Source: Parcubacteria group bacterium (GTDB taxonomy: Bacteria; Patescibacteriota; Minisyncoccia; Phycocordibacterales; Phycocordibacteraceae). From it: 42,078 nt of DNA. Numbering within the stretch: position 1 is the stretch's first letter; every line of letters starts with the position of its first letter. This document shows, in pieces, positions 1 to 42,078 of the stretch. Both the position numbers and the translations under genes were made by a program. The stretch lies in contig JAQBRL010000022.1 of the NCBI GenBank assembly GCA_028286525.1, positions 1 to 42,078 of the forward strand. The letters are read 5' to 3'. A model generated the notes under the pieces. It worked only from the letters and a program-made list of their open reading frames with translations, did not search any database and was not told the DNA's origin.

Positions 1-627
1 GGTGGCATGCACGCCGGCGTATCGGTGGGTCCTGACGGCGCGACGCACCAGATGCTCGAGGATATCGGCCTCATGCGCATGCTGCCGAACATGGTGGTGC
101 TCAATCCAGCCGACGCGGAAGAGGGCAGGAAAGCGGTGGTAGCAGCAAGCCTTACGCAGGATCCTACCTATATTAGGTTCGGCAGGAGCGCGACCCCGGT
201 GTTCACGACCCCGGAGACCCCGTTTCAGATAGGGAAAGCCCTTATGCTCTGGGAATCCGAGAAGCCGAAAGTGACGCTCATCGCCACGGGCGCGCTCGCG
301 TATAACGCACTGGTGGCTGCGCGTGCGCTCGAGAGCGATGGTATCGGCTCTATAGTGCTCAATCTGCACACCATAAAGCCGCTCGATAGCGAGGCGATAC
401 TGGCGGCTGCGAAAAAGACAGGCCGCGTGGTGACCATCGAAGAGCATCAGGCTGCTGGCGGCATGGGAAGCGCGGTCGCCGAGATGCTTTCGGAGCGGTA
501 TCCAGTACCCGTGACCAGGCTTGGCGTGCAGGACGTATTCGGGCAGTCCGGCGACCCAGACGAGCTCGTCGAGCACTACGGGCTCGCAGCACCCCATATC
601 ACAGAAACCGTACGAAACCTCATATGA
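1..627 (+). CDS. Transketolase C-terminal part (5' truncated by window edge)
   Basis: Frame open from the window start. Protein MHAGVSVGPDGATHQMLEDIGLMRMLPNMVVLNPADAEE... is typical of the transketolase pyrimidine-binding and C-terminal domains. Confidence 0.9.
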   Translation, partial: GGMHAGVSVGPDGATHQMLEDIGLMRMLPNMVVLNPADAEEGRKAVVAASLTQDPTYIRFGRSATPVFTTPETPFQIGKALMLWESEKPKVTLIATGALAYNALVAARALESDGIGSIVLNLHTIKPLDSEAILAAAKKTGRVVTIEEHQAAGGMGSAVAEMLSERYPVPVTRLGVQDVFGQSGDPDELVEHYGLAAPHITETVRNLI

Positions 628-794
628 GAGAGACCCTGCAGTTCCGAAACCTGACCATCAATTCATACATGAGCATACTCATCGTGACCCTCGTAGGAGG
701 AGCCGCGACGCTGTATATCGTGCACGTGGCGAACAACGTGCCGCTTTCGCTCTTTACGACCGCCGAGGCCTACACGATCGATTCGAGTTTGTAG
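624..794 (+). CDS. Small single-TM protein (56 aa)
   Basis: ATGA overlap with the transketolase stop. Reads MRETLQFRNLTINSYMSILIVTLVGGAATLYIVHVANNVPLSLFTTAEAYTIDSSL with one hydrophobic segment. Below the length cutoff of the ORF track. Confidence 0.45.
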   Translation: MRETLQFRNLTINSYMSILIVTLVGGAATLYIVHVANNVPLSLFTTAEAYTIDSSL

Positions 795-1768
795 TCGGGA
801 GGCGCATCAGCGAGCAGCTTCTCCAGCGTGTCGCGGGACAACAGGCCGCGCTGCGCGCCTATCTGCTGTACGACCGACATGGAATTGATCGGTCCCCACA
901 GCACCGCCTCTTCGAGTGTCTTTCCGAGCACGAGCGCTGCGGTGATGGTAGAGGCGAACGCGTCGCCGGCGCCCGTGCGTTCGAACGCGGGACGGGTGTC
1001 CGGATACATAGGAACCGAGAACATCTGCGTTCCATCGAATCCATACGCGCCGTGGCGATCGTTGGTGATGAGCACCCGCTTCGTGCCGAGGCCATGCATG
1101 CGGGTAAGCAGCGAAGGGAACGTCTCTTCCGTCTTGAGCTCAAGGATGCGCGCGGCCTCTTCTTTATTCACCACCACGAGATCGGCGCGGGCGTAGATAG
1201 CGGCGAGTGCATCCTTGCCTAGCTGCATCTGGAAGGTGCCAGGCTGGAAGGTGAAGAAGATGTCGGGATGCGCAGCGAGATACGCAGCCATGTCGGCATA
1301 ATAAACGCTCCCGGCTTCGCCCATGGAAGAAAGATAGATAGCGCGCGGGGGCTCGAGATCTTTCGGGAAGGTATAGTCGTATGGCTCCGGCTTCACCAGA
1401 ATGGTGCGCTCGCTCTCGTACCACAGCACATAGTGGTGATTGGTAGCCTTCTCCTTCTCGTGCGTGATATAGCGCGTATCGAGGCTCTCATGCGCAAAGG
1501 CTTCAAGTATCATCTCTCCATCGTGGTCTTCGCCAATAGTGGCCATGAGCGCGGAAGAGAGGCCCAATCTCGAAGCGGAGACCGCCGCATTCGCGGAATT
1601 GCCGACGCCCGCGAGAAGCGTCGCGGACTCGAAGGGGATCTTATCGCCCCAGCGCATCGAGATGGTGCATTGGTCCGTATCGATATCGCAATGCACCGTC
1701 GCGTCCTTCAACTTTATGAACTCATCGACGACCGTATCGCCGATAGCGAGAAAATCTATTTGTGACAT
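770..1768 (-). CDS. PfkB/ribokinase-family carbohydrate kinase
   Basis: MSQIDFLAIGDTVVDEF...LLAGVGNSANAAVSASRLG...RTGAGDAFASTITAAL: N-terminal Gly-rich motif and C-terminal GAGD motif of PfkB kinases. Confidence 0.9.
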   Translation of the reverse strand: MSQIDFLAIGDTVVDEFIKLKDATVHCDIDTDQCTISMRWGDKIPFESATLLAGVGNSANAAVSASRLGLSSALMATIGEDHDGEMILEAFAHESLDTRYITHEKEKATNHHYVLWYESERTILVKPEPYDYTFPKDLEPPRAIYLSSMGEAGSVYYADMAAYLAAHPDIFFTFQPGTFQMQLGKDALAAIYARADLVVVNKEEAARILELKTEETFPSLLTRMHGLGTKRVLITNDRHGAYGFDGTQMFSVPMYPDTRPAFERTGAGDAFASTITAALVLGKTLEEAVLWGPINSMSVVQQIGAQRGLLSRDTLEKLLADAPPDYKLESIV

Positions 1769-1808
1769 ATCCGCAAGTCTAGCACGGCCTGCATGCTACA
1801 CTTTTTCC

Positions 1809-2807
1809 ATGACCGATCTTCTCGCTATCGCAAAAACATTAGTAGCTCCCGGCAAGGGCATCCTCGCCGCCGACGAAAGCACGGTGACCGCCAATAAGCG
1901 GCTCGCCTTGTATGGGGTCGAAGGCACGGAAGAGAACCGTCGGGTCGGGCGCGACCTATTCTTGAACGCTCCTGGCATCGAGGAATATCTCTCGGGCGTC
2001 ATCCTCTACAGCGAAACGCTCGCACAAAAGGGAAACGATGGGGTTCTCTTCACCAAATCGCTTGCGGCACGCGGTATCATCCCTGGCATCAAGGTGGACG
2101 AGGGCACGGAGCCCTTCCCGGAAAGTCCGGACGAGCTCATCACCAGGGGCGTCCTCGGGCTGTGCGAGCGGCTCTCCGGTTTCCATGAGACGTACCATAC
2201 GGGCTTCACCAAGTGGCGCGCAGTCGTGCGCATCGAGGGCGATAGGCTTCCCACCGCCCAAGCGCTCGTGGAGAACGCGAAGCGTCTCGCCACCTACGCA
2301 CGCGACGTGCAGGAAGTAGCGATGGTACCCATCATCGAGCCGGAGATGCTCTACGAAGGGAACCATAGCCGTGTCCGCGCCAAGCAGGTGCTCGAAGCGA
2401 CGCTCAAGAGCGTCTTCGACGCGCTCGCGGATCATTCCGTCGATCTCTCGGGCGTTATACTCAAGACCGCTATGGTGCTCTCGGGACACGAGAGCGGCCG
2501 CATGGACACGCCGGAAGAAGTGGCGAACGATACCATCGAGGTGCTCATGGCGAATGTTCCTGCGAGCGTACCGGGCATCGTCTTCCTTTCGGGCGGCCAG
2601 AGCCCCGACCAAGCGACGGAGAATCTCCGCGCCATCGCGAAGGCCGCCAAGGAAAAAGGCGCTCCCTGGCCGCTGACTTTCTCGTACGCGCGAGCGCTCC
2701 AGGAAGAGGCGCTCGAAGCGTGGGCAGGCAAGGAAGAGAATATTCCTGCGGCACGTGCAGCGTTCCTTGCGCGCCTGAAGAAGGTTTCCGAGGCGCTTAC
2801 GGCGTAA
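1809..2807 (+). CDS. Fructose-bisphosphate aldolase class I
   Basis: MTDLLAIAKTLVAPGKGILAADESTVTANKRL...GVILYSETL...VPIIEPEML...SGGQS: class I aldolase motifs. Start chosen at ATG 1809. Confidence 0.93.
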   Translation: MTDLLAIAKTLVAPGKGILAADESTVTANKRLALYGVEGTEENRRVGRDLFLNAPGIEEYLSGVILYSETLAQKGNDGVLFTKSLAARGIIPGIKVDEGTEPFPESPDELITRGVLGLCERLSGFHETYHTGFTKWRAVVRIEGDRLPTAQALVENAKRLATYARDVQEVAMVPIIEPEMLYEGNHSRVRAKQVLEATLKSVFDALADHSVDLSGVILKTAMVLSGHESGRMDTPEEVANDTIEVLMANVPASVPGIVFLSGGQSPDQATENLRAIAKAAKEKGAPWPLTFSYARALQEEALEAWAGKEENIPAARAAFLARLKKVSEALTA

Positions 2808-2817
2808 GTCCAATCGT

Positions 2818-2940
2818 CGAGGTCGCTGAAAAAGTTCATAGACAAGGCACGGGCACGGGATGAGCGGAGGCGTATTCTCATACGGTGCAGCGAGAACCGG
2901 GGACCCGTAACGCAGGATATGGACTTTTTCAGTGGGCTCG
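2818..2940 (+). repeat. Family-1 structured intergenic element, copy A
   Basis: Arms CGAGGTCGCTGAAAAAGTTCATA / TATGGACTTTTTCAGTGGGCTCG. Core AAGGCACGGG...GAGCGGAGGCGTATTCTCATACGG...GGACCCGTAACGCAGGAT. Three related copies elsewhere in the window. Confidence 0.8.
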
Positions 2941-2973
2941 GGCATACTCGCCAAGTAACTCATACCTTTATAT

Positions 2974-3621
2974 ATGTTGACCCTCAACGCTACGACCCGT
3001 GACAAGACCGGCAAGCACGCCGGCGCCGCTCTTTTGAAAGAGGGGCTTATGCCTGCGGTCGTCTACGGCCCGAAGCAGGAAGCGCTCTCCATCTCGCTTC
3101 CCGTTCTCCCGTTCAAGAAGATACTGCGCGATGGCGGCGAGGCCTCCGTCATCACCCTTACCGGACTCGGCAAGGATATGCAGGTTCTTATCCATGATGT
3201 TGATCACGACCCGGTGACGAGCGTACCGCGCCACGCGGACCTCTACGCCATCGAGAAGGGCGCTAAGGTGGAAGTCGCCGTACCTCTCGCGTTCATCGGA
3301 GAATCGCCAGCCGTGAAGGCAGGCGCGAACCTCGTGAAGGTCATGCATGAACTCGAGATCGAGGCCGATCCCGCGAACCTTCCGCACGAGATAGAAGTCG
3401 ATATTTCCAAGCTCGCTAGCGAAGGCGACCAGATACACGTGAGCGACATCAAGCTTCCGCACGGCGTTACCCTCAAGGTGGAAGGTGAGGAAGTCGTTGC
3501 GCTCATCCAGGCAGTCGCAATCGAAGTCGAGGAAGAGACGGCTGCACCGGATATGGATGCGATCGAAGTTGAAGGCAAAGGCAAGGCAGAGGAAGCTGGA
3601 GAAACCGAGGAAGCCGCATAA
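2974..3621 (+). CDS. rplY: 50S ribosomal protein L25 (bL25, CTC form)
   Basis: MLTLNATTRDKTGKHAGAALLKEGLMPAVVYGPKQEALSISL... with acidic C-terminal tail. Confidence 0.92.
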   Translation: MLTLNATTRDKTGKHAGAALLKEGLMPAVVYGPKQEALSISLPVLPFKKILRDGGEASVITLTGLGKDMQVLIHDVDHDPVTSVPRHADLYAIEKGAKVEVAVPLAFIGESPAVKAGANLVKVMHELEIEADPANLPHEIEVDISKLASEGDQIHVSDIKLPHGVTLKVEGEEVVALIQAVAIEVEEETAAPDMDAIEVEGKGKAEEAGETEEAA

Positions 3622-3638
3622 CGGCACCATCTGCTTCA

Positions 3639-3676
3639 TGAAGAGACGCCCGTTCCGCAAGGAACGGGCGTCTCTT
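3639..3676. terminator. Perfect GC-rich hairpin after rplY
   Basis: AAGAGACGCCCGTTCC-GCAA-GGAACGGGCGTCTCTT. Confidence 0.75.
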
Positions 3677-3684
3677 CCGTCTGA

Positions 3685-3690
3685 TATACT
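3685..3690 (+). promoter_or_regulatory. -10 box TATACT (extended TGA) abutting the start codon
   Basis: TGATATACTGATGCACGATATG; ATGs at 3692 and 3701. Confidence 0.6.
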
Positions 3691-3691
3691 G

Positions 3692-5059
3692 ATGCACGAT
3701 ATGCGTTCTCGGTTTCCTTTCGGCGCCTTATTCGTAGGCCTCCTTTTTATTACGCTTCTAGCGGCTGCGATAGTGCCGCATGCGATCCAAGCGCAAACGT
3801 CGGATGCCGATAGGCGTGCGCAGCTCCAGTCGCAGCTCGATTCGCTCGAAAAAGAGATCGCAGCGAATCAGGCCATCGTGAATACCTTGGCCGCGCAGGG
3901 AAAATCCCTCTCCACGGAAGTCGCCACCCTCAATGCCCAGATAAAGAAAGCGCAACTGCAAGTGCAGGCGACCCAGGTCGCCATCAAGCAGCTCGACTCC
4001 AACATCACCATCCATCAGAAAACGATAACGACGCTATCCGACAAGATAAGCAACGAGAAAAGCTCGCTCGCCCAGATACTGCGAAAGACCGACGAGCTGG
4101 ATCATCTTTCCATCGTGGAAGTAGCGTTCTCGACCGAGAATCTCAGCACGCTCTTGGGCGACCTTGATTCTTACACCTTCGTGAAGCAGGCGCTCGGCAC
4201 CTCCTATACCGCCATCACCGGCACCAAGCTCCAGACGGAAGCGGAGAAGACCGCGCTCGAAGCCCAGCTGAACCAGCAGCAGCAGGTCGCGCAGCTGCAG
4301 CTGGCGGCGAAGCAGAAAGTAGTCGACCAGCAGACCGCCAAGCAGCAGCTCCTGACCCAGACCAAGGGGCAGGAAAGCCAGTACCAGCAGATAGTCGCCG
4401 CGAAGCAGAAAACGGCGGCGCAGATACGGCTGGAGCTCTTCGGGCTCGCGGGTGGCGGGGGCAAGATCCCGCTCCCGACCGCTATCGCGTACGCGAAGAC
4501 GGCGTCCGGCCTCACGGGCGTCCGCGCTGCGTTCATCCTCGGCATCCTCTCGCAGGAGTCCGACCTGGGTTCGAATGTCGGTCAGTGCCTCGTGACGAAC
4601 CTGACTACCGGCGATGGTAAAGGAAAGAATACGGGCACGCCGTTTTCAGGCGTAATGAAAGCGCCCCGCGATACAGTACCGTTCCAGACGCTCATGGCCG
4701 CGCTTGGCCGCGACTGGCAGACGACTGCGGTCTCTTGCCCGCAGGCGGGTGGGTACGGCGGCGCCATGGGTCCGACGCAATTCCTTCCTTCCACGTGGGC
4801 ATCGAGCATCGACTCGCAGTTGAAGCGAGCGCTCGGTATCAGCGCCACCGACCCATGGAACCCGCTCCACGCCATCGTGGCGACCGGTATCTATATCGCG
4901 GCCGTCGGAGGCGCAGGCGGGAATGCCAGCGCCGAGCACACCGCAGCGGCGAAGTATTATGCGGGCGGCGCCTGGGCAAGCGCAGGGCAGGTGTATGCCA
5001 ATAGCGTGATGGATAAGGCAAGTCAGTTCCAGTCGGACATCGACACTCTGGGTGGCTAA
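3692..5059 (+). CDS. Secreted coiled-coil protein with lytic transglycosylase-like domain
   Basis: N-terminal signal/TM, Gln-rich coiled coil (DADRRAQLQSQLDSLEKEIAANQ...), then GVRAAFILGILSQESDLGSNVG...GGYGGAMGPTQFLPSTW, an SLT/MltB-like motif set. Confidence 0.88.
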   Translation: MHDMRSRFPFGALFVGLLFITLLAAAIVPHAIQAQTSDADRRAQLQSQLDSLEKEIAANQAIVNTLAAQGKSLSTEVATLNAQIKKAQLQVQATQVAIKQLDSNITIHQKTITTLSDKISNEKSSLAQILRKTDELDHLSIVEVAFSTENLSTLLGDLDSYTFVKQALGTSYTAITGTKLQTEAEKTALEAQLNQQQQVAQLQLAAKQKVVDQQTAKQQLLTQTKGQESQYQQIVAAKQKTAAQIRLELFGLAGGGGKIPLPTAIAYAKTASGLTGVRAAFILGILSQESDLGSNVGQCLVTNLTTGDGKGKNTGTPFSGVMKAPRDTVPFQTLMAALGRDWQTTAVSCPQAGGYGGAMGPTQFLPSTWASSIDSQLKRALGISATDPWNPLHAIVATGIYIAAVGGAGGNASAEHTAAAKYYAGGAWASAGQVYANSVMDKASQFQSDIDTLGG

Positions 5060-5119
5060 TGGGTCGCCCAATCGGCGCGGTTTGCCCAAAAGTGAGCATT
5101 TTGCTATAGTCCCTAAGCA

Positions 5120-5371
5120 ATGAAAAAGGACATCCATCCAGCCGATTACCGGACCGTACTCTTCGAGGATATCTCCTCGGGGGAGCAGTTCCTTATCGGC
5201 TCCACTATTCGCACGACCGAGAAAGGCACCGTGAAGGGTGTCGAATACGACAAGATGGTCGTGGAGATCTCGAGCGCATCCCACCCGTTCTATACGGGCG
5301 AGGATCGTACTCTCGATAAGACGGGTCGGGTGGAACGCTTCAAGCAGCGCGCCGCTAAGGCGAAGAAGTAG
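5120..5371 (+). CDS. rpmE: 50S ribosomal protein L31 (type B-like)
   Basis: MKKDIHPADYRTVLFEDISSGEQFLIGSTI...SSASHPFYTG; no Zn-binding cysteines. Confidence 0.93.
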   Translation: MKKDIHPADYRTVLFEDISSGEQFLIGSTIRTTEKGTVKGVEYDKMVVEISSASHPFYTGEDRTLDKTGRVERFKQRAAKAKK

Positions 5372-5379
5372 AGAGCTCC

Positions 5380-5481
5380 ACGACTCCTACGGTTTTTTGG
5401 CACAGAATATTTTCCCGCTGGAAAATTTCTTCCTGCTCGGCTCGTCAGCCTGCGCAGAGTCCAAAAAACCGTAGGAGTCGT
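5380..5481. repeat. Family-2 nested-hairpin element E1 with perfect 21-bp inverted repeat
   Basis: ACGACTCCTACGGTTTTTTGG (5380-5400) and CCAAAAAACCGTAGGAGTCGT (5461-5481). Inner hairpin ATTTTCC-CGCT-GGAAAAT, then CTGCTCGGCTCG. Confidence 0.75.
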
Positions 5482-5520
5482 TTCGCGTGAAGGGGGAGAA
5501 AAGAGGATACAATACTGACT

Positions 5521-6474
5521 ATGGAATACTCGCCAGACCTGAAGAACAACCACGCGACCCGCTATCTGGCGGAGGAATACGAGCGTCTCGAAGAAGAGCG
5601 CGTCTCCTCCCGTGAAGCGGCCGGAGACGACGCCGTGCTGCTCGAGATGGCGGAAGAGGACGATGTACGCATCAGCGCACGCCAACAGGAACTCCTCGCG
5701 GATATCGAGCGCGTTCTCAATCGCGAGAAAGAAGAGGAGAGCAAGCCGAAAGCACTTGTGCTGGAATTCCGGGCGGGCGCGGGAGGCGACGAGGCATCCC
5801 TATTCGCGAGCGAGCTGCGGGACATGTACATGAAATACGCCGAAGGAAAGCGCTGGCGCCTGCGGCGCATCGACGATATGACCATCGAGATAGATAGTCC
5901 CGCAGCGTATGATGCGCTGCGCTACGAAACGGGCGTCCATCGCGTACAGCGCGTCCCGACGACGGAGAAGTCCGGACGTATCCATACGTCGACCGCATCC
6001 GTCGCAGCGCTTCCGATACGGGTAAAGCCCAAGGTTGAAATAAATCCCGGCGATATAGAAATGGAATTTACGAGAAGCGGGGGAGCAGGCGGGCAGAACG
6101 TGAACAAGGTGGAGACCGCGGTGCGTCTCGTGCATACCCCGACCGGCATCGACGTGCGCTCCTCGAGCGAGCGCAGCCAGCTCGCCAACCGCCTCAAGGC
6201 GATGGAGATACTCGCCGCGAAGCTCGAAGCCCTCGCTATTGAGGAAGAAGCCAAGACCCATGCCGATTTGCGCAGCGGCCAGATAGGCACCGCCGACCGT
6301 TCCGAGAAGATACGCACGTACAATTTCCTACAGGACCGCGTCACGGACCATCGCCTTAAGGAATCCTGGCACAATCTCCCGAAGATACTGCTCGGGAATA
6401 TCGACCCTATCGTCGAAGCGCTCCAGATGGCCGCTGCAGGCGGGGGAGTCGGTGCTGCCGAAGACGACGAATAA
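5521..6474 (+). CDS. prfA: Peptide chain release factor 1
   Basis: GGQ motif in [30 protein letters not shown]1 domain context, C-terminus IVEALQMAA. Confidence 0.92.
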
Positions 6475-6544
6475 CGGCTTTTCCAGAGAAACTCATTGTT
6501 AACAAATCCCCCTGGTGTCGAGCGTGTGGGGTACTATGTACCTA

Positions 6545-7558
6545 ATGGACCCCATACAGCCCGCACCGCCCGACCAGAGCGTAGTCAGTCTGCCTTCGTA
6601 TCAGCTTCCCGGAACTCCTAAAGCACGCCCGCACCGGACCGGTCTCATCATCGTGACCGTGATAGTTGTGCTACTTCTCCTTGCTACGGGACTCTATTTT
6701 TTCACACCGTATGGAAAGGAATTGCAGGCGCGGCTTATGCCAGCTTCGATTCCTCCCGAGCTCCAGAGCGCATCGTTCCTTTCTGATGTCGGTCCTGCTA
6801 ATACCATGATGTACCGCTTCCCGAAAACGGGGAAGACACGTGAAGATGCTGGAGCAGTCGTCATATCGGCGACGCAGAGCACCAAGGGTTCCGCGCGCAT
6901 CACACGCGCCGCTGACGGCACATTCACCGTGAGTCTCGATGGTAAAGCAGTTCAGCAGGACAAGACGCCACGCGTTGGCATCGATCGTGCACCGGATGGC
7001 GCTAGTATTGTCTTTGCTGTTGCCAGCAGTACCAGCCAGACGTTCACATCTCCTGCGGACGTACCAACCCTACCGCTCATTCGAAAGAATTGGAGCATAG
7101 TGATGTATGTACCCTCTACACACACCACCATCAGGCTTGGTACGGGCGCATCGCCCTTCTTTATCGATCAGACGCATGTCGCCTGGCTAGCGCCCGTCGG
7201 GCTCGCCGTCATTGACCTGACCACAAAAAAGTCGACCGTCCTCGTCCCGGATATGAATGGACGGATCTCGTCGGAGACGCTGGTCTCTCCCGATCATTCC
7301 ATCGTCGCGTGGTATGCAGGCGTAGATGCGAAAACGCTCGTTCCGTACAAGGTGACCGCCACGAGTGCGTACGCCCTTGCCACGACGACGCTGACGACGT
7401 CGCACTCCATCATCCTCGGAAATGACTCATTCTATGAAATCGGCGCCTCAAGCGGAGCCACCCAGATACTGAAGCAGCCGTTCGGAGCCAGTGCATCAGT
7501 AGTGGGCTCTATTCCTCTCGCGCTGAAAATATCGCGTATCCTGTTCGGCAGTCTCTAA
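6545..7558 (+). CDS. Membrane-anchored protein with Pro-rich N-terminus and possible beta-propeller-like ectodomain (module copy 1)
   Basis: TM HRTGLIIVTVIVVLLLLATGLYFF; SPDHSIVAWYAG; ends PLALKISRILFGSL. Paralogous to 9502-10500. Confidence 0.75.
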   Translation: MDPIQPAPPDQSVVSLPSYQLPGTPKARPHRTGLIIVTVIVVLLLLATGLYFFTPYGKELQARLMPASIPPELQSASFLSDVGPANTMMYRFPKTGKTREDAGAVVISATQSTKGSARITRAADGTFTVSLDGKAVQQDKTPRVGIDRAPDGASIVFAVASSTSQTFTSPADVPTLPLIRKNWSIVMYVPSTHTTIRLGTGASPFFIDQTHVAWLAPVGLAVIDLTTKKSTVLVPDMNGRISSETLVSPDHSIVAWYAGVDAKTLVPYKVTATSAYALATTTLTTSHSIILGNDSFYEIGASSGATQILKQPFGASASVVGSIPLALKISRILFGSL

Positions 7559-7561
7559 TCC

Positions 7562-7567
7562 TATACT
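7562..7567 (+). promoter_or_regulatory. -10 box TATACT directly upstream of start codon
   Basis: CCTATACTTATGCCTCG; 1 nt between the box and ATG 7569. Confidence 0.5.
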
Positions 7568-7568
7568 T

Positions 7569-9440
7569 ATGCCTCGTATCTCCCATCGATTGATCACAAA
7601 CGGAATATTTCTTGTCGCCGCACTTGCTCTTGCTGGCGCGGCTCTGTATTCAGCGCACATACACATCGCACGTGCCGATGCCGCCCATTCCGATTGGGTG
7701 CAGGTCTGGCCTGCGCCGGGGACTCCGGACGGGTCTGAGAACCTGATCGATATGGGGTGGTCATGCAGTAACACGAGCAACTGTAATTGGGGAGCATGTA
7801 ACACGTCCAACCCGGGTTTTTCAGGTGGTGCCACCCAGTGCGATGCCTTGACGTGTTCTGGCCAAGGCCAAGGGGGAGCGTTCTACGCATATCAGCATTC
7901 ATTTCAATGTAACTACACGCCAGCGACAGCCGCTACCTGCACGCCCGACGCTACCTGCGGGGGAACACGCGCGAACACGTGTACGACCGATACATGCCCG
8001 GCATTAAATGCTGACTGTACGTATACTGCGGTGCAGGGACAGAAGGACTGCACCCCTCCTTCAGCATCTCTCGACGCGAGCCCTTCGAGCATTACTCCAG
8101 GAGGTTCAAGCACTCTTAGCTTTAGCTGCAGCCCCGCATCTCCCGCCAACATAACTCCGGGCGTATATAGCAACGGGTCGCCCGTGGGCTCGGGAAGCGT
8201 AGGGGTGTCGCCAGGCGTGACCACCACCTATACCCTTAATTGCTTTGAGTTTAACTCCGTCGTCTCATCATCGGCTACGGTTACGGTCACCGCTCCGATG
8301 TGTACTCCTGACGATGGCTCTGCCTGCGCTGCTAACAAGTGCACTAACGATTCGAGCTGTATAGGGAGGAATGCGGACTGCAGCACGTATCCAGTCTGGG
8401 GTACCAAAACCACGGGAATCTGTGCAGCCCCCGCTGACCTCACCGCAGGTCAACTCTCTCCGACGACCGCTACCGCAGGAACCGCACAGACCTTCACGCT
8501 TCCGGTTACCAATACGGGAGGCACCTCCGCAGCGCCCTTCACTTCGCTTTTGCAGAAGGCTACGCAGTCTAATGGCTCGGATGCTGTGGACATCAAAACC
8601 GCATCCACCGGCTCGCTCACTTTTGAGCACGTCCGAAACTTCCTCATTGCTATCGCTCACGCGGCCGCCGGCGGTCCTATCGGTCCGGGGGCGCCAGGTT
8701 CCGCAACCTTTACCTATACGTTTCCGCTCGCGGACGGTGGAAAGACCCTCTACCTACGCGGCTGCGCTGACAAGAGCTCGGCAGGAGACGCGAACGGAAC
8801 CGTTCCGGAAAGCAGGGAGGACAATAACTGCGGATCTCCCTGGACGGGAATCACCGTGAATCCTGCACCTGTTCCTGCCGTCTCATGCAATGTGAGCAAG
8901 ACAAATCCCTTGGTAAACGAAACCGTCACTTACACCGCCACTCCCACGAACGGTGCTTCCGGTCCCTATGCGTGGACCGCATCCGATGGCGGCTCATTCG
9001 GCTCCGCGGCGACCGCCAATCGCAGCTTCGCTGCTCCGGGTACCTACGCCATGCAGGTGAATGCAACGGGTGCAGGCTCTCCTGGCTTCTGTCCGAACAT
9101 CACCGTGACCGGCAGCGGCACCGGCTCGGGCGGCAGCTGCCAGAACACGGTTCCCGTCTCGGTCACGGCAACGCCGAGCCGTATCCAGAGCGGAGTAGCT
9201 ACCGATGTCACCTTCAACATCCCAAATACGTTCGATGTTCCGGGCAACTGTACGCTCTCGGGTCCTGGTATCGCGCCGCATACGTTCACGCAAGCGCCTC
9301 CAGCTTCATGTACCGTTCCTGCGGGCGGCTTCACCGCGAGCGGCCTTAATATCACTGCCCAGTCCACCTATACGCTGACCTGCGGTGCCCAGAAAGCTAC
9401 GGTCATCGTGAATATCGTGCCGAAATTCCAGGAGTTCTAG
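7569..9440 (+). CDS. Secreted Cys-rich multidomain protein (Cys-rich, Ig-like, CARDB-like, PKD-like parts; module copy 1)
   Basis: Signal peptide; TCTPDATCGGTRANTCTTDTCPALNADCTY; PSSITPGGSSTLSFSC Ig-like; ADLTAGQLSPTTATAGTAQTFTLPVTNTGG CARDB-like; C-terminus VIVNIVPKFQEF. Confidence 0.75.
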   Translation: MPRISHRLITNGIFLVAALALAGAALYSAHIHIARADAAHSDWVQVWPAPGTPDGSENLIDMGWSCSNTSNCNWGACNTSNPGFSGGATQCDALTCSGQGQGGAFYAYQHSFQCNYTPATAATCTPDATCGGTRANTCTTDTCPALNADCTYTAVQGQKDCTPPSASLDASPSSITPGGSSTLSFSCSPASPANITPGVYSNGSPVGSGSVGVSPGVTTTYTLNCFEFNSVVSSSATVTVTAPMCTPDDGSACAANKCTNDSSCIGRNADCSTYPVWGTKTTGICAAPADLTAGQLSPTTATAGTAQTFTLPVTNTGGTSAAPFTSLLQKATQSNGSDAVDIKTASTGSLTFEHVRNFLIAIAHAAAGGPIGPGAPGSATFTYTFPLADGGKTLYLRGCADKSSAGDANGTVPESREDNNCGSPWTGITVNPAPVPAVSCNVSKTNPLVNETVTYTATPTNGASGPYAWTASDGGSFGSAATANRSFAAPGTYAMQVNATGAGSPGFCPNITVTGSGTGSGGSCQNTVPVSVTATPSRIQSGVATDVTFNIPNTFDVPGNCTLSGPGIAPHTFTQAPPASCTVPAGGFTASGLNITAQSTYTLTCGAQKATVIVNIVPKFQEF

Positions 9441-9488
9441 TCATGTGCACATTCTCCCCATATCCTGACTGGCGGCGCATTGCGTGCT

Positions 9489-9494
9489 CTATAC
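9489..9494 (+). promoter_or_regulatory. -10 box TATACT, 7 nt from ATG
   Basis: GCTCTATACTAGTAGCATG. Confidence 0.55.
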
Positions 9495-9501
9495 TAGTAG
9501 C

Positions 9502-10500
9502 ATGAACCCGCAAGAGAACTCTTCGATACCATCTCCCATGCCAGCGCAGCCGACTCCTCCAAACCAAAATCGCGCGGTACGCAGAGCGCTCATCATTCTT
9601 GCGGCAGTCGTTCTGCTGGCTGCGCTTGGATACGCACTTGTGATGTATACGCCGGTAGGTGCACCGGTGACCGAAGCGTGGAGCATTATGACGCTTCCGA
9701 AAGAGCTGAAGAACGCGACCTTCATCGCTGACGGTGACGGAACCACGGCAATCTACCACATACACGGCTTTTCGTTCGTTGCAGAACGGGTGGCCGGTAG
9801 TCTCGTCTCTGTGGAGCAAGAGCCTGGCGGTATCGCACAGGTGATACATACTGCCACCAGCTACAACCTCATGGTCAATGGTAAACAAGTCTATGCCACC
9901 ACGTCGCCCGTACTGGGCGTGAGTATATCGCCCGATGGCTCAAAGGCAGTCATCGCAGTGCAATTCCAAGGAAAAGAAATCGGACCCTATGGAACGGCAC
10001 CCGGCATACATCCTCATCTCTGGACGATCGTTCTCCTGCATCTCGATGGTAACGGAGCGCCGCTTGCTCTCGGGAATGGAGTCGATCCATTGTATATGGA
10101 CGCGACACACATCATGCGTATTGCGCCGGTCGGCCTCGTCTCGGCAGATATGACCACAGGTGCGGCGACTATCGCCGCGCGGCATACCGTTACCGCTACG
10201 ATAGCGGCAGCGCTTATTTCTCCTGACCGTACCTACATGGCCTGGTTGGATGCGGACACCCATTCCTTTATGGTGTATCGCGTGGGTCCGGGTACCGCCG
10301 ACAAGATCGCGGAGATAAAGGATATCAATCCGAGAACCTCCTATGCGCTCGGGAATAATGCTCTGTACGTTATGCGTAGTACGGGAATGGAGAAGCCAAC
10401 GCAGATACGGAAAATCAATTTCAGTGGAGGAGCACCGTCGACCGTCGCGAGCGTGCCAGGGAATTTGCACATCTCCCGAATGCTTATCGGTTCATTATGA
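9502..10500 (+). CDS. Membrane-anchored protein with possible beta-propeller-like ectodomain (module copy 2)
   Basis: MNPQENSSIPSPMPAQPTPPNQNRAVRRALIILAAVVLLAALGYALVMYTPVG...SPDRTYMAWLDADTHSFMVYRV...GNLHISRMLIGSL; parallel layout to 6545-7558. Confidence 0.75.
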   Translation: MNPQENSSIPSPMPAQPTPPNQNRAVRRALIILAAVVLLAALGYALVMYTPVGAPVTEAWSIMTLPKELKNATFIADGDGTTAIYHIHGFSFVAERVAGSLVSVEQEPGGIAQVIHTATSYNLMVNGKQVYATTSPVLGVSISPDGSKAVIAVQFQGKEIGPYGTAPGIHPHLWTIVLLHLDGNGAPLALGNGVDPLYMDATHIMRIAPVGLVSADMTTGAATIAARHTVTATIAAALISPDRTYMAWLDADTHSFMVYRVGPGTADKIAEIKDINPRTSYALGNNALYVMRSTGMEKPTQIRKINFSGGAPSTVASVPGNLHISRMLIGSL

Positions 10501-10519
10501 TGAACATACTTACGCTCAT

Positions 10520-11722
10520 ATGAATCATCTCAAAAAACTCAAATACCTCCTCATACCTACTCTCCTCATTCTCTTTGCACTGGTAGTGGCAGTAAGTCAT
10601 TATACTTTCCCCGTGCAGGCGGGTGGCCTGTATAACCTCACGCTCGACGCGGTATATATGTCGGACCAGTGGCCACCGCCCCCATTCTCATGGGGCGACT
10701 GCCAATTCCTCCAGTGCAATGGCCCGGCCGATGTGGGGAAGACGTGCGAAACCCACGAGCGCTCGAATTTCTACTATTGTTATAACGGCGACACGGGTAA
10801 TTGCGGCAATCAAGCGGACTCCACATATTCCTGCAAAGGGCCTCCCTCCTGTGTGCCGGACAATTCTTGTGCGACCAATACCTGTAACACCACGAGCTGT
10901 GGTGACGGGTGCGGCGGGCAGGTAATTGGAACGAAAGTGTGCGGCCCGGTGTGCTCGCCCCTTATGGGCCAGGCCTGCAACCCCCTGAATTCCTGCAGCA
11001 TGGGTAATCCTGGTGGCCCGGGTACCCGCTTGTGCGATGGGTCCTGCTCGGTATCCGCGCCGCCCGACTCCTCCTGTCCTGCTACCTGCACCCCTTCCTA
11101 TTGCGACTCTGCAGCGAACATTTGCAGTGGGGACACCTGCACGGTAACCGCAAGTGACTGCAGTACTGCCGTAGTCTCCGGAACGAAAGACTGCGCTGCA
11201 CCTCCTGGGGCCACGGCAACACTCAGCGCGACGCCTACCAGCATACCGCTCGGAAGTTCCGCCACGCTTACGTGGAATTCCACGAATGCGCCTTCATGCA
11301 CCGGCTCGGGCTTCGTCACGGGAGGCGCCCCGAATGGTTCTATAAGCGTCTCGCCAGCCGTTACTACCACGTACCATGTCACGTGCGGGGGCGCGACATC
11401 CCTACCAGTCACCGTCACGGTTACCGCAGGAGCCTGTACCGCCGGACCCGTTTCGCTTACGGTGACTCCCGATCGAGTACAGACCGGAGTACCGACGAGC
11501 GTCACGTTCACCTCGAGCGCGCCGAGCGCGCTCGGCAATTGCACGCTCTCGGGCCCGGGTATGAGCACCCAGACCTACACACCATCGTCGTGTTCCGTCC
11601 CTCCTACTGCCTACAAGCCCATGCTTACGCTTACCGATCAGTCGACCTATACGCTTGCATGCCCCGGCGGTCGCACCAGTCAGGTGATCGTGAACATAGT
11701 GCCGAAATACAAGGAGTTCTAG
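10520..11722 (+). CDS. Secreted Cys-rich multidomain protein (module copy 2)
   Basis: Signal peptide MNHLKKLKYLLIPTLLILFALVVAVSHYTFPVQA; CVPDNSCATNTCNTTSCGDGCGG; Ig-like PTSIPLGSSATLTWNSTNAPSC; C-terminus VIVNIVPKYKEF as in copy 1. Confidence 0.75.
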   Translation: MNHLKKLKYLLIPTLLILFALVVAVSHYTFPVQAGGLYNLTLDAVYMSDQWPPPPFSWGDCQFLQCNGPADVGKTCETHERSNFYYCYNGDTGNCGNQADSTYSCKGPPSCVPDNSCATNTCNTTSCGDGCGGQVIGTKVCGPVCSPLMGQACNPLNSCSMGNPGGPGTRLCDGSCSVSAPPDSSCPATCTPSYCDSAANICSGDTCTVTASDCSTAVVSGTKDCAAPPGATATLSATPTSIPLGSSATLTWNSTNAPSCTGSGFVTGGAPNGSISVSPAVTTTYHVTCGGATSLPVTVTVTAGACTAGPVSLTVTPDRVQTGVPTSVTFTSSAPSALGNCTLSGPGMSTQTYTPSSCSVPPTAYKPMLTLTDQSTYTLACPGGRTSQVIVNIVPKYKEF

Positions 11723-11723
11723 C

Positions 11724-11843
11724 GAACCCCGTGGAATCCTCCCCATACTGCGTTATGGGTCCCATCGCCTCACTTCGTCGTATCTTCGAATACGCCTCGC
11801 TCGGCGATTTCCCGTGCCTTATCTGAATGATTCCACGGGGTTC
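11724..11843 (-). repeat. Family-1 structured intergenic element, copy C (minus orientation)
   Basis: Perfect 15-bp arms GAACCCCGTGGAATC / GATTCCACGGGGTTC. Minus-strand core AAGGCACGGG...GAGCGAGGCGTATTCGAAGATACGACGAAGTGAGG...GGGACCCATAACGCAGTATGG. Confidence 0.8.
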
Positions 11844-11899
11844 TGGGCTACAGTGGCCGGATTGAAGGAAAAACAGGCCTGTGATAGGCTAGGGGAACT

Positions 11900-12601
11900 A
11901 TGGATACGAATACGACTACGGGCCCCGGAGTGGCTCGCCTCTTTGAGGCGGGTGCCCACTTCGCGCAAGTAAAGAGCCGCAGGCACCCCTCTATGCGCAC
12001 CTTCGTGCTCGGAGCCAAGGGTGCGGTCGAGATCTTCGACTTGGTGAAGACCGATGCCCAGCTCGCGCAGGCGAAGGCGGTCATGGCGGCGCTCGCCCGC
12101 GATGGCAAGACCGTCCTTATTGTGGGAGGCAAGCGGGAGGCTTCGGACGCGGTACGCGCCATGGGCACGCGCCTCGCGCAGCCCTTCGTGGCGGGCCGCT
12201 GGCTCGGCGGTACCATCACGAACTTCGTGGAGATAAAGAAGCGTATCGACCGCCTCGCGGACCTTTCGGAGAAGCGCGAGAGCGGGGAACTGGGCAAGAT
12301 CTACACGAAGCTCGAGCGCATTCGCATCGACCGTGAAATAGATCGCCTGCAGGAGCGCCTCGAAGGCGTGAAGACGCTTGCGAAGCGTCCTGACGCGCTC
12401 ATCATCGTGGATACGAAGCATGAATCGCACGCGACCAAGGAGGCGAAGCAGGCAGGCATTCCGGTCATCGCCGTGATGAGCTCGGACTGCGATCTCAAGG
12501 ATGCGACATATCCTATCGTTACGAACGATGCATCGCGCACCGCCATCTCGCTCATTCTCTCGGAACTCGCTTCGGCATTCGAGCAGGGAGTGAAAGCGTA
12601 A
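11900..12601 (+). CDS. rpsB: 30S ribosomal protein S2
   Basis: GAHFAQVKSRRHPSMRTFVLGAKGAVEIFDLVKT...GTRLAQPFVAGRWLGGTITNF. Confidence 0.95.
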   Translation: MDTNTTTGPGVARLFEAGAHFAQVKSRRHPSMRTFVLGAKGAVEIFDLVKTDAQLAQAKAVMAALARDGKTVLIVGGKREASDAVRAMGTRLAQPFVAGRWLGGTITNFVEIKKRIDRLADLSEKRESGELGKIYTKLERIRIDREIDRLQERLEGVKTLAKRPDALIIVDTKHESHATKEAKQAGIPVIAVMSSDCDLKDATYPIVTNDASRTAISLILSELASAFEQGVKA

Positions 12602-12649
12602 GCGTTCACCCCCGTTCCCCTTTATACTTTCTATTTTAGACCTTTCCCT

Positions 12650-13234
12650 ATGGACATATCGATCGATACCGTTAAAGAACTGCGAGAAAAAACAGGGCTT
12701 TCCATCATGCAGTGCAAGAAAGCGCTCGAGGAAGCCGGTGGCGACGTGGAGAAGGCGGAGGTCATTTTGCGTAAGAGAAGCAGCGAAGCGGCGGATAAGA
12801 AATCCGATCGCGAGATAGGGGCTGGAGCCGTGGGTATGTATCTGCACGATAAGGCGATCGGGGCTATGGTGCTCCTTTCCTCCGAGACCGATTTCGTATC
12901 GAAGAATCCCGACTTCGAAGCGCTCGCGCGCGAGCTCGCCATGCAGGTCGCAGCGACCAATCCGCAGTACCTCACGAGCGAAGAAATAGCGCCTGAAGCG
13001 CGTACCGCGGCGGAAGCCGTCTTCAAGGAAGAAGTGAAGGATAAACCGGTCGAGATGCAGGAGAAGATACTTGCCGGAAAGATGGAGAGCTATTTCCGCG
13101 ATTCAGTGCTGCTCAATCAGTCGTACATCAAGGATGAGAGCAAGACCATCAAGCAGTTGATCGATGAGGCATCCCAGAAGTTCGGGGAGCGGGTAGAAAT
13201 ATCCCAGTTCGCACGCTTCTCCGCCCGCGGGTAG
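12650..13234 (+). CDS. tsf: Elongation factor Ts
   Basis: MDISIDTVKELREKTGLSIMQCKKALEEAGGDVEKAEVILRKR...SSETDFVSKNPDF. Confidence 0.95.
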   Translation: MDISIDTVKELREKTGLSIMQCKKALEEAGGDVEKAEVILRKRSSEAADKKSDREIGAGAVGMYLHDKAIGAMVLLSSETDFVSKNPDFEALARELAMQVAATNPQYLTSEEIAPEARTAAEAVFKEEVKDKPVEMQEKILAGKMESYFRDSVLLNQSYIKDESKTIKQLIDEASQKFGERVEISQFARFSARG

Positions 13235-13249
13235 CGCGCGAGCTCATCT

Positions 13250-13645
13250 ATGAGCTACCTTGTCGCCGTCCTCGCCTCGCTCCTCCTCCTGGTCGGTTTC
13301 GTCATGTGGTCATGGCTCGAGACCCGTACCGGGTTCCGGCTATTCCCGCGCTCTCGGCGCCGCTTCGATAGCAAAGTCGCCCGTACCGCCTTCGTCATCC
13401 GTCACATCGACTGGGCCGCCTTCTTCCAGCATCTGGCGCGTTCGAGCGCCGAACGCATCGCGCATGACCTCGTGCACACGACGCTCATCGTGGTGCGCGC
13501 TATGGAACGCATGCTGACGCGCACCATACGGACGCTGCGCGAGCGCGTGGCGCAAAGCGCCGAGGATGGTCCGCCCGTGGAAGGCTCGCAGCTGATCGCG
13601 ACCATCGTCCGGTTCCGTAAGAGCTTCAAACGCGACCAGAAATAA
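13250..13645 (+). CDS. Small membrane protein, unknown function
   Basis: MSYLVAVLASLLLLVGFVMWSWLETRTGFRLFPRSRRRF...; single N-terminal TM, Arg-rich; follows tsf. Confidence 0.7.
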   Translation: MSYLVAVLASLLLLVGFVMWSWLETRTGFRLFPRSRRRFDSKVARTAFVIRHIDWAAFFQHLARSSAERIAHDLVHTTLIVVRAMERMLTRTIRTLRERVAQSAEDGPPVEGSQLIATIVRFRKSFKRDQK

Positions 13646-13675
13646 AGAAACCGCCTCCAGGCGGTTTCTTTATTT
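13643..13675. terminator. Intrinsic terminator hairpin, bidirectional
   Basis: AATAAAGAAACCGCCTCCAGGCGGTTTCTTTATT with A/T tracts on both sides. Confidence 0.85.
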
Positions 13676-13751
13676 TGGAGCCGCCTCCCAGGCTCGAACT
13701 GGGGACCTTCACTTTACAAAAGTGTTGCTCTACCAACTGAGCTAAGGCGGC
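13676..13751 (-). tRNA. tRNA-Thr (UGU), CCA encoded
   Basis: Minus strand GCCGCCTTAGCTCAGTTGGTAGAGCAACACTTTTGTAAAGTGAAGGTCCCCAGTTCGAGCCTGGGAGGCGGCTCCA: 7-bp acceptor stem, T-arm GTTCGAGCC, anticodon loop TTTGTAA. Confidence 0.93.
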
Positions 13752-13776
13752 ATGTATTTCCTGAATCCAAAACACT

Positions 13777-13897
13777 GTTGCTCTACTCCCAAACGAGCCG
13801 AGTCCATATGAGTATCGGAGATACTCATATGCGAGGCAAGTGCAGGGAGCAAGCTGGCTGTTCCTACGGCTCAGCGTACCAACTGAGCTAAGGCGGC
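13777..13897 (-). pseudogene. Truncated tRNA-Thr fragment split by a ~90-nt structured insertion
   Basis: TACCAACTGAGCTAAGGCGGC at 13877-13897 is identical to 13731-13751. GTTGCTCTAC at 13777-13786 is identical to 13724-13733. 90 nt lie between, with TAC present on both sides. No T-arm or 3' acceptor half. Confidence 0.7.
13787..13876 (-). repeat. Nested-hairpin insertion E3 (possible family-2 member)
   Basis: Perfect stem CATATGAGTATC-GGA-GATACTCATATG (13805-13831). Minus strand carries GCCTCG before and ACTCGGCTCG after the hairpin. Confidence 0.55.
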
Positions 13898-13913
13898 GTA
13901 TGCGCACATTATA

Positions 13914-14618
13914 CTATTTCGTTGTCCTTGTCGTCGTGGCCTTGCTTGCGGTCGAGGAGGCGGTCGAGGTCGCGAAGAGGGCTTTCGGGAAGCGGGTCTC
14001 GAAGTCTTCAAGCGTCGTAAAGCCATAGGAACGCTTTCCGTTTATCACGAAGGCAGGGAATTTCTGCTGCACCTTCTCCACGGCGATAAGCGTCTTGAGC
14101 GCCCCGAGGTCCAGATCGTAATCGAAGGAATACACCCGCAAGCTCGGATAGGTCTGATGGAGGTACGAAAGGGAATAGCTCGCACGCTCGCAATTCTCGC
14201 AGGTGCCGGGCACGTTCGAATAGAAATACAGCGCGACGGTCGGGGTGAGATGGCAGGTCTTCGTGAGCTGCTGCGTGAGGAGGTAATCGCGTATCTGGAG
14301 CAGGGTGTACTGCTTCTTCAGGTCTATCACCTGAGCGTTCTTACTGCCCAGCCTGCTCTCCGCTCCCGCGAGCCTATCACCGAGAGCCGAAACCTCTTGG
14401 GAGAGCTCGGTGCCTGCCGTGAGGTCCTCGCAGGGGGCGTTCTCAAGCAGGGAGAACTGCGTCTCGAGCGAGAGCGTATCGGTGGCGAGCTGGGTCTGTA
14501 TGGCGGTCAGTTCCGCGAGCCGCTGGCGGTCGAGGTAGTTAATGGCGTATATGACCGTTCCGATGATGGCGACCGTGATGGCGAAGGCAAGGAGGGCGTT
14601 ACGGAGCGGGAGGGGCAT
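13914..14618 (-). CDS. Membrane-anchored thioredoxin-fold-like protein with CxxC
   Basis: TM LLAFAITVAIIGTVIYAINYL, coiled coil, then VALYFYSNVPGTCENCERASYSLSYL...KFPAFVINGKRSYGF. Confidence 0.75.
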   Translation of the reverse strand: MPLPLRNALLAFAITVAIIGTVIYAINYLDRQRLAELTAIQTQLATDTLSLETQFSLLENAPCEDLTAGTELSQEVSALGDRLAGAESRLGSKNAQVIDLKKQYTLLQIRDYLLTQQLTKTCHLTPTVALYFYSNVPGTCENCERASYSLSYLHQTYPSLRVYSFDYDLDLGALKTLIAVEKVQQKFPAFVINGKRSYGFTTLEDFETRFPKALFATSTASSTASKATTTRTTK

Positions 14619-14636
14619 AAAATTGATACTAGCAGA

Positions 14637-15875
14637 CTACCTCCAAGCCCGCTTGGTGCCGGTAGCCACGTCGGTTAATGCCCGTACCAGCCAGAACGGC
14701 GCGATGAGTCCGTACAGCAGCGCGTACCCGATAATGCTCATCGTAAGGTCGGTCTTGGTATTCGATACCCGTTGGCCCATGAGAATGAACGAGGTAGAGA
14801 TGATCATCACCACGATGGAAAGGAAGGTAATGAAGCTCACGGGTGCATAGAGCCACTCAAGCGAGAAGCGAGGCATGAGGATGTAGGTAAGGGGTACTCC
14901 GGAGGTCACCAGGATCGTGTGGATGAGGTCCCCGCCGAGCAGCGCGAGCGCGAGGATGAAAAGACCGACGCCGCCGATAACCGCGACGAACCCGAGCGGG
15001 AGCACGAGAAGCCCCAGCACCCCGTACGAAGGATTGGCCACCAGGTCGCGGTAGTCGCCCATCACGTTGCGCAGGAATCCGGTGGTCCAGCGCGTGCGCT
15101 GCTTGATGAGCTTGGTCACGTGACGGGGCACTTTCGTATAGACGCGCGCGCGCGGCGCGTTCTCTATCTCGTAGCCTGCCCGCTGCATGCGCAGCGCCAT
15201 CTCCATGTCCTCCGCCTGGTGCGCGTGACGGAAGCCGCCCACTTTCTCGATAACGGAACGGCGGTACAGCGAGAAAGGCCCTGGCGTCACGTAAATGCCG
15301 TTCACCGCCGAAAGCGCATGGCGCAGCGCGATACCGAAGATGTACTCGGCATTCTGCATTCGTTCAAGGAGATTCTTCGGCTCGAAGACCGACATGGCAG
15401 GAGTGCTCGCGGCCACCTGGGGATCCTCGAACGCCGCCATCATCTCGCGGAGCGCATCCGGAGCGACGAATGAGTCGGCGTCGAGGCAGCCGACGAATTC
15501 GCAATCGGAAGCGATTTCGATGCCTGCATTGATGGCGGTGTGCTTACCGCCGTTCTCTTTATGGATGACCGTTATCTGCGGGTTCGAGCGATAGGACTCC
15601 ATCACCGTCTTCGTATTATCGGTCGAGCCGTCGTTCACGAGAATGAGGCGCAATTGGCTTTTCGGATATTCAAGATTGAGAAGGGATTCGACGGTACCGC
15701 CGATGGTGCTCTCTTCGTTCCAGCAGGGAACGATGATGGCGACCTTCGGCGCCTTGTCGGTGGCCGGCCGCAGGCGCCGCGCCCGAGCAGGGGCCGAGAG
15801 GAACGTAAGCAGCATGAAGACCTCGAAATAGAGGCCGAGGAATATAAATGGATATGCTAGGACTTCCAGATGCAT
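14637..15875 (-). CDS. Family 2 glycosyltransferase, processive polysaccharide synthase type
   Basis: APKVAIIVPCWNEESTIGGTVESLLNLEYP...VNDGSTDNT...GCLDADSFV...QAEDMEMALRMQRAG...QRTRWTTGF (QxxRW), multiple TMs. Start MHLEVLAYPF chosen because the longer ORF start at 15920 lies inside copy D. Confidence 0.92.
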   Translation of the reverse strand: MHLEVLAYPFIFLGLYFEVFMLLTFLSAPARARRLRPATDKAPKVAIIVPCWNEESTIGGTVESLLNLEYPKSQLRLILVNDGSTDNTKTVMESYRSNPQITVIHKENGGKHTAINAGIEIASDCEFVGCLDADSFVAPDALREMMAAFEDPQVAASTPAMSVFEPKNLLERMQNAEYIFGIALRHALSAVNGIYVTPGPFSLYRRSVIEKVGGFRHAHQAEDMEMALRMQRAGYEIENAPRARVYTKVPRHVTKLIKQRTRWTTGFLRNVMGDYRDLVANPSYGVLGLLVLPLGFVAVIGGVGLFILALALLGGDLIHTILVTSGVPLTYILMPRFSLEWLYAPVSFITFLSIVVMIISTSFILMGQRVSNTKTDLTMSIIGYALLYGLIAPFWLVRALTDVATGTKRAWR

Positions 15876-15882
15876 AGTGAGT

Positions 15883-16004
15883 GGACCCGCTAAAATCCGC
15901 AGCTGCTTTGTTGCGGACACCTGTCCAGCTCATCCGTCGTACTATGAGTACGCCTCCTTCGCTGGCCTGTCCGCGCCTTGCATCTACTGATTTTCGCAGT
16001 GTCC
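15883..16004 (-). repeat. Family-1 structured intergenic element, copy D (minus orientation)
   Basis: Minus strand GGACACTGCGAAAATCAGTAGATGCAAGGCGCGGACAGGCCAGCGAAGGAGGCGTACTCATAGTACGACGGATGAGCTGGACAGGTGTCCGCAACAAAGCAGCTGCGGATTTTAGCGGGTCC with nested complementarity. Confidence 0.78.
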
Positions 16005-16055
16005 TGTGGCATTCAGCATAGCAAAATAAGCCTATATTTTCTAGTTTTTGGCGTG

Positions 16056-16061
16056 TATACT
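16056..16061 (+). promoter_or_regulatory. -10 box TATACT, 9 nt from pheS ATG
   Basis: GCGTGTATACTCGTTCGTATATG. Confidence 0.6.
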
Positions 16062-16070
16062 CGTTCGTAT

Positions 16071-16793
16071 ATGCCTCCCGGCCGCTTGCATCCCATCAGC
16101 GTCGCTATCCGCGAGTTCGCGGAGATATTCGGCCGCATGGGCTTCAATATCGAGTACGGTCCTGAGCTCGAAGACGAGTGGCACAATTTCACCGCCTTGA
16201 ATGTCCCGGCCGATCATCCGGCGCGCGATATGCAGGACACGTTCTGGACCAAAGAAGCCACGCCGCGCACCCCCCGTACGCACACGACTTCCGTCACCAT
16301 CCGCCTCTTGGAAAAGATGGCTGCCGAAGGTCTCACCACGTATCGCGCTATCGCGCCGGCGAAAGTATTCCGGAATGAAGCGACCGACACGACGCATGAG
16401 GCGCAGTTCTATCAGCTCGACGGGTTCGCCGCAGGTCCCGATATCACTCTGGCGCATTTGAAGGGGACGCTGGAGCGTCTCTATCGCGAATACTTCGGAC
16501 CGGACGCACAGATACGTTTTCGCCCGAGCTACTTCCCATTCACCGAGCCATCGGTAGAAGTCGATATGTGGTGGCAGGCACCGGGGAAAGAAGGACGCTG
16601 GCTCGAGATGTGCGGCGCGGGCATGCTGCATCCGAATGTGATAGCCAACGCCGGCCTCGATCCCGAGAAGATACAAGGCTTCGCGTTCGGCGGCGGACTC
16701 GAACGGCTCGTGATGGTGAAATACGGCATCCCGGACGTACGTCTTTTCCATGGCGGCGACATCCGCTTCACCGAAGCATTCTCGCGTACGTAG
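16071..16793 (+). CDS. pheS: Phenylalanine-tRNA ligase alpha subunit, short form
   Basis: MPPGRLHPISVAIREFAEIFGRMGFNIEYGPELEDEWHNFTALNVPADHPARDMQDTFW...FAFGGGLERLVMVKYGIPDVR. Confidence 0.95.
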   Translation: MPPGRLHPISVAIREFAEIFGRMGFNIEYGPELEDEWHNFTALNVPADHPARDMQDTFWTKEATPRTPRTHTTSVTIRLLEKMAAEGLTTYRAIAPAKVFRNEATDTTHEAQFYQLDGFAAGPDITLAHLKGTLERLYREYFGPDAQIRFRPSYFPFTEPSVEVDMWWQAPGKEGRWLEMCGAGMLHPNVIANAGLDPEKIQGFAFGGGLERLVMVKYGIPDVRLFHGGDIRFTEAFSRT

Positions 16794-16795
16794 CC

Positions 16796-18694
16796 ATGAA
16801 AGTCTCACCTGCCTGGCTCCAGAAATTCTTTGCCGCTCCGCTCCCGAACGCGGAGGCTATAGCTGACGCGCTCACTTTCCATGCCGCCGAGGTCGAGGAG
16901 ATAACGCCGACCTATATCGATGTGAAGGTACTACCTGACCGGGCCGCCTACATGCTCTCGCATCGCGGGGTCGCGCTCGAGCTTTCCGCAGCGCTCGGAA
17001 CCCCTATGAGCACCGACCCGCTGCGTGAGCCCATAGGCGAATTTCCGAGCACGGACGCGCTCGCTATTTCGATAGAGGACCCGGAGAAATGCCGTCGCTA
17101 CATGGCTGCCTTGGTGAAAGGAGTGAAGGTCGGACCTTCTCCCGCGTGGCTCAAGGAAGCGCTTGAATCGGTAGGGCAGCGCTCCATCAATAATGTGGTC
17201 GACGCGACGAATTACGTGATGCTCAATATCGGGCAGCCGCTCCACGCATTCGATGCGAAGAGCTTTACGGCGGAGAGCGGGACGTACACGGTGGGCGTGC
17301 GCGGAGCGCGAGCGGGAGAAACGTTCGTCACGCTTACCGGAGAAGCGTACGAACTTCCGGAAGGGGCGCTGCTGGTGACCGACGCGCATACGGATATCCC
17401 GCTGGATATCGGTGGGATAAAGGGCGGGAAGGCGGCAGGCATCACCGAGGCGACCGTTGATATCATTCTCGAGGCAGCGAATTTCGACGCGACGACCATC
17501 CGCCGTACGGCGCAAACCCTCAAGCTCTTCACCGACGCGTCGAGCCGCTTTCAGAATCGTCCATCGCCCGCGCTCGTACCCTACGGGATACGGGATGCGC
17601 TCGCGCTCATACTCGAACTTGCTGGCGGTGAACTCATAGGGGTGAGGGATGAATACCCAGCCCCCGTAGAGGTCCAACCGGTCACCACCTCGCTTGCAAA
17701 GCTCAACGGCAGGCTCGGGTCTTCCTTCACGCTTGTCGAAGTGCGCAGCGTGTTCGACCGGCTCGGGTTCACCTATAGCGAGGCGGAGGATGCCTTTACG
17801 GTGCTGCCGCCGTTCGAGCGCAGGGACATCGTCATCACGGACGATCTCGCCGAAGAAGTGGCGCGTATCCTTGGGTATGACCGCATTCCTTCCAGCGATC
17901 TGCCGGGGGTACCTTCGCTTCCTGAACAGACGAAATTCCGCGGCATCGAGCGCATCCGTGATTTCCTCGTCGAACGCGGCTTCATCGAGGTGAGCACCCC
18001 GTCCTTCGATGCGAGCGGCGAGATAGAGCTTGCCAATCCGCTTCAGCAGGATCGCCCCTGGTTGCGTGCATCGCTCCTTCCGACCCTCAAGGAGGCGCTC
18101 GCGCGAGCGGTACCCCAGGCACCGCGAACCCTGGGTACCGCACCGCTCGTGAAAGTATTCGAAGTAGGGACCGCGTTCACTGCGGACGGGGAGTACACCC
18201 TCGTGGCGCTCGCTGTTCATGCGCTTGCCGGTACGGGAGCGCAGGAGGCGCTTAAGGAAAATGTCGCCACCATCGAGCAGGAGCTGCTCCAGAATCCGGG
18301 AAAGGCACGCTTCGCGCTGGACGCGAACGCGGTAGAGATACTGCTCACGGACGAGGATCTTGTACGGCTCGGAGAAGGGTATGAGCTGGCACCGGTTGCT
18401 CACGGCGCATTCGAAGCATTTTCAATATATCCTTTCGCGCTCCGCGATATCGCGGTATGGACTCCTGCGGGAACGTCGCAGGAAGCGATCGAATCCATCA
18501 TTCGCACGCATGCCGGTACGCTTCTGGTTCGCGTAGATCTGTTCGATACGTTCGAGAAAGAGGGTCGGATCTCCTACGCCTTCCGGCTCGTGTTCGAGTC
18601 GCCCGATAAGACGCTTTCCGATACCGAGCTTACTCCGGTGATGGAGAAGATAACGCAAGCGTTGAACGCCACCGCCGGCTTCCAGGTCCGTTAG
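16796..18694 (+). CDS. pheT: Phenylalanine-tRNA ligase beta subunit, reduced
   Basis: MKVSPAWLQKFFAAPLPNAEAIADALTFHAAEVEEI...SINNVVDATNYVMLNIGQPLHAFDA... C-terminal FDX-ACB-like YPFALRDIAVWTP. Confidence 0.94.
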   Translation: MKVSPAWLQKFFAAPLPNAEAIADALTFHAAEVEEITPTYIDVKVLPDRAAYMLSHRGVALELSAALGTPMSTDPLREPIGEFPSTDALAISIEDPEKCRRYMAALVKGVKVGPSPAWLKEALESVGQRSINNVVDATNYVMLNIGQPLHAFDAKSFTAESGTYTVGVRGARAGETFVTLTGEAYELPEGALLVTDAHTDIPLDIGGIKGGKAAGITEATVDIILEAANFDATTIRRTAQTLKLFTDASSRFQNRPSPALVPYGIRDALALILELAGGELIGVRDEYPAPVEVQPVTTSLAKLNGRLGSSFTLVEVRSVFDRLGFTYSEAEDAFTVLPPFERRDIVITDDLAEEVARILGYDRIPSSDLPGVPSLPEQTKFRGIERIRDFLVERGFIEVSTPSFDASGEIELANPLQQDRPWLRASLLPTLKEALARAVPQAPRTLGTAPLVKVFEVGTAFTADGEYTLVALAVHALAGTGAQEALKENVATIEQELLQNPGKARFALDANAVEILLTDEDLVRLGEGYELAPVAHGAFEAFSIYPFALRDIAVWTPAGTSQEAIESIIRTHAGTLLVRVDLFDTFEKEGRISYAFRLVFESPDKTLSDTELTPVMEKITQALNATAGFQVR

Positions 18695-18695
18695 C

Positions 18696-19334
18696 ATGGC
18701 GACCCACCTTTATTTCGTGCGCCACGGGGAAAGCAACTCGAACGAGGACGGCACGTTCCGCGGCAAAGCTGCCGCACTCACCGAGAAAGGGAAGAAGGAG
18801 GCGGAGATGGTCGCCCAGCGTCTCGCACGCATTGGCGTCGACGCCCTTATCGCCAGCTCGTACGAACGTACGCTCCAGACGGCGGCTCCGGCGAGCGCCG
18901 CACTCGGTCTTCCCATCGTACAGAGCGACCTCTTGGTCGAGTGGCGCCGTCCCAGCGCTCATATCGGTTCCTCGCGAAAAGACCCGCAGGTAGATAAGGA
19001 ATCCAAGAAGATACTGGACGAGTTCGGGTTCACCGACTACCACCATTCGGATGAGGAGACTTTCGAGCAGATGCGCGAGCGAGCGCTCGCGGCGCTCGCG
19101 TATCTGGAGAATTATCCCCTCGAGCGCGTGGCGGTCGTTACGCATGGGATATTCCTGCGCATGCTGCTCTGCGTCATCGTGTCAGGCCCTGCCTGCAACG
19201 GAGAGGACTTCAATCGTGCGTGGCGATTTTTCGTAAGCAATACGGGCGTGAGCTATATCCGGAAGCTTCCGGAAGACAGCTGGCAGAGCGGCTGGGAGAT
19301 CATGAGCTGGAACGATTCATCCCACCTTGGATAG
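18696..19334 (+). CDS. Histidine phosphatase family protein 1
   Basis: YFVRHGESNSNEDGTF RHG motif; VAVVTHGIFLRMLL. Confidence 0.9.
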   Translation: MATHLYFVRHGESNSNEDGTFRGKAAALTEKGKKEAEMVAQRLARIGVDALIASSYERTLQTAAPASAALGLPIVQSDLLVEWRRPSAHIGSSRKDPQVDKESKKILDEFGFTDYHHSDEETFEQMRERALAALAYLENYPLERVAVVTHGIFLRMLLCVIVSGPACNGEDFNRAWRFFVSNTGVSYIRKLPEDSWQSGWEIMSWNDSSHLG

Positions 19335-19336
19335 GC

Positions 19337-19684
19337 ATGGACTATCTCACGATCGATCATCTGGTGGTCCTAGGCGTTCACGGCCAGTATGACCATGAGC
19401 GGACGCGCGAGCAGTCCTTCCATGTCTCGCTGCGGGTTGGGACGCATCTGAAGCGCGCCGGCCAGTCCGATACGCTTGCCGACACCATCGATTACGACCT
19501 GCTCAAGCGCATCGTCGAAGAGACATTCGCTCACGAAACCCGCTATCTGGTCGAATCGCTCGCCGAAACCATCGCAGCGCGCATCCTGCGGGAGACCCCT
19601 GCGCTCGAAGCCACGGTCGCGATCAAGAAGCCGGAAGCCTGGGACAACGGCATTCCGGGCGTCGCTATCACTCGTCGCGCATAA
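19337..19684 (+). CDS. folB: Dihydroneopterin aldolase
   Basis: MDYLTIDHLVVLGVHGQYDHERTREQSFHVSLRVG...DTLADTIDYDLL...YLVESLAETIAARIL. Confidence 0.88.
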   Translation: MDYLTIDHLVVLGVHGQYDHERTREQSFHVSLRVGTHLKRAGQSDTLADTIDYDLLKRIVEETFAHETRYLVESLAETIAARILRETPALEATVAIKKPEAWDNGIPGVAITRRA

Positions 19685-19739
19685 CGTCTTTACTTCTCTA
19701 ATCCTAAAAGTTACTCTTCGTCAGAACCAACGCGAATCT

Positions 19740-20363
19740 ATGCACAAGCAGCTCTATTTCGTTCGTCACGGTGAAACTGATTCGAATGCGGATGGCGTAT
19801 TTCGCAGGGGTAACGAGGCGACTCTCAGTGCAAAGGGCAGAGAAGAAGCCATGCTGGTAGCAGAACGCCTCAAACGCATAGGCATCGATACTCTTGTGGT
19901 GAGTTCATACAAGCGAGCCCTCGAAACGGCTTCTCTGGTAGAAACGAAACTCGGGATACAGAGCATAGAGAGCGGCTTTTTCGATGAAGCGCGCCGTCCG
20001 AGCATCCAGATAGGGAATTCCATACATGACCCAGAAATGAAAGCCATCAATCGCGCGCTCTATGAGAACTATCCAACGCCAGGATGGCGTCACTCAGATG
20101 AAGAGAATTTCGATGATCTGAAAGAGAGAGCGATACAGGGTCTCATGTATCTACAGAACCTTCCAGGCGAACGAATATGCATTATTACGCACGGCATTTT
20201 TCTGAGATTCCTTCTCTGTGCGCTTGTCGGAAGAGACTTCAATGGAAGGGACGTGCAGCGGGCACTGCGGATGCATATCGGCAATACCGGTATTACGTAT
20301 GCCCGGGATACCGAGTTAGGGTGGGAGATAATGAGTTGGAACGACGTTGCTCATCTTGGATAG
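19740..20363 (+). CDS. Histidine phosphatase family protein 2
   Basis: MHKQLYFVRHGETDSNADGVF...ICIITHGIFLRFLLCAL...GWEIMSWNDVAHLG. Close paralog of 18696-19334 (GWEIMSWNDSSHLG). Confidence 0.9.
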   Translation: MHKQLYFVRHGETDSNADGVFRRGNEATLSAKGREEAMLVAERLKRIGIDTLVVSSYKRALETASLVETKLGIQSIESGFFDEARRPSIQIGNSIHDPEMKAINRALYENYPTPGWRHSDEENFDDLKERAIQGLMYLQNLPGERICIITHGIFLRFLLCALVGRDFNGRDVQRALRMHIGNTGITYARDTELGWEIMSWNDVAHLG

Positions 20364-20364
20364 T

Positions 20365-20961
20365 ATGGAACGCAAAACGATCATCTTTTTTGGTCAACCG
20401 GGCGCGGGTAAAAGCACCCAAATAGAGATCCTCAAGAAGGAGTTCGAGCGACATCCTGCGAGGCGGGTCTTTTCGTTCGCGTGGTCGCAGGCACGGGATG
20501 AATTCATGCACGGATATTCGGCGGCCCATAAACGCCTTCAGGAGTATCACGCTCGCGGACAGCTTCAACCGAAGTTTTTCAGCATTGCTGTGTGGGGATC
20601 GGTGTTTCTGCGTGAGCTTCAGGGAGACGAGCATCTTGTCATTGATGGAATCCCTCGACAGGCATTCGAGGCAGAGGCATTAGAATCTTTCTTCGAATTC
20701 ATGGAGCGCACGGACATCCTTATATGTAATCTTGTGTTGCCTCAAGAGATCGCACGTACTCGGCTTCTTGCACGAGCGCGCACTGAAGGGCGCGTGGATG
20801 ATACCGAAGAGAGCATAGACCGACGCCTCGCGTGGTACGAAACTGATACCGAACTAACGCTTACGGCGCTGCGTGCCAATGCGCGCTATCGCGTTATCGA
20901 TATCGATGCCACCAAGTCGATAGATGAGATCGGTCGGGCTATACAGAATCTAGTGCGCTAG
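20365..20961 (+). CDS. Adenylate kinase-like P-loop nucleoside/nucleotide kinase
   Basis: MERKTIIFFGQPGAGKSTQIEILKKEF Walker A; DGIPRQ; LARARTEGRVDDTEESIDRRLAWYE lid-like segment. Confidence 0.8.
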   Translation: MERKTIIFFGQPGAGKSTQIEILKKEFERHPARRVFSFAWSQARDEFMHGYSAAHKRLQEYHARGQLQPKFFSIAVWGSVFLRELQGDEHLVIDGIPRQAFEAEALESFFEFMERTDILICNLVLPQEIARTRLLARARTEGRVDDTEESIDRRLAWYETDTELTLTALRANARYRVIDIDATKSIDEIGRAIQNLVR

Positions 20962-21438
20962 CAGCGCTTCTACCTCGGTTAGATCGGTGAGAGAGATGAG
21001 TGCATCAAAGCCTTCACCCAAAATGGGCGGTTCATTCAGAAGTGAAGCGTGCATAGACTTCATGACTGTGTCCGGCACTATACGATCACGTGCTGCATTG
21101 CGCTTCTGTGCTTCATCAAGAGGAATCTCGGCAACCACTCCTATAAGCTGCATCGCGCCGTTCTCCCTCAAGAAAGAGAGCATTTCCTGTCGCTTCCAGC
21201 GTTCAATGAATGTGCCATCCAGCACGACGCCCCGCCCCGCCCCGAGCGCTACCGCAGTGCGATGGTTCGCTTCTTCCCATATCACTTTGTTTTTCGATTG
21301 ATCAGTTGCGTCACCCAAAAGTTCCTCTCGAATATCATCGCGATTGACGTACTCCAATCCGTACCGCTCGGCAAGCGGTTTCAGCACGGTAGTTTTCCCA
21401 GAACCAGGGATGCCTATTGCGAGCAATGCAATTGCCAT
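20950..21438 (-). CDS. PNK-like P-loop kinase 1
   Basis: MAIALLAIGIPGSGKTTVLKPLAERYGLEYVNRDDIREELLGDATDQSKNKVIWEEANHRTAVALGAGRGVVLDGTFIERWKR. Confidence 0.82.
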   Translation of the reverse strand: MAIALLAIGIPGSGKTTVLKPLAERYGLEYVNRDDIREELLGDATDQSKNKVIWEEANHRTAVALGAGRGVVLDGTFIERWKRQEMLSFLRENGAMQLIGVVAEIPLDEAQKRNAARDRIVPDTVMKSMHASLLNEPPILGEGFDALISLTDLTEVEALLAH

Positions 21439-21514
21439 AGCACAACTATATCGTTAATTGACCTTGCTGCGTAGTTTGGTATATTGCGGCGGGGATCTGT
21501 AGAGGAGCAGTACC

Positions 21515-22186
21515 ATGCCGGTATACCCGCATATCGTAGACGTGTGGGTCGGAAGGCACCCTCAGAGCAAAGCCAACGTCGAAGAAATCCATTACGGAAA
21601 TCATGTACGGTTGAGTCCCGTAGGCGAGCAACAGATCGAGTTCATGCGACGGCGTATCCTGTCGTTGAACATCGACGCCGTCGTCACGAGCGAAGCGAGG
21701 CGGGCGATGGAAGCGGTACAGGCCATGGACCTCCATCTGCCCATTTTTCCCTGTACCGAACTCGTAGAGCGCCGACGTCCTTCGGAGACGATCGGGAAAT
21801 GGAGCTATGATCCACCGGTACGAAAAATTCTCGATACGATTCTCGCGAATTACGGGCCGGGATATCAGTACTCGGACGAGGAGACCTGGGAAGAATCCAA
21901 CAAGATCATCGAGAACACCCTCATGTATCTGATGGAACTGGGCCGTACGGGATTCCGACGCATTTTCGTTATGACCCATGGATGGCGTGCGCGAATGCTC
22001 TTCGTTCGAGCGTTCGAGGGACGATTCGACCCTGAAAGCTTCAGGCGCTCATATGCACGGACCGGCTTCCCGAATACCGCTCTCATGCATATGTGGTATG
22101 GGCCGGAGTACAACAATGCGACGCAGTTGTCCTGGCAGGTGGATATCGCTGACGTAAGTCATCTTCCGCCTGACCTGGTGACGTAA
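21515..22186 (+). CDS. Histidine phosphatase-like protein 3 (divergent RHP motif)
   Basis: MPVYPHIVDVWVGRHPQSKANVEEI...VVTSEARRAMEA...IFVMTHGWRARML. Confidence 0.8.
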   Translation: MPVYPHIVDVWVGRHPQSKANVEEIHYGNHVRLSPVGEQQIEFMRRRILSLNIDAVVTSEARRAMEAVQAMDLHLPIFPCTELVERRRPSETIGKWSYDPPVRKILDTILANYGPGYQYSDEETWEESNKIIENTLMYLMELGRTGFRRIFVMTHGWRARMLFVRAFEGRFDPESFRRSYARTGFPNTALMHMWYGPEYNNATQLSWQVDIADVSHLPPDLVT

Positions 22187-22187
22187 G

Positions 22188-22224
22188 GATAGGGGCCCCT
22201 CGCCATCGCGAGGGGCCCCCTATG
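22188..22224. terminator. Strong GC hairpin between convergent genes
   Basis: AGGGGCCCCTCGC-CATC-GCGAGGGGCCCCCT. Confidence 0.75.
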
Positions 22225-22710
22225 CTATCTACCCGTTACTTTGATCGACTCGAGCGCGGTATGTACGATAAGTTCATCGAAACCATCCTGTTTTGCGGGG
22301 GGAGACCGTTCGAGTTGCGCATGCATCTCTCGGATCACCATCTCATCCACTACCCGATCTCGACCCCTGTTACGCATCAGTGCCGTAGCGAGCGGAATGT
22401 CGAAGCGGCATCCAATGATGTGAGTCGCTCCTGCCTCACGCAGCAACCCTATAATTGCACGCCGCTTGTCGACATCGCAGAAGGTGGAGTCGAGCACTAC
22501 TCCGTGCTTCCGATGGAGCGAATCGACAGCCTGCTGATTGGCGATGCATTCAACCTCAGTATTCCTTGTCCGATTGGCGGCGTCTCCGGTAAGTGCCTCG
22601 CGAATACTGTCTCGATTGATATAGACGAGCTCTCTTCTTTGCGCGAAAGGCTCTAGGAGAGAGGTTTTCCCTGAACCAGGCATCCCGATACCCACAACTG
22701 CAAGTGTCAT
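22225..22710 (-). CDS. PNK-like P-loop kinase 2
   Basis: MTLAVVGIGMPGSGKTSLLEPFAQRRELVYINRDSIREALTGDAANRTRNTEVECIANQQAVDSLHRKHGVVLDSTFCDVDKR. Paralog of 20950-21438. Confidence 0.82.
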   Translation of the reverse strand: MTLAVVGIGMPGSGKTSLLEPFAQRRELVYINRDSIREALTGDAANRTRNTEVECIANQQAVDSLHRKHGVVLDSTFCDVDKRRAIIGLLREAGATHIIGCRFDIPLATALMRNRGRDRVVDEMVIREMHAQLERSPPAKQDGFDELIVHTALESIKVTGR

Positions 22711-22816
22711 TCGAACCCCCTGTAAGAACTGCCGATACTCACCTTACACCCTCTTCCTGAAGAGCTCATGAAGGCCGCTTTCAGGGTACTCACGTTTTCT
22801 AGTGCTCGGCGGGTGT

Positions 22817-23410
22817 CTAGAGGAATTTCCAGGTTTGCATAATGGATGAAAGCCATGCATCCAGTTCTTTGTAGGTGGTGACTTCGTACAGGAACCCATT
22901 ACGTATGAACCATACCTCGCGCGTATCGCCCATGATGGGGTTGGTGCTAAAAAACATAGAAGCGGGTACGCCGTCTATAACTATGGGTGTTGGGTTCTTC
23001 ATAACGCCGGACGGCTCATCAAGCTTGAAGCGCGCAGATGTTATTTGAGTATCGGAATACGGCGTCGCATATATTTGAAAACCGCCGTTACTTCCATCTT
23101 CTTTTTTAAAGGTAACGGTAAGTGCACCGCTCGTTTCGCTGAATTCGTTCACCGCCAGATTATCTGGATATAGCAAGGAAAGATGGAATTTCGTATTTGC
23201 ATACCTTTTCTGGCCCGCCGGTGCGGGTCCGATGGACGCGGTAATGGTGGTTACGGTGGGCCCACTTGAAGTAGCCGTTTGCCAAACCGTGGGGGTTCCT
23301 CCCGGCGAAGATGCCGGAGTAGGATGGTGAAAATAAAAAAACGCGCCAAGTGCGAGCACCGCCAAAAGGGAAGCCATACTTGCAAGCCAGGTTGCCTGAG
23401 ATGTATTCAT
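22817..23410 (-). CDS. Membrane-anchored hypothetical protein
   Basis: TM ATWLASMASLLAVLALGAFFYF; extracytoplasmic domain KFHLSLLYPDNLAVNEF...YEVTTYKELDAWLSSIMQTWKFL. Confidence 0.7.
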   Translation of the reverse strand: MNTSQATWLASMASLLAVLALGAFFYFHHPTPASSPGGTPTVWQTATSSGPTVTTITASIGPAPAGQKRYANTKFHLSLLYPDNLAVNEFSETSGALTVTFKKEDGSNGGFQIYATPYSDTQITSARFKLDEPSGVMKNPTPIVIDGVPASMFFSTNPIMGDTREVWFIRNGFLYEVTTYKELDAWLSSIMQTWKFL

Positions 23411-23413
23411 ATT

Positions 23414-24415
23414 TTATAGAATCCTGACACCCCCACGTAGTCGCAAATGGCCCGAAAGACGGATGATACGACCGCCTCCACCCCCACCACCCGTAGGTGT
23501 GTAGGTAAAGATGATAACGCCCTGAGCGCCCAGGCCATCACTCCCATTACCACCGAAACGGGAATTGCCATGACCTCCTCCGCCACCACCATAGAGTCCG
23601 CCACTACCTGCATTTCCTGGAGTTCCTGCTGAAGAATCACCGCCACCGCCACCGCCACCGCCACCGGAGCCAGCAGTACCTCCTGCCGTGATGGTCCATT
23701 CGTTTCCTGGTCCCCCTACACCCCCATCACTATCCGCATCGCCGCCCCCACCACCGCCCCCTACTGTACCCGCGCTTCCGGGAGAACCGCTTGCACCACT
23801 TCCAGTGCCACCAAAATTATTTCCTCCTGCACCGCCCCCGCCGGCCGTGCCTGCATTACCTGCGGAACCGCCACCGTTACCGCCGCCGCCGCCACCAGAA
23901 AAACCGGGACTGCCAAAACCATTACCAGCAGAAGCTCCGCCTCCATTTAATCCACCTGCGCCGCCGCCGCCGCCGCCGCCGCGTATAGGTGCTGCTCCAC
24001 CGTTCCCTCCAGACCGTGTGATCGTACCCACACCGGAGGAGGCGAGAGCACCCCCGCTTGTTCCACTCGTTCCGCCTTTAGCCATGACCGTACCACTTGA
24101 ACTAAACCAAGTATCACCACCGGCTCCGCCACCTGTCGTTCCTCCAGCACCTATTTGGATACTTACGGACCCATTAGCTACGAGTCCTCCAAGTGAGGAA
24201 ATAGAAGAAGCACCACCCCCTCCACCTCCTACAGATCCTATTGCTCCTCCTGCGGCTCCTCCGCCAATGACCCAAATGGACGTTAGGGTGCCGAAGTCCG
24301 AAGGAATGCTAAACGTGCTTCCCGAAGTGATTAAGACAGTAGTATCAGCCGCATAGGCATGCGGTGCGAGGAAAAAGAAAAAAGAAAGGACGGGAAGAAG
24401 GAATAGACGACGCAT
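23414..24415 (-). CDS. Secreted Gly-rich low-complexity protein
   Basis: Signal MRRLFLLPVLSFFFFLAPHAYA; WVIGGGAAGGAIGSVGGGGGG...; ends GQGVIIFTYTPTGGGGGGG... Confidence 0.75.
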   Translation of the reverse strand: MRRLFLLPVLSFFFFLAPHAYAADTTVLITSGSTFSIPSDFGTLTSIWVIGGGAAGGAIGSVGGGGGGASSISSLGGLVANGSVSIQIGAGGTTGGGAGGDTWFSSSGTVMAKGGTSGTSGGALASSGVGTITRSGGNGGAAPIRGGGGGGGAGGLNGGGASAGNGFGSPGFSGGGGGGNGGGSAGNAGTAGGGGAGGNNFGGTGSGASGSPGSAGTVGGGGGGGDADSDGGVGGPGNEWTITAGGTAGSGGGGGGGGGDSSAGTPGNAGSGGLYGGGGGGHGNSRFGGNGSDGLGAQGVIIFTYTPTGGGGGGGRIIRLSGHLRLRGGVRIL

Positions 24416-24454
24416 ATCGTCTTTTTATAGTACCCTACGGCCGGTCTTTCGTGC

Positions 24455-24460
24455 TATACT
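24455..24460 (+). promoter_or_regulatory. Extended -10 TGCTATACT upstream of gyrB
   Basis: TTTCGTGCTATACTGAAAGTACAAAATATG; 13 nt to ATG. Confidence 0.65.
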
Positions 24461-24473
24461 GAAAGTACAAAAT

Positions 24474-26567
<2,094 letters not shown>

Positions 26568-26590
26568 GGCTTCACCCCAAGGGTACTTGG

Positions 26591-26620
26591 AATCTCTAAT
26601 TCGCTTCGCTCAAAGAGATT
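26591..26620. terminator. Hairpin downstream of gyrB
   Basis: AATCTCT-AATTCGCTTCGCTCAA-AGAGATT. Confidence 0.4.
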
Positions 26621-26630
26621 CTCAGCGCGC

Positions 26631-26791
26631 TCGCATAGCGAGAAAGTCGCAGCTACGTTCTCACGTGTCGTATTTCGCATATTCGCCTCGTGGCGAAAAC
26701 TCCCTCAAGCGCTTCGCTAGACGGGAGTTTTCTGCTCGGCTCTGTGCGAAATCACTCTGCGTTCGGTTAAGCGACTTTTCTCGCTATGCTC
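26631..26791. repeat. Family-2 nested-hairpin element E2
   Basis: Outer arms (GCATAGCGAGAAAGTCGC / GCGACTTTTCTCGCTATGC), ATTTCGCA/TGCGAAAT, GAAAACTCCC/GGGAGTTTTC, then CTGCTCGGCTC. Confidence 0.65.
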
Positions 26792-26837
26792 GCTCCGTTC
26801 ATTGGGAGTTTCTCTTTTGGCATAACGAAGCGAGCGT

Positions 26838-26993
26838 CTTCGAAAATAAAGGACAACCTGGAAGCAGCCGGAGCGCAAGGAATACATAAAAGAAATGACC
26901 GACCAAGCGGAGCGCGTGGCGGCATTTCTTGCGATGGATGACTGTGCGTCTCCGTGTCGCCCTGGAAGGCGAAGTCCTTCTTTATTTTCGAAG
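26838..26993. repeat. ~155-bp segment bounded by long inverted repeat
   Basis: CTTCGAAAATAAAGGAC (26838-26854) vs GTCCTTCTTTATTTTCGAAG (26974-26993). Confidence 0.6.
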
Positions 26994-27067
26994 GCGCGAG
27001 CGAAGCTTCATGAAAGCTTCAGCCCCCAAGCTATATCACTACGGGAAGGAAACGAGCTCGCTGACAA

Positions 27068-28363
27068 TTAGTAGCAGTAGGTGCGACCGTTGCTCGAGTA
27101 GGTCCCGGCACTGCAGTAATTCCCGTTACTGTCGTAGAGATTGCTCGAGTTGTTGGAGGAATTGCAGTAGGTGCGACCGTTGCTGTAATACGTTCCTGCG
27201 CTGCAGTACTGGCCATTGCTGTCGTACGTAGCCGAGTTGGTGTTCGAATTGCTGTAGGGGCCACTGCAGTAGTAGCGGCCGGTCTGGTAGTACGTACCGA
27301 AGCTGCAGTAATTCCCGTTACTGTCATAGTGCGTGGAGTTTCCGTTGGCTATCGAGCTCGACTGGCAGTAGGTGCGGCCCGCGGTAACGTACGTGCCGTA
27401 CTGGCAGTAGGTGCCCGAGCTGTCATAGGAGCCGTTCGAAGTCGTGGTGTTCGAATAGGTGTTGCAGTAGTAACGGCCGCCAGAGTAGTAGGTACCGCCA
27501 GAGCAGTACTGGCCATTGCTGTCGTAGCTGCCGCTTCCATAGTTGTTGGTTCCGTAATTGGTACCGTTCACGTATATGGAGGCGGAGTCGGTATTGTTGT
27601 TCTCGTTCGATTCCTGCACGTTGTTATTCGCGTCAGCCGTGATGCGGATAGTGCCGTTCCCATTGCTCGTTCCGTCGAAGCCGAGCGTAAAGACGATGCT
27701 GTCGCCGGGATTGAGCGAGCGCTGGTAGCTCGAGGTGTAATTGGAATTGCTTGCGCTCGGCAGGTTCGCCGAGAAGGTCCAGGAATTGCTGACGCCCGTA
27801 CCGCGGTTCGCGACTACGAAACGTACCGCACCCTGATAGCCGTTCGGGACAGCGGTAGCGGCCACGAAGGAGGTGGTATCGCCGGAGTTGCGGAGGTAAC
27901 CGACGGACGTGATGGTCGTCACGAGGTCAGGGAGACCATAATAATTCTGAGGCACCTGCACGACGGTGTAGGTCGGCACCACTTGCGCGGGCTTCGGCGC
28001 GACATAGGTCGGAGTAGCGGGAGCAGTGTACGCAGGCGTCGTAGGCGTAGGTGCCGTGTACGCGGGCGGTACGGTAGTGGTCGGCGCCGGCGAAAGGGGA
28101 ATGGAGGTGGGGGCGGAAGACGTACCCACGACCACGCTCGGATTGTTCACGGGCTGAAGCGTATTCGTATCGTTCGGAGTACTTGCGGACGACAGGAATA
28201 CGTTCGCCGTAGAAAGACGCGAAAAGGCCTTCGGAAGGAAGGAAGCGGCATAGATCGCGGTTGCGATCCCTATGAGGATAAGGGCGATGAAGCCCACGAC
28301 GGCGAGACCGCCTACGGCCGCGCGCTTTGTCTGCTGCTGATTGGGATTCTGGGTCGTTTCCAT
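27068..28363 (-). CDS. Membrane/surface protein with CARDB-like domain and five C-terminal Tyr/Cys repeats
   Basis: METTQNPNQQQTKRAAVGGLAVVGFIALILIGIATAIY...; LVTTITSVGYLRNSGDTTS...; repeats YDSNGxYCxxGTYxxxGRxYCx x5. Start placed at METTQNP because of promoter spacing. Confidence 0.8.
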   Translation of the reverse strand: METTQNPNQQQTKRAAVGGLAVVGFIALILIGIATAIYAASFLPKAFSRLSTANVFLSSASTPNDTNTLQPVNNPSVVVGTSSAPTSIPLSPAPTTTVPPAYTAPTPTTPAYTAPATPTYVAPKPAQVVPTYTVVQVPQNYYGLPDLVTTITSVGYLRNSGDTTSFVAATAVPNGYQGAVRFVVANRGTGVSNSWTFSANLPSASNSNYTSSYQRSLNPGDSIVFTLGFDGTSNGNGTIRITADANNNVQESNENNNTDSASIYVNGTNYGTNNYGSGSYDSNGQYCSGGTYYSGGRYYCNTYSNTTTSNGSYDSSGTYCQYGTYVTAGRTYCQSSSIANGNSTHYDSNGNYCSFGTYYQTGRYYCSGPYSNSNTNSATYDSNGQYCSAGTYYSNGRTYCNSSNNSSNLYDSNGNYCSAGTYSSNGRTYCY

Positions 28364-28371
28364 ATATTGTC

Positions 28372-28400
28372 TTATTACCACACTGCTTATTCTTTGTCAA
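28372..28400 (-). promoter_or_regulatory. Sigma70-type promoter for the 27068-28363 gene
   Basis: Minus strand TTGACA-17 nt-TAATAA, then GACAATATATG: start codon about 8 nt after the -10. Confidence 0.65.
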
Positions 28401-28442
28401 ACATGACGAGTATAGGTCGCTGGTGATGAAAAATCAAAGAAC

Positions 28443-28448
28443 TTGACA
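28443..28448 (+). promoter_or_regulatory. -35 box TTGACA of divergent sortase promoter
   Basis: TTGACAATATAAGGTTTATGCTGTAGTTATAACC before ATG 28485. Confidence 0.5.
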
Positions 28449-28484
28449 ATATAAGGTTTATGCTGTAGTTATAACCAAGACGCC

Positions 28485-29135
28485 ATGTCAGCAACACCGC
28501 ATACCGCGCAGAATAAAGGGATCATCGGGCCGAGGAAGTGGATCTTCCTCGTGCTTGCGTTCGTCGTATTCGGCGGAACCGTCATGGCGCTTTCGAGTTT
28601 CGACCTGCTCCCGGACAGCTCGCTTTCCGGCGCTACCGCGCCCACGCTCACCGAGAGCCAGAAGCAGGCTGAAGTAGCGAGTACCCAGGTGCTTCCGGAG
28701 AAAATCGAGATACCGAAATTGAAGCTCGTTGCCACGGTCGCTAATCCGACCACCACGAACGCGACCATCCTCGATAAGGACCTCCTGTACGGGGCCGTGC
28801 GATATCCATCGTCCGGGACCCTCGGAGCAGCCGGGCAGAACGTCGTGCTTTTCGGGCACTCGAGCTACCTGCCGGTGGTCCACAACCAGGCGTACAAGAC
28901 CTTCGACGGCATCCAGACGCTTGCCCACGGCGACCAGATCCTGGTCACGGGCGCAGGCAAGACCTATGTCTATGAGGTCGAGACGGTGGCGCAGGCGAAC
29001 ACGCAGAACGCGGGGATCCCGCTTACGGTCGATGGCAACAAGCTTACGCTCGTTACCTGCGACTCGTTCGCGACCAAGTCCGACCGCTACGTGGTCATCG
29101 CTCATCTTGTAGAGAGTTATCCGAGCGCGAGCTAG
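28485..29135 (+). CDS. Sortase
   Basis: N-terminal TM; IEIPKLKLVATV; NVVLFGHSSY; KLTLVTCDSFATKSDRYVVIAHL (catalytic His, TLVTC and Arg motifs). Confidence 0.88.
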   Translation: MSATPHTAQNKGIIGPRKWIFLVLAFVVFGGTVMALSSFDLLPDSSLSGATAPTLTESQKQAEVASTQVLPEKIEIPKLKLVATVANPTTTNATILDKDLLYGAVRYPSSGTLGAAGQNVVLFGHSSYLPVVHNQAYKTFDGIQTLAHGDQILVTGAGKTYVYEVETVAQANTQNAGIPLTVDGNKLTLVTCDSFATKSDRYVVIAHLVESYPSAS

Positions 29136-29166
29136 TCTCGCTTCCGGATACTTCTCTGCAAGCGCA

Positions 29167-29207
29167 GGAAAAGGGAAGAACCGTTCTTCTTTTTTCCTGC
29201 GCAAGCA
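29167..29207. terminator. Hairpin terminator after sortase
   Basis: GCGCAGGAAAAGGGAAGAACCGTTCTTCTTTTTTCCTGCGC. Confidence 0.7.
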
Positions 29208-29283
29208 GAGGGGCAATAGATTTTTGTTCCTTCAACCAAAGCCGTTCCGACTGTCGGAGCGGCGCAATAGGGGAGTTATACCG

Positions 29284-30489
29284 ATGAAGCGATTCATCAC
29301 CCTCGCGCTGCTCGGCACCTGCTGGGCGGCCTATGGGAATAGCGCGAACGCCGCGACGATCACGACCACGCAGCGCAACGGCAGCAATGTCGCCACCTGT
29401 GTCGTCGGCACCATGACGGTGACCACCGAGAGCCCGGGAGGTCTGGTAAACATGAACTGCAGGGGGCTCGCGAAAGCGTCGACCCCGATTCCCGCGAAAA
29501 CGCCGCCGCCCGCGACCGCCACGGCCGCTCCGGCTGTCGCAACGCTCGGGAAGCAGCACCCGTTCTACGCTTTCTGCAAGGGAGGCGTGCCCTCCAAGGA
29601 CGAGCTCGTTCGGCGGATGAGGAAATCCCTCGACGCCGACAGGAATGGGATGCAGAAGCTCGAAGGCTGTCACGCTAATCCCGTGCAGTTCCTCGAGGCC
29701 TTTCGGCAGGGCGATCCAGAAGCGGGTCTCACCCACGTCTCGCAGTTGGTCGTCTACATCGACGGGCTCGTCGAGATGACGCCCGACCGCGACACGGTCT
29801 ACTACTCGTCCTGTGTGATGGGCAAAACGAACGGCCCAGAAGACGTGAAGCCCAAATGCCAGCCGCAGAAGATCGCGGCCGGCGTGAAGGTCTACGGCAA
29901 CCCGAAGACCCACCGTATGACGCTCAAGCTCGACTGCGCCAACCCCGGCCTCGTGCCGGTAGCACCGCCGTCGTGCGACCTCATCGTGTTCGAAGTCAGA
30001 CGCGAGGGCGAGCATCGTTCGCATCATCCGGTCTACGGTCCGGCTGAAGACGCGACGTGCCATGGGTACCAGAAGGTGGCCCTCACGGCCGACGGCGGCA
30101 TCCGACTTCTGGGCGACCGGGGCGAATTCGCTCCGGGCTGCCTCGATCGCATGCCGTCCTGCAGCTACGAAGGAGCCGACGCTGCCGCTCGACCCCGTGT
30201 GCGTACGTTCGATGGCACCATCGACGCGCTCAAGCCGGGGTTCTACGCGGTTCGGGTATCGCATCACTTCAGCACCAACGTGGCCAACGCTCTGGGCATC
30301 TGCGTGGAGTTCACGGATCCGGAAACGGGCGAGTGGACCACTTCGTTCACCGCCATCGTTCGCACCGTCGACTACAAGACGAGGCCGAACGGGCAGCGGG
30401 TCGCGCGGGTGGCCTACCAAGAGAACGAGTTGCCCGCGGGCGTTCGCGAGAACGATCCGGGCGGCCTCTATCTCTGGCCGGCACGCTAG
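29284..30489 (+). CDS. Secreted protein, unknown function
   Basis: Signal MKRFITLALLGTCWAAYGNSANAA; Cys-containing ~400-aa protein; SD-like GGGGAG upstream of ATG 29284. Confidence 0.75.
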   Translation: MKRFITLALLGTCWAAYGNSANAATITTTQRNGSNVATCVVGTMTVTTESPGGLVNMNCRGLAKASTPIPAKTPPPATATAAPAVATLGKQHPFYAFCKGGVPSKDELVRRMRKSLDADRNGMQKLEGCHANPVQFLEAFRQGDPEAGLTHVSQLVVYIDGLVEMTPDRDTVYYSSCVMGKTNGPEDVKPKCQPQKIAAGVKVYGNPKTHRMTLKLDCANPGLVPVAPPSCDLIVFEVRREGEHRSHHPVYGPAEDATCHGYQKVALTADGGIRLLGDRGEFAPGCLDRMPSCSYEGADAAARPRVRTFDGTIDALKPGFYAVRVSHHFSTNVANALGICVEFTDPETGEWTTSFTAIVRTVDYKTRPNGQRVARVAYQENELPAGVRENDPGGLYLWPAR

Positions 30490-30500
30490 ACATCGGTGCG

Positions 30501-30528
30501 GCGACGGAACCTCGGTTCCGTCGCCGTC
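30501..30528. terminator. Hairpin after 29284-30489
   Basis: GGCGACGGAACC-TC-GGTTCCGTCGCC. Confidence 0.65.
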
Positions 30529-30613
30529 CACCTCCCTTTTTCGTACGTCGCGCCCCTGGGCGCGGCAGGGGTTATTTCTTATCAACGATTATTCACCGTT
30601 CACTACTTCATCT

Positions 30614-33208
30614 ATGAGCATCGCTACTACCATGTCATACGCAAAGCATCGGCCGATCCTTATCGGTCTCGTCACCGTTGTCGCTGTGTTCAGCGTTGGC
30701 GTCGGTATTGCGCTTGCTGCCGGTTTCGTTACGCCTTCGCAGGTGATGGCGCAGGTAGCGCCACCGTGCTGCACGCCACCCCCTCCCCCTCCGCCTCCAC
30801 CACCCCCACCCCCTCCGCCTCCACCACCCCCTCCGCCACCCCCGGCACCTCCTCCGGCGCCCGTTCCAGTACCGGTCCCGGCTCCTCCGCCTCCACCTCC
30901 TCCGGTGTGCAGCATCGATGTGAGCCCGAATACCATCCAGCAGGGAGGTTCCGCTACGCTGTCCTGGTCGACCGATAATGCGGATTCCGCATCGTTGAGC
31001 GGCGCGGGCTCCGTCGGCACGTCCGGCTCCTTTGCCGTCACGCCCACCCAGACCACGACGTATGAGCTCACCGCGAGCAATGAAGTAGCGACCGCGCACT
31101 GTTCGACGACCATCACGGTTACCAATCCTCCACCTCCTCCGGCTCCCGCGCCTACGTGCGTGCTTGAAGCGGACCCGACCTCTATCGCGCAGGGTGGAAG
31201 CTCCACGCTCAGATGGGGAGTCACGAACGCAACGAGCGTTACGCTCGCTGGCTCGCAGACCGCTTCCATTCATAGCGGCCAGCTGGTGGTGACGCCTTCG
31301 CAGACCACCACGTATACGCTCACGGCACGCGGGAACGGCGGTACGGTTACCTGTACGGCCACCGTAACGGTCATTCCTCCCGCACCCACGGCTCCGGTGT
31401 GTACGCTCGTCGCTAACCCGACCGCGATCGCAGCCGGCGGCGCCTCGACCCTGTCGTGGACGACCAGCAACGCCTCGAACGTCTCTATCGATACCGGCAT
31501 CGGCCAGGTCTCGACCAGTGGCGGTCGTAACGTGGCGCCCGCTCAGACGACCACCTACACCCTGACTGCGGTAGGGAACGGCGGCACCGTTCACTGTTCC
31601 GCGACCGTTACGGTCGTGCCGCAGACGCCTACGGCCCCCGTGTGTACGCTCTCGGCCGCTCCTACCACCATTCTTCAGGGCTCGGCAGCGACGCTCTCGT
31701 GGACGACCAGCAACGCCTCGAACGTCTCCATAACGAACATCGGTTCGGTGTCGACGTCAGGCTCGAGTACGGTTGCGCCCGCGCAGACCACCACGTACGT
31801 CCTTACCGCAACCGGTACCGGGGGTACGGTGAACTGCTCCGCAACCATCGTCGTCGTTCCTCCGGTCGTTACTCCGAACGCACCGACCTGTACGCTCTCG
31901 GCGAATCCGACCAACATCGCAAGCGGCGGCGTCACGACCCTGTCGTGGACGACCACGAACGCGACCTCGTTCGTTATCGATCAAGGCGTGGGGCAGGTAG
32001 AGACCGGAAACGGCTCTCGCACGGTGAACCCCGGCGGCTCGCGCACCTATGTGGGCACCGCATACGGCCCCGGCGGCACCGTTACTTGCGTCACGTCGGT
32101 CTCGGTCAATACGGGAACGCCAGGACCTTCGTGCACCATGAACGTGTCTCCTTCGGTCATTCGCCAAGGCGACAGCGCGACCCTCACCTGGGACAGCAAC
32201 AGCGTGCGCGACGTGACTATCAGCCCGAGCGTCGGTTCGGTAGGCCAGAGCGGCAATGCACGCATATATCCTCCGAACGGTTCCGGGACCTACACCTATC
32301 AGGGAGTCTTCTACGGCTTTAACGGCAACAGCATCACCTGTTCCGCGACGCTTCGCGTCGAGACGCCGCAGCAGAACCTGGTGCTCGATTCGCTGCCGGT
32401 GGTAGGGAATCAGCCCCTCTCGTACGTGTACCTCGCGGATCTTCCGTACACCGGTCTTGATCTGGGACCCGTCGGTACGGCCATCTACTGGCTCATGCTT
32501 ATCCTCTGGAGCCTCGCGGTCGCGTACCTCGTGCTCTGGGGCATGGTCCCTGCGGGACTGCGTCGCTTCGGGCTTGCGGGTGCTACCGCGTCCTATGCGC
32601 CTGCATCCATCGCTCCCGCGGCCCACACGCCTGCCGCACCAGTGATGCACTCGGCTCCGGCAGCGCCTGCCGCGGCACGTACGCACACGTCGTACGAAGG
32701 CTTCAAGGCGCTCGCCTCCGAAGGCGCGCTCACCATCGATGACATCGTGAAGGGCCTCGCGCGCGAAGCAGATGATTCGCATCTGCTCGCTCCACCCGCC
32801 GTCGCTGCTCCCATCGCGGTAGCTGCTGCGCAGGCAGCCGCAACGGTGACGCAGTCGCCCGCAGCACTCCTGCCCCCTGCTCATCAGGACGTTCCTGCCT
32901 TCCTTACCGCCCTGCTTGCAGGAGAGAAGGAAGCGGTCTTCGGCATCGTCCGCGACATTACGAAAGCAGGCGGTGACGCCCAGGAATTCATCACCCATGC
33001 CATCATGGCGCTCGATGATGCGTACCGCGCGAAGACCGAAGGAAGCACGGTGCATCCGGAAGTCGCTCGCGTCTGCGAGAACTGCACCCCGACCTTCCTC
33101 GAGAAGCTCATCACGTCGCTCTCGACCGCGCTCGACTCCAGCTACTCTGCAGGAACCACAGGCGTGAAGCTTGCGGTGACGCGTGCGCTCGCTGCCGTCA
33201 ACGGATAA
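30614..33208 (+). CDS. Surface protein: poly-Pro tract, six Ig-like repeats, LPYTG, TM, Ala-rich C-terminal region
   Basis: Signal; 23 consecutive Pro codons; six ~85-aa repeats CxLxxxPTxIxxGGxxTLSWTTxNAxxVxI...TTTYTLTAxGxGGTVxCSATVxV; DLPYTGLDLGPVGTAIYWLMLILWSLAVAYLVLWG. Confidence 0.85.
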   Translation: MSIATTMSYAKHRPILIGLVTVVAVFSVGVGIALAAGFVTPSQVMAQVAPPCCTPPPPPPPPPPPPPPPPPPPPPPPAPPPAPVPVPVPAPPPPPPPVCSIDVSPNTIQQGGSATLSWSTDNADSASLSGAGSVGTSGSFAVTPTQTTTYELTASNEVATAHCSTTITVTNPPPPPAPAPTCVLEADPTSIAQGGSSTLRWGVTNATSVTLAGSQTASIHSGQLVVTPSQTTTYTLTARGNGGTVTCTATVTVIPPAPTAPVCTLVANPTAIAAGGASTLSWTTSNASNVSIDTGIGQVSTSGGRNVAPAQTTTYTLTAVGNGGTVHCSATVTVVPQTPTAPVCTLSAAPTTILQGSAATLSWTTSNASNVSITNIGSVSTSGSSTVAPAQTTTYVLTATGTGGTVNCSATIVVVPPVVTPNAPTCTLSANPTNIASGGVTTLSWTTTNATSFVIDQGVGQVETGNGSRTVNPGGSRTYVGTAYGPGGTVTCVTSVSVNTGTPGPSCTMNVSPSVIRQGDSATLTWDSNSVRDVTISPSVGSVGQSGNARIYPPNGSGTYTYQGVFYGFNGNSITCSATLRVETPQQNLVLDSLPVVGNQPLSYVYLADLPYTGLDLGPVGTAIYWLMLILWSLAVAYLVLWGMVPAGLRRFGLAGATASYAPASIAPAAHTPAAPVMHSAPAAPAAARTHTSYEGFKALASEGALTIDDIVKGLAREADDSHLLAPPAVAAPIAVAAAQAAATVTQSPAALLPPAHQDVPAFLTALLAGEKEAVFGIVRDITKAGGDAQEFITHAIMALDDAYRAKTEGSTVHPEVARVCENCTPTFLEKLITSLSTALDSSYSAGTTGVKLAVTRALAAVNG

Positions 33209-33219
33209 GGAGTTCGAAT

Positions 33220-33262
33220 AAAAAGAAAAGCTGCGTCTAGAAGGCGCGGCTTTTCTTTTTAC
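33220..33262. terminator. Hairpin terminator
   Basis: AAAAGAAAAGCTGCG-TCTAGAAGG-CGCGGCTTTTCTTTTT. Confidence 0.75.
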
Positions 33263-33303
33263 CGAACGGGAGTATGGTAACGGTGGATACGGAGGATGCA
33301 TCC

Positions 33304-33414
33304 ATGTCAAAAGGGAACAAATACGACCCTTTTGACTGGGTCATTGCGTTCGCCGCACTTCTGGTAATGCTCATCGGAGCCGGCGCAGCGGAATTCTTCG
33401 CGCATCGATTCTAG
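33304..33414 (+). CDS. Micro membrane protein (36 aa)
   Basis: MSKGNKYDPFDWVIAFAALLVMLIGAGAAEFFAHRF; one TM; tandem with two further small TM ORFs. Confidence 0.55.
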   Translation: MSKGNKYDPFDWVIAFAALLVMLIGAGAAEFFAHRF

Positions 33415-33432
33415 TAATTAGGGGGAGGAACT

Positions 33433-33645
33433 ATGAGTGATCGTATGTCTCGAAATGGCACGACCGGTATCTCGCCGGCGCATGTCTTGGTCCTCATCGG
33501 ACTGATGCTGCTCCTAGTCTATGCAGCGGCGCCGTACGCACGCGAAGCCCTCGTCTGGCTATGGGCTTCGTTCCGGGAGTGGCTCACGGGGATGCTCGCC
33601 CTCGTCAACAGGGAGGTTACCCACCATGTTTCGCCAAATCCTTGA
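33433..33645 (+). CDS. Small membrane protein (70 aa)
   Basis: GGGGGAGGAACT upstream; MSDRMSRNGTTGISPAHVLVLIGLMLLLVYAAAPYAREALVWLWASF... Confidence 0.65.
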   Translation: MSDRMSRNGTTGISPAHVLVLIGLMLLLVYAAAPYAREALVWLWASFREWLTGMLALVNREVTHHVSPNP

Positions 33646-33751
33646 ATATCTGAAGACGGATGACGATGGACCGACCATCCTGTTCTTCGGATTCATCCTC
33701 GTCGTCTGGCCGATAGGCTGCGAGGTCTACACCATCCTCAACGGCCTCTGA
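33626..33751 (+). CDS. Small membrane protein (41 aa), overlaps previous ORF
   Basis: GGGAGGTTACCCACC upstream of ATG 33626; MFRQILEYLKTDDDGPTILFFGFILVVWPIGCEVYTILNGL. Confidence 0.6.
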   Translation: MFRQILEYLKTDDDGPTILFFGFILVVWPIGCEVYTILNGL

Positions 33752-33778
33752 ACGAAGGAGTACTGGTGAGACGAAAAG

Positions 33779-33808
33779 CGCCGGGAGCGATCCCGGCGTC
33801 TTTTATTT
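33779..33808. terminator. Terminator between convergent genes
   Basis: GCGCCGGGA-GCGA-TCCCGGCGTCTTTTATTT. Confidence 0.8.
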
Positions 33809-35545
33809 CCTGGTGCTGGTTTCGCGTACGACTCTCGCCGCGAACGCCTCGACGCTCATCGCTTCGAGCTTTCCTTCGTCACGGCTTTCAGCGGTCACCG
33901 TACCGGCTTCTACTTCGGCGTCGCCCACCACCAGAAGATAGGGGATCTTCTCGCCCTTGCCCGCACGTATCTTCTTGCCGAGCGATTCGTTCGCGGCATC
34001 CACTTCCGCACGCAGTCCTGCCGTGACTAATGTTTCGGTCACGCGCGCCGCATAGTCCGCATGTTTTTCCGAAACCGGAAGTACGCGGACTTGCACGGGA
34101 GAAAGCCACACGGGGAAGTTGCCCGCGGTGTGCTCGATGAGTATGGAAAGGAATCGTTCGATAGAGCCCATGATGGCTGCGTGTATCATCACGATGCGCT
34201 CTTTTTGACCCTCTTCGTTTATGCAGGTGAGGTCGAAGCGTTCGGGCTGATTCATGTCGAGCTGTATGGTCGCGACCTGCCAGCGGCGGCCGAGCGAGTC
34301 CTCTGCCATGAAGTCGAGCTTGGGTCCGTAGAAGGCGGCTTCGCCGACCCCGTCTTCGACCGCAACCCCTTTCGCGCTTATGATGTCGCGCAGCATGCCC
34401 TCGGCCTTTTCCCATACGGACGCATCGCCCAGATAATTCTCCAGGTGCTCAGGGTCATGGGTGGAAAGCCGTACCTTCAGATCGAAGCCGAAGGCGGGGT
34501 AGAAGGCATGGATGATGTCCCAGACATTCAGGAATTCTTTCTGCACGTCGTTCATGCGGCAGAAGACATGCGCATCGTCCTGCGAGAATGCGCGGACGCG
34601 CGAAAGCCCAGAGAGCTCCCCGGACTGCTCGTCGCGGTAGCAGGCGGTGGTGTTGCTGTAGCGCTGGGGAAGCTCGCGATAGCTCCACTGCTTGCGCGCG
34701 TATATCTGCGTGTGATGCGGGCAATTCATCGGCTTCATCGCGAACTCGTGGCCCTCGCGTGTCTGTATACGGAACAGGTCGTCCTTGAATTTGTCCCAGT
34801 GACCGCTCGTTTCGTAGAGCTCCTTTTTCGTGATGTGCGGGATCTCCACTTTCTGGTAGCCATAGGGCTTTCGGAGCTCCCAGACGAAGTCGTCCAGCAG
34901 GTCGCGCACGAGCGTACCCTTCGGGGTAAAGAGGGGAAGGCCCGGCCCCACGAGCTCCGAGAAGACGAAGAGGTCGAGTTCCTTTCCGAGCTTCTTATGA
35001 TCGCGCTTCTTCGCTTCCTCTATCTGCGTGCGGTATGCATCGAGCTCTTCGATGGAGTCGAACGCAAGTCCGTAGATGCGCGTGAGCATCGGCTTCGTCT
35101 CGTCTCCACGCCAGTAGGCTCCCGCGATGCGCTCGAGCGCGAATGAATCCGCTTTTATCTCGTGAGCCGGGTTCTCGCTGTGGCCGCCACGGCACAGATC
35201 GGTAAAGTTTCCCGCCGTGTAGAGGGTGATGGGTTCGCCCGAAGCGACGATGCCGTCGATCAGCTCGAGCTTATAGGGATTCCCGGCGAAGCGGTCGCGC
35301 GCATCCTTCTCGGATACCTCGGTCCCCGTCATTTCGCTCCACGAGGGAAGAAGGTCGCGCATCGCTTCCTCTATCTGGGCAAGGTCGGTCTCTTTTGCGG
35401 GAGGACCGCCGGAGAAATCGAAATCGTAATAGAACCCGTTATCCACCGCAGGGCCGATGGTGGCTTTCGCATGCGGATAGCGCTCGGCGATGCTTGCTGC
35501 GAGCAGGTGAGCGAGAGTATGTCGTTTTTCCTCAAGGGAGGCCAT
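33803..35545 (-). CDS. thrS: Threonine-tRNA ligase lacking N-terminal TGS domain
   Basis: MASLEEKRHTLAHLLAASIAERYPHAK...CRGGHSENPAHEIKADSFALERIAGAYWRGD...MNCPHHTQIY. TATTCT box 9 nt before ATG. Confidence 0.94.
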   Translation of the reverse strand: MASLEEKRHTLAHLLAASIAERYPHAKATIGPAVDNGFYYDFDFSGGPPAKETDLAQIEEAMRDLLPSWSEMTGTEVSEKDARDRFAGNPYKLELIDGIVASGEPITLYTAGNFTDLCRGGHSENPAHEIKADSFALERIAGAYWRGDETKPMLTRIYGLAFDSIEELDAYRTQIEEAKKRDHKKLGKELDLFVFSELVGPGLPLFTPKGTLVRDLLDDFVWELRKPYGYQKVEIPHITKKELYETSGHWDKFKDDLFRIQTREGHEFAMKPMNCPHHTQIYARKQWSYRELPQRYSNTTACYRDEQSGELSGLSRVRAFSQDDAHVFCRMNDVQKEFLNVWDIIHAFYPAFGFDLKVRLSTHDPEHLENYLGDASVWEKAEGMLRDIISAKGVAVEDGVGEAAFYGPKLDFMAEDSLGRRWQVATIQLDMNQPERFDLTCINEEGQKERIVMIHAAIMGSIERFLSILIEHTAGNFPVWLSPVQVRVLPVSEKHADYAARVTETLVTAGLRAEVDAANESLGKKIRAGKGEKIPYLLVVGDAEVEAGTVTAESRDEGKLEAMSVEAFAARVVRETSTRK

Positions 35546-35597
35546 TAGAGGTGAGAATAGCATAAAACAGTTCGCGGCGGCCCCTACAGGCCGCCGC

Positions 35598-35801
35598 TTA
35601 GAACTCGCCAGGAGAGCCGTATCCGCCATTTCCCGTGCGCGGATACGCTTCCTGGAACCGCTCCTCATCGTGCGGCGGATACCGCGGATCAGGGAGTTCA
35701 GCTTCAAGAGCGATATACAAGCGCGCCGTATCCTGCGTTCGTTCCTCGGGCCGGATGAACGATTCAGGCGGTCGTGACTGTTCGTAGTTCCATCTGGACA
35801 T
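35598..35801 (-). CDS. Hypothetical protein (67 aa)
   Basis: MSRWNYEQSRPPESFIRPEERTQDTARLYIALEAELPDPRYPPHDEERFQEAYPRTGNGGYGSPGEF between thrS and dnaE, same strand. Confidence 0.5.
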   Translation of the reverse strand: MSRWNYEQSRPPESFIRPEERTQDTARLYIALEAELPDPRYPPHDEERFQEAYPRTGNGGYGSPGEF

Positions 35802-35832
35802 CGAGCATCCTTTCGAACCTGTGATTCTTATA

Positions 35833-38800
35833 TCACAGCGCTTTGAGATTCTCGATGGCGAGCGAAAGCTCGCCATTGCGGTTACTGATGGTCGCTTTGA
35901 TAAGGACGCATTCGCCCACCTGCACGAAGGGACTCCGTTCCTTATAGACCTTGGGAAAGATGACGCCTTCGATGGAGGAGGATTTATCCTCGAACTTCAC
36001 GAAGGCCATCTTCTCGCCGGATTTCGTGAGCACGGTACGCACCTCTTGAATGAGTACGGGAATGATAATGGGCAGGCCCGGCTGCGGCTCTGCACGGATG
36101 TGGCCAATGGTGGTAGCCGCTTTGCTCATGGCGTCCGGATGGCTATCGAGGGGATGCCCCGAGACGTAGATACCCAGAAGCTCTTTTTCCCATGCGAGCT
36201 TGTCGGCGAGCGTGGTGGTGCGATCGGAGGCAGGAAGCACGAGCGCAGGCGCCGCGAAGAGTCCGGCGCCGAAGAGGGAATCCTGCGGCGCCTCCGTCGT
36301 CGCGTCCTTATGGAAGGTGAGCAGCGTCTCGATATGGGAAAGCAGGAGCGAGCGCCCGCCGCGCTCGTCCACGAAACGATCGAGCGCGCCTGACTTGATG
36401 AGGCACTCGAGGGATTTGCGATTCAGGCTCTTCGTTTGTATGCGCGAGAGGAAATCAGAAAGGTCTGTATACGGCCCGTTCTTGTTGCGTTCGGTGATGA
36501 TGGCTTCGGAAATGCCCTCGCCGAAGTTCTTGATGGTCGTGAGCCCGAAGCGGATGGTGTCTTTGTTCTCTCCCGCGACCGTGAAGTCGCTCCCGCTCTC
36601 GTTCACGTCCGGAGGAAGCACCAGGATCTTGAGGCGTTCGCATTCGGCCACGAACGTGGCGATGGATTCGGTGTCGCCCGCGTCAGCGGTGAGTACCGCC
36701 GCCATGTACTCCACGGGATAGTTCGCTTTCATGTATGCCGTCTGGTAGGCGACCTTGCCGTAGCAGGCGGCATGCGCCTTGCCGAAGCCGTACGCCGCGA
36801 ACGGCTCGATGAGTTTCCAGAGCGTCTCGCCCTTTTCCTTGGAGAGCTTTCCGTATTCCAAGAATCCCTTCAGGAGCTTTTCCTTCTGGGCTTCCATTTC
36901 CGCAGGGATCTTCTTGCCCATGGCTTTGCGCAGCGTATCGGCTTCCAGCCACGTGTACCCGCCGAGCGTGATGGCGGTCAAAAGCACGTCGTCCTGGTAC
37001 ACGAGAAGGCCGTACGAGGCTCCAAGATACTCTTCCATGCGCGGGTCCATGTAGCGCAAGAGCTTCGGATTCTTCTTGCGCTCGATGTATTGCGGGATGG
37101 ATTCCATGGGACCCGGACGATAGAGCGCCACCATGGCATTGATGTCGTGGATGCTCGTGGGCTGGAGTTCCTTCAAGTAGCGCGTCATGCCCGAGCCGTT
37201 CAATTGGAACGTGCCTTCGGTCTCGCCGCGCGCGAGCATAGCGAAGGTCTTCGCATCGTCGATAGGGATATTCTCGATATCGATGAACATGCCGCGGGTC
37301 TCCTGCACGCGCTCGATGGCGTCCGACAGGATGGCGAGATTCTTGATGCCGAGGAAGTCGAACTTCAGGAGTCCCGCGTCTTCCACCGCATGCATGTCGT
37401 ACTGGGTGATGAGCTTGCCCGTCTTGGTATCCACCTGCAGCGGCGTGAAGTCCGTGAGCGGGGTGGGCGAAATGACCACGCCCGCGGCGTGCACGCCCGT
37501 ATGGCGCACGCAGCCTTCTATCTGGCGGGCCAGGTCGATGATCTGGCGCGCATCGTCGTCCTCGTTGTAGAGGGCTTTCAGCTCCGGCTCGAGCTCGAGC
37601 GCGCGTTCGATGGTCATAGGGAAGCCCTGGCTTCCGAGCGGGATGAGCTTCGCTATCTGATCGCCCATGCGGTATGCATGGCCCAGCGCGCGCGCTACGT
37701 CGCGTACCGCTGCGCGCGCCATCAGGGTGCCGAAGGTACCTATCTGCGCGACTTTATCGTCGCCGTATTTCCGCTTCGCGTACGCGATCATCTCGTCGCG
37801 CCTGTTATCAGCGAAGTCCATGTCGATATCCGGGGCGGAAGGCCGTTCAGGATTCAGGAAGCGCTCGAAGGGAAGCTTATAGAACAACGGGTCGACATTC
37901 GTGATACCGGAAAGATAGGTGACGAGCGAACCGGCGACCGAACCGCGAATGGTCGTCAGGATGCCGTTCGCATGCGCATAGTCGAGAAGGTCGGCAACGA
38001 CCAAGAAGTAGGGCGCGAAGCCTTTCGCGTTGATGATCTCGAGTTCGTACTCGATCCGCTTCTCCACTTCAGGCGTACGCTCCATGGCGCGCATGGAAAG
38101 GCCGTTATAGGTCTTCTCGCGGAGCGTCTGCTCGTACGTCTTGCCCGGTTCAGGCGCCAGCGCGGGGAAGTTCCAGCCGCCAAGCGTAAGGGTCACGTTG
38201 CACCGCTCGGCTATCTCGCCCGAACGGTCCACCGCGTCAGGAATGTCCTTGAACCATTCGCGCATCTGCTCCTCCTTCACGAAGGAGAAATCCTCCTCCT
38301 CGTTGTGGCCTTCGGACCCGTGCGCGATGCGGCGCATCACTTCGGTGGCCTCGCGATCGGAAGGCTTCAGGTAGTACACGTCATGCTGGGCAAGCAGCGG
38401 CACGCCGGAGGATTTCGAAAGATCCCTAATGTCGGCCATACGCTCCATATGCTTGTTCACCTTCGGGTGGTGCGTGATCTCGAGGAAGACATTCTCTTTC
38501 CCGAAGATGCTCACGTATTCCGCGAGCGCTGCCGCGGCGCCTTTCTTGTCTCCCGCCTTGAGGTACTGCGCGACCTCGCCCGCGAAGGACGGAATGATCG
38601 CGATGAGGCCTGCATGATGCTGGCGCAGCAACTCCTTATCCATACGCGGCCGGTCGAACAGGCCTTCGGTGAAGGCTTTCGTCACGAGCACCATCAGGTT
38701 CTGGTACCCCTCGTTATTCTCCGCGAGCAGCACGAGGCGCGAGCGCTTGTTCTCGTCACCTGGATTCTTGTCATAGCGCGAGCGCTGCGCCACGTAGGCA

Positions 38801-39003
38801 TCCACGCCGAGGACCGGTTTGATGCCGGCTTTCTCCGCTGCCTTATAGAACTCCACGGCAGCGTGCATGTTGCCTGCGTCGGTGATGCCGAGCGCGGGCA
38901 TGTCGGCCGCCTTGGCGGCCTTTACGAGCGCGGGAACCTTGGGGAGCGCCTGGAGGAAGGAGTAGTGGCTGTGCGTATGGAGGTGTACGAATTTGCTCGC
39001 CAT
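35833..39003 (-). CDS. dnaE: DNA polymerase III subunit alpha
   Basis: FVHLHTHSHYSFLQALPKVPALVKAAK (PHP), PDIDMDFADNRRDEMIAYAKRKYG, VAYQTAYMKANYPVEYMAAVLT. Confidence 0.96.
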   Translation of the reverse strand: MASKFVHLHTHSHYSFLQALPKVPALVKAAKAADMPALGITDAGNMHAAVEFYKAAEKAGIKPVLGVDAYVAQRSRYDKNPGDENKRSRLVLLAENNEGYQNLMVLVTKAFTEGLFDRPRMDKELLRQHHAGLIAIIPSFAGEVAQYLKAGDKKGAAAALAEYVSIFGKENVFLEITHHPKVNKHMERMADIRDLSKSSGVPLLAQHDVYYLKPSDREATEVMRRIAHGSEGHNEEEDFSFVKEEQMREWFKDIPDAVDRSGEIAERCNVTLTLGGWNFPALAPEPGKTYEQTLREKTYNGLSMRAMERTPEVEKRIEYELEIINAKGFAPYFLVVADLLDYAHANGILTTIRGSVAGSLVTYLSGITNVDPLFYKLPFERFLNPERPSAPDIDMDFADNRRDEMIAYAKRKYGDDKVAQIGTFGTLMARAAVRDVARALGHAYRMGDQIAKLIPLGSQGFPMTIERALELEPELKALYNEDDDARQIIDLARQIEGCVRHTGVHAAGVVISPTPLTDFTPLQVDTKTGKLITQYDMHAVEDAGLLKFDFLGIKNLAILSDAIERVQETRGMFIDIENIPIDDAKTFAMLARGETEGTFQLNGSGMTRYLKELQPTSIHDINAMVALYRPGPMESIPQYIERKKNPKLLRYMDPRMEEYLGASYGLLVYQDDVLLTAITLGGYTWLEADTLRKAMGKKIPAEMEAQKEKLLKGFLEYGKLSKEKGETLWKLIEPFAAYGFGKAHAACYGKVAYQTAYMKANYPVEYMAAVLTADAGDTESIATFVAECERLKILVLPPDVNESGSDFTVAGENKDTIRFGLTTIKNFGEGISEAIITERNKNGPYTDLSDFLSRIQTKSLNRKSLECLIKSGALDRFVDERGGRSLLLSHIETLLTFHKDATTEAPQDSLFGAGLFAAPALVLPASDRTTTLADKLAWEKELLGIYVSGHPLDSHPDAMSKAATTIGHIRAEPQPGLPIIIPVLIQEVRTVLTKSGEKMAFVKFEDKSSSIEGVIFPKVYKERSPFVQVGECVLIKATISNRNGELSLAIENLKAL

Positions 39004-39059
39004 TGCCTACAGGATACCAAAATTGGAACCGATTGCTCTGTGCCTGCTATCCTGGGCGT

Positions 39060-39650
39060 ATGTACATCGTCGGAGTGGATGAAGCGGGTCGCGGACCTCT
39101 TGCCGGACCGGTTGCGGTAGGGACCGTACGCGTGCTCGAAGGCTTCGATATCGTCGCTGCTTTTCCGGGACTCAACGACTCCAAGAAGCTTACGGAGAAG
39201 AAACGCGAAGCGATATTCCTCCAGCTGCAGGAAGAAATAAAAAAAGGGAACGTGAGCGCGGTCGTATATCTGGCGAGCGCAGCGAAGATCGATGCCGAAG
39301 GCATCGTGCCGTCCGTCCGCGGCGCGCTCTATAAAGGAGTGCGGAAGCTTCTGCCGAATCCCGAAGAAGGAAAAGTATTTCTGGACGGTTCCCTGAAAGC
39401 GCCTCCGGAATACGAGCAGGAGACCATCATAGGCGGCGACGGAACGGTCCCGGCCATCATGCTCGCGTCAGTCGCCGCGAAAGTGACCCGCGATCGATTG
39501 ATGAAAAAGCTCGCGCTCGAGCATCCGCTCTACGAATTCGATATACATAAAGGGTATGGAACGAAAAAGCATTACGAGCTCCTGCGCACGCATGGCCCCT
39601 GCGCGCTGCATCGGTTGACCTTCCTGCACTTAAAAATCGAGAGTGTATAA
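39060..39650 (+). CDS. rnhB: Ribonuclease HII
   Basis: MYIVGVDEAGRGPLAGPVAVGTV...LNDSKKLTEKKRE...HKGYGTKKHYELL. Confidence 0.95.
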   Translation: MYIVGVDEAGRGPLAGPVAVGTVRVLEGFDIVAAFPGLNDSKKLTEKKREAIFLQLQEEIKKGNVSAVVYLASAAKIDAEGIVPSVRGALYKGVRKLLPNPEEGKVFLDGSLKAPPEYEQETIIGGDGTVPAIMLASVAAKVTRDRLMKKLALEHPLYEFDIHKGYGTKKHYELLRTHGPCALHRLTFLHLKIESV

Positions 39651-39657
39651 AACTGTG

Positions 39658-39684
39658 AGGGCCACGCGAAGCTCGCGTGGCCCT
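39658..39684. terminator. GC hairpin after rnhB
   Basis: AGGGCCACGCGA-AGC-TCGCGTGGCCCT. Confidence 0.65.
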
Positions 39685-39788
39685 GTTCGGTTGCCCAAGC
39701 AGTCCGGTGACTGCTCAAAGGCGTTTGTGTACCGCTGCTTACCCAGGTACTAGGTTATAAAGTCGAGATTCTGCTAGTTCCGAAGGAA

Positions 39789-39947
39789 CTAGCCATACTC
39801 GGTGGTGAGAGGCTTGGAGGCCGAAAATTCGAGAAGAACATCCCCTTTGTTGTCGTTGACGGAACGCTGATTCGCTTTGGCTTCTTGCATCGTCGCCCTT
39901 TCGGAGCTTCGATAGTTGGGAGGCTTGCGCCCCATTAGGCCATACAT
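39789..39947 (-). CDS. Possible small ORF (52 aa)
   Basis: MYGLMGRKPPNYRSSERATMQEAKANQRSVNDNKGDVLLEFSASKPLTTEYG; not in the ORF track; no family recognised. Confidence 0.25.
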   Translation of the reverse strand: MYGLMGRKPPNYRSSERATMQEAKANQRSVNDNKGDVLLEFSASKPLTTEYG

Positions 39948-40059
39948 GGCCCAGCGAACTGCTGCCGTTTTCAGGACTCGTACTGGCGGTAGCTATTCAC
40001 ACATTCCCATATTGTGGCGCTTTTACAAGGCCAGAAGGTGCTCAATTCAAGGCAGTAAA

Positions 40060-40178
40060 GGTTGTCGAAAAAGCTCCAGAGACGAGGCACGGAGAGTGAG
40101 GAGCGGAGGCGTATGCGGCTATACGACGAAGCGACGAATGAGGCTCCGTAACGAAGTATATGGACTTTTTCGGCAAGC
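40060..40178 (+). repeat. Family-1 structured intergenic element, copy B
   Basis: GGTTGTCGAAAAAGCTCCAGAGACGAGGCACGGAG...GGAGCGGAGGCGTATGCGGCTATACGACGAAGCGACGAATGAGGCTCCGTAACGAAGTATATGGACTTTTTCGGCAAGC. Confidence 0.8.
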
Positions 40179-40198
40179 TCGTGTAACTTACCTTCACT

Positions 40199-40570
40199 AT
40201 GTCAGTTCGAATGCGCCACACGAGTTCGCACACCAAGAACCGCCGGAGCCACCATGCTCTGACGGGTACCAACGTCGTCGTCGACAAGGAGTCCGGCGCG
40301 CTCCGTCTTCCGCACCGCCTGGACGAATCCACCGGCATGTACCGCGGCAAGCAGATAGTCGCCAAGCGCGAAGTGAAGAAAGCGGAGCAGAAGGAGAAGG
40401 CGAAAGCCAAGGCGAAGGAGCACGACCACGAGGTGGCGACCACCAATACGAGTCCGGCTGCCGAGAAGCACATCAAGACGGAAGAGCGCGAGAAGAAAAC
40501 GCAGGGAGTGCTCGGACGCATGATCACGGGCCGCGCCAAATCCCGTTCCGGCTTTGGAGGAGGAGTGTAG
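40199..40570 (+). CDS. rpmF: 50S ribosomal protein L32 with long charged C-terminal tail
   Basis: [53 protein letters not shown], then K/E/A-rich extension. Confidence 0.85.
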
Positions 40571-40575
40571 AACTT

Positions 40576-40602
40576 GAAAAAACCGCGAAAGCGGTTTTTT
40601 CA
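40576..40602 (+). terminator. Intrinsic terminator
   Basis: AAAAAACCGC-GAAA-GCGGTTTTTT. Confidence 0.88.
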
Positions 40603-40706
40603 TTTCGACTCCACGAGCACTCACATCGGATATTCACATTGCACGCACTATAGTTACCGTGTGTTTTTCTGGGAGTGAGGTATTCTATCCATACAGCTCT
40701 TTCATT

Positions 40707-41612
40707 ATGGCCAATAGGCATTTAGCCCGTTCCGTTGTTCTCCAAACGCTCTTCGAGTGGGATACCACCAGTAGTGACGACAAAGCCGCAGTAGAAATGC
40801 TGGCGCGCAACGTCGAAGAGTTCGGAGGGGATGATACCGATAAGCCATTCATGGAAGCACTCCTTCAGGGCGTTCTCGCGAAGAAGCCCGACCTCGATCT
40901 CGTCATCGAGAAAGCGGCGCCTGACTGGCCGCTTGACCGCATCGCGCCTATCGACCGCAACATCCTGCGCATCGGCCTGTACGAGCTGCTGTTTTCCGAC
41001 CGCGCTCAAGTGCCAGCCAAGGTCGCCATCAACGAAGCAATCGAGCTCGCCAAGGTATTCGGGGGCGATTCGAGCGGACGTTTCGTCAACGGCGTGCTGG
41101 GTGCCGTCTACAAGGAGCTCGGCGAGCCCGGCAAGGACGAGGTAGGGAAGAAGGAGCGCGTGAAGCGCGAAGACCTGCCGCTCGAGAAGCTCGGCGGCGC
41201 CATCGTCTACGCGGAGCACGACGGCCAGATATACCTCGCGCTCGTGCACGACATCTTCGGCCGGTGGACCCTTTCCAAGGGCCACATCGAAGGCGACCCA
41301 TCGCCGGCACAAGGCGTGAAGCGGGTGGTGGGCGAGGAGCTCGGTCTCATGAACGTGCATGTGGAAGACCAAGTCGGCGAGAACGAGTACATCGCGAGCC
41401 ATCCCGAGAAGGGAAAGATACGCAAGCATGTGTATTTCTTCTTGGTGTCCTCACCGTTCGAGCCGCTCGTGCTCAAGAAGAGCGGGGGACTCGATGATAC
41501 GAAATGGTTCCGCCTTCCGGACATTCTCGACCTTAATTTCTATGACGACATGCTGCCTATCGTGACGGCGGCGGTACAGAAACTTTTGGATCGTTCCTCG
41601 GCGAAGCGCTGA
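40707..41612 (+). CDS. nusB: NusB-domain protein fused to Nudix-like domain
   Basis: MANRHLARSVVLQTLFEWD...DRIAPIDRNILRIGLYELLF...VAINEAIELAKVFGGDSSGRFVNGVLGAV (NusB), then GGAIVYAEHDGQIYLALVHDIFGRWTLSKGHIEGDPSPAQGVKRVVGEELGL (Nudix-like). Confidence 0.88.
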   Translation: MANRHLARSVVLQTLFEWDTTSSDDKAAVEMLARNVEEFGGDDTDKPFMEALLQGVLAKKPDLDLVIEKAAPDWPLDRIAPIDRNILRIGLYELLFSDRAQVPAKVAINEAIELAKVFGGDSSGRFVNGVLGAVYKELGEPGKDEVGKKERVKREDLPLEKLGGAIVYAEHDGQIYLALVHDIFGRWTLSKGHIEGDPSPAQGVKRVVGEELGLMNVHVEDQVGENEYIASHPEKGKIRKHVYFFLVSSPFEPLVLKKSGGLDDTKWFRLPDILDLNFYDDMLPIVTAAVQKLLDRSSAKR

Positions 41613-41658
41613 CTACTTCATACAGCGTTCATGATGAATCGTGCATACATTGCATAGA

Positions 41659-41684
41659 GCACCTGTGAGATTCAGGTGCGTTTT
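41659..41684 (+). terminator. Terminator after nusB
   Basis: GCACCTG-TGAGATT-CAGGTGC-GTTTT. Confidence 0.75.
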
Positions 41685-41734
41685 CGCCACAGCAGAAGGC
41701 GGCTTATCTTATATAGCCCTCTTCTGCTGTGGCG
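41685..41734. repeat. Perfect 14-bp inverted repeat with 22-nt loop
   Basis: CGCCACAGCAGAAG...CTTCTGCTGTGGCG. Confidence 0.6.
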
Positions 41735-41799
41735 AACCCACGGCCTGCGTCTAATCCAACCCTGCATTCCGCAGGACGAGCAAACGCTTGGGGGAATCT

Positions 41800-42078
41800 A
41801 TGTCCGGCATCCTCACGACCGTCCCGAAGTCCCTACTAAGACTTGTCTCTGACCAAATCCAGCTTGATGGAGTGGAGAACTATGATCCCGACAGGTTCTA
41901 TAGGTCTCGTTCAGGCCTCTCTGTCGCCCAGGATTTCATGCCGGCCGTCCTGTGGAAAGCTCGTTCGAGCGAAACCAAAACCCTGGGCCCGATCTCGCTC
42001 AGCTCCTACGAGATCACCGAGTCCGTCAAGGACGATAATCTCATCACAAGCGCCTTCGGTGGAAACCACACCTTCGAC
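41800..42078 (+). CDS. Hypothetical protein, truncated by window end
   Basis: Open frame to the edge: MSGILTTVPKSLLRLVSDQIQLDGVENYDPDRFYRSRSGLSVAQDFMPAVLWKARSSETKTLGPISLSSYEITESVKDDNLITSAFGGNHTFD; GGGGGAA upstream. Confidence 0.5.
   Translation, partial: MSGILTTVPKSLLRLVSDQIQLDGVENYDPDRFYRSRSGLSVAQDFMPAVLWKARSSETKTLGPISLSSYEITESVKDDNLITSAFGGNHTFD

Follow-up and report, generated by a model that had tools for sequence, protein, structure and literature searches.

In this study, four related intergenic repeats were examined in the window, the 42,078-nt stretch of DNA analysed here, which comes from a Kaiserbacteria-type genome of 715 kb (G000). All four were present where an earlier note on this DNA had placed them, copies A and D on the forward strand and copies B and C on the reverse strand (Table 1). 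Copy A lies just past the stop codon of the aldolase gene in sense orientation, and copy B follows the placement described below (antisense, next to a stop codon). The order of parts described in the earlier note held, with small motif corrections in three copies: copy B has GCGAGGCG instead of GGAGGCG, copy C has AACAAAG instead of AACGMAG, and copy A has ATACGGTG instead of ATACGACG after the apical stem. The arms of the window copies were paired, and each copy folded far more stably than dinucleotide shuffles (z values of -6.6, -7.0, -6.6, and -4.0).

Table 1. Copies of the repeat in the window and parts of copy A (positions are those of the window)
Feature	Position	Strand	Context
Copy A	2818..2940	+	Between class-I aldolase gene and bL25 gene; covariance-model match 99.9 bits
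Copy A, 5' arm CTGAAAAAGTTCATA	2826..2840	+	
Copy A, conserved core (covariance-model match)	2834..2924	+	
Copy A, apical hairpin CGTAT-TCTC-ATACG	2871..2884	+	
Copy A, 3' arm TATGGACTTTTTCAG	2918..2932	+	
Copy B	11724..11843	-	Directly after TAG stop 11720-11722, antisense to that gene; uS2 gene start 11900
Copy C	15883..16004	-	Between divergent GT2 (14637-15875 -) and PheS (16071-16793 +) genes
Copy D	40060..40178	+	Upstream of bL32 gene (40199-40570 +)

Hairpins of other families were also observed in the window. At positions 5380-5481, a perfect inverted repeat of 21 bp enclosing 60 nt formed the strongest stem in the genome scan. The regions 26633-26789 and 26834-26997 belong to two additional families of long hairpins, of which near-identical copies, arms included, are present at C34:18446-18602, C21:18295-18455, and C23:5920-6083 of G000.

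When only copies A, B, and D were used to build a covariance model, the model recovered the unused copy C (E-value 4.5e-9) and detected 14 further copies outside the window in G000; with a model built from 18 sequences, the total in this genome was 21. The earlier note had proposed scanning the complete genome and related CPR genomes with such a model, and both scans returned matches. Among the 59 relatives scanned, 25 genomes belonging to 8 of 25 genera contained 1 to 21 copies each, and many members of the same genus were without any match. In the scan of the phylum, for which stricter filters were used than for the 59 relatives, 34 of 389 genomes matched. The distribution of the family is patchy.

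A pattern scan of named genomes detected the family in Wolfebacteria, Nomurabacteria, and Harrisonbacteria. Strong matches outside the phylum were found in MAGs and isolates labelled Acidobacteria, Deltaproteobacteria, Alphaproteobacteria, Clostridia (Firmicutes), and Anaerospora, the scores of the pattern-scan loci being somewhat inflated because the search pattern is itself part of the model. That these loci are real is argued by further copies occurring independently in L282, L292, L304, and L332 and by full-length arms. Tandem copies approximately 120 bp apart were present in L282 (890-1224), L304 (1738-2093), and L331 (766-981); one copy was situated within a tRNA gene cluster of Anaerospora hongkongensis (L330, 2101-2191) and another just upstream of an FMN riboswitch (L324, 2476-2565). 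Viral spread was considered and set aside, the single pattern match in IMG/VR not being a model match. No Rfam 15 family matched the element at the gathering score, nor did an E-value scan around copy D place one over the copy; in the literature, no paper was found describing the family or printing its terminal repeats. The earlier note had not recognised a named family in the element, and Rfam 15 gave none either.

Almost the entire element forms a single long, imperfect hairpin. Its core has the form AGAUGC-RAGGC...CGCAACRMAG-GCAGAU around GNAG-N-CGUA..UACG-RYG, with purine-purine internal loops. The constant letters are located mostly in these loops, RAGGC opposite AACRMAG and GNAG opposite CGRA, and are rich in purine-purine opposition. 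In the core and in both arms, pairing was kept while the letters changed. In an alignment of 18 genome copies, both sides had changed in 18 of 25 pairs, and 0 of 500 shuffles reached the observed values. An alignment of 88 matches from the scan of genome contigs, mostly from other genera and some from other phyla, showed 23 of 25 pairs changed on both sides, a score of 0.603 (0.164 when shuffled), and 582 doubly changed cells (171 when shuffled). Compensatory change had been suspected from the four window copies, among which alone it is thin; with 18 and 88 copies it is overwhelming, and covariation measured against shuffles was strong in both alignments. For the outer arms, complementarity was -20.0 kcal/mol within a copy versus -10.2 kcal/mol between copies. 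This signal extended no more than about 30 nt from the core and was gone at 31-60 nt; no boundary emerged from a stem-extension test in which pairs could continue into random flanks.

The two strands of the element are not equivalent. A decaying palindrome is expected to lose pairs equally to G-U and A-C. On the reported strand, G-U pairs outnumbered A-C pairs in the core (107 vs 42), in the arms (112 vs 49), and in the second alignment (117 vs 44), and in 159 of 161 copies this strand folded more stably than the other. These results indicate that pairing is kept on one strand only and that the fold has been selected on the reported strand, as RNA or as single-stranded DNA. The GC skew of G000 was too weak for comparing the orientation of the copies with replication.

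The copies are placed mostly at gene ends. In two sets of copies, a stop codon of an antisense ORF was found within 40 nt of the 3' edge of the core in 52 of 75 and 37 of 61 cases. For sense ORFs, a stop codon at the 5' edge was seen in 20 of 75 and 11 of 61 cases; control positions 300 nt away gave only 2-3. Distances to the stop codon were mostly 0-21 nt and fell into two clusters, 12-18 nt, where the arm ends, and 0-5 nt, within the arm. Relative to the gene next to them, most copies have antisense orientation, often with genes of the other strand on both sides. The abutted genes are housekeeping genes, which from their C-terminal sequences we take to encode RpoC, S15, S1, SecY, GreA, GyrA, and RseP. 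At several orthologous gene ends, a copy is present in more than one family of the order, with arms that are changed yet paired.

Other palindromes were seen at gene ends as well. Downstream of rpoC and rpsO in relatives (L139, L148, L150, L151, and L173), short palindromes directly follow the stop codons, with a TCNGA-like centre and variable arms, e.g. AAGGTCAGACCTT. A separate family of structures, 140-190 nt in length, has a shared branched core (GCTCTCGGAG...GCATGGTAATTT...GACGCGTACC) and perfect arms of 15-21 bp that are wholly different between copies. It occurs in G000 at C13:16215, C10:9242, C21:8145, C21:14722, and C29:14607, on C29 of G008, and downstream of rpoC in G000 (L155).

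Mobility of the element was demonstrated by recent copies in two genomes. G343 contains 7 near-identical copies in unrelated flanks, and G361, also a CPR genome, contains a second such set. These copies have the exact ends TAGGACTTACGC...GCGTAAGTCCTA, which form terminal inverted repeats (TIRs), and the bases outside them form a direct repeat of exactly 5 bp that was perfect in 7 of 14 cases. The mean match of this repeat was 4.07 of 5, compared with 1.91 +/- 0.30 in shuffles, the best of 2000 shuffles being 3.21, and the flanks in G343 and G361 showed no excess of direct repeats at lengths other than 5. Two further copies with perfect 5-bp repeats were found in L045, from a relative in the order of the window's genome. 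Target duplications were not visible in the old Kaiserbacteria copies as a set, nor in any of the window copies, which are older copies. Clean empty sites were also found: at two sites that are filled in G002, with 142 and 133 bp, the relative G016 has 15 and 16 bp. At the rpsA site in G008, a different palindromic element is present.

The element is approximately 120-205 bp in size, non-coding, and present in up to about 21 copies per genome. The 31 TIR matches in G343 and G361 were either paired 150-205 bp apart or single. No transposase was found between the ends, and no TIR pair in these two genomes encloses more than 205 bp, although single ends or diverged ends might still bound a longer unit. 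Ends of the form TA...TA were present in 49 of 161 copies, compared with 11 expected from the background, and had suggested TA as the target duplication, as in Tc1/mariner elements; this was ruled out by the 5-bp duplication lying outside TA. The TA is part of the terminal repeat, and the flank match beyond it runs exactly 5 bp. The differing arms at orthologous sites had likewise raised the possibility that the arms derive from the target site or that the element inserts into existing palindromes; recent copies, however, share their arms. In L276, L335, L338, and L344, the same core is bounded by other ends (TAGCCCGCATTTCTCACC), and the IMG/VR contig L385 has TAGCCCGCATTTCTCACC ends without a model match to the core. 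One core with several end types, together with the same ends without the core, suggests from these few cases that core and ends may be interchangeable parts.

Several explanations are possible for such a repeat. The strong covariation and the strand preference would both be expected of a structured non-coding RNA or a 3'-UTR RNA element domesticated at many gene ends, with a fold selected in place, e.g. for RNase or protein binding, and mobility secondary or long past; the copies that different families of the order share at orthologous gene ends, their arms changed but paired, also favor it. We nevertheless regard it as rather unlikely, since most copies are antisense to the adjoining gene, often between two genes of the other strand, their presence is patchy even inside a genus, with empty sites, and the element is freshly mobile elsewhere in the phylum. 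Of the structured RNA put forward in the earlier note, the single-strand fold conserved on one strand therefore stands, while the RNA form remains putative given the antisense placement. That the copies act as bidirectional transcription terminators of their neighbors is suggested by the adjoining stop codons and by the A-tract/T-tract pairs flanking the core, but it is very improbable: rpsA in G002 has a separate GC hairpin with a T-tract after the element, copy C lies between divergent genes and copy D just upstream of a gene start, terminators are not characterised by conserved internal loops or by pairing outside the T-tract, and the strand that corresponds to the mRNA of the abutting gene folds less stably.

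The earlier note also suggested a REP/RAYT-like element. Movement of such an element as single-stranded DNA, by a Y1 transposase of the RAYT/TIRYT type, would account for the fold kept on one strand and for the tetranucleotide GTAG or GGAG that stands at the 5' base of the apical hairpin; GTAG-/CGTC-tagged palindromes and TIR-flanked Y1 genes are known (PMC3733652). This explanation is highly improbable because G000 lacks Y1 genes despite its roughly 21 copies, a copy is often missing from genomes that have 5-7 Y1 genes, and none of 30 Y1 loci holds one. The 5-bp target duplication is, moreover, not known as the mode of Y1 transposition. Genes for Y1 transposases of 215-330 aa are common in the relatives (36 of 59 genomes) and unrelated to the element. 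An integron attC site was also considered because of the antisense orientation of the folded strand relative to the abutting gene; the dispersed housekeeping neighbors and the 5-bp duplication speak against it.

We conclude, with a probability of about 0.85, that the four window repeats represent old copies of a MITE-like, non-autonomous hairpin transposon of about 120-175 bp, a reading to which the recent mobile copies, the empty sites, and the lack of a transposase between the ends lead. Among the proposals of the earlier note, a hairpin-ended non-autonomous mobile element is thus the one borne out, by TIRs, 5-bp duplications, empty sites, and patchy copy number. The following points count against it: no transposase could be linked to the family among the PF13358 and Y1 types examined, target duplications are not visible in the window copies or in the old Kaiserbacteria copies as a set, copies at orthologous gene ends also fit a long-term function in place, and the interior of a plain MITE requires no strand-specific fold. 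A transposase supplied in trans would recognise the terminal repeats and excise the element, which would then be inserted at a 5-bp staggered break; the reported strand may act as a folded single strand, perhaps ssDNA, during mobilisation. Insertion at gene ends would be tolerated, as the reading frame can be terminated by the terminal TAG/TAA of the element or by a stop within the arm.

The folded strand being mostly antisense to the abutted gene, neighboring promoters would seldom make it, and selection is more likely on ssDNA or on a transcript of the element's own than on the mRNA of the gene. We tentatively favor a role of the core as ssDNA, with a role as RNA a close alternative. Conservation of the core across several phyla suggests that the core itself has a function. 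It is conceivable, although we hold this with some doubt, that the core is an independent folded single-strand module, acting as ssDNA in mobilisation or as RNA, which has spread through many bacterial phyla by pairing with different terminal repeats, and hence with different transposases; it would then be a parasite of DNA transposons, or a helper to them, selected for its own three-dimensional fold.

MITEs are usually viewed as deletion relics of insertion sequences, with an interior free to drift. The present family reverses this expectation, its interior being conserved on one strand only, in several phyla, with several end types, and in genomes of 0.5-1 Mb; a testable function for the core is thereby predicted. 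The orientation rule, antisense and 0-21 nt from stop codons, bears on how such elements persist in compact genomes, and the covariance model can be used to annotate an unlabelled class of repeats in CPR genomes.

GTAG-tagged REPs with RAYT and TIRYT-associated TIR repeats (PMC3733652) are likewise palindromic dispersed repeats with GTAG at the hairpin foot. Unlike REPs (20-40 bp), the element is much larger, has a 5-bp target duplication, and shows no link to a Y1 gene. The bacterial MITEs RUP, Correia/NEMIS, and ERIC are reviewed in PMC2229807 and PMC10969869. The transposase type proposed for RUP is IS630-type DDE_3 (PF13358). This domain was found in only 1 of the 59 relatives, one without a copy, and was absent from the carriers among them; a RUP-like MITE of the IS630/Tc1-mariner group was rejected, the duplication being 5 bp outside TA rather than the 2-bp TA. 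ERIC of Escherichia coli resembles the element by eye in forming a single long, imperfect hairpin with an AAGGC internal loop, a GAGC-stem-GUGA apex, and TA ends. Homology was not supported, one E. coli ERIC copy scoring not above noise (5.4 bits and E 1.1 with model R2; short fragments, at best 3.8 bits, with R3), and ERIC is taken as an analogue rather than a demonstrated relative. Like RUP, Correia/NEMIS, and ERIC, the element is about 100-200 bp long, lacks a gene, is intergenic, and has TIRs, a target duplication, long stable stem-loops, and often TA at the termini. It is different from them in that TA starts the terminal repeat, the duplication is 5 bp, and one folded core has been kept across several phyla and several types of terminal repeat.
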